Source: Hydrogenobacter thermophilus TK-6
GTDB lineage: Bacteria > Aquificota > Aquificia > Aquificales > Aquificaceae
Assembly (NCBI RefSeq): GCF_000010785.1
Contig: NC_013799.1
Coordinates: 372,001-436,000, forward strand
DNA length: 64,000 nucleotides
Direction of reading: 5' to 3'
The position numbers were made by a program, and so were the translations under genes. Positions 1 to 64,000 of this stretch are shown here, piece after piece. Below the pieces are notes generated by a model. The model did not search any database, was not told the origin of the DNA, and saw only the letters and a list, made by a program, of their open reading frames with translations. The first letter of the stretch is position 1. Every line of letters begins with the position of its first letter.

Positions 1-1
1 T

Positions 2-544
2 ATAGGATGGGGAGGGAGCTGTTTTCCGAAGGATGTAAGGGCTTTTATAAAGATGGCCGAGGATTACGGAGTTGACTTTTCACTTCTTAGAGAGGTGGAT
101 AAAATAAATGCCAGAAGGATAGAAAACTTTCTTGAGAAGGTAAAAAACGCACTCTGGAGCCTAAAAAATAAAAAGCTTGCTGTGTGGGGACTTTCCTTTA
201 AACCCAACACGGATGACATAAGAGAGGCGCCATCTATAAAGATAGTGTCTGCACTGCTCAGAGAAGGAGCCAAGCTGCAGCTTTACGACCCTAAAGCTAT
301 GGGCAACTTCAGAAGGATATTTCCAGAGGGGGAGGACCTTATTTACGCTCAGGGCATGTACGAAGCCATAAAAGGATGTGATGCTCTTCTTATTCTTACC
401 GAGTGGGAAGAGTTTAAAAAGGCAGACCTTGAAAGGGTAAAGCATCTTTTAAAACTCCCCGTAGTTATAGACGGTAGGAATATTTATGAGCCTGCTCATA
501 TGAGAGAGCTGGGTTTTGAGTATTACTGTATGGGAAGGCGATGA
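2..544 (+). CDS. ugd: UDP-glucose 6-dehydrogenase, C-terminal part (5' end outside window)
   Basis: Oxidises UDP-glucose (or a related nucleotide sugar) to the uronic acid with NAD+ for surface polysaccharide. The frame is open from base 2 and begins with IGWGGSCFPKD, which holds the catalytic cysteine loop of the UDP-glucose/GDP-mannose dehydrogenase family. A central dimerisation helix and the C-terminal UDP-binding domain (AVWGLSFKPNTDDIREAP, then an ILTEWEEF segment) follow. An internal ATG at 53 would cut off the catalytic cysteine, so it is not the start. The NAD-binding half lies upstream of the window. The stop overlaps the next gene by ATGA. Sugar specificity cannot be told from this half. 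Confidence 0.9.
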   Translation: MGWGGSCFPKDVRAFIKMAEDYGVDFSLLREVDKINARRIENFLEKVKNALWSLKNKKLAVWGLSFKPNTDDIREAPSIKIVSALLREGAKLQLYDPKAMGNFRRIFPEGEDLIYAQGMYEAIKGCDALLILTEWEEFKKADLERVKHLLKLPVVIDGRNIYEPAHMRELGFEYYCMGRR

Positions 545-1521
545 GGAATCTCCCCACCTTTCCTATAGCTATAATAATGCTTTTTGTCATCTTTGCCCTC
601 TTTGCAGATTTTATAGCACCCTATCCTTATGACCTTCAGAGTAGAAAGACACCCTACCACCCTCCTACGAGGATACACATAGTAAAAGACGGTAGGATAA
701 CCTTTCCTTATGTGAATCCTTATGTGATGGAAGACCCCATCTTTAAGTCATACAGAGAAAATAAGAAGGTTTCCTGCAAAATAGAGTTTTTCACGAAAAC
801 TCCCTATGGGTTTAAACTCTTTGGGGTAAAAGCACCTTGCAAGATACATCTTTTGGGTGCGGACAAGCTGGGGAGGGATGTGTTTTCAAGACTTGTCTAT
901 GGGGCAAGGGTGTCTATGTTTATAGGTCTTGTTGGTATAACGGTTACTTTTCTGGTAGGCTCCTTGGTGGGCGGCTTTTCCGGATACATGGGTGGTAAGG
1001 TAGATAGCTTCATCATGCGTATAGTAGAGGTCCTTTTGGCTATACCTACCTTTTACCTTATGCTATCTCTCAGAAGTGTATTTCCCTTAACTATGGGAAG
1101 CTTTGAGGTGTTTCTTATGGTGGTCTTCATAATATCTTTTATTGGATGGGCAGGTCTTGCGAGGGTGATAAGGGGTATGGTCCTTTCCATCAGGGAAAAG
1201 GAATTTGTGCAAAGCGCAAAAACTTACGGCGCAGGAACTTTTAGAATACTCACCAAGCACATACTACCCAACACCTACTACTACCTTATAGTCTCTGCCA
1301 CTCTGTCCTTCCCTGGCTACATACTGGGCGAATCGGCTTTGAGCTTTCTGGGGCTTGGGGTGCAAGAGCCACAACCCAGCTGGGGAAACATGCTCTCCGA
1401 TGCAAGAAATGTAAACCTCATATCCTCCTATCCTTGGATACTCTCTCCCGGCGTTGCCATATTTCTTTTAGTCATGGCTTTTAACCTGCTGGGTGATGAA
1501 CTCCTAAGGAGACAAAAATGA
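541..1521 (+). CDS. ABC transporter permease, DppC/OppC type
   Basis: Inner-membrane permease subunit of an oligopeptide/dipeptide-type ABC importer. One N-terminal membrane segment (residues about 5-25) is followed by a periplasmic stretch of roughly 65 residues, then about five further membrane segments. The cytoplasmic ATPase-contact loop is visible as QSAKTYGAGTFRILTKHILP, and the FLGLGVQEPQPSWGNML tail is typical of DppC/OppC. The ATG overlaps the stop of the upstream sugar dehydrogenase (ATGA), and the stop overlaps pyrK in the same way, so it is translated as part of a tight string. No binding protein, partner permease or ATPase gene is next to it, so the substrate is unknown. Confidence 0.85.
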   Translation: MRNLPTFPIAIIMLFVIFALFADFIAPYPYDLQSRKTPYHPPTRIHIVKDGRITFPYVNPYVMEDPIFKSYRENKKVSCKIEFFTKTPYGFKLFGVKAPCKIHLLGADKLGRDVFSRLVYGARVSMFIGLVGITVTFLVGSLVGGFSGYMGGKVDSFIMRIVEVLLAIPTFYLMLSLRSVFPLTMGSFEVFLMVVFIISFIGWAGLARVIRGMVLSIREKEFVQSAKTYGAGTFRILTKHILPNTYYYLIVSATLSFPGYILGESALSFLGLGVQEPQPSWGNMLSDARNVNLISSYPWILSPGVAIFLLVMAFNLLGDELLRRQK

Positions 1522-2267
1522 AAGCCCTGAAAGTTAAAGTGCTTAAAAACGCACCACTCTCTTTAAGAACCTATGTGATGGAGCTTTCCGCTCCGGATAT
1601 AGCGCACTCTGTAAAACCAGGACAGTTTGTCATGTTAAAGGTTTCGCACACAAATGACCCTATTGGAAGAAGAGCTTTTGCGGTAGGTGATGTAAGAGGT
1701 GATAACCTTTACATATTCTACGATGTGGTGGGAAGAGGTACATATCTTTTGAGCAGTCTGCCAGAAGGTAGTCACATAGAGCTTTTTGGACCACTCGGCA
1801 AAAGGACGTTTGAGCTATCAGGAGACAAGCATCTGCTCATAGGGGGTGGTATAGGTATAGCCGGTCTTACTCTTCTGGGGAAGGAGCTAAGAAAGGAAGG
1901 TAAAAAGGTGTTTTTCGTTTATGGTGCAAAAGGAAAAGAGCATTTAGGTTTAAAAAGCTGGTTAGAGGAGGAAAATTTTGAACATCTTATTTTTACTGAA
2001 GATGGAAGTGAGGGAAGGAAGGGTTTGGTAACTGAGGCTGTTAAGGAGTTTGACAGATCTTGGACTGTATCTGCATGCGGTCCAAAAGGTATGCTAAAAT
2101 CTCTAAAGAATCTTGTAGAACCAAGCAGATTGTACCTTTCCTTGGAATCGCGTATGGCTTGTGGTTGGGGAGTGTGTCTTGGATGCGTTGTAAAAGGTAC
2201 GCAGGGGAATTATTTAAGAGTATGCTATGAAGGACCAGTTTTTAGAGCGGATGAGGTGTGTCTGTGA
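1518..2267 (+). CDS. pyrK: Dihydroorotate dehydrogenase electron transfer subunit
   Basis: FAD- and 2Fe-2S-containing subunit that passes electrons from the class 1B dihydroorotate dehydrogenase PyrD to NAD+ in pyrimidine synthesis. The N-terminal half is a ferredoxin-reductase-like FAD domain ([10 protein letters not shown]). A nucleotide-binding loop [14 protein letters not shown] follows, and the C-terminal cluster motif [11 protein letters not shown] has a further Cys in RVCYEGPVF. The partner pyrD is in this window but about 45 kb away (47171). The stop overlaps ribE as TGATG. FAD use next to riboflavin synthase may be coincidental. The length of 249 aa is normal. Confidence 0.9.
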
Positions 2268-2890
2268 TGTTTACCGGACTTGTTGAAGATGTGGGAAAAG
2301 TAAAGAATATAAAAATCTCCTCAAAAGGTGGAACTTTGGAAGTGATAACATCTCTTAAAGAGATAAAAGTAGGAGACAGTATAGCGGTAAACGGCGTATG
2401 TCTTACTGTAACAAAGGTAGAAGACAGTATCATCTCCTTTGACCTATCGCCAGAAACTTTAAGGAGAAGCAATCTGAGCAAAGCCTTTGTAGGTGATCTT
2501 GTAAACTTAGAAAGAGCCATTAAGGTAGGTGATAGGCTGGGTGGACACATCCTCCTGGGGCATGTGGACTTTACTTCAAGAATAGAATCTTTCAGAAGCG
2601 TTGGAGATCATTATGAACTGAAAATTTACATACCAGATGAATGGATTTTATACTTTGTTGAAAAAGGTTCCGTAGGGATAGATGGTATAAGCCTGACCGT
2701 AAATACCGTAGAAGGAAATCTTATAAGCCTCAACATCATACCCCATACTTACCAAAATACCAACTTAAAGGGCAGAAAGGAAGGGGATCATGTTAATATA
2801 GAAGTGGATATATTGGGTAAGTATGTTATAAATTACTTGAGCAAGAGGAGAGAAAGAAGGCTGGACCAACTTCTTGAAAGGCTCTTTTGA
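2267..2890 (+). CDS. ribE: Riboflavin synthase alpha chain
   Basis: Dismutates two 6,7-dimethyl-8-ribityllumazine molecules to riboflavin. The protein opens with the diagnostic [10 protein letters not shown] and shows the two tandem lumazine-binding barrels of the family, the second beginning around [13 protein letters not shown] place the start at the ATG at 2267, which overlaps the pyrK stop (TGATG). A GTG nine bases upstream stays in frame but adds residues before the invariant MFTG. 207 aa is the usual length. The other riboflavin genes are not in this window. Confidence 0.93.
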
Positions 2891-4131
2891 AGGTTATAAT
2901 AAATCTTATGAATGTGCTTTGTAAACAGGCAATATACGACAGGAGTGGGAGAGTGGCCTTTTACGAAGTCTTCATACAAGATTCTATAACAGGTGAATAT
3001 CCAGAGGGGCTTGACCCTCTTAAGGCGACAACCTTAGCTATAGATACTATAACAGAACTTAATCCCATAAGGGTAGGCAATGGAAAGATCGTATTTGTCA
3101 ATGTACCTGCCATATTTCTTGAGGCGTCCATGTTTGACCTTCTCTCACCCGATTATGTGGGGATAGAACTTGTAGAAAATAGAAGGTTATCCAAAGAGCT
3201 TTTTGAAGCTATAAATGCATTATTAAAAAAAGGTTTTAAGTTCTGTATAGATGATTTTGGGTTTGAGAAGATAGATTACCTGCCACTTCTCAGCAAGTGC
3301 CATTATGTGAAGATAAATCTTAAAAAAAATCCTTACGATAAAGAGGAGTTAAAGGAAGTTATAGGTATACTAAAGAGCTTGAAAAAAGGGATAATAGCCA
3401 AACATATAGAAACAAAAGAGGATTATGAGCTAGCTTATCAGCTGGGCTTTAACTTCTTTCAAGGTTTTTACCTCTCAAAACCTGTCAGATTTAGAGATAC
3501 AAGGACCATATCCTACCTTAAAGCAACCATATTAAGGCTTTACAGAGCTATCAAAGATAAAGATATGAAGGGTATAGTTGATATATTGGAGAAGGACATA
3601 GGAGCAACTTATAAGTTTTTGAAGTTTTTGAATTCTGCTTACTCTACAAGAACTAAGGACATAAGCAGGATAGATGAAGCGGTAGCACATTTGGGGCTTG
3701 AAAACATAGCTAAGTTTACCATAGTACTTGCCCTTTCCGAGATGTTTGTAGAAGAGCATGAGATGGATCTTTGGAAAAGGTCTCTTTTCAGGGCAAGCTT
3801 AGCTGAAAGGTTGGCGCAAATGTATGCACCACATGTGAGGGAAAAAGCCTATATTGCTGGTCTTTTCTCCTTGGCAGGGGAAGCTTTAGGACAAAAACCC
3901 GAGGATGTGGTAAGGGATCTTATGTTAGACAAGGAGATAGTTGAAGCTTTTGAGAGAAGGCTCAACGAGATAGGTTTTATACTATCTCTTGTGGAGCTAC
4001 TTGAAGATAACAAAAGCGAAAGGATCATAAGTAGGGTATCCAGAATAATGAATGTGGACCCAGAAGCTGTTAAAAATAGCATAAAGGAGGCGGAAAAAGA
4101 ATCCTCAGAACTGCTCAGCAGTATAACTTAA
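2887..4131 (+). CDS. EAL-like plus HDOD domain signalling protein
   Basis: Two-domain protein of the YuxH class: an N-terminal EAL-type phosphodiesterase fold (about residues 1-200) followed by an HDOD domain (about 200-400). FCIDDFG and [10 protein letters not shown] mark the EAL fold. The expected catalytic E-A-L triplet reads VGIEL...ENR and the N-terminal E is in FYEVF, so cyclic-di-GMP hydrolysis is uncertain and the domain may only bind ligand or partners. Start is ambiguous: TTG at 2887 has GAAAGG five bases upstream and overlaps ribE, while ATG at 2908 lacks a clear ribosome site. It ends convergently with the cytochrome assembly gene, overlapping by 4 bases. Confidence 0.8.
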
Positions 4132-5048
4132 TCCGTTGCGTAGCTGTGAAGCCCTGGGAAGTATAGATTTATAGCAAAAAAGCAAATAAGCACGGTAATA
4201 AAGCCTAAGACCACCATCCAGGCAACGCGCCTTCCTCTCCATCCCAGCATCTGTCTTGCATGCAGGTACGCTCCAAAGAAGAGCCAGACTATCAAGGACC
4301 ATACCTCTTTTGGATCCCAGCTCCAGTATCCACCCCAAGCTTCGTTTGCCCATGCAGACCCCAATATTATGGAAGCCGTCCATACTGGAAAGACAACTAT
4401 GATAGCTTTGTAAGTTATTTCTTCCAGAGTATCTTGGGATGGGAGCAATTTGGTTTGAGGAAACCTCCCTTTAACCAAGTAAAGAACTGCTCCAGCAAAA
4501 GCAACGGTAAAACCAGCATATCCTACGAAGGCTGTTACCACATGAAGATAAAGCCAATAACTTCTCAATGCAGGCATAAGGGGAGTTATATCCTTTGATG
4601 CCTTAAGCATTGCAAAAGCGCTCAGACCAAAGATAAGAGGCACGACAAAAGTGCCAAGTATTCTAAGAGCGTACTTTCTTTCTATAAGCAGGTATATGCT
4701 GCCAGCTATAAAGCTCCAGAAGGTGAGGGCTTCAAAAAGATTGCTCCACGGTGGATGAAAGACACCAAGCTGGTAGCTCTGCACACCCCTTCTTATCATA
4801 CCCGCCAGGTTGAGAAGCAATCCCAAAAAGAGGGTAAGGGTTGACACTTTACCGAAAAGGGAGTTTCTAAAGAGAGGATAAGAGAGGTACATGACGGAAG
4901 ATAAAGCATACAGCAAGGTAGCGGATTTGTACCAGAAGACATTATCCACCTGCAAAAGGGAAAGGAGCATGGCTATAAAAATCCCTATGAAAGCAATAAG
5001 GTAATCGCTGAGCATCCATACATTTCTTTGATGTATTACATGTCTCAT
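4128..5048 (-). CDS. ccsA: Cytochrome c assembly protein, CcsA/CcsB-ResC family
   Basis: Multi-span membrane protein of system II cytochrome c maturation that carries haem across the membrane and presents it to apocytochromes. The tryptophan-rich signature ANEAWGGYWSWDPKEVW sits near residue 235 and several hydrophobic helices with conserved His surround it. 306 aa matches the CcsA/CcsB core without a fused ResB part; no resB lies next to it. A promoter TTGCTT-N16-TAAACT precedes it (5086-5059). It would be needed for the CxxCH cytochrome at 12147. Confidence 0.88.
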   Translation of the reverse strand: MRHVIHQRNVWMLSDYLIAFIGIFIAMLLSLLQVDNVFWYKSATLLYALSSVMYLSYPLFRNSLFGKVSTLTLFLGLLLNLAGMIRRGVQSYQLGVFHPPWSNLFEALTFWSFIAGSIYLLIERKYALRILGTFVVPLIFGLSAFAMLKASKDITPLMPALRSYWLYLHVVTAFVGYAGFTVAFAGAVLYLVKGRFPQTKLLPSQDTLEEITYKAIIVVFPVWTASIILGSAWANEAWGGYWSWDPKEVWSLIVWLFFGAYLHARQMLGWRGRRVAWMVVLGFITVLICFFAINLYFPGLHSYATD

Positions 5049-5058
5049 AACTGAAATA

Positions 5059-5086
5059 AGTTTAAGGTATTTCTTCTTTTAAGCAA
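5059..5086 (-). promoter_or_regulatory. Candidate sigma-70-type promoter of ccsA
   Basis: On the minus strand TTGCTT (5086-5081) and TAAACT (5064-5059) are 16 bases apart, and the ATG of the cytochrome assembly gene follows 10 bases after the -10. Position and spacing support it; no start site is known. Confidence 0.45.
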
Positions 5087-5100
5087 TATGATATAAACCA

Positions 5101-5544
5101 TCAGGCCGGTTTTACTTCCACTTTGATCTCCACATTCACCTGAGGATGAAGCCTTATCTGCACCGTGTGTATACCCACATCCTTTATGAGCGTCTTGAGA
5201 AGGATGCGCTTTCTGTCTACATCAAAACCTTTTTCTTTCAAGGCATTGGATATGTCAGCAGCTGTGACGGACCCAAAGAGTTTACCCTTTTCGCCAACAG
5301 GTCTTGGAATCTCCAACATCAGTCCCTCAAGGGCTTTAGCAAGAGAGATGGCTTTTTCCTTCTCCCGCTGAAGTTTCCTCATTCTCTGTTGTATTATGCT
5401 CTTTACATGTCTGAGATTTCCCTCGGTTGCGGGCAGGGCTATACCTCTTGGTATCAGGTAATTGTTAGCAAAGCCATCCTTTACATTTATAACATCCCCA
5501 AATACGCCATAACCCTCAAGATCCTGAAGAAGCACCACCTTCAT
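5101..5544 (-). CDS. rplI: 50S ribosomal protein L9
   Basis: Binds 23S rRNA on the large subunit. It starts MKVVLLQDLEGYGVFGD with the typical NYLIPRGIA segment, a long central helix rich in Arg/Lys/Glu, and a C-terminal domain (GSVTAADISNALKEKG). The start at 5544 is preceded by GGAGG seven bases upstream; a longer reading frame upstream is unrelated to L9 and overlaps rpsR. Last gene of rpsF-ssb-rpsR-rplI. 147 aa is normal. Confidence 0.96.
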   Translation of the reverse strand: MKVVLLQDLEGYGVFGDVINVKDGFANNYLIPRGIALPATEGNLRHVKSIIQQRMRKLQREKEKAISLAKALEGLMLEIPRPVGEKGKLFGSVTAADISNALKEKGFDVDRKRILLKTLIKDVGIHTVQIRLHPQVNVEIKVEVKPA

Positions 5545-5555
5545 GCCAAGCCTCC

Positions 5556-5774
5556 TTAAGCAACAAGATAAGGTAGAAGGGCAAGCTGCCTTGCTCTTTT
5601 TATCTCCCTTGAGAGCATCCTCTGATGTTTTGCACATACGCCTGTTTGCCTTCGCCCAATAATCTTACCTCTTTCCGTCATGAACTGCCTGAGTTCCTCG
5701 TAATTTTTGTAGCTTGGGTCTTTCTTTTCCTCACAAAATCTGCATGCCTTTTTTGCAGTCTTTTTTATCTCCAT
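5556..5774 (-). CDS. rpsR: 30S ribosomal protein S18
   Basis: Small-subunit protein that binds 16S rRNA as a heterodimer with S6. The core [21 protein letters not shown] and [21 protein letters not shown] is intact. It keeps CRFCEEKKD plus another Cys in GVCAKHQ, so it may be the zinc-binding (C+) form. It lies between ssb and rplI in the usual order, 11 bases before rplI. Confidence 0.96.
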
Positions 5775-5786
5775 GCTTTGCCTCCT

Positions 5787-6209
5787 TCAAAAGGGTATTT
5801 CGTCATCTTGGGAGTTCCAGAGCTTTTCTTCAGCTTCTTGCTCGTAAGTGTCGGGTATAACCTCTTCTTCTGGAGCCTCATCCAGCTTAGGCTTGTTAAT
5901 TATCCTCACCGCATCCGCTACTATTCTCACCTTGCTTTGCGCTTTGCCTTCCTTATCCGTCCACCTATCTTGGGTGAGTCTTCCTTCTACTACTACCGTG
6001 TATCCTTTGGATATCCTTGTGCTAAGACTTTCTGCCAACTTTCCATACGCTTTGACGTCAAAAAAATGACTCTCCTCTTTCCAATCATCTCCCACTTTGT
6101 ACCTTCTGTTGTAAGCTATAGAAAATTCCGTTATCTGGTTGCCCGAAGGTAGATATCTTACTGAAGGGTCCTTGGTGAGCCTTCCTATGATAAGAACCTT
6201 ATTAAGCAT
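5787..6209 (-). CDS. ssb: Single-stranded DNA-binding protein
   Basis: Protects single-stranded DNA during replication and repair. The OB fold begins MLNKVLIIGRLTKDPSVRYLP and contains HFFDVKAYGKLAE and VVVEGRLTQDRW. A low-complexity acidic tail ends in DDEIPF, the conserved tip that binds partner proteins. Its ATG overlaps the end of rpsF by 8 bases, indicating coupled translation. 140 aa is within the normal range. Confidence 0.96.
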   Translation of the reverse strand: MLNKVLIIGRLTKDPSVRYLPSGNQITEFSIAYNRRYKVGDDWKEESHFFDVKAYGKLAESLSTRISKGYTVVVEGRLTQDRWTDKEGKAQSKVRIVADAVRIINKPKLDEAPEEEVIPDTYEQEAEEKLWNSQDDEIPF

Positions 6210-6534
6210 TTTTTCCCTCCTTTACTTTGACCTGAAAGTTAAGCCATCTTATAATATCGTCGCTTATTTTGTAATAAAAGTCAAGATGGTTGGGTAGCTC
6301 TGGATTTGAGGAGGTAATGCGGAAGATAAAGTACCTGCCATGCTGAAAGTTTTTTATGGGGTAAGCGAGTTTTTTTATGCCCCAATCTTCCTCTTGGAGT
6401 ATCTGCCCACCTTTTTTCTGAATAGTTTCTCTTATTTCCTGAAGTCTTCTCTGTACCTCTTCTTCCGTAAGAGTAGGCTTTAGGACAAATACGCTCTCGT
6501 AGTGTCTTGTGGTCTCGTAATACCTTTTAGCCAT
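6202..6534 (-). CDS. rpsF: 30S ribosomal protein S6
   Basis: Partners S18 on the small-subunit platform. Recognisable by HYESVFVLKPTLTEEEVQRRL near the N-terminus and by the DWGIKKLAYPIKNFQHGRYF stretch. First gene of the rpsF-ssb-rpsR-rplI operon, with GGAGGT upstream. Its leader can form a hairpin and a stem covering the ribosome site (see 6541-6590), which fits S6/S18 autoregulation known in other bacteria. 110 aa, standard length. Confidence 0.95.
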   Translation of the reverse strand: MAKRYYETTRHYESVFVLKPTLTEEEVQRRLQEIRETIQKKGGQILQEEDWGIKKLAYPIKNFQHGRYFIFRITSSNPELPNHLDFYYKISDDIIRWLNFQVKVKEGKNA

Positions 6535-6540
6535 TCTTAC

Positions 6541-6590
6541 ACCTCCTGGACTTTCTCAGGTCCCCACCTTTCCTTAGGTGGGAACGAGGT
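6541..6590 (-). promoter_or_regulatory. Candidate autoregulatory leader of rpsF
   Basis: In the minus-strand transcript a perfect 7-bp hairpin CCCACCT/AGGTGGG (6582-6576 with 6569-6563, 6-base loop) sits upstream of rpsF. ACCTC at 6590-6586 can pair with GAGGT at 6545-6541, which is part of the rpsF ribosome-binding site. S6:S18-binding rpsF leaders are known in other phyla. Identity with that Rfam motif is inferred from position and structure only. Confidence 0.5.
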
Positions 6591-6653
6591 AATTTTTTTA
6601 ATTTTAATCTATGTTGACAGTCTTTGCAAGGCGATCTACATTTAGGGAAGACC

Positions 6654-7112
6654 ATGGAGGTCAGAAAGGCGGTTTTGAAAGATGTTCAGGATATTTACAC
6701 TCTCATAAACGAGTACGCAAAGGAAGGTATCCTATTGCCTAGGAGTTTAAATTCCATATACGAAAACATAAGAGACTTTTGGGTGTGTGAGCGTGAGGGT
6801 GAGATTTTGGGATGCTGTGCCCTTCATGTGGTCTGGGAAGACCTGGCAGAGATAAAGAGCCTTGCTGTAAAGAAAGATGCCAGGAATAGCGGTGTGGGTT
6901 CTATGCTGATAGAAAGGTGCCTGCAGGAAGCAAAGGAGCTTGGCATAAAAAAAGTTTTTGTCCTAACTTATGCAACGGACTTTTTCGGTAAGTTTAACTT
7001 TCGGGAGATTAAAAAGGAGGCTTTACCTCACAAGGTTTGGGGTGAGTGTATAAACTGCGTGAAGTTCCCCCATTGTGATGAGGTAGCTATGATATTAGAA
7101 GTTAAGGCATGA
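6654..7112 (+). CDS. GNAT N-acetyltransferase, ArgA-like
   Basis: Transfers an acetyl group from acetyl-CoA to an amine. VRKAVLKDVQDIYTLINEYA at the N-terminus, LAEIKSLAVKKDARNSGVGS (acetyl-CoA pyrophosphate loop) and FFGKFNFREIKKEALPHKVW resemble the short stand-alone N-acetylglutamate synthases, so arginine synthesis is likely but not proven. The C-terminal CINCVKFPHCDE holds three Cys. I use ATG 6654, preceded by AGGGAAG, rather than an upstream TTG. A TTGACA-N17-TACATT element lies just upstream (6614-6642). It overlaps polA by 4 bases. Confidence 0.8.
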   Translation: MEVRKAVLKDVQDIYTLINEYAKEGILLPRSLNSIYENIRDFWVCEREGEILGCCALHVVWEDLAEIKSLAVKKDARNSGVGSMLIERCLQEAKELGIKKVFVLTYATDFFGKFNFREIKKEALPHKVWGECINCVKFPHCDEVAMILEVKA

Positions 7113-8839
7113 GGTATAGTTATATAACTTCAAGAGATGGTCTGCGTAGCTTAAAAGAAAGGCTGAAAGATGAAAGCTACTTATTTCTTGATACTGAGAC
7201 AGTAAGTGAAAAGATAAGATTAGTCCAGCTGGGTAATAATGAGGATGTGTTTATCGTTGATCTTTTTGAAACGGGGAGCTATGGAGTGGACTTTTTGAAG
7301 GACTTACTTGTAGACAAGGGTATAGTGGGACACAATCTCAAGTACGACCTTAAATTCCTTTACAGATACGGTATTGAACCTTACGCAGTTTTTGATACTA
7401 TGATAGCCAGTCAGCTTTTGGGTGAGCTTGACAGACACTCACTTCAGAAAGTGGCCATGCACTATTTGGGAGAGGTGCTTGACAAAAGTTTGCAAATGTC
7501 CAACTGGGGCAGGGCTGTGCTTTCAAAAGAGCAGTTAGAGTATGCAGCGCTTGATGTTAAAATGGTGAGGGATCTCTACTCTATACTCCTTGATAAACTC
7601 AACTCAACAGCGCATCAAGAAGAAACGCTTCTAAAAACCAGAACATCAAGAGTTTTTGGACTAAAGAATCCCGTTGCCATAATAGAGATGGCTTTTGTGC
7701 AAGAGGTTGCAAAGCTGGAGCTCAATGGAATTGGTGTAGATATAAAAGAGCTGGAGGACCTTATAAGAGAGTATAAGAAAAATCTCAATAAGAAGGTGAT
7801 GGAGTTTATGATGCATTATCGGATAGACCCGTTATCTCCCAAGCAATTGGGTGAGCTTCTCTCCAAAAGGCTGGGGCTTGACCTTCCTAAAACTGAAAAG
7901 GGCAACATATCTACGGATGACAAGATACTATCCCAGTTTATACATCATAAGCCAGTGCAGATGATCCTTGAGATAAGGATGACAAAGAAGCTTTTGGACA
8001 AGCTTGATGAAATAAGGAGTTTTGTAAAAGATGGTAGTGTATATCCAGAGTTTAAACAAATTGGAGCGATAACTGGTAGGATGTCAAGCTTAAATCCCAA
8101 TGTTCAAAACATACCGAGGGATCTAAGGGGAGTATTCAAAGCGAGGGAGGGGAAAGTTTTAGTTATCTCTGACTTTTCGCAGATAGAGCTGAGAATAGCC
8201 AGCGAGTATGTAGGTGACGAGAGGATGATAAAAGCTTTCAGAGAAGGGAAAGACCTTCACCGATACACTGCGAGCGTCCTTTTGGGGAAAAAGGAAGAAG
8301 ATATCAGCAAAGAAGAGAGACAGCTTGCCAAAGCGGTTAACTTTGGTCTCATATACGGTATATCCGCAAGAGGTCTTTCCGATTATGCCAAGAGTTATGG
8401 TATAGACTTATCGGTAGATGATGCACAAAAGATAAGGGATAGGTTTTTTGAGTACTTTAGGAGTTTTAAAGAATGGCACGAGAGGGTAAAGAGGGAGCTT
8501 AAACAGCTGGGAGGGTCAAGGGGTTATACGCTGTTGGGAAGAAGTTATGTGGCTCACACCTTTCCGGATGCTGTAAACTATCCTATACAGGGAACTGGAG
8601 CGGATCTTTTGAAACTCTCTGTGCTTATGTTTGATGCGGAGATAAAAAGGGAGAAGATAGAAGCGCATGTAGTGAACCTTGTGCATGATGAGATAGTTGT
8701 AGAGTGCCAGATGGAAAAAGCTCAGTTGGTTAGGGACCTTCTGGAAAGGGCTATGAAACACGCAGGCAGGGTAGTGCTAAAGCAGGTACCAGTAGAGGTA
8801 GAAAGCACCATAAACGAAAGGTGGCTCAAAGAGGGCTAA
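7109..8839 (+). CDS. polA: Family A DNA polymerase (short, Aquificales type)
   Basis: DNA polymerase with 3'-5' proofreading, for repair and gap filling. The exonuclease domain comes first: Exo I LDTE (D28/E30), Exo II GHNLKYDLKF (about 74-83), Exo III YAALDV (D149). The polymerase domain follows: motif A VISDFSQIELR (D355), motif B RQLAKAVNFGLIYG (404-417), motif C LVHDEIVVE (D527). There is no 5'-3' exonuclease domain, so 576 aa replaces the usual 800-930. This compact architecture is shared by Aquificae, some thermophilic phages and apicoplast polymerases. Primer removal would need a separate nuclease. It overlaps the acetyltransferase (ATGA) and meets pgl convergently. Confidence 0.95.
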   Translation: MRYSYITSRDGLRSLKERLKDESYLFLDTETVSEKIRLVQLGNNEDVFIVDLFETGSYGVDFLKDLLVDKGIVGHNLKYDLKFLYRYGIEPYAVFDTMIASQLLGELDRHSLQKVAMHYLGEVLDKSLQMSNWGRAVLSKEQLEYAALDVKMVRDLYSILLDKLNSTAHQEETLLKTRTSRVFGLKNPVAIIEMAFVQEVAKLELNGIGVDIKELEDLIREYKKNLNKKVMEFMMHYRIDPLSPKQLGELLSKRLGLDLPKTEKGNISTDDKILSQFIHHKPVQMILEIRMTKKLLDKLDEIRSFVKDGSVYPEFKQIGAITGRMSSLNPNVQNIPRDLRGVFKAREGKVLVISDFSQIELRIASEYVGDERMIKAFREGKDLHRYTASVLLGKKEEDISKEERQLAKAVNFGLIYGISARGLSDYAKSYGIDLSVDDAQKIRDRFFEYFRSFKEWHERVKRELKQLGGSRGYTLLGRSYVAHTFPDAVNYPIQGTGADLLKLSVLMFDAEIKREKIEAHVVNLVHDEIVVECQMEKAQLVRDLLERAMKHAGRVVLKQVPVEVESTINERWLKEG

Positions 8840-9474
8840 TCCGTAAATATGATTATACTTCTGCAATTCTTTATTCTGGTGGCCGGCATATCTTCTCCTC
8901 TGAGAAGTCTCTTTATCACTTCTCTTTTTCTATCGCCTTTTGCAAAGAAGGCTATCTTCTCCGAAAGATTTATAAACTCCTCTGTAAGGCTTATCCTCTT
9001 GATGCCATCAGGCGATCTGCTGATGCACACATAAGGCGTAACCTTTTGGCATGCTGTATTGGGAAACAAGGAGGCTGTGTGACCATCTTCACCTATACCC
9101 AGAAGCACCAGATCAAGACATTTAATCTCCTTGAAGTTTTCTGAGTATAGCTTGGCACTCTCATAGATATCTAAGGAGAGGTCAAAGCACTTTACCCTGT
9201 CTGAGAGTATTTGCCTTATCTTCTTGCAATTGCTCCTTTCATCTTCGGGAGGGACAAACCTCTCGTCCGTCAGAAAGAAGCTGGTCTTTGTCCAGTCTAA
9301 GGGGAGGTTTGCAAGTATGCTGTAGGCTTTCAGAGGTGTCTCACCCCCAGCCAGAGCACAGTTGAAGCGTCCCTTTTTCTTTATAAACAGATGTGCGACC
9401 CTCTTTATAAAGAGAGCCACCTTAACATCTATGTCTTTGCTGGAAAAGAGCTTATATGATCCACGCCTTGCCAT
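8836..9474 (-). CDS. pgl: 6-phosphogluconolactonase
   Basis: Hydrolyses 6-phosphogluconolactone, the second step of the oxidative pentose phosphate route. Family motifs: ALAGGETPLKAYSIL near the N-terminus, FFLTDERFVPPEDERSN, and LVLLGIGEDGHTASLFPNT. I start it at ATG 9474 (MARRGSYKLF); a longer frame to 9546 lies inside zwf and has no family match. It overlaps the 3' end of zwf by 23 bases. 212 aa, slightly short but complete. Confidence 0.9.
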   Translation of the reverse strand: MARRGSYKLFSSKDIDVKVALFIKRVAHLFIKKKGRFNCALAGGETPLKAYSILANLPLDWTKTSFFLTDERFVPPEDERSNCKKIRQILSDRVKCFDLSLDIYESAKLYSENFKEIKCLDLVLLGIGEDGHTASLFPNTACQKVTPYVCISRSPDGIKRISLTEEFINLSEKIAFFAKGDRKREVIKRLLRGEDMPATRIKNCRSIIIFTD

Positions 9475-10807
9475 CTTTTTGAAGAAGCAGGTGAGCTTGC
9501 TCGGGACCCAGGGTGCCCGGTTTGTATATGTGCAAAGGGGCATCACTTTCCAGGATGGGCTGAACTATCTCCCACATGAGCTCTACCTCATCACCTCTTA
9601 TAAAGAGGGACCTGTCACCTTCTATTATGTCAAGGATAAGAGTCTCATAAGCTTCTGGTAGCTTCTTGCCTACATAGCTTTCCATGTCATACTCCATAAC
9701 TGTCTCCACAGGGCAGGCAATAAACTTTCCGGCTGGAGGTCTTAGTTCAAAGTGTATGGCTATTTTATTTTTTGGAGATGTCTGAAAGATGATCTTGTTC
9801 TGATTTGGCATGCAATCAAAGAGGTTGGCAAAGCTTCTTGGCACTTCCTTAAACACCACTGCCATCTGGCTGAGCTTTTTGGACAACCTTTTGCCTGTCA
9901 TCAAGTAAAAAGGCACATCCTGCCATCGGGGGTTGTCTATATGGAGTTTAACCGCCACAAAGGTTTCCGTTTTTGAGCCTTCTCTTACCGCTTTTTCAAG
10001 CAGGTATCCCTCATACTGCCCCTTTACCGTCTCTTCAGGACTTATCTTTCTTACAGACCTGAGAAGCTTTACCTTTTCATCCCTTATAAACTCTGGGTAC
10101 ATACAACAGGGAGGTTCCATAGCTAAAAAGGAGAGCATCTGAAGCATGTGGTTTTGCAGCATATCCCTGATGGCACCTGCCTTATCGTAGTACTCTCCCC
10201 TTCCCTCTATCCCTATATCTTCTATGGCAACTATCTGGACATGATCCACAAAATTCCTGTGCCATAGGCTCTCAAATATGGTGTTAGAAAATCTCACGGA
10301 AAATATGTTCTGGATAGTTTCCTTTCCAAGAAAGTGGTCTATGCGGTATATCTCCTCCTCCAAAAAGTAGGTATAAAGAAGCTGGTTGAGCTTTCTTGCA
10401 GAAGCTGTATCAAATCCAAAAGGCTTTTCTATGACTATCTTTCTGGGGTTGGTAAAGTCCCTTAAAAGTCTTCCAAGCTTCCTTAGCGCTGTCTCAAAAA
10501 GGAAAGGTGAAAGGGCAAGGTAGAATATAAGCTCCTGTCCCTTAAGCTCCCGAAGGATCCTACCAAGATGGTGATATGAGCTGTCTAAGTTTACGTCAAA
10601 CTGTAAAAAGTTATCAAACTTTTCCGAAGGCTCAAGGCTACTTACCAATACCTTCCAACTGGGATCTTCTTTCCTTGCAAGGGAGTAGACTTTGTGCAGA
10701 TTTTTAAGATGACCCTCTTTGTAAAGGCGCTCAAGAGCTGGGAGAAGCTTTCTCTTTGCTAAGTCTCCTGTCCCCCCTAATATAAAGATGGAAAACTTCC
10801 TATTCAT
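9452..10807 (-). CDS. zwf: Glucose-6-phosphate 1-dehydrogenase
   Basis: Oxidises glucose 6-phosphate to the lactone, producing NAD(P)H. FILGGTGDLAKRKLLPAL is the dinucleotide-binding loop, EKPFGFD and RIDHFLGKETIQN hold the substrate-binding and catalytic His/Lys, and YYDKAGAIRDMLQNHMLQ follows. 451 aa is a little shorter than the common 480-500. Middle gene of gnd-zwf-pgl: its ATG overlaps the gnd stop by 8 bases. Confidence 0.95.
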   Translation of the reverse strand: MNRKFSIFILGGTGDLAKRKLLPALERLYKEGHLKNLHKVYSLARKEDPSWKVLVSSLEPSEKFDNFLQFDVNLDSSYHHLGRILRELKGQELIFYLALSPFLFETALRKLGRLLRDFTNPRKIVIEKPFGFDTASARKLNQLLYTYFLEEEIYRIDHFLGKETIQNIFSVRFSNTIFESLWHRNFVDHVQIVAIEDIGIEGRGEYYDKAGAIRDMLQNHMLQMLSFLAMEPPCCMYPEFIRDEKVKLLRSVRKISPEETVKGQYEGYLLEKAVREGSKTETFVAVKLHIDNPRWQDVPFYLMTGKRLSKKLSQMAVVFKEVPRSFANLFDCMPNQNKIIFQTSPKNKIAIHFELRPPAGKFIACPVETVMEYDMESYVGKKLPEAYETLILDIIEGDRSLFIRGDEVELMWEIVQPILESDAPLHIYKPGTLGPEQAHLLLQKDGKAWII

Positions 10808-11702
10808 CCTTTCTTTTCAGGCTATGCCTTCCAAACTGGTATCTCAGTCCAGCTAAGAGTCTGTCTCTGAAGGAGTTTTCCTGTCTTGACCTGAACCTCA
10901 TAAAGAGGGCGTCCGCTATGGTAGGCACAGGCACCGCTCTTTCTATAGCTTCTATGAGCGTCCATCTACCTTCCCCAGTATCCTCTACATAAGCTTCAAG
11001 AGTCTCAAGGTCTTTAAACTCCTCAAAAACTTTTTGCGTTAGCTCCATAAGCCAGCTTCTTATGACGCTTCCTGCGTTGTATATTCTGGCAACCTCACCA
11101 AGGTGGTAATTAAATCCGCTCTCTTTTAAAAGCTCAAAACCCTCACCTATAGCCTGCATAAAGGCATACTCTATGCCGTTGTGTACCATTTTAGCAAAGT
11201 GTCCCGCACCCGGACCTCCCAAGTAAGCGTATCCTTCCTCTCTGTAAGATAGGTCTTTAAAAAGGTCTTTGATCAGATCATAAGTCTTCTCGTCTCCGCC
11301 TATCATCAAGCAGTATCCCATCTGCTCACCATATACACCACCGCTAACCCCTACATCAAGAAAGCTCACACCTATTTTTGCAAGCTTTTGGTATCTTCTC
11401 TGTGAGTCCTTGTAATAAGAGTTTCCCCCATCAATGACAATATCACCCCCCGAGAGAAAAGGGACAAAACTTTCAATAACATCATCCACCGCATGGTGTG
11501 GAACCATAAGCCAGATGATCTTTCTTTGGTCTCCAAAAAACTCAGTCATCTGGGACAAGCTGTCCATCACGAAAGCGGTATCCTTGAAAGCATTCCTGAC
11601 ATCTGGATGGCTATCGTATCCGGCAACCTGGTAGCCTTTTGATTTTAATCTCCTTACTATACCTCCTCCCATCCTTCCAAGCCCCACTACAAGCACCTTC
11701 AT
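10800..11702 (-). CDS. gnd: 6-phosphogluconate dehydrogenase, short (YqeC/GntZ) type
   Basis: Oxidative decarboxylation of 6-phosphogluconate to ribulose 5-phosphate. The N-terminal Rossmann loop reads VGLGRMGGGIVRRL, LDVGVSGGVYGEQMGYCLMIGG binds substrate, and GAGHFAKMVHNGIEYAFMQ carries the catalytic Lys and His. At 300 aa it belongs to the short class that is often NAD-dependent, not the 470-aa NADP class; cofactor use is inferred. First gene of gnd-zwf-pgl, behind the TTGACA promoter at 11750-11722. Confidence 0.92.
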   Translation of the reverse strand: MKVLVVGLGRMGGGIVRRLKSKGYQVAGYDSHPDVRNAFKDTAFVMDSLSQMTEFFGDQRKIIWLMVPHHAVDDVIESFVPFLSGGDIVIDGGNSYYKDSQRRYQKLAKIGVSFLDVGVSGGVYGEQMGYCLMIGGDEKTYDLIKDLFKDLSYREEGYAYLGGPGAGHFAKMVHNGIEYAFMQAIGEGFELLKESGFNYHLGEVARIYNAGSVIRSWLMELTQKVFEEFKDLETLEAYVEDTGEGRWTLIEAIERAVPVPTIADALFMRFRSRQENSFRDRLLAGLRYQFGRHSLKRKDE

Positions 11703-11721
11703 AAGTCTATATTATAGGTGG

Positions 11722-11750
11722 AAGATACACTTACTATATGAGGATGTCAA
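11722..11750 (-). promoter_or_regulatory. Promoter of the gnd-zwf-pgl operon
   Basis: Minus strand: perfect -35 TTGACA (11750-11745), 17-base spacer, TATCTT (11727-11722), about 20 bases before the gnd ATG. A TATAAT (11716-11711) closer to the gene lacks a matching -35. Confidence 0.55.
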
Positions 11751-11826
11751 CTTTTTAAAGAGAACCCCTCCTTGCCCTTGGGGTAGAATTGAAAGAGGCA
11801 AAGAAACGGGACAAGTCTGAGTATGA

Positions 11827-11850
11827 GGATTTTTTTCAACAGTTCGCTCC
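11827..11850 (+). repeat. Partial repeat copy (right-end part)
   Basis: GGATTTTTTTCAACAGTTCG followed by CTCC resembles the right ends of the two longer repeat copies (GGA, T-run, AACAGT, TCGCTC). TTGACA follows 22 bases later, at 11872-11877. The similarity is short, so common origin is likely but not certain. Confidence 0.4.
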
Positions 11851-11985
11851 CACTGAGCCCGTTTAAAAATCTTGACACATTGAGAGAGAAAAAGTAGAAA
11901 AAAGAGAACGAAGAAAAAACCTCTCCCTCAGAGACCTGGAAGAAAGACTAAAAGAACTCTTCCCAAAAGTCCCTGACTTTACCAC

Positions 11986-12077
11986 GCTCCTTTTATTGTG
12001 TCTTTTGCTTTTGAGAGCTGTGCTGTTTTTGCCAACGCTGAGAATCTGCTATTTGGGAATTTTTTTAAACAGTCTCG
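11986..12077 (+). repeat. Dispersed repeat, copy 1 (about 92 bp)
   Basis: The first 34 bases (11986-12019) are identical to 33290-33323. The middle has diverged, and the last 16 bases (TTTTTAAACAGTCTCG, 12062-12077) are identical to 33364-33379. The total length differs by only 2 bases between copies. In one frame both copies read APFIVSFAFES, so it may be the tail of a duplicated gene. In both places a sigma-70 promoter starts within 8 bases of the repeat end. Confidence 0.75.
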
Positions 12078-12084
12078 CTCTCCC

Positions 12085-12113
12085 TTGACAGTCAGAGAGA
12101 GAAGTGTTAAAAT
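12085..12113 (+). promoter_or_regulatory. Promoter of the cytochrome c gene
   Basis: TTGACA (12085-12090), 17-base spacer, TAAAAT (12108-12113); TAGGAGG follows at 12134-12140 and the ATG at 12147. A near-consensus sigma-70-type promoter, directly downstream of repeat copy 1. Confidence 0.7.
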
Positions 12114-12146
12114 TAGTAAATATTCTTTTTTAATAGGAGGCGTGTC

Positions 12147-12602
12147 ATGGCAAAAAGGGGTCTAAAGGCTCTGCTTTTATCATCCTGCCTTTTCCTTACA
12201 TATTTGGTATCCCTACCAGTATCATCAGCTGAGGGTGAAAACCCCTATAAGGCTAATGAATCTAAACTGCCACCTATGAAGAATCCTTACGAAGGTGATC
12301 AGAAAGCTGCACAGGATGGAAGAAAGCTCTGGTTTGCTAATGGTTGTAACGGCTGTCACGGAGGAACTGGCGGTGGTGGTATGTGTCCCCCAGTGATAAA
12401 CAAAGTTTGGGTTTACGGGAAGTCTGACGCTATACTCTTCAATCTAATTAAGCTTGGTAGTGTAGGACTTAGAGAGAAGTATGGTCTTGTACGTATAGGA
12501 AGAGAAAATGTTGTAGGTGATATGCCTCCCTTCTCCAGTCTATCCGACGAGGAGATATGGAAGTTAATAACCTACATGAGATCCATATATAAGGGGGATT
12601 GA
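12147..12602 (+). CDS. Periplasmic c-type cytochrome, XoxG/PedF-like
   Basis: Probable electron acceptor of the PQQ dehydrogenase encoded at 23147. Signal peptide at residues 1-28 (hydrophobic core, cleavage near SSAEG). One haem site CNGCH (C67, C70, H71), and a likely axial Met126 in GDMPPFS. An additional Cys80 sits in GGGMCPP. The compact 120-residue mature protein and the KLW...GCNGCHG...W.YG layout match cytochromes that serve methanol/ethanol quinoproteins. Assignment as their partner rests on this and on neighbourhood. It has its own promoter and is followed directly by the unknown secreted protein. Confidence 0.75.
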   Translation: MAKRGLKALLLSSCLFLTYLVSLPVSSAEGENPYKANESKLPPMKNPYEGDQKAAQDGRKLWFANGCNGCHGGTGGGGMCPPVINKVWVYGKSDAILFNLIKLGSVGLREKYGLVRIGRENVVGDMPPFSSLSDEEIWKLITYMRSIYKGD

Positions 12603-12603
12603 T

Positions 12604-13176
12604 GTGAGGTTAAAAGCTCTCTTAATGAGTCTTTGTTTATTTGCACTTGCGCAGGAAAAATCTCTGGTAAAAACAGAGATCAAGTTCCAAAAGGCTGAAT
12701 GTATAAAGGTGGATAAGGGTGGCGCGTGTCTCATATATAGTCCCAGCTCTTCGGATAATCTGCGCTATAATCTCCTAATAAAGTCTGTAAATCCTATAAA
12801 GCAGGGGAAGTATACTCTCTTGGTGCTTGCCTCCCATGTAGGTTTTATGGATCCTCTTCAGATAAGTTTGATAAGGAGCATTGAGTACAAAAACCTAAAC
12901 GATGGTCTAAAGCTGGAGGGTACAATAGACAAGGAGAGATTGCCACTAAAGGATTGTGCGGACTTCAGGAATCGTATACTTCTAACACCTTTTATCTTTA
13001 ACAAGGAACTTACTCAAAAGGAAATAGAAGATATGCTTAATGCTTCAAGATATTGCCCTGACCCAAAGAATAAATACGCCTGCTCTTATAGTGCCTTCTT
13101 TGCTTATGTACAAAAGACAGGTATGGTACTAAATGCGGTAAATCATGAATTCGTAACCCTATGCAAAGGAAAGTGA
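12604..13176 (+). CDS. Unrecognised secreted protein, cysteine-containing
   Basis: I do not recognise the family. Residues 1-16 look like a signal peptide (MRLKALLMSLCLFALAQ), and the mature part has six Cys (AECIKV, GACLIY, KDCADF, RYCPDP, YACSYS, TLCKGK), which could form three disulfides in the periplasm. Two basic-hydrophobic strands (NLLIKSV, YTLLVLAS) suggest a beta-rich fold. It starts with GTG, because the ATG two bases earlier runs straight into TGA, and follows the cytochrome gene with a one-base gap. Co-transcription with the cytochrome suggests a role in its maturation or in the quinoprotein pathway. Confidence 0.6.
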   Translation: MRLKALLMSLCLFALAQEKSLVKTEIKFQKAECIKVDKGGACLIYSPSSSDNLRYNLLIKSVNPIKQGKYTLLVLASHVGFMDPLQISLIRSIEYKNLNDGLKLEGTIDKERLPLKDCADFRNRILLTPFIFNKELTQKEIEDMLNASRYCPDPKNKYACSYSAFFAYVQKTGMVLNAVNHEFVTLCKGK

Positions 13177-13180
13177 TGGG

Positions 13181-13765
13181 ATAGGTTTTTTCATACTTGC
13201 CGCAGGAAAGTGTGAAAGGTTTGGTGCCCCAAAATTTCTCTTTCCTTACGGAGGTATACCACTACTCAAGAAGCTTTTTCAGGAATGTTTACTTGTAAAT
13301 CCAGAATACACATACATAATAACAGGGACTTATCACAGAGCTGTTGCTTCAAAAATAGATGAAGAAAGACTCATATACAATCCGGACCATGCCGAAGGTA
13401 TGGCTTCTTCTCTGAGATTGGTATCAAAGATATCTGCGCAGCTTGGACTTGACGCTGTGGTGATAATTCTCTCTGACCAGCCCTTTGTAAATCATCACAT
13501 GTTTGAAGAACTCATTAGATGCCACATTGAAGGCTATGAGGTAATCTCTTTTGAGAAAGCGGGAGAACCATGCCCACCTTCCCTCTTTGGGAAGAGTTAC
13601 TACAAAAAACTTATAAGTCTAAAGGGAGACATAGGAGCGAAAAAGATAATAAAGGAGGCGGTGAGGAAGAAGATCATAAAGGGTTATGACCACCTCCTTG
13701 AAGACTTTGATAACATCTGGGAATATCTACGCCTTGCCTCCAAAGATCCTCCTGAAGGGGGATAG
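13181..13765 (+). CDS. MocA/MobA-like nucleotidyltransferase, start codon unclear
   Basis: Likely CTP:molybdopterin cytidylyltransferase, which would supply the molybdopterin cytosine dinucleotide used by the facing Mo hydroxylase. The frame shows GFFILAAGKCERFGAPKFLF (nucleotide-binding loop), PDHAEGMASSLRL, and VVIILSDQPFVN (metal-binding Asp), and ends DNIWEYLR. No ATG, GTG or TTG lies in frame between the stop at 13154 and residue ILAAG; the first in-frame ATG (13400) would remove the active site. Either translation starts at ATA 13181 or similar, or there is a frameshift near 13173-13180, where GTG and ATG exist in another frame. The 3' end overlaps coxG on the other strand by 39 bases. 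Confidence 0.7.
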   Translation: MGFFILAAGKCERFGAPKFLFPYGGIPLLKKLFQECLLVNPEYTYIITGTYHRAVASKIDEERLIYNPDHAEGMASSLRLVSKISAQLGLDAVVIILSDQPFVNHHMFEELIRCHIEGYEVISFEKAGEPCPPSLFGKSYYKKLISLKGDIGAKKIIKEAVRKKIIKGYDHLLEDFDNIWEYLRLASKDPPEGG

Positions 13766-14302
13766 AAGCCATGCAAGGAATGCCTTCAATATGAGGTTCA
13801 AAGCGTTAACTTTCACTGGTTCAGGTGGCATTTTTTTTTCTTCACTTTGTTCAGCCTCAAGATAGCTCTTAGCACACTGAGAGAATTGGGCAAAATACTG
13901 CTTTGCCACCTGCTCAAACATACCTCTACCATACTGAAGGATCTTTCCAGATATATCAACAGTTGCTATCACAGACACTTTCAGAACGTCACCTTCCTCC
14001 TTTAGTGTAGCTTCTATGTTAGCCTTTGCTCTTCCTGCTCCTCCCTTTTCTTTACCCTCCCCCGAAAGTACCATGAGACCTTGTGCCTCATCTAACTTCT
14101 CATACTTCATATTCCCTACAAAGTTAAGCGATACTGCCCCAAGCTTGAGCTTGACACTTGCTTCAAAGGAACCGTCTTCCTTTATTTCTCTTATCTCCGC
14201 ACCAGGTATGCACGGCACTATAAACTCAGGATTGGAAAAAAACTTCCAAGCTTCTTTGAAATCTGCTTTCGTCTCAAAGGATTCCTTGACTACCAATTCC
14301 AT
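13727..14302 (-). CDS. coxG: CoxG-like SRPBCC protein
   Basis: Carbon monoxide dehydrogenase subunit G family: a START-like lipid/ligand-binding fold (residues 1-150, VPCIPGAEIREIKEDGSFEA) with a hydrophobic C-terminal tail (LNLILKAFLAWLLSPF) preceded by a charged linker. In Oligotropha, CoxG anchors the soluble enzyme to the membrane so electrons reach the quinone pool; the same role is inferred here. Last gene of the minus-strand Mo hydroxylase operon. Its start overlaps the end of the XdhC-like gene by 29 bases. Confidence 0.85.
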   Translation of the reverse strand: MELVVKESFETKADFKEAWKFFSNPEFIVPCIPGAEIREIKEDGSFEASVKLKLGAVSLNFVGNMKYEKLDEAQGLMVLSGEGKEKGGAGRAKANIEATLKEEGDVLKVSVIATVDISGKILQYGRGMFEQVAKQYFAQFSQCAKSYLEAEQSEEKKMPPEPVKVNALNLILKAFLAWLLSPFRRIFGGKA

Positions 14303-15251
14303 GCGTAACCTCCTGCTTTACTTTTCTCAAACTCTCCCCCGTCTTCCCCCAATAAACTTTTAGTATCTCTGCCATTATGCTAAAGGCAACTTCTTCAGGC
14401 GTAAAGCTACCGAGATCAAGTCCCGCAGGGCAGTAAACCCTATCATCAAGGTCAAGACCTTCTGAGAGCTTTAAGAATCTCTTTCTTGAGCTTACGACAC
14501 CTATGTATGAAGCTTCTGACATGAGAGCTTGCTTTAAGGAAAGTCTATCCGCTTTAAGGTTGTGATTTGCAACTATAACAAAGCTTCCTTTCGCCATCTT
14601 CACCTTTTCGGAAGGTTCGTGTAAAAAGACTTCAAAGCCAAGTATCTGCGCAATTTCACGAAAGTGGTGAGCTTCCTCGCCACCTCCAAAGATGTGCACA
14701 GGCGGATACCGTAAAAGAGTATCAAAAAATATATCTCCTTTCAGATATGGTCTTACGCCATACTCCTTGATCATGGCTTTGGCTTCCTCTTCAGCAACAA
14801 GCAGACTTCCGACAATTGATCTTTCCGTAACCAAAAGTTTTTCGCTGGAAAAGAGTTTTTTTGCTAATACGAACTTTTCTCCAGTGATGAGAGCATCTAC
14901 CCATGCATCCATAACCTCGTCAAAGTGTAGCGGCTCTATATATATATCCACCTCACCGGGACAGCCCAACCACATACCCCACGAACTCTCCTCTTCCATA
15001 TTTATCCTCTCAAGCACCGAGTAGTTGCTATTTATTACTTCAAGTGCCGTATCCAAGAGACCTTTCTCAAGGCATCCACCTGATATACTGCATATCTCCT
15101 CACCTTCCTCAGTGACCAAAAACTTAGCTCCTTCCTTTCTATAAGATGAACCTCTTACGCTAACTATAGTAAGAAGGGCGCAACGAACGCCCCTCTTTTT
15201 GCAATCCAATATGCCTTCCGCCAAGAGTTTGGCTTCTTTCCAGGTCTGCAC
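14274..15251 (-). CDS. XdhC/CoxI family Mo-enzyme maturation protein
   Basis: Binds molybdenum cofactor and helps insert it, with the terminal sulfur, into Mo hydroxylases. The N-terminal domain has SVRGSSYRKEGAKFLVTEEG and SISGGCLEKGL with the conserved Cys. The C-terminal Rossmann-like part shows VHIFGGGEEAHHFREI and AGLDLGSFTPEEVAFSIMAE. Full-length for XdhC (325 aa). It lies two bases after coxM and overlaps coxG. Confidence 0.88.
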   Translation of the reverse strand: MQTWKEAKLLAEGILDCKKRGVRCALLTIVSVRGSSYRKEGAKFLVTEEGEEICSISGGCLEKGLLDTALEVINSNYSVLERINMEEESSWGMWLGCPGEVDIYIEPLHFDEVMDAWVDALITGEKFVLAKKLFSSEKLLVTERSIVGSLLVAEEEAKAMIKEYGVRPYLKGDIFFDTLLRYPPVHIFGGGEEAHHFREIAQILGFEVFLHEPSEKVKMAKGSFVIVANHNLKADRLSLKQALMSEASYIGVVSSRKRFLKLSEGLDLDDRVYCPAGLDLGSFTPEEVAFSIMAEILKVYWGKTGESLRKVKQEVTHGIGSQGIL

Positions 15252-15253
15252 CT

Positions 15254-16111
15254 TTATACCCCCAAAGCACTTCTTGCAACTCTTACAAAAAGAGCTTTAG
15301 CAAGGCTTCGTCTGTAATCCGCATCCGCATAGTAGTCTCCTATTATATCCTGACCTTCACCAACAAGTTCGGAAGCTCTTTTAAGGGTATCAAGACTTAC
15401 ATCCTTTCCTGCAAGAAGGTTCTCCACCCTTGTATCCCTGTATGGCACAGTGACAAAGCCTCCAAAAGCAACCCTCGCACCTTCTATCTTTCCATCTCTT
15501 AAAGAGAACTTTACTGCACAATTTACTATGGCAAAACCCGTTGCAGGGTGACCTATCTTCATGTAAGCTGCTCTTTCGTTGTTTTTTATAACAGGCACTC
15601 TAACTTCTACCAAAAGTTCATCGGGTTCCAAGGCGGTAGTAAATGTACCCACAAAAAAGTTATCCGCTGGTATTTCCCTGCTTCCCTTTGAACCTCTTGC
15701 GACCATAGTGGCTCCTAATGCAAGCATTGTTGGTGGATAGTCAGCGCTTGGGTCTGCGTGAGAAAGAGAACCCGCAATAGTTCCCATATTCCTTACCTGC
15801 ACATCCGCTATCTCACTGGCACATGCTGATAAAACGGGAACTTTCTCTTTTATAAGGCTTGACTTCTCCACCTCTCTGTGTGTTGTGAGACCTCCTATCC
15901 ATATCTGTCCACCCTCTTCCTTTATGTACCTAAGCTCCTGCAATCTACCTATGTCTATGATTTTTGAGTATCTGGCAAATCTTAATTTGAGCATAGGGAT
16001 AAGGCTTTGCCCTCCAGCCAATACCTTAGCTTCATCTCCAAACTTCTTAACAAGCTCTAATGCCTCGTCCAAAGTATTAGCTCTATAGTACTCAAAAGAT
16101 ACAGGTATCAT
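15254..16111 (-). CDS. coxM: Molybdenum hydroxylase FAD subunit (CoxM-like)
   Basis: Medium subunit carrying FAD, passing electrons from the 2Fe-2S subunit to the quinone pool or another acceptor. The two FAD pyrophosphate motifs are present: KVLAGGQSLIPMLKLR (about 31-46) and MGTIAGSLSHADPSADYP (about 110-127). The C-terminal CO_deh_flav_C domain follows (GHPATGFAIVNCAV). 285 aa, standard. It lies between coxL and the xdhC-like gene with 2-3 base gaps. Confidence 0.93.
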   Translation of the reverse strand: MIPVSFEYYRANTLDEALELVKKFGDEAKVLAGGQSLIPMLKLRFARYSKIIDIGRLQELRYIKEEGGQIWIGGLTTHREVEKSSLIKEKVPVLSACASEIADVQVRNMGTIAGSLSHADPSADYPPTMLALGATMVARGSKGSREIPADNFFVGTFTTALEPDELLVEVRVPVIKNNERAAYMKIGHPATGFAIVNCAVKFSLRDGKIEGARVAFGGFVTVPYRDTRVENLLAGKDVSLDTLKRASELVGEGQDIIGDYYADADYRRSLAKALFVRVARSALGV

Positions 16112-16114
16112 GGT

Positions 16115-18460
16115 TCACACCTCCAACTTATTTATAGCTCTCCATATCCTTGATGGTGTATAAGGACCATCAAGGTGCTTAACCCCAAAAGGCTTTATAG
16201 CGTCTATTATGGCGTTGGCAACTGCTATCTGTCCTGCGATAGCTCCCTCCTCACCAATCCCCTTAGCGCCAAGGGGATTTGCAGGACTTGGAGTTTCAGT
16301 AAAGTAGGTTTCCATTTTTGGAATCAGATGAGCTTTGGGAAGGGCATACTCGTTGAAGGAACCGGTAAGAAGCTGTCCGTCTTCCGTATAGACTATATTC
16401 TCATACATGGCATGACCTATACCGTGTACTATGCCCCCCTGTATCTGAGCTTCTGCGAGTAGAGGATTTATTATTCTGCCAGCATCGTCAACAGCAACAT
16501 ACTTGAGAAACTTTACTTCACCGGTATCAGGCATGACCTCCACCACACAGCAGTGGATGCCAAAGGGGAATGTAAAGTTAGGCGGATCAAAAAAGGCTTC
16601 TGCCTCTAATCCAGGTTCAACGCCTGGAGGTAAGTTCCAAGCCACATTAGCTTGAAGAGCAACATCTTGAATGCTTACCTTCTTGGAAGGGTCCGTCTTA
16701 AGGTAATAAATGCCTTCGCTGAACTCTACATCTTCTGGCCTTGTACCAAGCATGTGTGCAGCTATGAGCCTTCCCTTTTCCCTCACCTTCTCTGCTGCTT
16801 TGTACACTGCCGAACCACCTGTAGATGTACCTCTGCTTCCATAAGTCCCCCATCCCATAGGAATCATGTCTGTATCTCCGTGAAGCACCTCTATGGCATC
16901 CACGGGAACACCGAGTACATCCGCCACTATCTGAGCATAGGTTGTATCCCCTCCTTGACCGTGGGAGTGTGCCCCAGAAAGAACGGTTACTTTACCTGTA
17001 GGATGTACCCTGACTACCGCACTTTCCCACTGCCCAGCCTGTAGTCCTACCGCTCCTACAACCGGTGATGGTGCAAAACCACATATGTCTATGCTTGAAA
17101 CTATACCTATTCCTATGTATCTTCCCTCCTCCCTTGCCTTCTTTTGCATATCTCTGAGAGCTTTATAGTCAACTACCTCCTCAAACTTCTTTAAAACCTT
17201 ACCAAAATCAATAGAGTCGTAAGAAAGCCCCGTCACTGTCTGCACATTTTCACCTGCTGGGAGATAATTTTTCTTCCTAAGTTCAAGTGGGTCCATGCCA
17301 AGTTCGTCTGCAACAAGATCCATCATCCTCTCAAGCAGGAATATGGCCTCGGGTCTGCCTGCACCCCTATCAGCATCCAAAAGCATGGTGTTGGTAAAAA
17401 CTCCGTGCATGACATAATCAAAGGCTTCTATCCTGTACGGACCTGGCAGTATAAGACCGTGAAGGACTGTAGCAACACCGGGAGCAACAGTTCCTAAGTA
17501 AGCTCCCATGTTGGCATAGCTCTTTCCTCTTATACCCAACACCCTTCCATCATTCTTTACCGCAAACTCCAGCTCTGCGAGGAAATCCCTACCATGTAAA
17601 GATGCAACAAAATGCTCGCTTCTTGTTTCTACCCATTTGACAGGCCTCTTGAGAAGTATAGAAGCATAAGAAACTACTAATTCTTCGTTGTATATGTCTA
17701 TCTTCGCACCGAAACCACCACCCACATCTGGAGCTATAACCCTTATCTTGTGCTCAGGTATACCAAGAACTACAGCAAGATAGAATCTATGTATGTGAGG
17801 ATTTTGAGATGTTACCCAAAGTGTTAATCTACCTGTAGCTGGATTATAGTCCGCTATACAAGCCCTTGGTTCCATGGGAACTGGCGCAGCTCTATTTATG
17901 TATATCCTCTGTTTTACTATCCTGTCTGCCTCGGAAAAGACTCTTTCCACATCTCCGCTTTTTACATGCCACCTGAGAGCTATGTTTCCTGGTGCTTCCT
18001 CATGTACAAGCGGAGCACCTTCCTGTATAGCCTTTTCAACACTTGCTACAGCAGGAAGTTCTTCATATTCAACTTCAACAAGTTCTGCAGCATCAAAGGC
18101 TCTTTCTCTGCTATCAGCGATAACAAGGGCAACAGGCTCACCTACATACCTTACCTTATCCACCGCAAGTAACGGCCTTGAAGAGACCTCAGCACTCACT
18201 TGATTACTGTTAGGTACTATCCACGCGGTGAAGTTCTTCCCCACCTTATCCTTTATATCTTGCCCAGTAATTACCGCTATAACCCCTTCTGCCTTTTTTG
18301 CCTCCTCCGTATTTATGCTCTTTATCCTACCATGAGCCACCTGAGACCTCACGAAAACTGCATAAGCCATTCGCGGCAGTTTTATATCCTCCACATACTG
18401 CCCCAATCCCCTGATTAATCTGTCATCCTCAAACCTTCTGAGCGGTTGTCCTATTACCAT
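16115..18460 (-). CDS. coxL: Molybdenum hydroxylase large subunit, form II CoxL-like
   Basis: Catalytic subunit with molybdopterin-cytosine dinucleotide. It has the aldehyde-oxidase ab hammerhead (residues 15-130) and the Mo-binding half with PDVGGGFGAKIDIYNEE (244-260). The catalytic Glu is in GAKGIGEEGAIAGQ near the C-terminus. The active-site loop reads DADRGAGRPEA (362-372). True CO dehydrogenases (form I) carry AYRCSFR with the Cu-binding Cys; this RGAGR loop is form II. CO oxidation is therefore unproven and an aldehyde or heterocycle is an equal possibility. 781 aa. It lies downstream of coxS (13-base gap). Confidence 0.92.
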   Translation of the reverse strand: MVIGQPLRRFEDDRLIRGLGQYVEDIKLPRMAYAVFVRSQVAHGRIKSINTEEAKKAEGVIAVITGQDIKDKVGKNFTAWIVPNSNQVSAEVSSRPLLAVDKVRYVGEPVALVIADSRERAFDAAELVEVEYEELPAVASVEKAIQEGAPLVHEEAPGNIALRWHVKSGDVERVFSEADRIVKQRIYINRAAPVPMEPRACIADYNPATGRLTLWVTSQNPHIHRFYLAVVLGIPEHKIRVIAPDVGGGFGAKIDIYNEELVVSYASILLKRPVKWVETRSEHFVASLHGRDFLAELEFAVKNDGRVLGIRGKSYANMGAYLGTVAPGVATVLHGLILPGPYRIEAFDYVMHGVFTNTMLLDADRGAGRPEAIFLLERMMDLVADELGMDPLELRKKNYLPAGENVQTVTGLSYDSIDFGKVLKKFEEVVDYKALRDMQKKAREEGRYIGIGIVSSIDICGFAPSPVVGAVGLQAGQWESAVVRVHPTGKVTVLSGAHSHGQGGDTTYAQIVADVLGVPVDAIEVLHGDTDMIPMGWGTYGSRGTSTGGSAVYKAAEKVREKGRLIAAHMLGTRPEDVEFSEGIYYLKTDPSKKVSIQDVALQANVAWNLPPGVEPGLEAEAFFDPPNFTFPFGIHCCVVEVMPDTGEVKFLKYVAVDDAGRIINPLLAEAQIQGGIVHGIGHAMYENIVYTEDGQLLTGSFNEYALPKAHLIPKMETYFTETPSPANPLGAKGIGEEGAIAGQIAVANAIIDAIKPFGVKHLDGPYTPSRIWRAINKLEV

Positions 18461-18473
18461 GGCTACACCTCCT

Positions 18474-18950
18474 TTATTTAGTTACTGCGCTTTTTTCTTT
18501 GGCATACAATATAGCTTTAACTATGTTTTGGTATCCAGTGCATCTGCAGAGATTCCCCTTTAGGAGTTTTCTAACTTTATCTTCGTCAAGCTCCTCCTCC
18601 GTCTCAAGTATATCACAGGATACCATCATCATACCCGGAGTGCAAAAGCCACATTGTAGACCGTGCTCCTCCTTGAAGCCCTCTTGTATGGGATGGAGTT
18701 CCGAGTCCGAGGCAAGTCCTTCAACTGTGATGATCTCTGCACCGTCCGCTTGAAGAGCTAACACGGTACATGATTTTACAGCCTTACCGTTCATGAGAAC
18801 GGTACACGCCCCGCAACTGCTCGTATCGCATCCTATGTGCGTTCCAGTCAGGTTAAGTATTTCTCTTATAGCATAAACAAGCAGTGTTCGAGGCTCCACC
18901 TCTAAGGTATGAGATACCCCATTGACAGTGAGACTTACCCTCTCTTTCAT
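18474..18950 (-). CDS. coxS: Molybdenum hydroxylase 2Fe-2S subunit (CoxS-like)
   Basis: Small subunit with two 2Fe-2S clusters connecting Mo and FAD. The plant-type cluster is [16 protein letters not shown] with a further C in KSCTVLA; the second is QCGFCTPGM...[12 protein letters not shown]. 158 aa, normal. First gene of the operon coxS-coxL-coxM-xdhC-coxG, behind a consensus promoter with an embedded palindrome (18997-19025). Confidence 0.95.
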
Positions 18951-18996
18951 GATTGCACACCTCCTTCTAAGAGATAAAGGTAACTTACCTTAAAGA

Positions 18997-19025
18997 ATTA
19001 TATTCCCGGAATATATCTCTGTCAA
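18997..19025 (-). promoter_or_regulatory. Consensus promoter of the Mo hydroxylase operon with embedded palindrome
   Basis: Minus strand: TTGACA (19025-19020), 17-base spacer, TATAAT (19002-18997), perfect at both boxes. A 17-bp palindrome TATATTCC-C-GGAATATA (18999-19015) fills most of the spacer and overlaps the -10. That is the usual position of a repressor operator, or of a MerR-type site. Confidence 0.75.
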
Positions 19026-19094
19026 GTAGAAAAATTTTTTTTCTTGATTAGAGCATTTAATACCAAAAAGTAAGCTAAAAGAAGGAATAAAAAC

Positions 19095-19114
19095 ATAACA
19101 ATATTCTTATAAAT
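19095..19114 (-). promoter_or_regulatory. Shared upstream motif, coxS copy
   Basis: Minus strand reads TTATAAGAATATTGTTAT, 69 bp upstream of the coxS -35. It matches 16 of 18 bases of the site upstream of xoxF (25143-25160). Candidate activator site common to both operons. Confidence 0.4.
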
Positions 19115-19149
19115 AGATAAAAACTAGGATTTTTTTCAAGAAAAATGTG

Positions 19150-21192
19150 TTAAAAACTCAATGCCATACCTACATAGTAATTTCTGCCTGGACCTGGTTC
19201 GTAATACCTTCCCCCTGTTGCATTTGGTACAACTGAGGTTACATACTTTTTGTCAAATAGGTTCTCAATTCTGAAGAAAGCATCCAGATTGTGACCAAAA
19301 ATATTAAATTTGTAAGAACTTTTTAGGTTTACTATTGTATAGCTGTCTGCGCTTGCCGTATTGCTGTTATCTGCCCAGATCTTATCTGCATACTTCACAT
19401 CAATGGAAGCTACCAAGTTCTTTGTAGGCTTCCAGCCGAGCTCATAAAAGAAAGTGTGCCTCGGGATGCCGGGGACCCTCCTACCTGACTTATTTAGACC
19501 ATCCGTATCTATAAAGTCTTTAAAGGTAGCTTCCATGTAAGTATATGATAGCGTAGTGTAGAGATTAAAGGGTAGCTCGTGCGTTAAGTAGAGCTCAACA
19601 CCTTTTCTTTCCGTTTTACCAGCATTTACATAGTAGTTAGTACCCGGAAAGAGCTGCTTTGGTATAAGCTCGTCGGAGGTTTTCACCAAGAAGATGGCAG
19701 TGTCTAAATATGTTCCCTGGCCCAAGAGTGTTTTTATGCCTGCTTCGTAGTTGTAAAACTTGGAAGCTTTAAGATTCTGGTTAAGCCCTCCCGGACCTGA
19801 GGGTGAATTTATAAGCTCTATGAGGGTAGGTGTTATAAACCCTCTACCTACACCTGTGTAGAGGTTTACCCTTTGTATGGGTTTGTAGCTAAGTGTCAAA
19901 GCCCAGCTTGTAAACTGGAAGTTCCTTTCACTTGACACAAAGAGTGCAGAAGGGGATAGCCTGTTATAATCTGCGCTAAAGTTCACCTTTGAATACCTTG
20001 CACCTCCATTAAGCTGTAGACTTTTCGTGATATCAAGGCTCACAAGTGCATAAAGTCCCAAGTTCTTCACATCGCTGTTTTGAGTATATTGAAGGTTCCC
20101 CTTATTCCCGCTGGCGTTTTGGAAATTGTTTCTATCTTCCTTCATAAAATCTGTATCTATACCCAGTGTCGTTTCTATTCTCCTATCCGCAACCTTGAAC
20201 TTGCTGAGCCAGTTAAAACCAACACCATAGTAATCCCTTCCAAAGTCGTTCACTATGACCGGGGTATATCCTGTAAAATCCCTGTGCCCCAGGTAACCAG
20301 TAACCTTAAAGGAGTGATTTTGTACAAGCTCGTGCTGGTAAAGAAATCCTATCTCCCTATTTTGTATAATTTCCCTTGCATCATTTGCTTTGTAAATGGG
20401 AGATGCCTGCTTGGGATCTTTCTCAAATTCTGCTTTGGTGAGAGCACCTGGGTCTTTGGCAAAGGGTTCGTCAAAGAGGTGTAAGAATAAAGTAAGAGAA
20501 GACCTATCCGTAACTTCTACCATTGTCTTGAGGTTTGCATAATTTCTTCTGGCGGAACTGTGATCACGGAAACCAGTAGTGTAAAGGGTTGTAAGCCCAA
20601 ACATGTAATTAAGCCTTTCTACTTGTCCACCCAACCGCAGGTTCTCTTTATGAAAGCCATAACTTCCACCAGATATTTTAAGTTGTGCGGAGATGGGTTT
20701 CAATCCACCATCTTCGCTTTCAAAGTATATTACACTACCTGCGGAGTTACCGTAAAGGACAGCGAGAGGACCTTTAAGAACCTCCACATGCTTTATAAAA
20801 CTCATGTCAAGTTTGTCTATATCACCCTGACCATCTGCCATGGTGAGAGGCACCCCATCCCAGAAGAGCTTCATTTCTCTGACGCCAAACTGTGTCCTTG
20901 CACCAAAACCCCTTATTATTATCTTGGCATCCTGAGCGAAGTTTCTCCCTCTGTCTTGGGCATAAACACCAGATATACGGGATAGGACATCAGCAGGTTG
21001 AAGGTTTGGAAGAGCTGTTTGAATGTTTTCTTTTTCCACAGTACCGGCAGAAGTGGAAAGTTCAAACAGAGGTTTTTCAGTTCTTGTAGCAGTTATAACT
21101 ATCGGTGGGACCTCCATATCTTGTGCAAGTGAAGAGCCAGAAGATACGGTTAGAGACAATAAGATAGTATACCACACCCATACCCTCTTCAT
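19150..21192 (-). CDS. TonB-dependent receptor, PqqU/YncD-like
   Basis: Outer-membrane beta-barrel importer powered by TonB. Signal peptide at residues 1-23, TonB box near PIVITATRTEK, plug domain about 40-160, 22-strand barrel ending in YYVGMALSF (terminal aromatic). Plug and barrel segments resemble, from memory, E. coli YncD (PqqU), which imports PQQ: IIRGFGARTQFGVR, WDGVPLTMADGQGD, DPGALTKAEF, GRGFITPTLIEL, and GRYYEPGPGRNY at the end. Its place behind the XoxJ-like and beta-propeller genes of a PQQ enzyme supports PQQ uptake; a lanthanide chelate or other ligand is the alternative. No pqq synthesis genes are in the window. Confidence 0.85.
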   Translation of the reverse strand: MKRVWVWYTILLSLTVSSGSSLAQDMEVPPIVITATRTEKPLFELSTSAGTVEKENIQTALPNLQPADVLSRISGVYAQDRGRNFAQDAKIIIRGFGARTQFGVREMKLFWDGVPLTMADGQGDIDKLDMSFIKHVEVLKGPLAVLYGNSAGSVIYFESEDGGLKPISAQLKISGGSYGFHKENLRLGGQVERLNYMFGLTTLYTTGFRDHSSARRNYANLKTMVEVTDRSSLTLFLHLFDEPFAKDPGALTKAEFEKDPKQASPIYKANDAREIIQNREIGFLYQHELVQNHSFKVTGYLGHRDFTGYTPVIVNDFGRDYYGVGFNWLSKFKVADRRIETTLGIDTDFMKEDRNNFQNASGNKGNLQYTQNSDVKNLGLYALVSLDITKSLQLNGGARYSKVNFSADYNRLSPSALFVSSERNFQFTSWALTLSYKPIQRVNLYTGVGRGFITPTLIELINSPSGPGGLNQNLKASKFYNYEAGIKTLLGQGTYLDTAIFLVKTSDELIPKQLFPGTNYYVNAGKTERKGVELYLTHELPFNLYTTLSYTYMEATFKDFIDTDGLNKSGRRVPGIPRHTFFYELGWKPTKNLVASIDVKYADKIWADNSNTASADSYTIVNLKSSYKFNIFGHNLDAFFRIENLFDKKYVTSVVPNATGGRYYEPGPGRNYYVGMALSF

Positions 21193-21214
21193 GGCACGCC
21201 TCCTTTTTATGCGA

Positions 21215-22045
21215 TTATGGGTTTATTACACAGTTATCACATGGTAATAAAGGTACATTGTTACTTACAAGAAGGCTCTTTATAGCTTCCTTCTGTTCTA
21301 AGATAGCCTTTTCCACATATTCCTTCATAAGTGTATCACCTTTCCTCACTCCTATTGCTACTTTATAGTCGAGCCTTACATCACTTTGAGACTTCGGATT
21401 AGGAAGTATCATCTTGAGTTTACCGTTATACTCTTTTACAAAGTAACCAGCGATTGGACCCCACAGTACAGCCACATCTATCTTTTTGTCAAGCAGGTCT
21501 TTTATTATTTGAAGGTTAGGGTTATCATCCGGTCTGTTAAAAGAATCGTAAAAGCTGTTGTAACCTACATAATTGGTAATACCCTCGTCTTTAAGGTAGA
21601 AGAAAGCAGGATTGTTCACTATACCCCCTATTTTTAATCTGCTTAGTATGGGATCATCTATACCCTTTATATCAAAACCGCTATCGCTTCTATAAACAAG
21701 CACATAGGTGGACCTGAAGAGGGGTTTGGTGTTCAATGTAAGTTCATATCCAGCTGGCACACCTACCACAAAGTGACAAGCCTTTTCTACAAGAGTATGT
21801 CTTATAAAACCCATCTGCATGGGAAAAAAGTACCGCCCTATCTTTTGCCCATAATAGCTTGCTATGAGTTCCTCTATTTTATTGTATATACCCCTACCTT
21901 GCATATCAAAGAGGGGGATAAGTCCCGGATCACTGCACGCGGTAAGTTCCTTGGGCGCAGGTCTGGCTATTAAAGGGATAAGCAGAGGAAGCAGAATAAT
22001 AAACTTACCTAACACTCTCCATGGCAACCTGTAATTTTTTCTCAT
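21215..22045 (-). CDS. XoxJ/MoxJ-like periplasmic binding protein
   Basis: Quinoprotein dehydrogenase-associated solute-binding-like protein (type 3 SBP fold). An N-terminal signal anchor (residues 10-28) is followed by ELTACSDPGLIPLFDMQGRGIYNKI, the typical opening with a Cys. KIDVAVLWGPIAGYFVKEY and the C-terminal LPCDNCV follow. In methylotrophs XoxJ binds partly folded XoxF and may assist its activation; the same is inferred here. 276 aa. It lies between the beta-propeller gene (31-base gap) and the TonB receptor (22-base gap) in one operon. Confidence 0.8.
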   Translation of the reverse strand: MRKNYRLPWRVLGKFIILLPLLIPLIARPAPKELTACSDPGLIPLFDMQGRGIYNKIEELIASYYGQKIGRYFFPMQMGFIRHTLVEKACHFVVGVPAGYELTLNTKPLFRSTYVLVYRSDSGFDIKGIDDPILSRLKIGGIVNNPAFFYLKDEGITNYVGYNSFYDSFNRPDDNPNLQIIKDLLDKKIDVAVLWGPIAGYFVKEYNGKLKMILPNPKSQSDVRLDYKVAIGVRKGDTLMKEYVEKAILEQKEAIKSLLVSNNVPLLPCDNCVINP

Positions 22046-22076
22046 GGAAAATAATATAATGCGCCAGAACTGTAGG

Positions 22077-23060
22077 TCAAGGGGTATCTATGCTTCCCCA
22101 CGCTCTGGGAAAAGCTACCGCACCCCAAGGTTTACCTAAACCACTAAATGTCTTTATGACGTGAAAGCCATTTACATCAAAAATTAGCACGTTCTGTGAA
22201 TTTCCACATGGAACCACAAGCTTTGTATAATCCGAAGAATAAGTAAAGTGCCAGCATCTTTTACCAGTTTCTACGGATGATTTTTTAGTTAATGTTTTGG
22301 AGTCAAAGATATCAAGCTTCCCGGCTCTAAAGGATGCAACGATTATTTCTGAACCATCAGGGCTGAAAGTTACACCATAGGGACCTGCATCCGTTTTTAC
22401 CGATCTAATAACCTTAAAGTTATTATCAAGTAAAAGCAGGCCATTAGAATTTTCAAATGTTACAGCATAATACTTTCCATCTGGAGAGGATACAATACCA
22501 CGAGGTCTATCACCGTAAGATTTTAGATCTACATCCCTGAGCTTCTTTTTGGTATCAAGGTCATAAACGGATATGCTGTTTTCACCCTCATTGGTAACTA
22601 ATAAATATCTACCTTCTTTTGAAAAAGCCATACCTTCGCTCTCTTTACCCCCTTCAAATCTAAAGGCTTCCTTCCAATTCTTAGTATCTATTGCAACTAT
22701 GTACGCCTTCTCTACTTTTCCGGTCTCTTCGTATGTCACAAAGAGTAAATCCCTTTTGGGATGCACCTTTACGAACTCAGGGTTCTCACCGAGAGGTACC
22801 TCTCTTACCACTTTCCAGCTTTCTGTAGATACGACTAAGAGCTTCCCAAGCTTCTTGGAAGCTACAGCCAGGTACTTACCATCCTTGGTAACTCCTACGC
22901 CTCTTATCCCCATACCCTTTAGCTCAATGTGTTTTATAAGTTCAAGCTTATCAGTATCTATAGCATAAATTCCTTGTTCCTCATCACTGACAAAAACATA
23001 AGATGCCATCGCTTCAAGATATATAAAAAAACTTAGGAAGAGAGCAAAAAAGTAACGCAT
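22077..23060 (-). CDS. YVTN beta-propeller protein, PQQ-associated type
   Basis: Periplasmic seven-bladed propeller built of YVTN-like repeats (DKLELIKHIELKGMG, KYLAVASKKLGKLLVV, YLLVTNEGENSISVYDLD, EIIVASFRAGKLDIFDS). Signal peptide MRYFFALFLSFFIYLEAMA. The family often sits beside PQQ dehydrogenases and their cytochromes; its molecular task is unknown. First gene of the minus-strand operon with the XoxJ-like and TonB receptor genes, separated from xoxF by a terminator. Confidence 0.8.
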   Translation of the reverse strand: MRYFFALFLSFFIYLEAMASYVFVSDEEQGIYAIDTDKLELIKHIELKGMGIRGVGVTKDGKYLAVASKKLGKLLVVSTESWKVVREVPLGENPEFVKVHPKRDLLFVTYEETGKVEKAYIVAIDTKNWKEAFRFEGGKESEGMAFSKEGRYLLVTNEGENSISVYDLDTKKKLRDVDLKSYGDRPRGIVSSPDGKYYAVTFENSNGLLLLDNNFKVIRSVKTDAGPYGVTFSPDGSEIIVASFRAGKLDIFDSKTLTKKSSVETGKRCWHFTYSSDYTKLVVPCGNSQNVLIFDVNGFHVIKTFSGLGKPWGAVAFPRAWGSIDTP

Positions 23061-23105
23061 ATCAAACCTCCTTATAGATTGTTATATTTACAAATAAATC
23101 TATCC

Positions 23106-23137
23106 AAAATAAAAGGGGCAGCACAATGGCTGCCCTT
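23106..23137 (-). terminator. Intrinsic terminator after xoxF
   Basis: In the minus transcript GGGCAGC (23135-23129) pairs with GCTGCCC (23122-23116) across a 6-base loop. Flanking A/U extends the stem, and TTTTATTTT follows. It lies between the xoxF stop and the beta-propeller start, so xoxF is probably largely monocistronic. Confidence 0.75.
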
Positions 23138-23146
23138 GTGGATACA

Positions 23147-25018
23147 TCACTCAAGAGAGAATACGTAGAGAACTCCGCTCATAGTAGCCTGTCTGTAAAG
23201 GTCAAGTTCGAGAGAGAGATTGGTAGCACCCAAACCACCGTAAGGGTCATTGGGGTCAAGATTTGCAGTGACGGGAAGGCCTGCCCAACCACCTATACCA
23301 GAATATACTGCTATATATTGCTTTCCGTTCACCTCAAAGGAAATGGGATTACCTATAATGCCCGAGCCAAGCTTCTTAGACCAGAGCACTTTACAAGTCT
23401 TTAGGTCAAAAGCTCTAAACCACCCATCCATAGTTCCGTAGAACCCAACACCACCTTTGGTAACAAGTACACCACTCCAAGTTGGATACTTCTCATCTAT
23501 GTAGCACTTTATTTCACCTTTTGCGGGGTCCCACGCTATTATTCTGCCATAATGTCCGGGCGTTTTGGAAAGCCCGTGCACGGAAGACTTGTGCTCGTAA
23601 AACTTCATAAGGACATTGGCACCAACATAAGGAGCACCTTCCGTATACTTGGTTTCCGCAGGCTCATAATCCATACACCACTGGTTGGTAGGCACATACA
23701 CAAGCCCTGTTTCTGGGCTGTAAGCGGCGGGTTGCTGGTCCTTACCACCCATGGCAGAAGGACAAACATCCTTCTTGTTATCCCCTGGTTTCCAAGGTGA
23801 TTTGGTGGGGTCTTTTGTAACTTTAAAGGTGTGTCCATCTCTGGCGTGTCTCTCATCCCAGCTCTTAGCCCAGTTTACATAAACAAAGGGTTTTGCGTAT
23901 ATAAGCTCTCCAGTAGCTCTATTAAGTAGAAAGGCAAAGCCGTTTCTGTCAAAGTGTATGAGAGCAGGTACCTTTTTGCTACCTACATTAACATCAAGCA
24001 GTATAGATTCGTTTACGCCGTCATAGTCCCACTGATCGAAAGGTGTCATTTGGAATGCCCACACAAGCTCACCAGTATCTGCATCGCGAGCTATTATGGA
24101 TGTGGACCATTTGTTATCGTACCTTCCACTCTGACACTCTTCCCAACTTGCACTGCACCTGATGTAAGGGTTCCATGTGCCAGGATTGCTTGTACCGTAG
24201 TATACCAGATTTAACTTTGGGTCATAGGAGAACCAACCCCAAACTGTGGCTCCTCCTATCTTCCACTGATCTCCTTGCCAAGTATTTACACCAAGACCTT
24301 TATAGCTTGCAGGTGTTCTTGAACCATAGCACATGTCCTGATCAGGACCTTGGTTGTAGCATAGCCAAACGCGCCTTCCCGAGTTAAGGTCATATGCCGC
24401 TACCCTTCCCCTTACGCCAAACTCACCACCGGAGATCCCTACTATTACCTTATCCTTTGCAACTATCGGAGCCATGGTGATGGTTTCACCCTTGTAAGGG
24501 TCAGCATGCTTTACCTTCCAAAGCTCCTTACCTGTTTTGGCATCAAGGGCTATGACATGACCGTCAAGGGTATTCATCACTATCTTACCGTCCGCATAAG
24601 ATATACCCCTCATCACCGTATCGCAGCAAGCTACAGCAACAGCCCTATCATCCTGCTGTGGAACATACTTCCAAAGAATCTTGTAATCGTTGCCCTTGCT
24701 TATGTCCAGAGCGTAGACTATGTTGGGGTAAGCCGTCTGCACATACATGGTGTTGCCTATCACGAGGGGTTGACCTTCGTGTCCCCTAAGCACACCCGTA
24801 GAAAAGCTCCACGCCAGATCTAGGTTTTTCACATTGTGAGTATTTATCTGGCTGAGAGGGGAGTACCTTGTTAAGTGGTAATCTCTCCCCGGCGCCGGCC
24901 AAAGACCGGCTTTCTTTGAAAGCTCCTCAACCTGTGGGTTGGCAATAGACAGCCCAACCCAGGAAACAGCAGATAAGATGAGGAGGAAAAGCAGCCTGTG
25001 ATACGCCCTCCGCTTCAT
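23147..25018 (-). CDS. xoxF: PQQ-dependent alcohol dehydrogenase, XoxF type (lanthanide signature)
   Basis: Periplasmic quinoprotein oxidising methanol or another primary alcohol, donating electrons to a cytochrome c. Signal peptide about 1-26, then eight propeller blades with tryptophan-docking motifs (GHVIALDAKTGKELW). The vicinal disulfide pair C131-C132 that stacks on PQQ is present. Metal ligands by motif: E199, N278, catalytic D331, and D333 in QWDYDGVNE. The second Asp (Ala in calcium MxaF) marks rare-earth-dependent enzymes. Length 623 aa fits XoxF and related ethanol dehydrogenases; substrate range cannot be told. Own promoter at 25086-25058, terminator after it. Confidence 0.92.
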   Translation of the reverse strand: MKRRAYHRLLFLLILSAVSWVGLSIANPQVEELSKKAGLWPAPGRDYHLTRYSPLSQINTHNVKNLDLAWSFSTGVLRGHEGQPLVIGNTMYVQTAYPNIVYALDISKGNDYKILWKYVPQQDDRAVAVACCDTVMRGISYADGKIVMNTLDGHVIALDAKTGKELWKVKHADPYKGETITMAPIVAKDKVIVGISGGEFGVRGRVAAYDLNSGRRVWLCYNQGPDQDMCYGSRTPASYKGLGVNTWQGDQWKIGGATVWGWFSYDPKLNLVYYGTSNPGTWNPYIRCSASWEECQSGRYDNKWSTSIIARDADTGELVWAFQMTPFDQWDYDGVNESILLDVNVGSKKVPALIHFDRNGFAFLLNRATGELIYAKPFVYVNWAKSWDERHARDGHTFKVTKDPTKSPWKPGDNKKDVCPSAMGGKDQQPAAYSPETGLVYVPTNQWCMDYEPAETKYTEGAPYVGANVLMKFYEHKSSVHGLSKTPGHYGRIIAWDPAKGEIKCYIDEKYPTWSGVLVTKGGVGFYGTMDGWFRAFDLKTCKVLWSKKLGSGIIGNPISFEVNGKQYIAVYSGIGGWAGLPVTANLDPNDPYGGLGATNLSLELDLYRQATMSGVLYVFSLE

Positions 25019-25057
25019 GGAAGCACCTCCTACAAAGAATTTAAAAACTACTATTTA

Positions 25058-25086
25058 TATATAACAAACTATAAAAACTTTGTCAA
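25058..25086 (-). promoter_or_regulatory. Promoter of xoxF
   Basis: Minus strand TTGACA (25086-25081), 17-base spacer, TATATA (25063-25058), about 40 bases before the ATG, with AGGAGGTG at the ribosome site. Two copies of an AT-rich motif lie just upstream (25109-25160). Confidence 0.6.
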
Positions 25087-25108
25087 GAGTTTTATCCATT
25101 TTTTTGCA

Positions 25109-25160
25109 TTAAGAATATAACAAAAACCCAAAATTAAATCTATAATAACATTCTTATAAA
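25109..25160. promoter_or_regulatory. Shared upstream motif, xoxF copies (inverted pair)
   Basis: Plus strand has TTAAGAATATAACA (25109-25122) and, inverted, ATAATAACATTCTTATAA (25142-25159). The second, read on the minus strand, is TTATAAGAATGTTATTAT and matches the site upstream of coxS in 16 of 18 bases. The pair lies 22 and about 56 bp upstream of the xoxF -35. Confidence 0.4.
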
Positions 25161-25558
25161 GTTAAAAATCTCTCCTTTGGCTCTATTATAAAGATGCACT
25201 TGCTCTCTTCTTGCCCATCAAATTGCGGATTTCCAAAGGTGTGGAGACTGCCCCAGCAAGGGTAGCACAGAGGATGTTCCAAAGGTTTTTTGTTTATTGA
25301 TAGCTTCTCAAAGAGGCAAACTACTTTGAGTTTACTTCCGTCCGCTTCTGTGCTGTGTTGCAGATTTAAATTTTTACCTACAAATATCATTATAGGCACA
25401 AGGGTACTTATTCCGAAGAATCTCTCCAGAACCTCTAAGGCAAAGGCTATTTTCTCAGTGTCTTTGCCCTCCACTTGCTGGGCAAATTTTCTGAACATTT
25501 TGCTAACACCTTCACCTGCTATAGACCTTATGAGCATTTCCACATCATCCACTTTCAT
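25154..25558 (-). CDS. Hypothetical protein with CxxC
   Basis: Family not recognised. Soluble, 134 aa, mixed: helical N-terminus (VEMLIRSIAGEGVSKMFRKF), a hydrophobic middle (ISTLVPIMIFVGKNL), then PLCYPCWGSLHTFGNPQFDG, which could bind metal. GGAGG nine bases before the ATG and a Pho-box-like promoter (25582-25614) support it as real. It is divergent from the short gene at 25661, and its 3' end reaches into the region upstream of xoxF. Confidence 0.6.
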   Translation of the reverse strand: MKVDDVEMLIRSIAGEGVSKMFRKFAQQVEGKDTEKIAFALEVLERFFGISTLVPIMIFVGKNLNLQHSTEADGSKLKVVCLFEKLSINKKPLEHPLCYPCWGSLHTFGNPQFDGQEESKCIFIIEPKERFLTL

Positions 25559-25581
25559 TTTCTGAGCCTCCGCATATCCTA

Positions 25582-25614
25582 AAAATAGTTGCCTTTCGTT
25601 AAGGTTCCGTTAAA
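25582..25614 (-). promoter_or_regulatory. Pho-box-like promoter, leftward
   Basis: Minus strand: TTTAAC (25614-25609), 5 bases, CTTAAC (25603-25598), 10 bases, TATTTT (25587-25582). 11-bp direct repeats replacing the -35 are the layout of PhoB/PhoP-family sites. Drives the 134-aa hypothetical gene. Confidence 0.55.
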
Positions 25615-25620
25615 AAGAAA

Positions 25621-25653
25621 CTTAACGAAAACTTAACAATTGTTGGGTAAAAT
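25621..25653 (+). promoter_or_regulatory. Pho-box-like promoter, rightward
   Basis: CTTAAC (25621-25626), 5 bases, CTTAAC (25632-25637), 10 bases, TAAAAT (25648-25653), then ATG at 25661. TTTCGTTAAG (25594-25603) and CTTAACGAAA (25621-25630) form a perfect inverted repeat between the two divergent boxes. Confidence 0.6.
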
Positions 25654-25660
25654 TAGCTGT

Positions 25661-25822
25661 ATGAAGGCAAGGATAGAAAACATCATAGAAAGGCTTGAGA
25701 GAGAAAAAAGCTACTACAGGCGTTGCCTTAAGAAGGTTGGCTCATGTAGGCAACCACCTTATAAACCGCCCTCTTTCTGCCGTCAACCTCTATCTTTGCT
25801 TCTTCTACGGATAGAGATATAA
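25661..25822 (+). CDS. Possible short protein (53 aa)
   Basis: Begins MKARIENIIERLEREKSYYR, a charged amphipathic helix, then becomes Pro/Cys-rich. The promoter's -10 ends 7 bases before the ATG, so any message would be leaderless. Its second half runs antisense through the better supported small gene at 25728-25871, so the frame may be partly accidental. Confidence 0.3.
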   Translation: MKARIENIIERLEREKSYYRRCLKKVGSCRQPPYKPPSFCRQPLSLLLLRIEI

Positions 25823-25871
25823 CGTGGAGCGTATTTAAGTATCTTCCACTGCGTGTCCTTATAAAGTTCAT
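25728..25871 (-). CDS. Small protein, 47 aa
   Basis: Reads MNFIRTRSGRYLNTLHVISL then SVEEAKIEVDGRKRAVYKVV and ends AYMSQPS. It looks like a small beta-strand protein; no family recognised. Its ATG overlaps the stop of the coiled-coil gene (ATGA), the standard coupling seen throughout this window. Last gene of the ATPase-associated cluster. Confidence 0.6.
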   Translation of the reverse strand: MNFIRTRSGRYLNTLHVISLSVEEAKIEVDGRKRAVYKVVAYMSQPS

Positions 25872-26128
25872 TCTTCCTTTTTCTCCTCCTCAGATTTGAG
25901 AGCTCTTTTGGCACCCTCTGCTGAATACTTTATGAGTTTGAGAGCTTTCTCTGCTATCTCCGTGGTGCTTTTTACTATGTCTTTGCTTACTTCCATAACC
26001 TTTTGAAAGGCTTCTGCCGGAAGGTCCTTGATGCTTCTCTCTTCTTCCGCTACGGTCATCTTCTTTTTGAGTTCCTCAAGTTCCTGCTTGATCTTTTCAA
26101 GTTCCTGAGCAAGCTCCTTCTTCTCCAT
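25868..26128 (-). CDS. Small coiled-coil protein
   Basis: 86 aa, almost entirely helical: heptads KELAQELEKIKQELEELKKK, then AEAFQKVMEVSKDIVKSTTE and a Lys/Glu-rich tail. Start chosen at ATG 26128 with GGAGG nine bases upstream; a GTG three codons earlier lies too close to that site. The stop of the broken ATPase gene overlaps this ribosome site. Function unknown; small helical partners occur beside CtpC-like ATPases. Confidence 0.7.
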   Translation of the reverse strand: MEKKELAQELEKIKQELEELKKKMTVAEEERSIKDLPAEAFQKVMEVSKDIVKSTTEIAEKALKLIKYSAEGAKRALKSEEEKKEE

Positions 26129-26133
26129 GTTTA

Positions 26134-28207
26134 TCACCTCCTTTTAGGTTTTTTTGTAGCATAAATGCCCAAAAGCAAAGTGCTACCGTTGTTTATAAGA
26201 GTAGACAAGGCTTGGACCTGCAAGCCCAGAAACAGCGCCCATCAGTCCTACGGTGTTAAAAAGGGTGTTTAATGCGTAGATGTTTCTCAGTTTGCTTAGT
26301 GTCTTGTGCGCTATGTCTATAACATCCACCAGATGCCACAGGCTGTCTCCTATTACTATGTCTGCCACCTCTATTGCTATATCTGTGCCACTCCTGAGGG
26401 ATATGCCCACATTTGCAACGGAGAGTGCCGGAGAGTCGTTTACTCCATAACCTACAAAGGCTACCACTCTCCCCTCCTGCTGGAGCCTCTGCACCAGCTG
26501 TGCCTTCTCTGCGGGAAAAACTCTGGCATAGTACTCATCTATGCCCAGCATCTGCGCCATATACTTTGCCACACCTTCGTTATCACCTGTGCAGAGGACC
26601 ACCCTTTTATCCATCTTTTTCAACTGTGCCACCACATCCTTTGCCTCTTCTCTGATGGGGTCTCTGAAGGTCAGCAGTCCTACGATGGTTTTTTCCCTTA
26701 CCAGATAAAGCACCGATTTGGCTTCCGAGTGGAACTTATCTACCAGCTGTCTGATCTCCTGCCCTATCTTTATTTTCTTCTTCTGCATAAAGCGCGTGCT
26801 ACCAAGCATAAACCTGATACCTTCTAGCTCACCTTCTATTCCCATACCTATGTGGTACTGGGAGTTTTCCCTTGGTATAAGTTCCATACCATTGCTCTGG
26901 GCAAGCTTCACCATAGCCTTAGCCACCGGATGGATTATCCTCTGGTCTAAAGAAGCCGCATAGAGAAGCACTTTCTCCTCAGGCAGTTCAATCCCTACTA
27001 CATCCTCTATGGAGGGACTTCCTACCGTCAGCGTGCCCGTCTTGTCAAGCACAAAGGTGTCCGTTCTGGAAAGTGTCTCCAGTTTGCTTCCGCTCTTTAT
27101 TAAGATGCCAAAGCTGGAGGCATGAGCAACCGCTGAAAGCACAGCAAGAGGAGTCGTCAGATAAACACCTGTGTGATAGTCTATGATAAGGGTTGAAGAA
27201 AGCCTGCTGAGCTGACCTGTGGAAAGGTAAGACCCGAGAGCAAGAGACACCGTAGGAAGCACGAAACGGTTTGCAAACTCTTCAGCTCGCCTCTATCCTG
27301 GCTATCTTGGCAATGGTGGTGTTTTCTCCTGCGCTTTCTACCCTTACGTAAATCTTCCCGTCCTCCAAGTATGTACCTGCATAAACCTTGTCCCCTTTCT
27401 TTTTATGCACCGGATTGGACTCGCCGGTTAAGGAAGCCTGATTGATGAGAGCTTCACCCTCTTCTACAGAGCCATCCGCAGGCACTTTTCACCTGCGTAA
27501 ACCACCACCAGGTCCCCCTCTTTCAGGTCCATTGCCTTCACTCTTATAGCCTGACCGTTTCCGGTCACTAACCAGGCGCTGTCCTCCCTGTAAGAGAAAA
27601 GCTTTTCTATCTGAGAGTAGGCTTTCTTCTCCACTCTTTCTGCCAGCTAATCACCTAAAGCCAGCAGAAACACCATTGTGTGAGCAGAAAGCGGGTTTCC
27701 CGTCAGAGAAGCCAGCACTACCGCAGAAGAATCTAAAAAGTGTACATCCAGCTTCTTACTCCTTAAGAACCTTAGAAACTTTTCAAAGAGAGGTTTTGCG
27801 CATATAAGCGTAAGTCCAGCAAGTGCATAGTTGGGGATAACACCTCTAAGGAGGTAAGGAATAAAACCAAAGGAGGTTATGGCAAGCCATCTTGACGAGC
27901 TTTCTCTGGCAGGTTGCGACACTTTCTCTTTTGATATGTCTTCCAGAAGTATCTCCCTTTTGGTGTTTTCCAGCGTGTTGATAAACTCAATAAGGTCAAA
28001 GTCTTCTGGATTGTACTCGATGACCAGTCTACCAGCCCTTTTGTAGTATCTTACCTTTTTGACACCTGTGAACCTGGAAAAGTAGGTATCTTCCATCCTT
28101 TTCCTCTCTCTAGACCTTTCAAGCATGTAAAGAGCAACAATGCCAAGACCAAAACCAAGAGCGAAGCTAAAGGGACCGCTACATAAAATCCTTCCCAGCA
28201 TATTCAT
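26134..28207 (-). pseudogene. P1B-type metal-transporting ATPase, broken by one stop and three frameshifts
   Basis: Reads as a metal/cation ATPase of about 690 aa when joined across frames. N-terminus: one membrane anchor and an HMA_2-like domain (KKVRYYKRAGRLVIEYNPED), two membrane segments, then TAG (27649-27647) after FLLALGD. Actuator domain: NQASLTGES, split by a one-base loss in an A run (27486-27489). A second shift lies near 27282-27290 (IARIEA to EEFANRFVLP). The phosphorylation site DKTGTLT and the hinge GDNEGVAKYMAQMLGIDEYY are intact. A third shift near 26209-26215 separates GLAGP from STLINNGSTLLLGIYATKK. The membrane-6 motif reads DYHTGVYLTTPLAV without the CPC Cys, so metal choice is unclear. 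Sequencing error is possible but four lesions in one gene favour decay. Confidence 0.8.
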
Positions 28208-28220
28208 ACTCTTTACCCCC

Positions 28221-28535
28221 TTAAAGTCTATCTTTTATCCTCTGGAGTATCTCCTGTTGCTTTTGAAGCACCTCAAGTTTTTTCTCCACTTCAAGCCTGT
28301 AAAGGTGCCTTGCCTCGGAAAACACATCTTCCCAGAACTCCTTACCCTCTTCCAAGTTACCCGTTAGCCACTGTTGAAAGGCTATAACCTCTTTGGTGGC
28401 AGAAACTAAGATAGGTCTTGAATCCCGCAGAAGCTTGCTCAAAATCACAAGACCCGCCAACGCACCAAAACCATACAGCATAGCATTGGTGGAAATACAT
28501 CCACCCAAGGTGTTGGGAATATTAATGTTTAGCAT
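28221..28535 (-). CDS. DUF5132-like small membrane protein
   Basis: One membrane segment (about residues 15-33, AMLYGFGALAGLVILSKLL) followed by a cytoplasmic helical domain (FWEDVFSEARHLYRLEVEKK). This layout resembles DUF5132 proteins that sit beside HMA_2-type P-ATPases. It immediately precedes the broken ATPase (13-base gap). Likely an accessory or partner subunit. Confidence 0.65.
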   Translation of the reverse strand: MLNINIPNTLGGCISTNAMLYGFGALAGLVILSKLLRDSRPILVSATKEVIAFQQWLTGNLEEGKEFWEDVFSEARHLYRLEVEKKLEVLQKQQEILQRIKDRL

Positions 28536-28545
28536 CCTTACCTCC

Positions 28546-28743
28546 TTAAAGTTTTGTTTTTACATAAGGCACCAGAAACATACTGCATACACCGAAAGTT
28601 ATAAGACCTGCAACGCTTCCTAACATAGCCATGTTTAAACGCTTAGCCTCCCTGCGTATCTTTATTTGGTTTATAAAGTACTCTGCGAAGCTTCTCTTGT
28701 TGTAAATCACAAGAAGAGTCTTAGTGTTTTCTTTACCCTCCAA
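28546..28743 (-). CDS. Small single-span membrane protein
   Basis: 65 aa with a basic N-terminal half (INQIKIRREAKRLN) and one membrane helix (AMLGSVAGLITFGVCSMFLV). It starts with TTG at 28743, with GGAGGG about 10 bases upstream and 3 bases after the preceding stop. Family not recognised; context suggests an ATPase accessory protein. Confidence 0.55.
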   Translation of the reverse strand: MEGKENTKTLLVIYNKRSFAEYFINQIKIRREAKRLNMAMLGSVAGLITFGVCSMFLVPYVKTKL

Positions 28744-28746
28744 ATC

Positions 28747-28854
28747 CTATACTCCCTCCATTTCCCTTATCCCACGCATAAAAAGGTCTCTCTCTTCCCT
28801 TGTAGAAAAGTACAGCCTTGCCCTTCCTTCGCTCACGGATATGTACTCAATCAT
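28747..28854 (-). CDS. Very small protein, 35 aa
   Basis: Reads MIEYISVSEGRARLYFSTRE and ends RDLFMRGIREMEGV. First gene of the leftward cluster: its ATG lies 8 bases after the -10 of the Pho-box-like promoter at 28895-28863, with GAAGG in between. Its last codons carry the ribosome site of the next gene. Function unknown. Confidence 0.5.
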   Translation of the reverse strand: MIEYISVSEGRARLYFSTREERDLFMRGIREMEGV

Positions 28855-28862
28855 CTGCCTTC

Positions 28863-28895
28863 AGTTTATTGAAAAATTGTTAAGTTTTTGTTAAG
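28863..28895 (-). promoter_or_regulatory. Pho-box-like promoter of the ATPase cluster
   Basis: Minus strand: CTTAAC (28895-28890), 5 bases, CTTAAC (28884-28879), 10 bases, TAAACT (28868-28863). The 21 bases from the first CTTAAC match the rightward box at 25621-25641 in all but one position. Confidence 0.6.
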
Positions 28896-28923
28896 AAGGT
28901 TCTTGGAGGTTAAAATTATACTT

Positions 28924-30099
28924 ATGAAGGTGTTGTTGGCGATCCTTTTGGTGCTTGTGAGTCTCTCTTTCCCACAGGATGTTATAAAGTTCGGTGCAGC
29001 CATATCACTTACTGGTAAGCTTGCCAAAGAGGGTCAGCTACTCAAGCAAGGCTATGAGCTTTGGAAGGAAAGGGTCAACGCACTGGGAGGTATAAAAGTG
29101 GGAGGAAAGCACTATAAGGTGGATGTAGTGTATTACGACGACCAGAGCGACCCTGTAACTTCTGCGAGGCTCGTAGAGAGGCTTATAGTAGAAGATGGCA
29201 TCAAGTTTATTCTTGGACCGTACGGGAGCGCTCAGGTTTTTTCTTCTGCACCCATAGTGGAGAAGTATGGGGCTATTATGGTACAGGCTGGCGGTGCCTC
29301 CTCCGACATATATCAGAAGGGATACAGAAATGTTTTTGGTCTTTACACCGTTGCACCCAATTACGGAAGGGACCTTGTTGAGCTTGCTACCAACTTAGAC
29401 AGAGGTGCAAAAAGGATAGCCATAATATACGAAAAGGACATATTTTCACAGGATGCGGCTGAAGGTGCTTTAGAGCATGCCAGAAGAAAGGGTCTTAATG
29501 TGGTGCTTTATGAGGGTTATCCCAAACAGGTGCAAGATCTGTCCAGTCTCATGCAAAAGTTAAGGCTTTTAAAACCTGATATAGTAATAGGTTCAGGGCA
29601 TTTTCAGGATGCTGTCTTAATGGTAAAGCAGTTAAAACAGTTTAGGATAAATCCAAGATTTTTGGGGCTTACTGTAGGTCCAGCACTGCCTGCTTTTGCT
29701 GAGGCTCTTGGGGAGGATGCGGAGGGCATATTTGGACCAGTCCAGTGGAGTACGGCGCTCAATTACAGAGATCCGTTATTCGGGAACAACCGTGAGTTTG
29801 TGAAGCTTTATAGAGAGCGGTTTGGTTCAGACCCGGAGTACCATGTGGCAGGTGCAGTTGCGGCAGGTATAGTATTCCAGAAGGCCATTGAGAAGGCAGG
29901 AAGTGTTGAAGTAGACAAGGTTAGAAATGCTCTCAGGAAGCTGAAGGTGGAAACCCTCTTTGGAGTGATAGGCTTTGACGATACGGGTAAAGTGGTCACA
30001 AAACCTATGGCAGTTATTCAGATACAAAGAGGTAGGCAGGTAACTGTTTATCCCTTTGAAGAAGCCAAACCCATATATCCCAAACCCCAATGGAGATAG
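28924..30099 (+). CDS. ABC transporter substrate-binding protein, LivK type
   Basis: Periplasmic binding protein of a branched-chain-amino-acid/amide-type importer. Signal peptide MKVLLAILLVLVSLSFPQ, then DVIKFGAAISLTGKLAKEG, the usual start of the mature domain, and YYDDQSDPVTSARLVERLI. I start at ATG 28924, which gives a clean signal peptide. A TAAAAT (28911-28916) ends 7 bases before it, so the message may be leaderless. Ligand could be an amino acid, urea, amide or carboxylate. Operon of five overlapping genes. Confidence 0.88.
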   Translation: MKVLLAILLVLVSLSFPQDVIKFGAAISLTGKLAKEGQLLKQGYELWKERVNALGGIKVGGKHYKVDVVYYDDQSDPVTSARLVERLIVEDGIKFILGPYGSAQVFSSAPIVEKYGAIMVQAGGASSDIYQKGYRNVFGLYTVAPNYGRDLVELATNLDRGAKRIAIIYEKDIFSQDAAEGALEHARRKGLNVVLYEGYPKQVQDLSSLMQKLRLLKPDIVIGSGHFQDAVLMVKQLKQFRINPRFLGLTVGPALPAFAEALGEDAEGIFGPVQWSTALNYRDPLFGNNREFVKLYRERFGSDPEYHVAGAVAAGIVFQKAIEKAGSVEVDKVRNALRKLKVETLFGVIGFDDTGKVVTKPMAVIQIQRGRQVTVYPFEEAKPIYPKPQWR

Positions 30100-30953
30100 T
30101 TTTCCAGCTCCTTCTTGATGCCTTGCTCCTTGCAGGCTTTTACAGTATGCTTTCCTCTGGCTTTTCCCTCATGTGGGGAGTGACAGGCATAATCAACTTA
30201 GCTTATGGCTCTTTTGTGCTTTTGGGAGCTTACTTGCTTTACACACTTTATCTTTCAGGTGTGGGTCTTTTAACTGCTTTTTTTATAGTGCTTGCAGTCG
30301 GTTTGCTTAGCGGTGCTGTGCTTGAAATGTTCTTTTTCAACAAACTGATGAATTACGAACCCTTTACATTACTTGTGCTTACCTTTGGGCTTGATATACT
30401 TCTTACCAACTTCCTTAACCTCCTCTTTAAGGCGGATATAAGGTCCTTATCGGTAAAAGGCTTGGAGGGATCTCTTCTTCTTGGTGACTTTATTGTTCCT
30501 TACAATAAGCTCTCAGTGTTCCTTCTCTCTTCTTTGGTCATATCAGCTTTGCAGTTTTACCTTAAGTTTTCATGGACGGGCAAAGCCATAAGGGCTATTT
30601 CGGCTGATCCTATAGGTGCGCAGCTTTGTGGTATAAACCCCAAAAGGGTCTATACAGTGAGCACATCTTTGGCTACAGCTCTTGCTATGATCTCAGGGGG
30701 CTTTTATGCCTTCCTTCAGGGTTTTACTCCTTTTGATTCTGAGAGCATAACCTTAAGAGCTTTCTTCGTTTGCGTTGTGGGAGGTTTGGGAAGCACTCAT
30801 GGTCTGCTGGCGGGTAGTTTTATACTTGCCTCTTCCGAAGTCTTCTCCGGTTTTTACTTAGGTGAAGGGTGGAAAACGGCGGTATCCCTGCTTATTCTAG
30901 TGTTTTTCCTTATATTCAGACCTCGCGGCCTTATTGGGATAAAGTATGCTTAA
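30090..30953 (+). CDS. livH: ABC transporter permease, LivH type
   Basis: Inner-membrane permease with about eight hydrophobic helices. Family marks: MWGVTGIINLAYGSFVLLGA near residues 28-47, and AISADPIGAQLCGINPKRVY, the ATPase-contact region. It overlaps the binding-protein gene by 10 bases and livM by 8. 287 aa is standard. Confidence 0.9.
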   Translation: MEIVFQLLLDALLLAGFYSMLSSGFSLMWGVTGIINLAYGSFVLLGAYLLYTLYLSGVGLLTAFFIVLAVGLLSGAVLEMFFFNKLMNYEPFTLLVLTFGLDILLTNFLNLLFKADIRSLSVKGLEGSLLLGDFIVPYNKLSVFLLSSLVISALQFYLKFSWTGKAIRAISADPIGAQLCGINPKRVYTVSTSLATALAMISGGFYAFLQGFTPFDSESITLRAFFVCVVGGLGSTHGLLAGSFILASSEVFSGFYLGEGWKTAVSLLILVFFLIFRPRGLIGIKYA

Positions 30954-31821
30954 GCTGTTTATCTTGGTTATAGCAGGTGCTGTTTTCCCTTTACTTGCAG
31001 ACCCTTACTGGCTTCGTGTAGCAAGTTCTGCTTTGCTACTTTCCTCTCTTGCTTACTCTCACAACCTCTTCTTTCACTTTCTTGGGTATCCTACCTTTGG
31101 AGGCGTTGCCTTCTTCGGTATAGGGGCTTATACCTTTTCCCTCCTCTTCTCCCACAACTTACCTATTTATGCATCCCTGCCATTTGCAGGGATCCTCTCC
31201 TCCCTCTTTGCCATACCCCTTTTGCCCGTAGTTCTGAGATTAAAAAGCCATTACTTTGCTATAGGTACATTAGCTTTGCAGATCACGCTTATGGAGGTGG
31301 CTGAAAACCTCAGCATAACTGGCGGTACAAAAGGCTATGCCCTAAAAGTTTCAGAGAGTAGCAACTTAATTGCCTTTTACCTCTTTCTGTTGCTTACTGT
31401 CATACTGCTAATTTACTGTGCCTTTCTGGAAAGGTCCATTTTAGGGAAGACCCTTAAAGCTATAAAGGAGGATGAAGAGGCAGCCCAAATCTTGGGTATA
31501 AACCCCACGCCTTACAAAATGCTGATGCTCATCTCCATGACCTTCTCCTTGGGTCTTTTGGGGGGTACTTTTTCCATCTGGAGTGCGTACATTGATGCAC
31601 CCACCGTCTTTAGCCCGGTGCTTTCAGTAAAGACTTTCTTTATTCTCATCCTTTCCATGAGGGCTCCCATCCTTGGACCTCTCCTCTGGTCAATCCTCTT
31701 TGAGCTTATTTTTGAGCTAATGTGGAGCAGTTTTCCACAGGTACACGGACTGCTCTTGGGTATTGCTATAATCCTCCTTATATTGATATTCCCGAAGGGT
31801 GTCTTATGGAAAGGCTCTTAG
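30946..31821 (+). CDS. livM: ABC transporter permease, LivM type
   Basis: Second permease of the importer. FGGVAFFGIGAYTFSLLF and LKSHYFAIGTLALQITLMEV are typical LivM segments; LKAIKEDEEAAQILGINP is the ATPase-contact loop. 291 aa, about eight membrane helices. livG begins inside its last 16 bases. Confidence 0.9.
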   Translation: MLKLFILVIAGAVFPLLADPYWLRVASSALLLSSLAYSHNLFFHFLGYPTFGGVAFFGIGAYTFSLLFSHNLPIYASLPFAGILSSLFAIPLLPVVLRLKSHYFAIGTLALQITLMEVAENLSITGGTKGYALKVSESSNLIAFYLFLLLTVILLIYCAFLERSILGKTLKAIKEDEEAAQILGINPTPYKMLMLISMTFSLGLLGGTFSIWSAYIDAPTVFSPVLSVKTFFILILSMRAPILGPLLWSILFELIFELMWSSFPQVHGLLLGIAIILLILIFPKGVLWKGS

Positions 31822-32525
31822 AGGTTATTGATGTGAGAAAGTCCTTTGGTGGTAATAGAGTGCTGGAAGGTGTATCCTTCAGCGTTAAAGGGGGTGAAAT
31901 CCTTGGAATTATAGGTCCCAACGGGTCTGGCAAAACCACGCTTCTTAATGTGATCTCTGGCTTAATAAGGCAAGACAGTGGAAAGATCCTTTTAATGGGT
32001 AAGGATATAAGTGACGCAAAACCCCATGTGAGGGCAAGGCTCGGCATGGGAAGAACCTTTCAGAATCCGAGAGCCTTCCCATCTCTTATTGTACTGGAGT
32101 GCCTCAAGATAGCACAGCTACACTCGGGAAGGGATGTGCAGATAGATGAGCTTTTAAAGAAAACAGGTCTGTATGAACTCCAGGGCAGGGCTTCCGATAA
32201 GTTGTCTCTGGCTCAAAGAAAGAGGCTTGAGCTTGCCAAGGCTCTGGCTATAAAACCTAAGGTCCTTTTGCTTGACGAGATCTTTGCTGGACTAAATCCA
32301 GCTTCTATTGGGGAGGTATCCCATCTGATAAAACAGCTCAAGGATGAAGGATTGGGTATAGTTATTGTGGAGCACGTTTTAAGCGCTCTTGTTCCCCTCG
32401 CGGATAGACTGCTCGTACTGGCAGGTGGGCGGGTCATATACGATGGGGACAAGTACGAAGCTTTTCGTGATGAAAAGGTAAGGAGGGCATATCTTGGAGA
32501 GAGATACTCTTCTCTTGGAGTGTGA
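31806..32525 (+). CDS. livG: ABC transporter ATP-binding protein, LivG type
   Basis: Energises the importer. Walker A GPNGSGKTT, Q-loop GRTFQNPRAF, Walker B LLLDEIFAGLNP, and H-loop VIVEHVL. The signature is LSLAQRKRLELAKAL, the LivG variant of LSGGQ. Start set at ATG 31806; a longer frame upstream lies inside livM. It overlaps livF by 32 bases. Confidence 0.92.
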   Translation: MERLLEVIDVRKSFGGNRVLEGVSFSVKGGEILGIIGPNGSGKTTLLNVISGLIRQDSGKILLMGKDISDAKPHVRARLGMGRTFQNPRAFPSLIVLECLKIAQLHSGRDVQIDELLKKTGLYELQGRASDKLSLAQRKRLELAKALAIKPKVLLLDEIFAGLNPASIGEVSHLIKQLKDEGLGIVIVEHVLSALVPLADRLLVLAGGRVIYDGDKYEAFRDEKVRRAYLGERYSSLGV

Positions 32526-33213
32526 TGGTATAAACTGCGGGTACAAAGATGCGCAGGTACTTTACCATGTGCGTATAACGGTGAAGGAGGGAGAGGCGGT
32601 TGTTGTGTTTGGCTCCAACGGCTCAGGGAAGACCACACTTCTAAAGGTGCTGAGCGGTATTATAAAGCCCTGGAGTGGAATTGTAAGATTCCGTGGCAGG
32701 GATATAACAAAACTCAGCCCTCACGATAGGGTAAAGCTGGGCATTGCCTTCGCAAGCGATACAAGAAACCTCTTTTTGAGTATGAGCGTGGAGGAGAACT
32801 TAATACTGGGGGCTTACACAAGAAAGAAAAATGTCAAAGAAGGACTTGAAATGGTATATCACTACTTTCCTGACCTTGCTTCCCAAAGGAAAAAATTGGC
32901 AGGTGAGCTTTCGGGTGGTTTTCAGAGAATGCTCTCCATAGGAAGAGCCATCATGTCTAAGCCTCTACTTCTTATGATTGACGAGCTGTCTTTAGGACTT
33001 TCGCCCAAGATGGTGGACAAGTTAGGGCAAGCTCTGATGTCTATAAACAGGGAAAGAGGCATAGCCATGCTCGTAGTAGAACAGGAAGTTTATCTTGCGG
33101 GTAGCATGTGTAGAAGGGGTTATGTGTTTGATCTTGGAAGGGTCGTTGCTCAAGGAGATGTCCAAAAACTCCTTAAAGAGGATACCGTCAGAAGGATTTA
33201 TATGGGTGTTTAA
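32494..33213 (+). CDS. livF: ABC transporter ATP-binding protein, LivF type
   Basis: Second ATPase. Walker A GSNGSGKTT, signature LSGGFQRMLSIGRAIM, Walker B LLMIDELSLGLSP, H-loop VVEQEVYL (Gln-type position, as in LivF). It starts with TTG at 32494 within livG, preceded by AAGGAGGG about 8 bases upstream; a later start is possible. Last gene of the transporter operon. Confidence 0.9.
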   Translation: MERDTLLLECDGINCGYKDAQVLYHVRITVKEGEAVVVFGSNGSGKTTLLKVLSGIIKPWSGIVRFRGRDITKLSPHDRVKLGIAFASDTRNLFLSMSVEENLILGAYTRKKNVKEGLEMVYHYFPDLASQRKKLAGELSGGFQRMLSIGRAIMSKPLLLMIDELSLGLSPKMVDKLGQALMSINRERGIAMLVVEQEVYLAGSMCRRGYVFDLGRVVAQGDVQKLLKEDTVRRIYMGV

Positions 33214-33289
33214 GCCTTTGCAACTAACATCTGGCGAGCCTTTATGTGCTTGGGAGGTTTGCTTTATACAATCTGATGGTTCTTGCGAA

Positions 33290-33379
33290 GCTCCTTTTAT
33301 TGTGTCTTTTGCTTTTGAGAGCTATGGCACATTTGAAAGCTCTGAAAATGTTATATCTAAGGATTTTTAAACAGTCTCG
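33290..33379 (+). repeat. Dispersed repeat, copy 2 (about 90 bp)
   Basis: Counterpart of 11986-12077, with 34 identical bases at the left (33290-33323) and 16 at the right (33364-33379). The frame through it reads APFIVSFAFESYGTFESSEN and stops at 33370. It continues back to the livF end as KPLQLTSGEPLCAWEV, so it may be a gene remnant. The rlpA promoter begins 8 bases after it. Confidence 0.75.
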
Positions 33380-33386
33380 TTAAAAG

Positions 33387-33416
33387 TTGACATGGTTGCA
33401 TTTTGTGTGCTATTAT
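33387..33416 (+). promoter_or_regulatory. Promoter of rlpA
   Basis: TTGACA (33387-33392), 18-base spacer, TATTAT (33411-33416), GGGAGG at 33435, ATG at 33447. It lies immediately after repeat copy 2, as the cytochrome promoter does after copy 1. Confidence 0.65.
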
Positions 33417-33446
33417 GCTACTAAATTCCTTAATGGGAGGTTAAAA

Positions 33447-33860
33447 ATGTGGATATTGCTGTTGGTTTTTATGCTTTTTGGTGTGGTTTTGGCTAAAGGT
33501 GAGTGTGAGGAAATAGAGGGATATGCCTCTTGGTACGGTAAAGGTTTTCACGGAAGAAGAACTGCAAGCGGAGAATCCTTTGACAGATACAAATATACGG
33601 CAGCTTCCAAGGTATTTCCACTAAATACCTATGTGCTTGTAAGAAATCTTGAAAATGATCAAGAAGTAATAGTGAGAATAACCGACAGAGGACCTTTTGT
33701 AAAGGGTAGGATACTTGACCTTTCAAAGGCGTCAGCGGAAAAACTGGGCATACTCAAAAAGGGTATTGTGAAAGTAAAAGCTATGCCCCTTTACTGCGTA
33801 GCGGATGTGGATAGGGGCGATGAAGATGAGTATATAATGGACATCATTAGAACTTTTTAG
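33447..33860 (+). CDS. rlpA: RlpA-like septal ring lytic transglycosylase
   Basis: Cleaves peptidoglycan strands lacking stem peptides in the cell envelope. Signal peptide MWILLLVFMLFGVVLA, then the double-psi barrel: GYASWYGKGFHGRRTASGE with the catalytic region, KYTAASKVFPLNTYV, and VRITDRGPFVKGRILDLS with the conserved Asp. No SPOR domain, so it is the short form (137 aa). Start at 33447 with GGGAGG; an upstream TTG would include promoter sequence. It ends 4 bases inside the radical SAM gene. Confidence 0.9.
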   Translation: MWILLLVFMLFGVVLAKGECEEIEGYASWYGKGFHGRRTASGESFDRYKYTAASKVFPLNTYVLVRNLENDQEVIVRITDRGPFVKGRILDLSKASAEKLGILKKGIVKVKAMPLYCVADVDRGDEDEYIMDIIRTF

Positions 33861-34684
33861 CATCTGTTTATTACAAGTGTGCCACACCCTCCCAGGCTAT
33901 CCTTCCTGAAGCGTGTGGAGAGACTTACTCTTATACCATACCCCCGTAGATATAGAAATCTCTCCTCATACTCACTTTTGCTCATGGTTTCAAAAAAGCC
34001 TGTACTGTTGTAGTAAAGGAGTGTAGCGCTTACTCCCAGATCACGCACAAGTTTTGCAAATTCTTCAAGGTCTTCGTAGCTGTCGTTTACACCTTTGAGG
34101 AGGAGGTATGCAAGGCTCACCTTTTTTCTCTTTCTCTTTGACATTCTGGGAAGCTCTTCTCTGAGCATATCAATGAGAGCATTTAGATCACCGCCGTGAG
34201 GTATAAGTTTTCTTCTCTTTTCTGATTTTGTAGAGTGTATGGATATGGTTAGTCCATTGTGAGGAATATGTATAAGCTCTCTTAGGTGTATGTGAGGAAA
34301 ACCTGTGGTGTAAAAGGAAACCTTTAAACCTTCCTCTTTGAACTTCCAGAAAGCTCTTATCACATGGGAATAATTCATCAAAGGCTCACCTATACCTGCT
34401 ACTGCTATCCTTTTTATGGGGAGAGTGTCTCTTAGAAGGTAATACTGGGCTAATATCTCTTCATAAGTCAAATTCCTAACAAATCCTGCGCTTCCAGAAA
34501 GGCAGAAGGGACATCTTATGGCACAACCTACCTGAGTAGAAATGCACAGGGTATCACCTCTGTAAAAGACTGCCTCTATTTTGTTGGAGTCTTCAAGTTC
34601 AAAGACAAAAAGCCTGTTAAGTTCACTCTTGAAGGTTGATAAAAGCTTCATCTTCTTTGTAAGCTCTTCTACAGCAAAGTCCAC
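33857..34684 (-). CDS. RlmN/Cfr-like radical SAM protein
   Basis: Probable RNA adenine C-methyltransferase relative. The Fe-S motif is CAIRCPFC within DTLCISTQVGCAIRCPFCLS, followed by GIGEPLMNY and SIHSTKSEKRRKLIPHG, all typical of RlmN. The C-terminal GGCGTL resembles the methyl-carrying Cys of RlmN (ACGQL). At 275 aa it lacks most of the N-terminal accessory domain, so it may be a divergent paralogue with another RNA target. Start uncertain: ATG 34684 overlaps the next gene by 62 bases, ATG 34651 by 29. Confidence 0.75.
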   Translation of the reverse strand: MDFAVEELTKKMKLLSTFKSELNRLFVFELEDSNKIEAVFYRGDTLCISTQVGCAIRCPFCLSGSAGFVRNLTYEEILAQYYLLRDTLPIKRIAVAGIGEPLMNYSHVIRAFWKFKEEGLKVSFYTTGFPHIHLRELIHIPHNGLTISIHSTKSEKRRKLIPHGGDLNALIDMLREELPRMSKRKRKKVSLAYLLLKGVNDSYEDLEEFAKLVRDLGVSATLLYYNSTGFFETMSKSEYEERFLYLRGYGIRVSLSTRFRKDSLGGCGTLVINRC

Positions 34685-35492
34685 AGCTTTTACAATGCCT
34701 GAGAGCCTTCTCGTATCCGTAAGGCAGAAGTGATGAGATGCTTAGCTCTTCCTTTTTCCCTTCGGACTCTATGAGTACTTTGTCCATAGGTGGGTCTATG
34801 TAGAGAAGCTTGTAGATTTTACCCTTAAAACACAGCTCTGTTCCCACCTCAGGAAGAAGATTCCTTATCATGTAGTTGTCCCTCTCATAGGCAAGACAGC
34901 AAAGAAGCCTTCCACAGGGACCTGTAAACTTGGTAGGTGAAAGAGGCAGATTCTGATCCTCTATATCTTTGAGGGATATAGACTCAAAATTCTCGGAGAA
35001 CCTTACGCAACAAGGTATATCACCGCACGCACCTACCCATCCTGTCATTTGCACAGCATCCCTCACACCTATCTGTCTCATCTCTATCCTTTTCTTTACA
35101 ACCTTTGCCAGATCCTTGACAAGATTTCTAAAGTCAACCCTCTGTTCCGAAGTATAGTAAAAGAACACCTTCCCGGCATCTAAGGGTATGTATGCCTTTA
35201 TGAGTTTCATGCCAAGTCCATGCTGAGCTATCTTTTCCTTACAAAGTGAGTAGAGGTTTTGCGCCTTTTTTTCGTTCTCCTCCATCTTTAGTATATCTTC
35301 ATCCTTTGCCTTCCTTAAAAAGGTTGCCTTTATCTGGGATGGCTGCTTTGATAGGCCAAGCACCTTAACTACCTCTTCACCCTTTTCTGAGCTGACTACT
35401 ATAAGGTCATCTCTTTTTATGCCATCGTCCCACACACCCTCTACTTGGAATATCTTCCCAGTATCCTGAAACCTTGCCTTTATGTAAAGCAT
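34623..35492 (-). CDS. PSP1/RicT-like protein
   Basis: PSP1 domain protein related to RicT (YaaT), which in Bacillus acts in an Fe-S complex that modulates RNA processing. Marks: WVGACGDIPCCVRFS, SPTKFTGPCGRLLCCLAYERD with paired Cys, and a further Cys-rich tail HCKSCGLCCRR. Promoter TTGTTA-N16-TATAAT (35527-35500) ends 7 bases before the ATG, so the message is probably leaderless. It overlaps the radical SAM gene. Confidence 0.82.
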   Translation of the reverse strand: MLYIKARFQDTGKIFQVEGVWDDGIKRDDLIVVSSEKGEEVVKVLGLSKQPSQIKATFLRKAKDEDILKMEENEKKAQNLYSLCKEKIAQHGLGMKLIKAYIPLDAGKVFFYYTSEQRVDFRNLVKDLAKVVKKRIEMRQIGVRDAVQMTGWVGACGDIPCCVRFSENFESISLKDIEDQNLPLSPTKFTGPCGRLLCCLAYERDNYMIRNLLPEVGTELCFKGKIYKLLYIDPPMDKVLIESEGKKEELSISSLLPYGYEKALRHCKSCGLCCRRAYKEDEAFINLQE

Positions 35493-35499
35493 GGTTTTA

Positions 35500-35527
35500 A
35501 TTATACACCTTCACACTATCTTAACAA
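35500..35527 (-). promoter_or_regulatory. Promoter of the PSP1-radical SAM pair
   Basis: Minus strand TTGTTA (35527-35522), 16-base spacer, TATAAT (35505-35500); ATG at 35492. Confidence 0.5.
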
Positions 35528-35640
35528 AATAGCTTCATACTTAAATGAGCGCTTAGCCTCTCCCCTGCCTCTCCTTTTACCTTTTTTTAAAGACGCTTAA
35601 ATTTAAAGATTGGTTTATAATATCCCAGCGGAGTAGTTCC

Positions 35641-36264
35641 ATGATAAAGAAGGTGTTTGAGAGGCAACTAAGCTGGCTTGAGAGGATATTCTTTGTTGAC
35701 TTTATAAAAGGGCTCTCTGTTACAATAAGGCACGCTTTTAGTAAAACTATAACCACCCATTACCCTTACGAGAAGCTAACACCTCCTAAGAGGTTCAGAG
35801 GCTTCTTGGGACATAAGGTGGTAGATGGGAATGAGCCCCAACCAGCCTTTGATGAGTGGGTGGAAAGGTTTAAAATAGAGGTAAGGCCCGGAAGGAGCAG
35901 GTGCGTTGTGTGTATGCTTTGCAAAAGAGCCTGTCCAGTCCCACAGCTCTTTGAGATAGAAGGCGAGAAGCTTCCCAACGGAAAACGGGTTGTTAGCATT
36001 TTTAACATGAACCTTATGCTCTGTACCTTCTGCGGTTTTTGTGTAGATGCCTGTCCTGTAGACTGCCTTTTTAACAGCGATATTCACGAAACGGCTTCTT
36101 ACACGAGGAAGGATGCTATTTTAAACCTTGAGGCTTTGGAGCAGATAGGTAGGGACTGGCAGGCAAGAAGAGAGAAAGAGCCTGACAGAATTTGGATAGA
36201 TAACCATCAAAGGCAAAAGCTCTGGCGTGAAAACGACCTTAAACTGCCGGAGGTAAAAGGGTGA
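35641..36264 (+). CDS. nuoI: NADH-quinone oxidoreductase subunit I
   Basis: Peripheral-arm complex I subunit with two 4Fe-4S clusters (N6a/N6b). Binding motifs CVVCMLCKRACPVPQ and CTFCGFCVDACPVDC; an N-terminal amphipathic segment (LERIFFVDFIKGL) sits on the membrane. 207 aa. First gene of nuoI-J-K-L-M-N-A-CD-H; TATAAT at 35616-35621 has no good -35. It overlaps nuoJ by 4 bases. Confidence 0.93.
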   Translation: MIKKVFERQLSWLERIFFVDFIKGLSVTIRHAFSKTITTHYPYEKLTPPKRFRGFLGHKVVDGNEPQPAFDEWVERFKIEVRPGRSRCVVCMLCKRACPVPQLFEIEGEKLPNGKRVVSIFNMNLMLCTFCGFCVDACPVDCLFNSDIHETASYTRKDAILNLEALEQIGRDWQARREKEPDRIWIDNHQRQKLWRENDLKLPEVKG

Positions 36265-36794
36265 TACAGTGGATCACCTTTTTACTCTTCTCCTTGCTGG
36301 CTGTTGTATCCTCATTGGGTGTGGTTTTACTCCCCAATCCAGTTTATGTTATCCTATCCCTCCTTTCTTCCCTCATAGCTATAGCGGGAGTGTTTTTTGT
36401 AGCTGGTGCAGAGCTTGTCGGTGCTTTACAACTTCTCATATATGCAGTTGCCGTAACGGTTTTTTATGTGTTTGTCCTAACCGCTGTACCTTGGGAGAAG
36501 GCGCTTAAAAAGGACTCTCATTACAGGGTTGAGGGTGTCTTGTCTTTCCCCATCCTATTGCTCCTATACTTTGAGATATTGATAGTGTTTTCTCTGGGTG
36601 TGAGCGCATCACCTAAGGGGCAGATAAAGGAACTTTCAAAGAAGTTTGGTAATACGGAAGTCATAGGTAGCATCTTATTCAGCAAGTACTTTTTTGCCTT
36701 TGAGCTTGTTTCTCTGGTGCTTTTAATAGGTATGATAGGTGCTGTTATAATAGGTAGGAAGGAGGCTCAGACCTATGACAGCAATACCCCTTGA
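36261..36794 (+). CDS. nuoJ: NADH-quinone oxidoreductase subunit J
   Basis: Membrane subunit with five hydrophobic helices. VLLPNPVYVILSLLSSL and the GALQLLIYAVAVTVFYVFVL segment (helix 3 with its pi bulge in homologues) identify it. 177 aa. It overlaps nuoK by 20 bases. Confidence 0.9.
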   Translation: MIQWITFLLFSLLAVVSSLGVVLLPNPVYVILSLLSSLIAIAGVFFVAGAELVGALQLLIYAVAVTVFYVFVLTAVPWEKALKKDSHYRVEGVLSFPILLLLYFEILIVFSLGVSASPKGQIKELSKKFGNTEVIGSILFSKYFFAFELVSLVLLIGMIGAVIIGRKEAQTYDSNTP

Positions 36795-37083
36795 GGCTTA
36801 TATGCTGTTAAGCATAGTTATATTTGGTCTTGGTCTTTTTGGTATAGTAGTTAGGCGCAACTTAGTGACAGTGCTTATGAGCACCGAACTGGCTTTGAAT
36901 GCAGTTAACATCGCTTTTGTAGGCATTGATGCTCATCTGAGTTTAGCAAACGGTCAGATCTTTGCACTTTTTATCATAGCTTTGGCTGCTGCTGAAGCGG
37001 CTGTGGGCTTAGGCATCATAATATCCATATTCAGGCTGAGGCGTGTAGAATCTACGGATGAAATAACTGACATGAGAGGATAA
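36775..37083 (+). CDS. nuoK: NADH-quinone oxidoreductase subunit K
   Basis: Three-helix membrane subunit with the two conserved glutamates in helices 2 and 3: STELALNAVN and AAAEAAVGLGI. Helix 1 (LSIVIFGLGLFGIVV) and length of 102 aa are standard. One base separates it from nuoL. Confidence 0.94.
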   Translation: MTAIPLEAYMLLSIVIFGLGLFGIVVRRNLVTVLMSTELALNAVNIAFVGIDAHLSLANGQIFALFIIALAAAEAAVGLGIIISIFRLRRVESTDEITDMRG

Positions 37084-37084
37084 A

Positions 37085-38971
37085 ATGGAAGCGCTGGTGC
37101 TGTTTTTGCCACTCTTTGCCTTTTTGGTGGTGGGTCTTTTGGGCAGATACATGGGAGACCTTCTTTCGGCACTCATCACCATAGGCGCAGGCTTGCTCTC
37201 TTTTGTACTCTCCCTTACCATACTCTCTAAGGCTATCTCTTCACCCTTCAGCGTCAAGCTCTATGACTTTCTGCCCTTCCTCTCCTTTGGTCTTTACTTT
37301 GATGCTCTCTCTTCCATTACCAGCGCTGTGGTCACTCTTGTGGCCTGTCTCATCTTTGTTTACTCTATAGGATACATGCACAACCTATTTGGTCACTGGA
37401 CTTTTAAGTTCTACGCTTACCTGTCTCTGTTCCTCTTTGCCATGCTCCTTATAGTTCTGTCTGACAACCTGCTTGGTATCTTCTTTGGCTGGGAGGGTGT
37501 TGGTCTTGCCTCTTACCTGCTTATTGGTTACTTCCACACTCAGAAGAAGGCTGCGGATGCTTCCTTGGAAGCCTTTGTCATGAACAGAGTGGGTGATTGG
37601 CTCTTCATTTTTGGCATAATCTCTTCCTTCTATATTTTTGGGTCTTTGTCCCTTTTGGACATATTTGGAAAGGTGAGCAGTGTGCCTTCTGCTCTTCTTT
37701 CTGTCTGCGCACTTCTTCTCTTTGGTGGTGCTGTTGGAAAGTCTGGACAGCTCCCTCTTCACACATGGCTTCCCAACGCTATGGCAGGTCCCACGCCAGT
37801 TTCTGCTCTTTTGCACGCTGCCACCATGGTAGCAGCAGGCGTTTATATGGTGGCAAGGCTATATCCTCTGTTTGAGGCAACTCCCGAGAGTCTCAAGGTG
37901 GTGGCGCTTATAGGGGGCATAACTGCGCTCTTTGCAGCTTTGGCTGCCACATCCCATACGGATATAAAGAAGATAATAGCCTTTTCCACCATGAGCCAAC
38001 TGGGACTTATGTATCTGGCACTGGGATTGGGAGACAAAGCAGGAGCCATGTTTCACCTTACCACACACGCCTTTTTTAAAGCCCTGCTATTTTTGGCAGC
38101 AGGGTCGGTCATCCACGCCTTTCACCACCAGGTGTACGACATATACCAAGTAGGAGGGCTAAAGAAGTACATGCCAGCCACCTACTGGAGCTTTATAGTG
38201 GGAGCGTTGGCACTCTCTGGCATATTTCCCCTTTCTGGGTTTTTCAGCAAAGACAGGATAATAAGCAGTGCATACGAAGCAGGTACAGGATGGGGACTTT
38301 TGGCAAGCTTTGTAAGCCTACTCACAGCCTACTACATCTTCAGGGAAGGATTTGTAATGTTTGTCTCAAAGAGAGAGTATGAGGAAAAGCCACACGAGAG
38401 TGAGAAGGTGATGGTGCTACCCATGGTGGCACTGAGTGTGCTTTCCGTAGTATCAGGGCTTATAGAAGGCTGGTACATGAGAGTGATGGGAAGCAAGAGT
38501 GAGCTTCACCTTAGCATAGCCATAAGCTCGGTTTTGATAGGGCTGACAGGTATAGGGATAGCGTATGCAGTGTATGTGAAGGGGGCAATAGACCACCGCA
38601 GAGCATACAGAGCATTAAAACCCATTGCGGACACCTTCAGGGAGCAGTTTTACACCGAAAAGCTGTACCACAAACTGATAGCATACGGATACCTTGTGGT
38701 TTCTAAAGCGCTTTATCGCATAGGCGATAGAATTACCATAGACGGATTTATTAATCTTTTGGCATTTCTTTACTTTAAGGTGGTTAGGTTTCTGTGGATG
38801 AAACTGGATATTATGGTTGTTGACCTCTTTGTTAATGGTGTGGCAAAGCTATCCTTTAAAACTGGAAGATACGTAAGAAACCTTCAAACAGGTCTTTTAA
38901 ACAATTATGTACTGTTTCTTTTGATGGGTATAGTTTTCATACTCGGTGTGATAACTTACTCTCTGAGGTGA
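37085..38971 (+). CDS. nuoL: NADH-quinone oxidoreductase subunit L
   Basis: Distal antiporter-like proton-pumping subunit. WEGVGLASYLLIGYF has the conserved Glu, TWLPNAMAGPTPVSALLHAATM the lysine-helix region, and TDIKKIIAFSTMSQLG the broken helix 12 area. About 14 helices plus the long C-terminal lateral helix (near 530-628). 628 aa, typical. Confidence 0.95.
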   Translation: MEALVLFLPLFAFLVVGLLGRYMGDLLSALITIGAGLLSFVLSLTILSKAISSPFSVKLYDFLPFLSFGLYFDALSSITSAVVTLVACLIFVYSIGYMHNLFGHWTFKFYAYLSLFLFAMLLIVLSDNLLGIFFGWEGVGLASYLLIGYFHTQKKAADASLEAFVMNRVGDWLFIFGIISSFYIFGSLSLLDIFGKVSSVPSALLSVCALLLFGGAVGKSGQLPLHTWLPNAMAGPTPVSALLHAATMVAAGVYMVARLYPLFEATPESLKVVALIGGITALFAALAATSHTDIKKIIAFSTMSQLGLMYLALGLGDKAGAMFHLTTHAFFKALLFLAAGSVIHAFHHQVYDIYQVGGLKKYMPATYWSFIVGALALSGIFPLSGFFSKDRIISSAYEAGTGWGLLASFVSLLTAYYIFREGFVMFVSKREYEEKPHESEKVMVLPMVALSVLSVVSGLIEGWYMRVMGSKSELHLSIAISSVLIGLTGIGIAYAVYVKGAIDHRRAYRALKPIADTFREQFYTEKLYHKLIAYGYLVVSKALYRIGDRITIDGFINLLAFLYFKVVRFLWMKLDIMVVDLFVNGVAKLSFKTGRYVRNLQTGLLNNYVLFLLMGIVFILGVITYSLR

Positions 38972-38975
38972 AAGG

Positions 38976-40487
38976 ATGGAAAGGCTGGAGGCTACTTTCC
39001 CACTCTTACCACTTAGTATGATGGTGCCGGTTTTTGGTAGTCTCTTGATACTTTTGCTACCTGAAAGGTTCTCCAAAGGGATAAGTCTTTTTTCAGCGGG
39101 GATAAGTTTTTTAATAGCTCTCTCTTCGCTTCTCTTCTTTGACTTTTCAAAGGCACAGGCAGTTCAGTTTTACCAATACTACCCGCTCATTCCCGAACTT
39201 AAAGTAGGTCTCGCTTTGGGGCTGGATGGTCTTTCTATGCTTATGTACCTTCTTACTACGCTTGTGTCTTTCGTCGCCATACTCTGGTCTGTAAGGGATA
39301 GACAGATAAACCACAGACTCAGAGAGTATTACCTTTGGTTCTTACTTTCTGAGGCTTTCCTCATAGGTGTTTTTTCAAGCTGGGATCTTATGGTGTTTTA
39401 TGTCTTTTACGAGCTTACCCTGGTGCCTATGCTCTTTGTTATAGGCATTTGGGGATACAAGCTGAGGCTCTACTCCGCTTATAAGTTTTTCATATACATC
39501 TTCGTCTCTTCTCTCTTTCTGCTTTTGGGTATAGTGAGTCTTGCTGTAGAGCATTACAAACTTTTCGGGAAGTTTTCTTTCAGCTACTTTGACCTTTTGA
39601 ACAACCACTACTCTCTAGAATATGGACTTTTCCTGTTTTTACTCTTTTTTATAGCCTTTGCTGTAAAAACGCCTATTGTACCTTTCCATACATGGCTTCC
39701 CGATGCACACGGTGAAGCTCCTACTGCTGGCTCTGTGGTGCTTGCCGCCATTCTCCTTAAGATGGGGACTTATGCCCTTCTGAGGTTTAACATAGGACTT
39801 TTCCCCGAGGTGGCCGTCTTTTTGATGCCTGTCTTGGTGCTTTGGGGTATCTTCTCTATAGCTGTGGCATCGTGGTACACTATAAGTCAGAGCAATGTCA
39901 AGAGGTTCGTTGCTTACTCTTCAGTAAGCCACATGGGCTTTGTTGTTACTGGTATGTTCCTTCTCAATATGGAAGGTCTGAGGGCAAGTATTATGGAGAT
40001 GTTCGCTCACGGTCTTACATCTGCCTCCCTGTTTATGATAGCCGGATTTATATATAACAGGCTTCACAGCTTTAACATGGACTCTCTGAAAGGTAGCGCT
40101 AAATACATGCCACTCTTTGCTATTATCACAGTTCTGACTGCCTTTTCCTCCATGGGTCTTCCGGGTGGCTCTTCCTTTTGGGGTAAGTTCCTCACCATCC
40201 TCTCCGCGAGGGAGTATACTACCTTACTGGCTTTTCTGGTGCTTGTGGGTGCTTTCTTCAGCGCAGTCTATATCCTTTACCTTATGAAGGTACTCTTCTT
40301 AGACAGTAAGGAAGAGAGCAAGCTCGTACACTTTACCGATGTGAGAGGTTTTAAGTTATCCGCCTTTTTACTTTTGGTATTTCCTATGTTTATGGTTGGG
40401 CTTGCTCCTTACCTGTTTTTTAACATATTTGATAAGTCCGCTAAGGAGCTTTTGCTTTTAGTAATGCGCAAATTGGTAGGAGGTTAG
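38976..40487 (+). CDS. nuoM: NADH-quinone oxidoreductase subunit M
   Basis: Second antiporter-like subunit. FYVFYELTLVPMLFVIGIWG carries the conserved Glu, KTPIVPFHTWLPDAHGEAPT the signature, and NVKRFVAYSSVSHMGFVV the central region. 503 aa, 14 helices. Four bases after nuoL. Confidence 0.95.
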   Translation: MERLEATFPLLPLSMMVPVFGSLLILLLPERFSKGISLFSAGISFLIALSSLLFFDFSKAQAVQFYQYYPLIPELKVGLALGLDGLSMLMYLLTTLVSFVAILWSVRDRQINHRLREYYLWFLLSEAFLIGVFSSWDLMVFYVFYELTLVPMLFVIGIWGYKLRLYSAYKFFIYIFVSSLFLLLGIVSLAVEHYKLFGKFSFSYFDLLNNHYSLEYGLFLFLLFFIAFAVKTPIVPFHTWLPDAHGEAPTAGSVVLAAILLKMGTYALLRFNIGLFPEVAVFLMPVLVLWGIFSIAVASWYTISQSNVKRFVAYSSVSHMGFVVTGMFLLNMEGLRASIMEMFAHGLTSASLFMIAGFIYNRLHSFNMDSLKGSAKYMPLFAIITVLTAFSSMGLPGGSSFWGKFLTILSAREYTTLLAFLVLVGAFFSAVYILYLMKVLFLDSKEESKLVHFTDVRGFKLSAFLLLVFPMFMVGLAPYLFFNIFDKSAKELLLLVMRKLVGG

Positions 40488-40493
40488 TGTTTT

Positions 40494-41954
40494 ATGGAGC
40501 TGAGGGATTTGGTAGGAGTTATTGAGTTTCCCCATCTACAACTCCTTATGCCGGAGATAATAGTTTTGCTCACGGGCTTTATTCTTTTCAGCTTAGACCT
40601 TCTTTACAAGAAAGCTCATCACAGACTTTTTACAGTTGTGAGCGCAGTAGGTTATACCTTAGCTCTGCTTTACATAACCTTAAATCCTTTCCTGTCGGGA
40701 AGCACCTTTTACCATCTTTATGTTAGAGACACCTTCTCCTCCTTTCTGCAGTTTTTTATGATACTTATAACCTTATTTGTTCTGGCTTTTGCTTATAGAT
40801 ACTATCAGCAGAAGCTCTCTTTGTATAGGGAGTTTTATTACATACTTTCTTTCTCCTTGGTAAGTGCTATGTTTTTGGCATCATCTTACCATCTTATCAC
40901 CCTTTATGTAGCTCTTGAAGGGGTTTCTATTTCCTTTTATATACTTACCGCACTTCTCAGAGGAGACTTTAACTCCAAGGAGGGAGCTTTTAAGTATCTT
41001 ATACTTGGTGGTATCAGCATTGCTTTGGCTTCTTATGGTGCTGCCTTTATGTACCTTTACGCAGGGTCGCTGGACCTTAAAGAGATACTGACACACGTAG
41101 GAGAAAACAGGTATTTTCTTGTGTTGGGGCTTGTCTTTTTCTTAATAGGTTTTGCCATAAAGATAGGTGCTGTACCTTTTCACTTTTGGCTTCCTGATGC
41201 TTATCAGGGTGCACCTACACCAGTCACCGCCTACATGGCTTCGGTGGGAAAGTTGGCTTTTTTTGCACCCGTTGTAAGGATCATGCCGCTGATTGAAGAA
41301 CACTTTGCTTATGCGTGGGTCATTACTGTGAGCATCATATCTGCCATGACTATGCTTTATGGTAATCTGGTGGCTCTGGTTCAGAAGGATGTCAAAAGGC
41401 TTCTTGCGTACTCTTCAATAGCTCATTCAGGATATATACTGGCTGGTATATCCGTTGCAAAGGTTATAGGACTAAAGGCTGTACTCTACTTCTTGGTTGC
41501 CTACGCTCTTATGGGCGCTGGTGCTTTTTTAGTGCTAGCTTTGCTGGAAAGACACCCAGAGTGGCAAAACAGGATGGAGGAATTTTCTGGGCTCAGATTC
41601 AGCATGCCTTGGGTGGCAACCTCCTTTATGATATTCATGTTCTCCCTTCTGGGAGTTCCGCCTACGGTGGGTTTTGTGAGCAAAGCTTTAATATTTACTA
41701 CTCTCTCTTTTGACAGGCTATGGTGGTTAGCCTTTATTATGATCCTGGCAACGGGTATCTCAACGGGTTATTATGTGAGGCTGGTGGTTTTGACCTTTAT
41801 GAAGGAAAACAGTAAACCCTTTCAGGTAAAAAGTTCTCTTGCTGAAAGAATAGTGCTTATAGTCCTGACCTTGTCCGTTGTATTTTTGGGAGCTGTGCCT
41901 ATAATAATATGGAGTTTTGTCAGTCCATCCGCAGAAATGCTCTTTAAGAGGTGA
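40494..41954 (+). CDS. nuoN: NADH-quinone oxidoreductase subunit N
   Basis: Third antiporter-like subunit. YVALEGVSISFYILTALLRG, AVPFHFWLPDAYQGAPTPVT and DVKRLLAYSSIAHSGYIL are the family landmarks. 486 aa. Followed by nuoA after 3 bases. Confidence 0.95.
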   Translation: MELRDLVGVIEFPHLQLLMPEIIVLLTGFILFSLDLLYKKAHHRLFTVVSAVGYTLALLYITLNPFLSGSTFYHLYVRDTFSSFLQFFMILITLFVLAFAYRYYQQKLSLYREFYYILSFSLVSAMFLASSYHLITLYVALEGVSISFYILTALLRGDFNSKEGAFKYLILGGISIALASYGAAFMYLYAGSLDLKEILTHVGENRYFLVLGLVFFLIGFAIKIGAVPFHFWLPDAYQGAPTPVTAYMASVGKLAFFAPVVRIMPLIEEHFAYAWVITVSIISAMTMLYGNLVALVQKDVKRLLAYSSIAHSGYILAGISVAKVIGLKAVLYFLVAYALMGAGAFLVLALLERHPEWQNRMEEFSGLRFSMPWVATSFMIFMFSLLGVPPTVGFVSKALIFTTLSFDRLWWLAFIMILATGISTGYYVRLVVLTFMKENSKPFQVKSSLAERIVLIVLTLSVVFLGAVPIIIWSFVSPSAEMLFKR

Positions 41955-41957
41955 AGT

Positions 41958-42335
41958 ATGGATTACATGGGGCTTTTGGCATTTTTTGGAGTTATGTTGG
42001 CACTCGCTCTTATACTTATATCTCTCAACGCTCTGCTGGGTCCAAAAACTCCAGAGAGTATGGAGGACTATCCTTACGAGTGTGGTGTTCCCCTTTATGA
42101 CCAGAGCGCTCAATCCACCTTCCATCAGGGGTATTATCTGCTGGGTCTTTTGCTCCTTCTCTTTGACATAGAAGCTGCTTTTCTATTCCCTTGGACAGTG
42201 GTGTATAAGTATCTTGGGGTTTTTGGTTTTATTGAGATGTTCCTCTTTATACTGATACTCACTTACGGGCTTTTGTATGCCTGGAGAAAGGGTGCCTTAG
42301 ACTGGCAGTTTGAAGAGGAAGTTTTGGAGAGGTAA
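41958..42335 (+). CDS. nuoA: NADH-quinone oxidoreductase subunit A
   Basis: Three-helix subunit next to the quinone channel. The loop YPYECGVPLYDQSAQSTFHQ holds the redox-sensitive Cys, and LLLLFDIEAAFLFPWTVVY the conserved acidic residues of helix 2. 125 aa. In most bacteria nuoB follows; here nuoCD does. Confidence 0.95.
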   Translation: MDYMGLLAFFGVMLALALILISLNALLGPKTPESMEDYPYECGVPLYDQSAQSTFHQGYYLLGLLLLLFDIEAAFLFPWTVVYKYLGVFGFIEMFLFILILTYGLLYAWRKGALDWQFEEEVLER

Positions 42336-42339
42336 AGCC

Positions 42340-44058
42340 ATGCCTTGGGCAAAGGAAGAGGACTTTATAGAGTTAAAAAAGAGATTTCCAGACCTTGAGG
42401 TGGAGGTAAAACCCACCATTACCAACCTTCACATAACTAAAGAAAAGCTCATAGATCTGCTAAAGGTTTTGAAAGACCAGCTTGGTTTTAAGCTTTTTGT
42501 GGACCACTCGGTTATAGACTTTCCAGACAAAAAACCCAGGTTCCAAGCTTTTTACATACTTTACCATGTGGATGAGAGAAAAAGGGTGGTGGTCAAAACA
42601 TGGACGGACGGTACGCTTCCTAGTATAGAAAAGCTTTGGTTTGCCGGCAAGTGGGCAGAGAGAGAGTGCTACGATATGTTTGGCATACGCTACGAAGGAC
42701 ACGAAAACCTTGTGAGAGCCTTCATGTGGGAAACCTATCCATACCATCCTTTAAGAAAGGACTTTCCTTTGGAAGGCTATGCCAATACATATCTACCTTC
42801 TCTCAACGAGGTGCTAAGAGGTGACGAGCTTACAGGAACTATGAACTATGACAGGATGCACACAGCTGTGCCAACACTTGAGGATCTTGAGATAACCGAA
42901 AAGAGAAGGCTCAAAAAGAAGGCTCAGATAGTTTTAAACTGGGGACCTTTGCATCCTGGCACTCACGGCACCATGTGGTTTCTGTTTGACCTGGAGGGTG
43001 AGAGGGTTGTCCAGTGTGATGTGATATTGGGTCAGCTTCACAGAGGCGTGGAAAAGCTGGCGGAGAGCCAGATGTACAACCAGTTTTTGGTCTATACAGA
43101 CAGAATGGACTACATATCCGCTCTTTGTTCCAATCAGGCTTGGGTGGTGGCGGTAGAGAGACTTTTGGGTATAGAAGACATAGTGCCTGAAAAAGCCAAG
43201 TACATAAGGACTATGATGTCCGAGCTTCAGAGGATAAACTCTCACCTTCTTTGGCTTGGTACTTACGCATTGGACCTGGGAGCTTTAACCATCTTCCTTT
43301 ATGCCTTTAAAGAAAGAGAGAAGATTATGGACATCATAGAAGGCATAACGGGGGCAAGGCTCACCATAAGCTACCCAAGAGTGGGAGGAGTGAGGATGGA
43401 CCTACCAGAAGGGGCACTAGAAGTCATAAAAGCCTTTATAAAGAGATTTCCCAAAGAGCTCAGAGACTGGGAGAACATACTCACCAGAAACAGAATATGG
43501 CTCAGAAGGAATGTGGGAGTGGGGGTCATAAACAAGGAAGATGTTTACTTTTACGGACTTACGGGTCCTGTGGCAAGAGGTTCAGGGGTGGCTTACGACC
43601 TTAGAAAGCTGGAGCCTTATGATGCTTATCCTTTTGTGGAGTTTGACATTCCTGTGGGTGAAAATGGAGATGTTTACGATAGATACCTGGTGAGGCTTGA
43701 GGAGATGAGGCAAAGCGTCAGAATCATAGAGCAGTGCGTAGCCTTCCTTGAAAAGCTCCCACCTTCTGCTCCTTACTTTGCAGAATCTCCGGACCCCAAG
43801 AAGATAAAGCTTTCCTTAGATGGGATAGGTCTCAAGGTGCCAGAAGGTGAAATATACTCCTCGGGAGAAAACCCAAGGGGTGAGCTGGGCTTTTACATAT
43901 ACTCAACGGGGGGTGTAAAACCCTACAGGGTGAAGATAAAGCCGGGTAGCATGTACAACCTTTGTGTCTATCCCAAGCTTATGCAGGACAGGGTGATAGC
44001 GGATGCGGTTGCCATACTTGCCAGCCTTGACCCGGTAGTGGGAGAAATAGACAGGTGA
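42340..44058 (+). CDS. nuoCD: NADH-quinone oxidoreductase fused subunits C and D
   Basis: Residues about 1-180 are NuoC (WFAGKWAERECYDMFGIRYE, HPLRKDFPLEGY) and about 200-572 NuoD (NWGPLHPGTHG, LGQLHRGVEKLAE, DRMDYISALCSNQAW), which forms the quinone site with NuoB. The C/D fusion also occurs in E. coli and many other bacteria. Start placed at ATG 42340 after GGAGAGG; a frame 30 bases longer begins within nuoA. 572 aa. Confidence 0.94.
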   Translation: MPWAKEEDFIELKKRFPDLEVEVKPTITNLHITKEKLIDLLKVLKDQLGFKLFVDHSVIDFPDKKPRFQAFYILYHVDERKRVVVKTWTDGTLPSIEKLWFAGKWAERECYDMFGIRYEGHENLVRAFMWETYPYHPLRKDFPLEGYANTYLPSLNEVLRGDELTGTMNYDRMHTAVPTLEDLEITEKRRLKKKAQIVLNWGPLHPGTHGTMWFLFDLEGERVVQCDVILGQLHRGVEKLAESQMYNQFLVYTDRMDYISALCSNQAWVVAVERLLGIEDIVPEKAKYIRTMMSELQRINSHLLWLGTYALDLGALTIFLYAFKEREKIMDIIEGITGARLTISYPRVGGVRMDLPEGALEVIKAFIKRFPKELRDWENILTRNRIWLRRNVGVGVINKEDVYFYGLTGPVARGSGVAYDLRKLEPYDAYPFVEFDIPVGENGDVYDRYLVRLEEMRQSVRIIEQCVAFLEKLPPSAPYFAESPDPKKIKLSLDGIGLKVPEGEIYSSGENPRGELGFYIYSTGGVKPYRVKIKPGSMYNLCVYPKLMQDRVIADAVAILASLDPVVGEIDR

Positions 44059-44068
44059 GGAGGTGCTT

Positions 44069-45118
44069 ATGGAAAACATAGTAGCAAGTTTGATAATCGT
44101 AGGTATAAAAATACTTGTTCTCCTTGCCATAGTGCTGGGGCTTGGTGCTTACCTGACGCTGGTGGAAAGAAAGGTAGCGGCTCACATCCAGAGAAGACCC
44201 GGTCCTATGGTGGTGGGCTGGCATGGACTTTTGCAACCTCTGGCAGATGGTCTTAAACTCCTCACAAAGGAGGATCTCTTCCCAAGGTACGGCAACAAGT
44301 TCCTTTACAACCTTGCCATAGTTATGGCTTTGGTGCCTGCCTCTTTGGTGTTTGCCGTTATTCCTTTTGGTCCAGAGTTTGAAGTCTTTGGTATTCGGGT
44401 AAAGCCTATACTCACAGATGTGAATGTGGGTCTTTTGCTTTTTTTTGCTTTGGGTTCCCTGGCGGTTTATGCCATAGCTCTCGCAGGCTGGGCTTCTAAC
44501 TCCAAGTACGCTCTTATAGGCTCCATGAGGAAAGCGGGTATAGTCATATCTTACGAAGTGGTAATAACCTTTGCTGCCATGGGTCCCATCATACTGGCTC
44601 AGAGCCTCTCCACCTACTCCATAGTCCAGAACCAGATAGATCAAAAGCTCTGGTACATATGGCTTCAGCCTGTAGCCTTTGTAGTTTACATGTTTGCCAT
44701 GCTGGCAGAAACGGGCAGAGTTCCATTTGATGTGCAGGAGGCTGAGGCTGAGCTGGTTACAGGTTTTACCGTAGAGTACGGGGGTATGAAATTTGGACTT
44801 TTCCCCTTGGTGGAGTGGTATGTAGAAACGCTATCTTTGTCTGCCATTGGTGTTATTCTCTTCTTGGGTGGCTGGTCTTCTATAAACATACCTTTCGTAG
44901 GCTTTTTTGATCCCCTGTTCTTCTTGGGACCGCTCTCTCCCTTCGTGTGGTTCTTACTAAAGGTTGGACTTGTGTTTCTTTTCGTCCTCTGGCTTCACTG
45001 GACACTTCCGAGATACAGAATAGACCAGATCACCTCCACAGCATGGAAAGTGATGCTGCCTCTCACCTTCGTTAACTTGGTGTTTACAGCCCTTATAGCA
45101 CCTCTTGTGTGGAAGTGA
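44069..45118 (+). CDS. nuoH: NADH-quinone oxidoreductase subunit H
   Basis: Membrane subunit forming the quinone entry. [31 protein letters not shown], and [20 protein letters not shown] with the conserved acidic loop. Start at ATG 44069, five bases after AGGAGG; a GTG inside that site is unlikely. 349 aa. Its end overlaps hisF on the other strand by 26 bases. Confidence 0.94.
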
Positions 45119-45872
45119 TTCTTCTTACCGGTATACCCTTACTGTGGAGGTACTCTTTTAGCTCGTGTATGCTTATTTCTTTGAAGTGAAAGAGTGAAGC
45201 GGCAAGAGCAGCATCCGCCTTTCCATCTGTAAAGACACTGTAAAAGTGTTCAAAGGTGCCTGCACCCCCGGATGCTATAACGGGGATATTTACGCTTTCT
45301 GCAACCGCCCGCGTAAGCTCTACATCGTATCCGCTTTTTGTGCCATCCGCATCTATGGAAGTGAGAAGTATCTCACCAGCTCCAAGAGATGCTACCTTTT
45401 TAGCCCACTCTACTGCGTCCAAACCTGTGGGAGTTCTACCGCCGTTTATATAAACCTCCCAGCCACCGTATTTTCGCTTAGCATCTATAGCCACAACTAT
45501 GCACTGAGACCCAAATCTTATAGCCGACTCTCTTATGAGACCTGGGTTCTTAACTGCAGCCGTGTTTATAGACACCTTATCAGCACCGGCCAGAAGAAGC
45601 TTTCTTATATCCTCTATGTCTCTTATGCCACCTCCTACGGTAAAGGGCATAAAAACCTGCTCCGCCACACGCCTTACCACATCTATCATAATACTTCTGC
45701 CTTCGTATGATGCGCTTATGTCAAGAAAGACAAGCTCGTCCGCTCCCTGCTCTTCGTATGCTTTAGCCACCTCTACAGGATCTCCAGCATCCACCAGGTT
45801 TTCAAACCTTACTCCCTTTACAACTCTTCCCTTAGCCACATCAAGGCAAGGTATTATCCTTTTGGCAAGCAT
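45093..45872 (-). CDS. hisF: Imidazole glycerol phosphate synthase cyclase subunit
   Basis: Forms imidazole glycerol phosphate and AICAR in histidine synthesis with HisH. TIM barrel starting [20 protein letters not shown] (catalytic Asp11), with [20 protein letters not shown] (second Asp) and [15 protein letters not shown]. 259 aa. One base overlaps mutL. No other his gene is near. Confidence 0.95.
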
Positions 45873-47149
45873 TATCTCCTCCTGTCCAAGCTCTTATAAA
45901 TATCACCAAGATAAAGCCTGTAATACATAGGCCTTCCGTGAGGGCAAACCTCCCTATTTTCAAGGCTCATCCAAGCTTTTACAAGCTCCTTAGCCTCCTC
46001 CTTGGAAATAGCCTTTCCCGCTTTGATGGCAAATGCACAGGAACGCTCCACCTCACGAGTCTTTTCGTAAAGAATCCTCTCCGAGAGAAGGTGCTGGTCA
46101 AAAAAGTAAAGGTAATCCCCTATCCTTACAAGGATAAGGGTGTTATCTATTATGTCTATCACCACAGGCGTAGGAAGATAATACGCTCTCTCCTGGGCCA
46201 GCTCAAAAGGATACCACTCTTGCCTTCTGAAAAGCTCTTTTATCATTTCCTTAATAATGTTCTCTTTGTATATTCTCACCTCTCTCTTTTTGGGATGGAC
46301 ATTCACATCCACCATATAGGGAGGTAGGTCTATGTAGCACACGCAGATTTTTTTGTATCCTACAACCTTTCTTATATACTCCAAAAGATTTTTGTTGTGA
46401 ACAGGTCTTGAGTTTACAAAAAGATAAATCTCACCTCTTGAGCTTTCCAAAGAAGTGTAAAGACTTATGTTTATACTGTTTTTTTCAATGCTTTTTTCCT
46501 CAAACTTGCATCCAAATAGAGCTTCTATTCTCTCTTTTTTATCCTCGCAAGGGTAAAGATCAAGAACTTTCCTACCATTGGAGTGAAGGGTGAAATGCAC
46601 ATTCCAATTTGATAGAGCGTATTCTTTTATAAGCTTTATTATTTTATTTCTTTCTGTGTCTTCTTTTTTTAAAAACTTTAGCCTTACGGGAAGGTTGTAA
46701 AAGAGGTCATAAACTTCAACACATGTGCCTACTGGCATACCAATTTCCTGCTTATTTATTACCTTGCCACCTTCTACCTCCATCTTTATACCTATCTCAT
46801 CCTGAAAGAACCTTGACTTTATGATCATTTTGCTCACTGTAGATATGGCATAGAGCGCCTCCCCTCTAAAACCGTAGGAACTAATACTCATAAGGTCGCT
46901 CATATCTTTTATCTTGCTGGTTGTCCACCTTTGTACCACCTTATGCACATCTTCCCTGTGTATGCCTGTGCCGTTATCTCTCACGCATATGTACCTTTTA
47001 CCACCTTTTAGCATCTCCACATCAATTCTTGAGCTTGACGCATCCAGTGCATTCTCCACTAGTTCCTTCACGCAATCTGCTGGACTCTCTATGACTTCTC
47101 CGGCGGATATTTTACTTATTACTTCCTCTGGAAGAGTATAAACAAACAT
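45872..47149 (-). CDS. mutL: DNA mismatch repair protein MutL
   Basis: ATP-dependent matchmaker of mismatch repair. GHKL ATPase motifs: [23 protein letters not shown], and [30 protein letters not shown] closes the N-terminal part; a short C-terminal dimerisation domain has [15 protein letters not shown] and [11 protein letters not shown]. 425 aa is small for MutL, as in Aquifex. It ends at the hisF start. Confidence 0.93.
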
Positions 47150-47170
47150 TCTAAAATATTAAGATAAGTC

Positions 47171-48148
47171 ATGTTTGGTGAAGTTAAAACAGACTCCTGC
47201 GACCTGTCTATAACTCTCTTTGGTATAACCTTCAAAAACCCCGTCTGGGTAGCAAGTGGAACTTTTGGTTATGGGCTGGAGGCAAGGGAGATTTACGATG
47301 TTTCTTTGTTGGGGGCGGTGGTGACCAAAGGCATCTCTTTAAAGCCAAGAGAGGGCAATCCTCCAGAGCGCATAGCAGAAACTCCCTGCGGTATGCTCAA
47401 CTCCATAGGTCTTCAAAATCCGGGAGTGGAAGGCTTTTTGAAAAAGATATATCCGCATATAGAAAAGATAGACACACACTTTATAGCCAACATCTTTGGC
47501 GAGACGGAGGAGGAGTATGTGGAAGTCTGCATGGCTTTAGAGGATGCTCGCAAGATAGTGGCTTATGAGCTAAATGTCTCTTGTCCCAATGTAAAGAAGG
47601 GTGGCATGCTTTTTGGACACGATGCTGTGGTTTTGGGAAGACTTGTAGAAAGTGTAAAAGCAAAGGTTAAAAAACCTGTGCTCGTAAAGCTATCCCCCAA
47701 TGCTGGAAATGTTGTAGAGTTTGCTAAAGTGTGTGCAGATGCAGGTGCGGATGGTCTTGTTCTTATAAACACCTTACTGGGTATGAAGATAGATGTGAAA
47801 GCTCAAAAGCCGGACCTTTCCACATTTACTGGTGGGCTTTCTGGTCCAGCCATACTGCCCATAGCTGTGAGGATGGTTTGGGAAGTCTTTTCTGAGTTGG
47901 GAGACAAACTCCCCATCATAGGCGTGGGTGGCATACATGACACGGACTCAGCCCTTGAGCACATTTTGGCGGGTGCCAGCGCTGTGCAAATAGGAACAGC
48001 CAACTTTTCTGACCCCCTGTGTCCTTTAAAAGTCATAAAAGGTATACAAGATTACATGCAAAATATGAAAGAAAAAAACTTTAAAAGCCTAGTAGGAAAG
48101 GCTCATGGCATAAAGCTACAACCTTACCTCTTCCAGCAAGGGCCTTAG
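47171..48148 (+). CDS. pyrD: Dihydroorotate dehydrogenase, class 1B catalytic subunit
   Basis: FMN enzyme oxidising dihydroorotate to orotate, partner of PyrK (1518). [18 protein letters not shown] opens the barrel, [13 protein letters not shown] has the catalytic Cys of class 1, and [20 protein letters not shown] the phosphate-binding part. 325 aa, a little longer at the C-terminus than usual. Its last 33 bases overlap purA on the other strand. Confidence 0.94.
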
Positions 48149-49414
48149 CCACAGGTACTCTTCTCTCTCTGGCCCTGTGGATAGCATAACTACAGGCACA
48201 CCTGTGTATTCCTCTATGAAACTTATGTACTCTCTGGCTCTCTCTGGTAGGTCTTTTGGGTCTTTTATCCCTTTTGTATGCTTAAGCCAGCCTTTGAATA
48301 CCTTGTAAACAGGTTTTACCTTTTCCAGAAGGCTAAGGCTAGCAGGAAAGCGTGTTATCTCCTTCCCTTCGTATTCATAAGCCACACACACCTTTACCTC
48401 TTCAAAGGTGTCCAGCACATCTAGCTTGGTAAGTATTAGTCCATCAAGGCCATTCACATCCACTGCGTATTTGAGAGCTACCAGGTCAAGCCATCCACAT
48501 CTTCTGGGTCTTCCAGTTGTTGACCCGTACTCTTTACCTCTGTTTCTGAGCATGTTGCCATCCTCATCAAACAGCTCTGTAGGAAATGGACCTTCTCCTA
48601 CTCTTGTAGTGTAAGCCTTAGAAACAGCCCAGAAGAAGGTGTTTTCAAAGAACTTGGGAGAAAGTCCAGTGCCATTGGGAAGACCAAGAGCGGAAGCGTT
48701 GGAAGATGTCACATAGGGGTATGTACCCATATCCACATCCAGCATAGTACCCTGCGCACCCTCAAAGAGAAGGCTTAAGTCTTTGTTTTCCATAAGGAAC
48801 TTGGATACATCACTGATGCATTCCTTCACATAACTGTAATACATAAGGGTTTCCTCATAAACCCTATCTATGTCAATGGAGTGATTTTCACAGTACACTT
48901 TTTCACATATGTCTTTTACAAACTCCCAGTCCTCCTTTATAAGATGGTAAAGTCTATCCTTATCCTCAAGATCGCACATCCTTATGCCTTTTCTTCCGTA
49001 CTTGAACATGTAAGAGGGACCTATACCTCTTAGGGTGGTTCCTATCTTGCTCTTTCTTTCAAAGAGAGCATCCAAAAGTTTGTGATAAGGCATAACTAAG
49101 TGAGCCCTGTCGCTGATGATGAGTCTTTCTCTTACGCTTATGCCCTTTTTCTCCAACTCTTCTATCTCGGCCTTTAGCAGTTCTAAGTCCACTACCATAC
49201 CTTGAGCGATCACGCCTTTGGTGTGGTTATGAAGGATACCTGTTGGTAAAAGATGCAGTATGAACTTTTCATTACCCACGACCACCGTATGACCCGCATT
49301 GCTACCACCTTGATACCTTACCACCACCTGATAGTTAGCCGAAAGCAGGTCCACAATTTTGCCCTTTCCTTCGTCACCCCACTGAGCACCCAAAATTAGA
49401 AGGTCCTTTTTCAT
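48116..49414 (-). CDS. purA: Adenylosuccinate synthetase
   Basis: Converts IMP and aspartate to adenylosuccinate with [19 protein letters not shown] (P-loop and catalytic Asp), [10 protein letters not shown] (catalytic His), [20 protein letters not shown], and [14 protein letters not shown]. Start at ATG 49414, overlapping the hflX stop as TGATG. 432 aa, standard. Confidence 0.95.
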
Positions 49415-50526
49415 CAGCTCACCTCTATAAACTCTTCCACCATCTCCTTTATGGTGCTGAGGAGTTTCTTTATCCCCCAACCCTTTTGAGCAGATATAAC
49501 AACGCTTTTCTCACCTAAAAAGGCCGGTTCAGTAAGGAGTTCTATGTCTTGCTCACTCTCTACCAGCTTATCCGCCTTATTAAAAACATAAAGAGTAGGT
49601 TTTTCGTCCACTTTAAGCTCTGCAAGCACTTTTCTAACTACCTTTATTTTCTCCAGCCACTTTTTATCAGATATGTCCACCACATGAAGCAGTATATCCG
49701 CTTCCTGAAGCTCCTCCAGGGTAGCCTTAAAGGACTCTATAAGTTCGTGTGGTAGGTCTCTTATAAAACCCACCGTGTCAGTAATTAGCACTTTTATATC
49801 CTTTGAAAGGTAAACATCGGAAGTTTTGGTATCTAAGGTGGCAAAGGGCATATCCGCCACAAATGTCTCTCTCCCCGTCAAAAGGCGCATTAAACTTGAC
49901 TTTCCCACATTGGTATAGCCTACCAGTGCCACCTTGACTATCCTTATGTCCGAGTGCCATCTATCCCTTCTCTTTCTTTGCTCTTTTCTCTGCTTTTTTA
50001 CCTCTTCCAGCTCTTCTCTTATCTGCTGTATTCTCTTTTTTATCCACCTTCTGCGCACTTCCGCTTCCTGCTCACCGGGACCTCTTGTCCCCACTCCACC
50101 GCCAAGTCTAGAAAGCTCTTTGCCCCTTCCGTAAAGTCTTGGAAGTTCAAGTTCAAGTTTGGCAAGCTCCACCTGAAGCTTGGCAGTTTTGCTTCTTACC
50201 CTCCTGGAGAATATTTCAAGCACTAGGTCTGCCCTGTCAAGCACCTTTACACCTAAGGCATTTTCAAGGTTGTGTATCTGAGAGGGGCTTAGAAAGGTGT
50301 TAAAGATGATAGTGTCGGCGGAAACTCCTTCTATCACCTGTTTTATCTCCTCCAGCTTGCCAGCACCTATGTAGTATCTTGCATCAGGAGCGCTTCTTCT
50401 CTGAACCACATAACCTAAAACTTTCCCTCCTACTGCTTTGACAAGCTCTTTAAGCTCCTCTATGTACTCCCTCACTTCCTCCTTATTTTGGTCCGGATAC
50501 GAAAGACTTACCAGCAGCGCTTTCAT
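49414..50526 (-). CDS. hflX: Ribosome-associated GTPase HflX
   Basis: GTPase that splits stalled or heat-damaged ribosomes. The N-terminal HflX domain (YIGAGKLEEIKQVI, LFSRRVRSK-like helix) has the glycine-rich linker GGGVGTRGPGEQEAEVRRR. The G domain has G1 GYTNVGKSSL, G3 DTVGFIRDLP and G4 NKAD. 370 aa. It begins at the hfq stop with a one-base overlap. Confidence 0.94.
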   Translation of the reverse strand: MKALLVSLSYPDQNKEEVREYIEELKELVKAVGGKVLGYVVQRRSAPDARYYIGAGKLEEIKQVIEGVSADTIIFNTFLSPSQIHNLENALGVKVLDRADLVLEIFSRRVRSKTAKLQVELAKLELELPRLYGRGKELSRLGGGVGTRGPGEQEAEVRRRWIKKRIQQIREELEEVKKQRKEQRKRRDRWHSDIRIVKVALVGYTNVGKSSLMRLLTGRETFVADMPFATLDTKTSDVYLSKDIKVLITDTVGFIRDLPHELIESFKATLEELQEADILLHVVDISDKKWLEKIKVVRKVLAELKVDEKPTLYVFNKADKLVESEQDIELLTEPAFLGEKSVVISAQKGWGIKKLLSTIKEMVEEFIEVS

Positions 50527-50738
50527 TAAGCTCCTTGAACTATGGTGCTTATGGCATGCTTGTAGATGAGATTTGGCTGTCCATCTACTTCAAGCAGTAT
50601 GGTGTATTTGTCATGTTCCAGCACCTTCCCAGTTATTCTGTTGCCTCTGGTTAAAAACACAGTCACCGTTGCACCCTTTCTCTTGAACTCCTCAATAAGC
50701 TCATCCTGTATATTGTTGTTCTTCTCTATTGGGTACAT
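50526..50738 (-). CDS. hfq: RNA chaperone Hfq
   Basis: Hexameric Sm-like protein for small RNA pairing. Sm1 region VTVFLTRGNRITGKVLEHDK, Sm2 residues YKHAIS, short tail STIVQGA. 70 aa, a typical minimal Hfq. First gene of hfq-hflX-purA. Confidence 0.96.
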   Translation of the reverse strand: MYPIEKNNNIQDELIEEFKRKGATVTVFLTRGNRITGKVLEHDKYTILLEVDGQPNLIYKHAISTIVQGA

Positions 50739-50756
50739 GCTTAACCTCCATTATTA

Positions 50757-50784
50757 ATTATAGAGTATTTTTCGGTGGATGCAA
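50757..50784 (-). promoter_or_regulatory. Promoter of hfq-hflX-purA
   Basis: Minus strand TTGCAT (50784-50779), 16-base spacer, TATAAT (50762-50757), then TGGAGG about 10 bases before the hfq ATG at 50738. Confidence 0.55.
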
Positions 50785-50799
50785 GAATCCTTACCACTT

Positions 50800-51345
50800 T
50801 CAGGGCATAGGCCGGTTTTGGTTATAAACTTTTCTGCCAAGCTCCTCTGTAAAAACCTGGTAAATCCGCCTGAAGTTAAACAGCGCTGTGTCTTTAATCG
50901 ATTCTTTTAGAACCTTTTCAAAAAGCACCTCCAAGTCTTCCTTCTTTACTTTCTGTGCTATAGCTACCTCAATCGCGTCTTCTATGTCCTGCGCTGTGCC
51001 TCTTCTTAGCTTCATGATAATGTAGTCTTCAGGGCTCAGGACTCTGATGGTAAGTAGCTGGTCTTTGTAGACCACCCTGCTCCTCTCCCTGTAGCCTGAG
51101 GGCATGGAGATGATGCTCCACCCGGATATGTTCTCAGATAGATCACTTTCAAGACCTTTTGCCTTCAGGTAAGAGTAGAGCTCTTCTATGTCTCCCTGCT
51201 TAATTTCTGCGTCCAGGTCCTGTGTGAACCTAAGCTTCACATGGTAAAAGGGCAGTGCCATAGCTCCTACCAGTATAATATCCAGAGGCTTCCCAGTTTC
51301 TACAACAAATTGCCTGAGCAAATCAATCACTCTCTCCACTCTCAA
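50800..51345 (-). CDS. Nucleotidyltransferase-like protein (DUF6036/AbiEii-like)
   Basis: Minimal nucleotidyltransferase fold: LVGAMALPFYHVKLRFTQDLDAEI carries the helix-turn and the D-L-D metal ligands at about residues 43-45. A helical C-terminal part follows (DYIIMKLRRGTAQDIEDAIE), as in DUF6036 and AbiEii-type proteins. It overlaps the 104-aa gene by 23 bases, so the two may be a toxin-antitoxin-like pair. Activity is not shown. Confidence 0.65.
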   Translation of the reverse strand: MRVERVIDLLRQFVVETGKPLDIILVGAMALPFYHVKLRFTQDLDAEIKQGDIEELYSYLKAKGLESDLSENISGWSIISMPSGYRERSRVVYKDQLLTIRVLSPEDYIIMKLRRGTAQDIEDAIEVAIAQKVKKEDLEVLFEKVLKESIKDTALFNFRRIYQVFTEELGRKVYNQNRPMP

Positions 51346-51637
51346 GGCTTCTCAGAACCTCAAAAACCCTTCTTACTTCTTCGTCAGGGAGCTTTTCGTT
51401 AAGAGCTGGCAGGGGCGTTTCTCTTTTTATCAGATGGTGGTAATTGCTGTAGATTACACAGGCTTTTCTGTATATATCTTCAGGCACACCGAGTTCCTTC
51501 CAGTCTACTAGCCCGTTAAGTGCTATCTCATAGGGAAGCAGCTTTTGTCCTGCTCTGTCAGAAAGTAGTTCTTTTAGGGTAGCTCTCTCTTTACCGTATA
51601 GCCTTTTGAGTTTTAGTTTTATTTTTTTCTCCCGCAT
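51323..51637 (-). CDS. Hypothetical partner of the nucleotidyltransferase
   Basis: 104 aa, strongly basic N-terminus (MREKKIKLKLKRLYGKER), helical. Family not recognised. KLLPYEIALNGLVDWKELGV resembles small antitoxin-like or DNA-binding companions of nucleotidyltransferases, but no helix-turn-helix is certain. Overlaps the downstream gene, so the two are co-translated. Confidence 0.55.
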   Translation of the reverse strand: MREKKIKLKLKRLYGKERATLKELLSDRAGQKLLPYEIALNGLVDWKELGVPEDIYRKACVIYSNYHHLIKRETPLPALNEKLPDEEVRRVFEVLRSLESGESD

Positions 51638-51680
51638 CCATTTTATTAATATACGCCGTTTGATATTCTTAGAATTTCCA

Positions 51681-52817
51681 TTACCTCGCCTTAAGGATCC
51701 TGTCTAAGACTGCAAGACCTGTATTTATATGGTCCTTTTGTATTATGAGAGGAGGAACGAATCTTAACACTGTGCCGGCCGTGCAGTTGATAACAAGCCT
51801 ATGCTCAAGTGCCTTTCTAACTATGGTGCTACAGTCTCTTTCAAGGTCAAGACCCAGCATAAGTCCCATGCCCCTCACCTTTCCTACCTTTAACCTCTCA
51901 AGCCCTCTTTTGAAGTACTCCCCTACATCACTAACATGATGGAGAAGCTCAGATACCTTATTTATAACCACCTTTGCACAGGCGCATGCCAAGGGATTTC
52001 CTCCAAAGGTAGAACCATGAGAGCCAGGAGAAAACACCTCCGAAACCTTTTCCCGAGCTATCACAGCACCCACCGGGAAACCACCTCCAAGTCCTTTGGC
52101 AAGCGTAATTATGTCAGGCTTTAAGTCAAAGTGTTCATAGGCAAAGAACTTCCCAGTTCTTCCAACACCCGTTTGTACCTCATCCACTATGAGCAAAAGC
52201 CCCTCATTATGGCACAGCTCTTGAACTTTCTGAATAAACTCGTAGTTAGCTACCCTAATACCCCCTTCCCCCTGAATGACCTCCAGCATAATCCCGGCGG
52301 TGTCTTTCCTTAAGGCTTTCAAAACAGAGTCAAAGCTGTTGTAAATAGCATAGTCAAAGCCCTCAAGCAGTGGTTCAAAACCTTTTTGCACCTTCTCTTG
52401 AGCAGTTGCAGACATACTCCCGAAGGTTCTCCCGTGAAAACTATTGTAAAAGGTAATGATCCTGTATCTGTTTTCTCCCTTTTCTTTAAAGTACTTCCTT
52501 ACCAGCTTTATAGCAGCTTCGTTGGCTTCTGTACCGCTGTTGCAAAAAAATACCCTCCCTTTTGTCCAAAACTTCTCTATGAGCATCTTTGCTACTTCCT
52601 CCTGCCATGGGTTCTCAAAAAGGTTAGAAACGTGCATAAGTCTCTGTGATTGCTCACAGATGGCATCTATAAGATCCTTATGATTGTACCCAAGAGCGTT
52701 AACTGCGATACCAGCTACCAAGTCAAGGTACTTCCTCCCCTCCTGGTCAAAAAGATAAACACCTTCACCCCTTACAAAGCTCACGGGAAGCCTTGTGTAA
52801 GTCTCCATCACATACAT
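51681..52817 (-). CDS. argD: Acetylornithine aminotransferase
   Basis: PLP enzyme converting N-acetylglutamate semialdehyde to N-acetylornithine (arginine; possibly lysine). LDLVAGIAVNALGYNH, FFCNSGTEANEAAIKLVRKY, LLIVDEVQTGVGRTGKFFAYE and the PLP lysine in TLAKGLGGGFPVGAVIA. Start uncertain among GTG 52832, ATG 52817 and ATG 52808; 52817 leaves a 3-base-spaced junction with nadE. 378 aa. Confidence 0.92.
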   Translation of the reverse strand: MYVMETYTRLPVSFVRGEGVYLFDQEGRKYLDLVAGIAVNALGYNHKDLIDAICEQSQRLMHVSNLFENPWQEEVAKMLIEKFWTKGRVFFCNSGTEANEAAIKLVRKYFKEKGENRYRIITFYNSFHGRTFGSMSATAQEKVQKGFEPLLEGFDYAIYNSFDSVLKALRKDTAGIMLEVIQGEGGIRVANYEFIQKVQELCHNEGLLLIVDEVQTGVGRTGKFFAYEHFDLKPDIITLAKGLGGGFPVGAVIAREKVSEVFSPGSHGSTFGGNPLACACAKVVINKVSELLHHVSDVGEYFKRGLERLKVGKVRGMGLMLGLDLERDCSTIVRKALEHRLVINCTAGTVLRFVPPLIIQKDHINTGLAVLDRILKAR

Positions 52818-52819
52818 AC

Positions 52820-54517
52820 TCAGTATCCCCACATGTTAGTTATGGGCATTCTCCAGTCCTTTCCAAAAGCTCTGGGGGTGATCTTAATGCCTACAGGAGC
52901 CTGCCTTCTCTTGTACTCGGCAAGTCTTATCATCCTTATGACCTTCTCTACTGTTTCTCTGTCTATGCCTTTCTGCACTATTTCCTCCTGGGAGAGCCCT
53001 TCCTCAATATAAAGCGTCAGTATTTGGTCCAGCATCTGATAAGGTGGTAAGGTGTCCTGATCCTTTTGACCGGGTCTTAACTCTGCGGAAGGGGGTTTTT
53101 GAAAGACTCTTTCGGGTATGTCTGGCCTGAGGGAGTTTCTGTAGCGAGCGAGTCTATACACTAAGGTCTTATAAACATCCTTCAAAGGCGCAAAACCGCC
53201 GGCCATATCCCCGTAAATGGTGGTGTATCCCACAGATGCCTCGCTTTTATTGGAGGTAGAAAGCACAAGCCAGCCATATCTGTTGGATAGGTAAAAGAGG
53301 ATGTTTGCCCTTATGCGCGCCTGAAGGTTTTCATCTGCCACGCCAAAGTCAGTAAAGCCAAGAGTATCTCTGAAGCTCTTAAAGATAACATCAATGGGAA
53401 ACTGATAAAGCTCTATGCCTAAGTTCTTTGCAAGACTTACCGCATCCTCCTTGCTCTCTTTGGATGTAAACTCAGAAGGCATAAAAATCCCCACAACCCT
53501 GTCGCTTCCCAGCGCATCCACCGCCAGACAAGCCACCAGCGAGGAATCTATACCACCGGAAAGCCCCAAAACCACCTTACTGAAGTTATTCTTCTTTACA
53601 TAAGCTTCAAGCCCAGTTTTTAGAGCTGTATAAATTTCTTCTTCGTCTTTTGGATTTCTTTCTACTCTTGGAGGAAATACTTCCAACTCTCTGTATGTGT
53701 CAGCACCGCAAGAAATCACATGATACTTTTCTTTACCTTCTCTGAGCCTTGTGTCTAAAAGCCTTCTTCTTTTTACTTTTTCAACATCTAAACTAACTGT
53801 CAGCACATCCTCCTCAAAAGCCTTTGCCCGAGCACAGATGTGTCCGTCTGGGTCTATTACCAAGCTCCTACCATCAAAGACAAGCTCATCCTGCCCACCT
53901 ACAGCATTTACATAAACCACATAGCACAGATTATCTTCTGCCCTTGCCTTCAAAAAAGCCTCTTTAAACTCGTACTTACCAAAGTAATAAGGAGATGCGT
54001 TTATGTTTATAAGTGCATGTGCACCCATAATGGCATATGTCCTTTCTAAACCATCGGGATGCCATAAGTCTTCGCATACGGATATACCTATCTTTACCTC
54101 ACCCAGCTCTACCATAGTGCCGTATGTACCTTTTCTGAAGTACCTCTTCTCATCAAAGACGGAATAATTGGGTAAGAAGTGCTTGTGATAATAGGCAAGT
54201 AATTTACCTCCTCCTACAAGGAGTGCAGAGTTGTAAAGGTCACCTTCGTAAAAAGGTGTGCCTATTAGAGCCATTGCCTCAAACTTGGCAGAAGCATCTC
54301 TTATAATGTCAAGCCATCTTTGGCACTCTTTGATAAAATCCATCCTCAAGAGCAGATCCTCTGGAGGATAGCCAGACAGAGCCAGCTCGGGAAACACAAT
54401 TAAATGAGACACTCGATGGTATTCTTCCCAAATCTTGAGTATTTTTATCGCGTTGCCTTCCACATCTCCTACAGTAATATCCATCTGCGCGATGGTGATG
54501 TTTAGTTTGCTTTTCAT
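52820..54517 (-). CDS. nadE: Glutamine-dependent NAD+ synthetase
   Basis: Last step of NAD synthesis. N-terminal nitrilase-type glutaminase (residues 1-260; Glu in FPELALSGYPPEDLL, Cys in GISVCEDLWHPDG) and a C-terminal synthetase with the ATP P-loop LGLSGGIDSSLVACLAV and LVLSTSNKSEASVGY. 565 aa. Start 54517 faces the lipoprotein promoter. Confidence 0.95.
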   Translation of the reverse strand: MKSKLNITIAQMDITVGDVEGNAIKILKIWEEYHRVSHLIVFPELALSGYPPEDLLLRMDFIKECQRWLDIIRDASAKFEAMALIGTPFYEGDLYNSALLVGGGKLLAYYHKHFLPNYSVFDEKRYFRKGTYGTMVELGEVKIGISVCEDLWHPDGLERTYAIMGAHALININASPYYFGKYEFKEAFLKARAEDNLCYVVYVNAVGGQDELVFDGRSLVIDPDGHICARAKAFEEDVLTVSLDVEKVKRRRLLDTRLREGKEKYHVISCGADTYRELEVFPPRVERNPKDEEEIYTALKTGLEAYVKKNNFSKVVLGLSGGIDSSLVACLAVDALGSDRVVGIFMPSEFTSKESKEDAVSLAKNLGIELYQFPIDVIFKSFRDTLGFTDFGVADENLQARIRANILFYLSNRYGWLVLSTSNKSEASVGYTTIYGDMAGGFAPLKDVYKTLVYRLARYRNSLRPDIPERVFQKPPSAELRPGQKDQDTLPPYQMLDQILTLYIEEGLSQEEIVQKGIDRETVEKVIRMIRLAEYKRRQAPVGIKITPRAFGKDWRMPITNMWGY

Positions 54518-54536
54518 AGATTTACTATTATATAAT
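54507..54536 (+). promoter_or_regulatory. Promoter of the lipoprotein/anchor-D gene pair
   Basis: TTGCTT (54507-54512), 18-base spacer, TATAAT (54531-54536), AGGAGGAGG at 54546-54554, ATG at 54558. The -35 lies inside the start of nadE. Confidence 0.5.
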
Positions 54537-54557
54537 TAGAACACAAGGAGGAGGAGA

Positions 54558-55214
54558 ATGAAAAAGTTAGCCCTTCTTGGTATGCTAAGCTTTGCGGTCT
54601 TTTCATGCGGTGGGGGAAGTGGCTCGGGTATATACGGAAGCTACGACACTGTGCTGGTAGGGATAACCAGCTTAGTGCCTGCCAAAGTAAACAGCGATAC
54701 GGTGGTGTTTGTGGGGGACGCCGGTCAGAGATGCCAGCTCACCTTTCAGGACGATGCCATTAACATAAAAATAAAGAGCGAGACCATTAAAAACGTCGCA
54801 GGTCAGCCAGTCACACCCAACCCATCACCTGTGTACTTTGACAGCTACAGGGTCATATGGAGCAGTGCGGTCTCCAATAACGCATGCGAGGGAGCCCCCG
54901 AGTGCAGGCAGATATTCGCCACACCCTTTGCACAGCTCACCAGCATAACTGTCCCGCCAGATAGCGAAGTGGAAGTGCAGGGTCTTGTGGTAACTTTAGC
55001 AAGCTGGAAGTCCAGTGTCCTCAGTCAGTACTGCGTGAGCTCTCTTGACAACTGTATATACAACGCAATTTTGGAGCTTCATGGCAGGGAGGTGCTAACA
55101 GGAAAGGAGAAGATAGTGAGAGGCTCTTTTAACATACAGTTTGCCAACTACGACCAGGGTAATGCCTGCGGAGCGAGTGCGTGCGCACAAGACAGTACCG
55201 TTTGCATAAGATAA
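54558..55214 (+). CDS. Putative lipoprotein, unknown family
   Basis: Lipobox at residues 14-17 (VFSC) after a hydrophobic signal, then GGGSGSG spacer. The mature part is beta-rich with several Cys (RCQLTF, NNACEGAPECRQIF, LSQYCVSSLDNCIY, GNACGASACAQDSTVC). Codons are richer in C-ending forms than most of the window, hinting at transfer. It precedes the choice-of-anchor-D gene by 14 bases and probably works with it on the cell surface. Confidence 0.65.
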   Translation: MKKLALLGMLSFAVFSCGGGSGSGIYGSYDTVLVGITSLVPAKVNSDTVVFVGDAGQRCQLTFQDDAINIKIKSETIKNVAGQPVTPNPSPVYFDSYRVIWSSAVSNNACEGAPECRQIFATPFAQLTSITVPPDSEVEVQGLVVTLASWKSSVLSQYCVSSLDNCIYNAILELHGREVLTGKEKIVRGSFNIQFANYDQGNACGASACAQDSTVCIR

Positions 55215-55228
55215 AGGGAGGTAAGAGC

Positions 55229-56887
55229 ATGAAGAGAGTTTTCTTATCCACCTTAAGCCTTCTGGTAGTCTTTGGCTTTTCCTTTTCTCTTCAGCCAGTC
55301 ATAAGGATATTCCCCTCCTCTCCATACGACTACGGACCTACCACCATAGACACCACCAAGACCACCGACTTTGCAATAACCAACATAGGTGATGCCACTG
55401 CAGGACCACTGAGAATATGCGGAACTTCTGTGCCTTCTGGTTTTGAGAACTTTAAGATAGTTGCGGACAACTGCACGGGAAAGAGCCTCAACTACGGTGA
55501 GTCCTGCACCATATCGGTGAGGTTTGAGCCTCGTCAGAAGCTTGCCTACACGGGCACTCTTTCGGTGATTTACGACGATGATGGAGATGCTACCGCATGC
55601 AACACCCAAAAAAACGCCATTGTTAACCTGACGGGTAAAGCTACAGCCATAAAGATATCCGGCACCGGGTGCGACCCTTCCAGGTTTATATGTGATTTTA
55701 GCGATGTAGATATAGGAACAAATGCTTACAAGACAGTGAGAATTTGCAATGCCAGCGGTGACCCTCTTTTGCTTCTCAACCCAGCCTTTACCCTAATAGA
55801 AAACCCGGTGGGAGACTTACCAGCTTACGGAATAGTAACCACCAACTGCAACGGTGCAAATCTTAGCTTCTTTGCAGGAAATACGGATGACTGCGTTAAC
55901 AACTACTGCGAGCTTCAGCTTGCCTTTTCACCCCACGACCTGAAAACCTACTTTGGAACCGCCCAGATAAACGACGCCAACGGAGGTCCGCTGGGTCAAA
56001 ACAGCGGTGTTGGCATATTCCTCAGAGGCAACGGAAGGTATCCCAACGCAGATATAGACTTTGGAACAGTCCCCATAGGAAGCTTCATAGACAGGTTTGT
56101 AAATGTAAGCTTTACATGTCCAGGCAGTGGGTCAGTAACTCTTCCTGACTCCTTAGTAAGTGTTTCTGGGACTTATTTTTCCTTGGGAGGTTCCTCCTGT
56201 CCAACGTCTTGCACAGGTGGTCAACCAGTGAGCTGTAATGTGGCGGTCAGGTTTCAGCCTTTCACCGCAGGTGTATTTACCGGAAGGGTGATAGTGGCAG
56301 TTCCCAATGGGACCAGCGTAGAGCGCACACTTGTAGGAAGGGGGGGACCCGCTACACAAAACTTTTTGAGCCTCAGCATCAGCAGTATAGACTTTGGAAC
56401 AGTCCCACGCTTTTCAAGCGTTGGAAGAACCATAGTGGTAAGAAACATAACCTCCTCCACCTTAGAGTTCAATGTAGATGTGGCGGGTAGTGGCTTCTTT
56501 GCGGTGATGGTAGGTTGTACATGCAACGACAATTATGTGTCTAATGGCAGTTTCTGCGTTCCTGGCACTCCTCCCCCAACATCTCTGAGACCTTACAAGC
56601 TAAGACCCGGCGAGGTATGCACAGTGGCTGTAGGTTTCTCTCCACCCCTGACTGCAAGAGGCACGCTGGGAGGTGTGCTCATCTTTGACACTCAAGCTCA
56701 GGCTATAAGCGTTCCCATGACCGCGCAGGTGGCAGTTTCTAACCCTCCCACAACACCGCCATCGCTACCCTCGGTTGGCTCTGGTGGAGGTGGAGGATGC
56801 AGCGTTAGCTACGGTAATTTCTCAACACTGATGGCATGGCTGTCATTACCCATCGCTCTCCTGATGAGGAGGTTTATGAGAAGATAA
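55229..56887 (+). CDS. Secreted choice-of-anchor-D repeat protein with C-terminal sorting signal
   Basis: Signal peptide (MKRVFLSTLSLLVVFGFSFS) and at least four Ig-like ASPM/SPD-2/Hydin-type repeats, each with a (D/Y)-F-G-x-V motif: YDYGPTTID, CDFSDVDIGT, IDFGTVPIGS, IDFGTVPRFS. Cys-rich. The C-terminus is GGGGGCSVSYG, a hydrophobic helix and MRRFMRR, like the Synerg-/JDVT-/GlyGly-CTERM sorting tails, where processing exposes a Cys for lipidation. Surface or outer-membrane display is inferred; T2SS genes lie next door. Start at ATG 55229 after GGGAGG. 552 aa. C-ending codon use as in the preceding gene. Confidence 0.75.
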   Translation: MKRVFLSTLSLLVVFGFSFSLQPVIRIFPSSPYDYGPTTIDTTKTTDFAITNIGDATAGPLRICGTSVPSGFENFKIVADNCTGKSLNYGESCTISVRFEPRQKLAYTGTLSVIYDDDGDATACNTQKNAIVNLTGKATAIKISGTGCDPSRFICDFSDVDIGTNAYKTVRICNASGDPLLLLNPAFTLIENPVGDLPAYGIVTTNCNGANLSFFAGNTDDCVNNYCELQLAFSPHDLKTYFGTAQINDANGGPLGQNSGVGIFLRGNGRYPNADIDFGTVPIGSFIDRFVNVSFTCPGSGSVTLPDSLVSVSGTYFSLGGSSCPTSCTGGQPVSCNVAVRFQPFTAGVFTGRVIVAVPNGTSVERTLVGRGGPATQNFLSLSISSIDFGTVPRFSSVGRTIVVRNITSSTLEFNVDVAGSGFFAVMVGCTCNDNYVSNGSFCVPGTPPPTSLRPYKLRPGEVCTVAVGFSPPLTARGTLGGVLIFDTQAQAISVPMTAQVAVSNPPTTPPSLPSVGSGGGGGCSVSYGNFSTLMAWLSLPIALLMRRFMRR

Positions 56888-56910
56888 ACTGCGGGGGAGC
56901 GTTGGCTCCC

Positions 56911-58350
56911 TCAGTCTCTGTAAACTCTGAGTATCTCCTCTACGGTTGTTATGCCTTCCACAGCCTTCAAAAGTCCGTCTTTGAGAAGAGGCACCATACC
57001 ATCCTTTATAGCCTGTTCTTTTATCTTTCCAGCATCGGACTTTTTCACCACAAGACTCCTTATATCTTCCGTGACTTTTAACACCTCACCTATCACCGTC
57101 CTTCCAGAGTAGCCTGTGTTGTTGCATCGCTCGCACCCTTTCCCCCTGTATAGCTTTTGTGGTCTTTCTATACCATTCATCTTTAGCACCTCTTCCTCAA
57201 AAGTTGTGGGTTTGTATTCGTAAATGCAGTTAGGACATACTTTCCTTACAAGCCTTTGGGATATTACGCCTACCACTGCGGAGGCTAAGAGGAATTCCTC
57301 AACGCCCATATCTATGAGTCTTGTAAAAGCACTTGCAGCATCGTTGGTATGAAGGGTTGCAAGCACCAAGTGTCCTGTGAGTGATGCCTGAACCGCTATG
57401 CTGGCAGTCTCCAGGTCCCTTATCTCTCCTATCATGATCACATCCGGGTCCTGTCTGAGTATGTTTCTTAGAGCATTGGCAAAGGTAAGTCCTATCTTGG
57501 GCATCACCTGAATCTGCACAACACCCCTTAAATTGTACTCTACAGGGTCTTCAACAGTTATTATCTTTTTCTGGCCCGTGTTTATCTCCTTCATGCAGGC
57601 ATATAAGGTGGTAGTTTTACCAGAGCCGGTAGGTCCCGTAACCAGTATCATACCGTAGGGCTTCCTTATGAAAGATAGAAGAGCATCCACATCCTGCTCT
57701 CTAAATCCCAGAGTGTGAAGACTCAGGTTAATCTCTCCCCTCTTTAGTATTCTAAGTACCACACCCTCACCGTGAACAGAAGGAACTGTGGACACCCTTA
57801 TGTCATAATCCTGACCGTTTAGGGAGTAAGAGAGCTTCCCGTCCTGAGGCAGTCTCTTTTCCGCTATGTTGAGTCTTGAGAGTATCTTTATCCTTGATAT
57901 AACAGGGGGTGCTATGTACTTGGGATACTCCCTAACCGTGTAGAGAATACCATCTATTCTGTACCTGACCACTACATGGTTCTCAAACTGTTCTATGTGT
58001 ATGTCCGTTGCAGACCTCATTATGGCATCCTTTATGGTGTCGTTGACAAACTTCACTATTGGCGCTTCTTCTGCTATGTTCTCAAGTTTCTTCTCATCCA
58101 GAGCATCCTCAGACAGAGCTTCCAGCTCTAAACCTATGCTAATAGGGTCCTCAAGGAGATTTTTGAGTTTTTCTTGGTCCACCAACTCAAAGATCACCTT
58201 CTTGCCCAGAGCTCTCTCTAAAAGCTCTTTAAGGTATGCATCCTCTTTAAGGCATGCAAACTTTACAAAGTTCTCTCCTTCCTCCAGAGGTGCTATACCA
58301 TTGGCGCTGAGAAACTCGTGATTTATGTGCCTACCTACCTCTGCATCCAT
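56911..58350 (-). CDS. gspE: Type II secretion ATPase GspE
   Basis: Hexameric cytoplasmic ATPase that powers pseudopilus assembly. N-terminal MshEN-like region (1-100), then Walker A VTGPTGSGKTTTLYACM, Asp box EDPVEYNLRGVVQIQV, Walker B DPDVIMIGEIRDLETA, and a four-Cys zinc finger (CPNC...CERC). 479 aa. Last of the secretin-GspM-GspE operon. The PilB family is the alternative. Confidence 0.88.
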   Translation of the reverse strand: MDAEVGRHINHEFLSANGIAPLEEGENFVKFACLKEDAYLKELLERALGKKVIFELVDQEKLKNLLEDPISIGLELEALSEDALDEKKLENIAEEAPIVKFVNDTIKDAIMRSATDIHIEQFENHVVVRYRIDGILYTVREYPKYIAPPVISRIKILSRLNIAEKRLPQDGKLSYSLNGQDYDIRVSTVPSVHGEGVVLRILKRGEINLSLHTLGFREQDVDALLSFIRKPYGMILVTGPTGSGKTTTLYACMKEINTGQKKIITVEDPVEYNLRGVVQIQVMPKIGLTFANALRNILRQDPDVIMIGEIRDLETASIAVQASLTGHLVLATLHTNDAASAFTRLIDMGVEEFLLASAVVGVISQRLVRKVCPNCIYEYKPTTFEEEVLKMNGIERPQKLYRGKGCERCNNTGYSGRTVIGEVLKVTEDIRSLVVKKSDAGKIKEQAIKDGMVPLLKDGLLKAVEGITTVEEILRVYRD

Positions 58351-58913
58351 AGCTTATACACTCTCAACTCTACATAGTATGCACTAGGGTTTGATGGATT
58401 GTCAATACCAAGAGAAAGGCTCTCTATCATAATACCGCTTGCCTCTATGTCCTTTAAAAATCTGAGTATACTTTCCACACTGTTGGAAGTATAACCTGCC
58501 TTTAATACTATCTTCTTTACACCGTTTATGTCCTGCACCTCTTCCTTTGAAAAGGATGTTTCGGTAAGCTTGTAAGCTCGGGCTTTGTCTGATATGAGCG
58601 CCTTGACCTGCTCTACTATCGTGTTCTCATCACCACCTGTAGCAACTTTATCCTTTAGCTTGCTCAGCTGGTCGTTTATCTTCTCCTCCTCTTTCATAAG
58701 AGATTTTAGTTCCTGCGCCTTGTGTCTTAGTTCGTCTCTTAACTTTTTCCTCTCTTCGTAAAGGCTTTTCATCTCCTGCTTCTTTTTTTGAAAGGGCTTG
58801 TAAACACCGTAGTAAAATCCAATAAAGAAGAGTCCTGCTATTATGAAGGATAATGCAGCTCTAAAAACTCTCCTTTCAGAAAGGAGCCTGATGTTATGTA
58901 TGTGCCTCTTCAT
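58335..58913 (-). CDS. PilO/GspM-like inner-membrane protein
   Basis: One membrane helix (AALSFIIAGLFFIGFYYGVY), a coiled coil (about 45-95) and a small alpha/beta periplasmic domain (NSVESILRFLKDIEASGIMI). This is the architecture of GspM/PilO, which links the ATPase-side platform to the secretin. It overlaps secretin and gspE by 4 and 16 bases. Confidence 0.75.
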   Translation of the reverse strand: MKRHIHNIRLLSERRVFRAALSFIIAGLFFIGFYYGVYKPFQKKKQEMKSLYEERKKLRDELRHKAQELKSLMKEEEKINDQLSKLKDKVATGGDENTIVEQVKALISDKARAYKLTETSFSKEEVQDINGVKKIVLKAGYTSNSVESILRFLKDIEASGIMIESLSLGIDNPSNPSAYYVELRVYKLWMQR

Positions 58914-61012
58914 TCTTCTTTCAGCAGGTCTTTTAGGTGTTTGAGTTTGTTCTCAAAGGATGTCTTTACGCCTTGCCCTTCCTCAGGGGTAGTTATAACG
59001 CTGGCTTTTATGAGAAGGATAAGCTCTGTGTTGGATGAGGAAACAGATTCATTGCTAAAGAGTATGCCAAGACCTGGTATGTCAGAGAGCAAAGGTACTC
59101 CGCTTTTCTGCCTCTGGAGCCTGTTTTGAATTATACCTCCTAAAAGCCCTACCTGATCGTTCCTGAGGATAAGCGTGGTGGAGGCGGACCTCTTGGTTAT
59201 GAGGGGGGATGTAAGCTCTGGTTGGACGGTGTTCTTTACCGCATCGCTAACTTCCTGTGTTATCTTGAGAGTTACCGAGTTGTCAGCACTGACAGTGGGT
59301 CTAACTTTGAGTATGACGCCCGTGGTTCTATACTGAACCATATTCTGCACATTTAGAGTCCCACCTGTAACTGGTACAATCTGCTGGGTAAGAATGGGGA
59401 CCTCCGCGCCTACCTCTATCTTTGCCTCCTCGTTGTCCTTAACCAATATATGAGGTGCGGATAGCACCTTAAGCGATGTTTTTGATGCCAAGAAGTTGAG
59501 AATACCTCTTATGTCGTTGTTTTTGTTGAAAATAATTGTCTTAAAGCCCTGCAAGGTATCCGCCTGAGGAGCAAGCCCAAAGGATGTGCCAATGGTGAAG
59601 CTGCTGCTGTCCAAAAAGCCCTTCAGGAGACCTTCAACGCCGTACTGAAGACCCTTACCCAGCGAGACTTCCGCTATAACCATCTCTATAAGCACCTGCT
59701 TGGGTACCACATCCAGCTCTCTGAGCAAAGACCTTATAACTTCAAACTCAATGGGAGTGGCTTTTATAATTAAGGTATTGGTGGACTTGTCCGCCACTAT
59801 GTTGCCCACTTTAACTATCTTTTTCTCCTCCTTAGCTTCGGATTTTGCTTTCTCTTCTATCACCGCGGGTGGCATCTCCTCTTTCTTCTGCGTCTCTGGT
59901 GTAGTTTGCTTAGGCTTTTGGTCTGTGGGAGGTAAAGCCTGGATTTTTGTTATCTCTTGAGTACTCCTTGGAGCTTCCGTCTGCGCCTGCTGTTGTGAAG
60001 ATATACCTATACCTTCTTCAAATATACCCAGTGTGTTTAAAAGTTCAGCGGTACTTTCCGCATCCAGAAAGTTGAGCCTGTATATGTATATCTCCCTCTT
60101 GGTGCCAGAGGATGTCTCCTCCAGCACCTCTATCCACCTTTTTATGTCGTTAAAGAGGACAGGGTCCTTTGATACTACTATAACTATACCCTCCTTCTCA
60201 AGGCTGTCTATAACCGAATCCGCATCTGCTTTACCAAGAAGCTTAAGTATCTTTCTCACATTATCCCTTATCTGACTGGCATCCACCTTTGTTTTTATAA
60301 AGGCTATCTTTTTATCTCCATAAAAGGGCGTGTCTATTTCTGTAAGTAGCTTTTTCAACTTGCTTAGCTTTTCTCTGTAGTCTATGATCACCAGAAGTCT
60401 CTGCTGGGCTATGATCTTACCCGAAGGAGAAATGAAGGTGGATATAGCCTGAGACAGTGAGGAAGCAGATACATTCTCGGGGGAGTAAACCAGAGCAGAA
60501 AGATTATCCCCAACAGGAGACCTCCCCGAAGGAAGCACCACAAGCCTGCCTTTGTCCACAGAGAGACCAAGACCATACAGAGATAGTATTTCCTGCATGT
60601 AAGTAATAACTTCGTCCTTAGTAAGGTGATTTATATGTACAGAGACTCTCTGATTGAGGTCCGCAGGAGCCAGGTAAGATACTCCCAAAATCTTGTAAAA
60701 AACTTCGTTTAGAAGCTCAGAAATAGTTATATCATCAAAATGTATGCTTATATTACCCGCTTTTTTAACCTCTTTTTCCTTAGCTTTTTCCTCGTAATCC
60801 TTTTCATAAAGTACCTTTTCTTCTTTTCTTTCTTCAAAAGCTTTACCTTTCTTTTCTTCTTTTTCCACTTTTATAGTTTTTTCAGTTTCACCTTGCTTTA
60901 TGGTATAGGGTTCCTGATAACCACTTACCATCTGTGCGCAGGAAAAGCTCATCAAAGATAGAGATATAAGCGCCACAGCCTTTTTTACCTTCCCACCCAC
61001 AACAAAAAACAT
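58910..61012 (-). CDS. gspD: Type II secretion secretin GspD
   Basis: Outer-membrane secretion channel. Lipoprotein-like signal (LSLMSFSCAQ); an N0/STN domain near 95-170 (SIHFDDITISELLNEVF), N1- and N3-type modules, a Gln/Pro/Thr/Lys-rich linker, then the secretin domain (VLIEMVIAEVSLGKGLQYG ... PLLSDIPGLGILFS). 700 aa. The start is weak: the -10 TATAAT (61026-61021) ends 8 bases before the ATG, with no ribosome site. Confidence 0.88.
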   Translation of the reverse strand: MFFVVGGKVKKAVALISLSLMSFSCAQMVSGYQEPYTIKQGETEKTIKVEKEEKKGKAFEERKEEKVLYEKDYEEKAKEKEVKKAGNISIHFDDITISELLNEVFYKILGVSYLAPADLNQRVSVHINHLTKDEVITYMQEILSLYGLGLSVDKGRLVVLPSGRSPVGDNLSALVYSPENVSASSLSQAISTFISPSGKIIAQQRLLVIIDYREKLSKLKKLLTEIDTPFYGDKKIAFIKTKVDASQIRDNVRKILKLLGKADADSVIDSLEKEGIVIVVSKDPVLFNDIKRWIEVLEETSSGTKREIYIYRLNFLDAESTAELLNTLGIFEEGIGISSQQQAQTEAPRSTQEITKIQALPPTDQKPKQTTPETQKKEEMPPAVIEEKAKSEAKEEKKIVKVGNIVADKSTNTLIIKATPIEFEVIRSLLRELDVVPKQVLIEMVIAEVSLGKGLQYGVEGLLKGFLDSSSFTIGTSFGLAPQADTLQGFKTIIFNKNNDIRGILNFLASKTSLKVLSAPHILVKDNEEAKIEVGAEVPILTQQIVPVTGGTLNVQNMVQYRTTGVILKVRPTVSADNSVTLKITQEVSDAVKNTVQPELTSPLITKRSASTTLILRNDQVGLLGGIIQNRLQRQKSGVPLLSDIPGLGILFSNESVSSSNTELILLIKASVITTPEEGQGVKTSFENKLKHLKDLLKEE

Positions 61013-61052
61013 TGACTTTCATTATAACACAGAGAGGTTTAAAATTTTAGAT

Positions 61053-62504
61053 ATGTACATTCCATTCGCCAGAAAGTACAGACCCAAGTTTTTTAAGGAT
61101 GTGGTGGGGCAGGAGCCTGTAAAGAGGATTCTTCTCAACGCAGTCAGACTGCAAAAGGTTTCTTCCGCTTACATCTTTGCGGGATCAAGGGGTACTGGCA
61201 AGACTACCGTGGCAAGACTTCTCACCAAGTCCCTCAACTGTATTAACCTTCAGGAGAGTGGCGAACCTTGCGGGCAGTGCGAAAACTGCCTTTCCATAGA
61301 CAGGGGTAGCTTTCCAGACCTTATAGAGATAGACGCAGCCTCCAGCAGAGGAATAGATGACATAAGAGCCATAAGGGATGCAGTATCTTACACTCCTATA
61401 AAGGGAAGGTACAAGGTTTACATCCTGGACGAAGCTCACATGCTCACAAAGGAAGCTTTTAACGCACTTCTTAAAACTTTGGAAGAACCTCCTCCAAGGA
61501 CTGTGTTTATTCTTTGCACTACCGAGTACGAAAAGATCATACCCACCATACTCTCCAGGTGCCAGAGGCTCATCTTTACCAAGCTCAGCCAAGAGGAGAT
61601 AGTCCAAAGACTAAAGCACATATGCCAAGAGGAGAACATAAGCTATGACGAAAAGAGTTTGATAACTATAGCTAAGCTCAGCGATGGCGGTATGAGGGAT
61701 GCAGTGTCGCTGCTGGATCAGGTAAGCACCTATGCGGAAGGAAATATAAAAGAAGGTGTCCTTGAAGAGTTTCTGGGCATTGTCTCTCAGGAGAGGGTAA
61801 GAGAGTTCTTAAGGATGCTTTTAGAGTCTCGGGTAGATGAGGCTATAGATTTCCTCAGACAGATCACCACAAGAGGGTTTAACCTGGTCAGATTCTGGGA
61901 TGCTCTGGAGGATGAAATAAGGATGATTTTGCTCTATAGGAGCCTCAAAGACCCCAGCAAAGTGATAAAAGTTGAAGACTTCCACAGGAGTATGAGCCAA
62001 GTACCCATAAACGCTCTTTTGTATCTTGAAAAAGTCATCAATACCGCCAGGGCGGATGCAAAAACCAGGGACTTTCTGAGGGCTTGTGAGCTGGCAATAA
62101 TCAAGACCCTTGTGGTAAAAGACATAATTCCAGTAGGAGAGCTTTTCAAAAGAACTGACCTACACCTCACCAAGGAAGATGCTCCTCAGGAAGTTTCTCT
62201 AAAAGACAAAGTTATCAATGAAGTGGAGAAAGCCTTTGGAGTTCTTGAAGCACAGAGGCTGAAAAACCTTGAGGCTAAGGAAGAGAAAGGTAGGATAACA
62301 TTTTTGGTTCCGGAGAGTGAGGCAAAAACTATAGATATAAACAGGATAAAAACCAGATTCCCAGAAATAGACTTTGAGATCCTGTCTTCTTCTAAAGAGA
62401 ATAAAGAGGAGCTTCCCGAGTTTTCAAAGAAGGTAAAAGACCTTTTTGGAGCTAAGGTTATAAAGCATGGAAAGGGCGATAAAGGCAAGGATACTTCTGG
62501 TTAA
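61053..62504 (+). CDS. dnaX: DNA polymerase III subunit gamma/tau
   Basis: Clamp-loader ATPase. KYRPKFFKDVVGQEPVKRIL, Walker A AGSRGTGKTTVARLL, zinc module C...CGQCENC, Walker B VYILDEAHML, sensor 1 LCTTE, SRC motif ILSRCQRL. 483 aa, so domains I-III with a short C-terminal extension; no long tau part. No obvious ribosome site and a TAAAAT only 7 bases before the ATG suggest a leaderless message. Confidence 0.94.
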   Translation: MYIPFARKYRPKFFKDVVGQEPVKRILLNAVRLQKVSSAYIFAGSRGTGKTTVARLLTKSLNCINLQESGEPCGQCENCLSIDRGSFPDLIEIDAASSRGIDDIRAIRDAVSYTPIKGRYKVYILDEAHMLTKEAFNALLKTLEEPPPRTVFILCTTEYEKIIPTILSRCQRLIFTKLSQEEIVQRLKHICQEENISYDEKSLITIAKLSDGGMRDAVSLLDQVSTYAEGNIKEGVLEEFLGIVSQERVREFLRMLLESRVDEAIDFLRQITTRGFNLVRFWDALEDEIRMILLYRSLKDPSKVIKVEDFHRSMSQVPINALLYLEKVINTARADAKTRDFLRACELAIIKTLVVKDIIPVGELFKRTDLHLTKEDAPQEVSLKDKVINEVEKAFGVLEAQRLKNLEAKEEKGRITFLVPESEAKTIDINRIKTRFPEIDFEILSSSKENKEELPEFSKKVKDLFGAKVIKHGKGDKGKDTSG

Positions 62505-62724
62505 GGTACCACCTGAGCTTATAGGTATCTTTACATCCTTAATAGACGGCTCTGGAAGGAGGGCTATAGTGAGGACAAAAGAGTCCAAAGGGGACTTAGT
62601 TTATCTTATAGCAACGCCGGACACTTACGAGGAGCTCATCTTTACTGTGGAGCAGATAAAGAAACACCTGCCTCAGGTGGAGATGCTCGGAGAGACAGAA
62701 CCATCCGAGCTGGAAATTAACTAA
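62467..62724 (+). CDS. DUF4911-like small protein
   Basis: 85 aa: ILLVKVPPELIGIFTSLIDG then RAIVRTKESKGDLVYLIATP, matching the short DUF4911 family whose role is not known. Begins 38 bases inside dnaX, so co-translated with it. Confidence 0.7.
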   Translation: MERAIKARILLVKVPPELIGIFTSLIDGSGRRAIVRTKESKGDLVYLIATPDTYEELIFTVEQIKKHLPQVEMLGETEPSELEIN

Positions 62725-62780
62725 AAAATCTTTAAAAAGCCTTTAGTAATTGAGAAAATTTCAAAGGATCTAAGGAAATA

Positions 62781-62807
62781 ACCTCCTTATATTACCTTTC
62801 AGGAGGT
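62781..62807 (+). promoter_or_regulatory. Hairpin covering the ribosome site of the transglutaminase gene
   Basis: ACCTCCT (62781-62787) pairs perfectly with AGGAGGT (62801-62807), the ribosome-binding site for the ATG at 62814, across a 13-base loop. Candidate translational control element. Confidence 0.45.
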
Positions 62808-62813
62808 GCAGAC

Positions 62814-63860
62814 ATGGACAGGAGAGAGTTTTTGAGCTATACCTTCTGGGGGGCTTGTGGTCTTATCTCCTTACCCAGCATAATTTACGGAAGGAATACC
62901 TACAGAACAAAGTTTTCTTATGCGGTAAATCTGCCCTATGAAGATGCTGTGAGGCTCTGGGTTCCTGTTCCCGAAAATACAAGCTATCAAAAACTTCTTC
63001 ATATGGAAGTGAAAACCAACGCCTCCTACTATGAGCTTACAGCAGACAGAGTTTATAACGCGCCCATCCTCTATGCTGAGTTCAAAGGGGGTAATGAAAA
63101 CAAAAGTCTTGAAGTTATATTTGATGTGGAATACACGGACAGAAGCGTAGATATGAGCAAACTTCCCAAGAATAATGGAAATATACCCGATGAAGTTGCT
63201 TTCTATTTGAAACCCACAGATCACGTACCAACTGATGGTATAGTGAAAGAGTATGCCGACAGGATTACTTCAGGAAAGAAGAGTCAGCTTGAGAAAGTGA
63301 AAGCTATATACGATTGGGTGGTGGAAAACACCTTCAGAGATCCCCAAGTGCAAGGTTGTGGTACAGGTGATGTTAAAAGTATGCTTGAAACCGGATACTT
63401 TGGTGGCAAGTGTACGGACATAAATTCTTTGTTTGTTGCATTATGCAGAGCGAGTGGTATACCCGCAAGGGAGGTATTTGGCATAAGGGTAAGGGCATCA
63501 TCTCTCTCTAAGGGTATATCTTCAGTAACAAAGGATGCTACAAAGGCACAGCACTGCAGAGCGGAATTCTATCTTGGTCAATGGGTACCTGCAGACCCAG
63601 CCGATGTCAGAAAGCTCATCCTTGAGGAGCGGCTATCTATTGACCATCCAAAAGTCAGACAGGTAAGGGAGTTTCTTTTTGGCAACTGGGATGCACACTG
63701 GGTAGCTTTCAACTCCGCGAGGGATTTTTCCTTAGAACCACCCCTTACGAGTGGTGAGAAGGTAAACGAGTTTATGTATCCCTTAGCTGAAGTAAAGGGG
63801 AAGCTCATAGATAAGTACAAGCTCACCTTTGAGTTATCCAAGTACACAATCCTTGCTTAG
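62814..63860 (+). CDS. Transglutaminase-like protein with Tat-type signal
   Basis: N-terminal [20 protein letters not shown] looks like a twin-arginine signal (RRxFL with a hydrophobic core). A beta-domain follows (40-130), then the papain-like transglutaminase core with catalytic Cys in [20 protein letters not shown], His in [13 protein letters not shown] and Asp in [10 protein letters not shown]. 348 aa. Probably a periplasmic peptidase or amidase rather than a cross-linker. The ribosome site can be hidden in a hairpin. Confidence 0.8.
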
Positions 63861-64000
63861 CTTATTAAGGAGTACCAAAAGAGCAAACCGTCGTGAGACC
63901 CCAGGAGGTCTTCGCTGGCTCTTTCTGGGTGGGGCATAAGCCCAAAGACATTACCTTCCTTGTTGCATACACCTGCAATATTTCCCACAGAGCCGTTGGG
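63857..64000 (-). CDS. purQ: Phosphoribosylformylglycinamidine synthase subunit PurQ, C-terminal end (partial)
   Basis: Glutaminase subunit of purine synthesis. The last 47 codons read [20 protein letters not shown], then [10 protein letters not shown] with the His and Glu of the glutaminase triad, and end LLFWYSLIS. The rest is beyond the window. Its stop overlaps the transglutaminase stop on the other strand. Confidence 0.88.

Follow-up and report, generated by a model that had tools for sequence, protein, structure and literature searches.

At positions 19150 to 21192 of a 64,000-nucleotide stretch of the genome of Hydrogenobacter thermophilus TK-6, a thermophilic hydrogen oxidizer, here termed the window, an intact open reading frame on the minus strand encodes a TonB-dependent receptor close to a xoxF-type dehydrogenase gene. 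The locus raises the questions of what the receptor imports and of what use such an importer would be to this host. The original prediction was that the receptor resembles the PQQ importer PqqU (YncD) of E. coli and that the host scavenges PQQ instead of, or besides, making it. It is considered highly probable that the receptor is PqqU, a TonB-energised importer of the vitamin-like cofactor PQQ, and that it acts in recapture or top-up in a PQQ producer, beside XoxF. Homology, signature residues, fold, gene order, the presence of pathway genes and of TonB proteins were computed; we infer PQQ binding, transport, its direction and the recapture role.

Identity of the receptor and its probable PQQ pocket

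The receptor gene and the codons of its pocket residues are as follows.

19150..21192, minus strand: pqqU, TonB-dependent outer-membrane receptor of 680 amino acids, with N-terminal signal region, plug and barrel
20887..20889, minus strand: codon of F102, equivalent to E. coli PqqU Y99, which stacks on PQQ (pairwise and family alignment; role from PMC12124388)
20371..20373, minus strand: codon of E274, K274 in E. coli, a proposed metal-coordinating substitution (alignment; proposal in PMC12124388)
20281..20283, minus strand: codon of R304, equivalent to E. coli R304, PQQ carboxylate (pairwise and family alignment)
20131..20133, minus strand: codon of R354, equivalent to E. coli R365, PQQ carboxylate (pairwise and family alignment)
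19639..19641, minus strand: codon of T518, R536 in E. coli, in loop 8, which closes over PQQ (pairwise alignment)

The receptor aligns with E. coli PqqU from end to end at 35% global identity, and the segments IIRGFGARTQFGVR, VPLTMADGQGD, DPGALTKAEF and GRYYEPGPGRNY are all present and align with the corresponding sites. Among solved structures searched with phmmer, 6v81 (E = 1.3e-110) and 9c4o (1.1e-109) are the closest, and FoxA/CntO follow at 1e-19. The top family is NCBIfam TonB_rec_PqqU (NF041535), with 461 bits over profile positions 2-673 of 676; as this is below the strict naming threshold of 1200 bits, the receptor is not named as an NCBI equivalog. The score against the TonB-dependent siderophore receptor model TIGR01783 (186.7 bits) does not reach its cut-off of 223.5. 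A predicted model of the receptor (pLDDT 89) has PQQ-bound PqqU 9c4o as its closest fold (TM 0.90, rmsd 1.9 Å), followed by apo YncD 6v81 and then, with a clear gap, by FecA. A tree built from 43 receptors places it within the PqqU clade (SH-aLRT 99), grouped with the part that contains E. coli PqqU (96); 13 other Aquificota receptors fall apart from it. It is thus a full-length TonB-dependent receptor nearer to E. coli PqqU than to other receptors.

The PqqU signature of Munder et al. (2025) consists of Y99 (or F/W), R304 and R365 (PMC12124388). In the receptor Y99 is represented by F102, R304 is kept and R365 corresponds to R354, so that the full signature is present, as it is in all 136 PqqU loci aligned. 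Q84 of the E. coli protein aligns with Q87. The less conserved contacts K274 and R536 are both absent (E274 and T518), and these are not defining, because the authors of the signature did not filter on them. Position 274 is Lys in 118 of the 136 loci, Gln in 10, Glu in 5 and Val in 3. Further differences from E. coli PqqU are Q121D, N477I and Y481N. Points that count against a PqqU importer are that identity is only 35% to the sole characterised PqqU, with a score under the equivalog cut-off, and that K274E and R536E are each, singly, harmful in E. coli PqqU (PMC12124388).

By sequence, fold, tree and the three signature residues, the predicted resemblance to PqqU is borne out, and on sequence grounds the receptor is a PqqU homologue. 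The identification is correct but not new. Munder et al. (2025) named and modelled a Hydrogenobacter thermophilus PqqU (QWK201176) that is without the R536 contact (PMC12124388). Compared by description, this protein is from the same species and lacks R536 as the present receptor does; the literature therefore already contains this receptor or a close relative of it in that species. PqqU is thus known in kind and apparently also in this species. The xoxF neighbourhood and the host synthesis genes are not discussed in the main text of that paper (PMC12124388).

A location beside xoxF is also where a lanthanide-uptake receptor might be found, and TonB receptors switch ligand easily. LutH and LanA, by their description, are likewise TonB-dependent receptors in XoxF users but function in lanthanide import (PMC12482762). 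It is extremely unlikely that the present receptor imports a lanthanophore or siderophore and not PQQ: siderophore receptors rank far lower both by sequence and by fold, and the arginines for the PQQ carboxylates and the stacking aromatic residue are kept. A closer similarity to siderophore receptors together with loss of the pocket residues, named beforehand as an outcome that would count against PqqU, is not seen with siderophore receptors in sequence, fold or pocket.

The lower-scoring Aquificota matches, which reach ~200 bits, were also examined as possible PqqUs but do not qualify: every one that was aligned has another residue in place of R304, mostly Q, N or S, and those placed in the tree lie outside the PqqU branch. 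A second receptor of the host (C1:238373-240361; L052:4266-6365) has R304 replaced, is nearest to siderophore-type models and is not PqqU. A TonB gene (C1:242323-242547) lies ~2 kb downstream of it.

Neighbouring genes and transcription units

The features that surround pqqU in the window are listed below.

23147..25018, minus strand: xoxF-type PQQ-dependent methanol dehydrogenase (family match; lanthanide ligands conserved)
23116..23135, minus strand: intrinsic-terminator-like hairpin behind xoxF (-14.0 kcal/mol; counterpart in the sister genome G028)
22077..23060, minus strand: YncE/PQQ-associated 7-bladed beta-propeller protein (TIGR03866, 150 bits, below cut-off)
21215..22045, minus strand: MoxJ/XoxJ-like periplasmic solute-binding-type protein (TIGR03871, 208.7 bits, just under the cut-off of 212)
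18997..19025, minus strand: sigma-70 consensus promoter-like site, a perfect TTGACA-17-TATAAT, downstream of pqqU and kept in G028
12147..12602, plus strand: c-type cytochrome (weak MoxG-like match, 41 bits)

The genes follow one another in the same direction: xoxF, 86 bp, the propeller gene, 31 bp, the MoxJ/XoxJ-like gene, 22 bp and pqqU. The xoxF product, of the PQQ alcohol dehydrogenase family, has Methylacidiphilum fumariolicum XoxF 4MAE as its closest solved structure (750 bits). E172, N256, D299 and the extra aspartate D301 of 4MAE, which we take to be its lanthanide ligands, are all conserved, and the protein is classed as XoxF on this basis. The description of the neighbours as PQQ-enzyme accessory genes is confirmed by the dehydrogenase, the beta-propeller and the MoxJ/XoxJ-like protein, and such neighbours speak for a PQQ importer.

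The proposed operon stands for the propeller, xoxJ and pqqU genes; the conserved terminator-like hairpin parts xoxF from this trio. In G028 the hairpin is found in the same place with a different stem sequence (-14.9 kcal/mol). Since the conserved hairpin lies 3′ of xoxF and the promoter-like site 3′ of pqqU, the pqqU unit is taken to be propeller-xoxJ-pqqU, into which some transcription from xoxF may carry on. The c-type cytochrome is a candidate electron acceptor for XoxF.

Past the promoter-like site, on the minus strand at 13727-18950 of the window, are genes for a molybdenum hydroxylase, which resemble glyceraldehyde/CO dehydrogenase models most but score below their cut-offs; an XdhC-like and a CoxG-like gene, both assigned by eye, accompany them. 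These look like a separate transcription unit, and the set, which adjoins methanol oxidation genes, could oxidize an aldehyde product. Upstream of xoxF, a 134-amino-acid open reading frame (25154-25558, minus strand) has no Pfam match and may not be a gene.

Similar gene sets are known. In E. coli, yncE is beside pqqU, and a YncE-type propeller gene is near the H. thermophilus pqqU; the two receptors also share plug and barrel. H. thermophilus, however, has xoxF nearby and by gene content makes PQQ, whereas E. coli makes no PQQ and uses Gcd (PMC12124388). In Acidobacteria and Gemmatimonadetes, too, XoxF clusters contain a TonB receptor along with a YncE-like propeller, but these clusters differ in that they have XoxF3 and cytochrome oxidase genes, and the receptor is given no type there (PMC10875860).

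PQQ synthesis genes and a probable role for import

The remark that no PQQ synthesis genes are in view is true near the receptor; the genes sit elsewhere. The host genome is one contig of 1,743,135 bp, and a pqq cluster is found at C1:1099816-1104807, ~707 kb from pqqU. Its order is probable pqqA, pqqC, pqqE, a second pqqC, pqqB and an MFS gene, on which a PqqD gene converges. The two pqqC genes (275 and 264 bits), pqqE (431), pqqB (249) and PqqD (49) all score over curated cut-offs. The probable pqqA encodes 27 amino acids from ATG, has a Glu-x3-Tyr motif and a strong Shine-Dalgarno sequence, and its peptide is letter-for-letter identical in G028. As it is short and is not recognized by Pfam or NCBIfam, the call is based on position, motif and sister-genome identity. 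By gene content the host thus has pqqA, B, C, D and E, and the cluster including its terminal MFS gene is conserved in G028.

The first PqqC keeps the equivalent of the active-site His154 of Klebsiella PqqC; in the second PqqC of both species (C1:1101751-1102470 in the host, L051:7773-8483 in G028) Ile replaces it, and this copy is possibly a non-catalytic partner. The two copies flank pqqE, at C1:1099954-1100673 (L012:7955-8674) and C1:1101751-1102470 (L012:9752-10471), and in G028 within L051. In the N-terminal part the copies within each species share stretches of 142 and 99 identical bases, and orthologues there differ by ~20-30%; the C-terminal parts of the paired copies have diverged. 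Judged from this pattern, the shared stretches are a product of repeated gene conversion inside the operon.

Presence of pqqC, D and E had been named in advance as weakening the scavenging idea. With pqqC, pqqE, pqqB, PqqD and the probable pqqA in the genome, scavenging in place of synthesis is refuted as far as gene content goes. Scavenging besides synthesis remains and is the likely case. A host that relies on outside PQQ, with pqq genes that are non-functional or yield another product, is very unlikely. Such dependence would fit an importer that adjoins the enzyme, with the synthesis genes at a distance, a second PqqC without His154 and a short pqqA outside the family models. It does not fit a first PqqC that retains the His154 equivalent, pathway proteins that score over curated cut-offs, or a cluster kept in the sister species with an identical pqqA peptide and its Shine-Dalgarno sequence.

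In the favoured reading, PqqU as an importer in a producer, outside PQQ would bind in the barrel pocket, where F102 would stack on it, R304 and R354 would hold its carboxylates and Q87 would reach it from the plug. TonB would then pull the plug and PQQ would enter the periplasm; three TonB_C proteins are encoded in the host genome. Periplasmic apo-XoxF would take up PQQ together with a lanthanide, possibly with a part for the XoxJ-like protein. Synthesis in the cytoplasm would proceed from pqqACEC′B and pqqD, and the importer, set beside the PQQ-consuming enzyme, would recapture leaked PQQ or top it up from neighbours. As the host makes its own PQQ, the importer would thus recapture or top up and not replace synthesis.

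Glutamate 274 and distribution of PqqU

Many PqqU homologues carry Glu274, and the holding of a metal there has been proposed (PMC12124388). By extension, Glu274 and PQQ together might hold Ca2+ or a lanthanide, in which case PqqU would also feed metal to XoxF, with PQQ as a home-made metallophore. The K274E change in the receptor, published modelling that puts a metal at Glu274 (PMC12124388), xoxF next door and the MFS exporter-type gene that ends the pqq cluster in both species (weakly EntS-like, 68 bits, below cut-off) are consistent with such co-transport. Yet confidence in the metal of the published model is low (PMC12124388), and an exporter would be required in any case for PQQ to reach the periplasm. 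Of the five Glu274 loci among the 136, only the two from Hydrogenobacter adjoin xoxF; no PQQ alcohol dehydrogenase or xoxF gene was found within 8 kb of the other three, and two of those three genomes are without the family. In one of these two, a pseudomonadote, the Glu274 PqqU gene is directly before a glucose/sorbosone dehydrogenase gene (PF07995; L210:7860-11288). Methylophilaceae that have PQQ alcohol dehydrogenases carry Val274. A link between Glu274 and lanthanide dehydrogenases was thus not found in the 136 loci, a small sample that is mostly Pseudomonadota. Co-transport of metal is considered unlikely. Given even less weight is a full metallophore cycle, in which self-made PQQ would be exported with the aid of the MFS protein, bind a lanthanide outside and return as metal-PQQ through the Glu274 PqqU, to supply XoxF with both cofactors.

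PqqU as a PQQ importer in a producer is ordinary, as 26 of 59 PqqU-bearing Pseudomonadota genomes (a non-random sample) have pqqC and the published figure is 23% (PMC12124388); 25 of the 59 have the dehydrogenase family over cut-off. Outside Hydrogenobacter, a PQQ alcohol dehydrogenase homologue lies within 6 kb in 14 of 133 PqqU loci, and a glucose/sorbosone dehydrogenase gene is directly downstream in one of 133.

In a survey of 136 Aquificota genomes, a strong PqqU (460 bits, the next match being 202), PqqC and the PQQ alcohol dehydrogenase family are each found only in the host and G028. These are two species of the genus Hydrogenobacter; three other members of the genus are without all three. 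This shared distribution speaks for the importer reading, but the two are sister species and the co-occurrence represents one evolutionary event, which counts as a point against it. As a single event, it suggests that synthesis and import of PQQ were gained or kept together with methanol oxidation.

The locus corrects a plausible inference, in that pqq genes missing near a receptor are not necessarily missing from the genome. Strong PqqU, PqqC and PQQ alcohol dehydrogenase matches coincide in two of the 136 Aquificota genomes, and this pair provides a clean case for the question of why producers keep an importer, and is also suited to asking whether a Glu274 PqqU carries metal.
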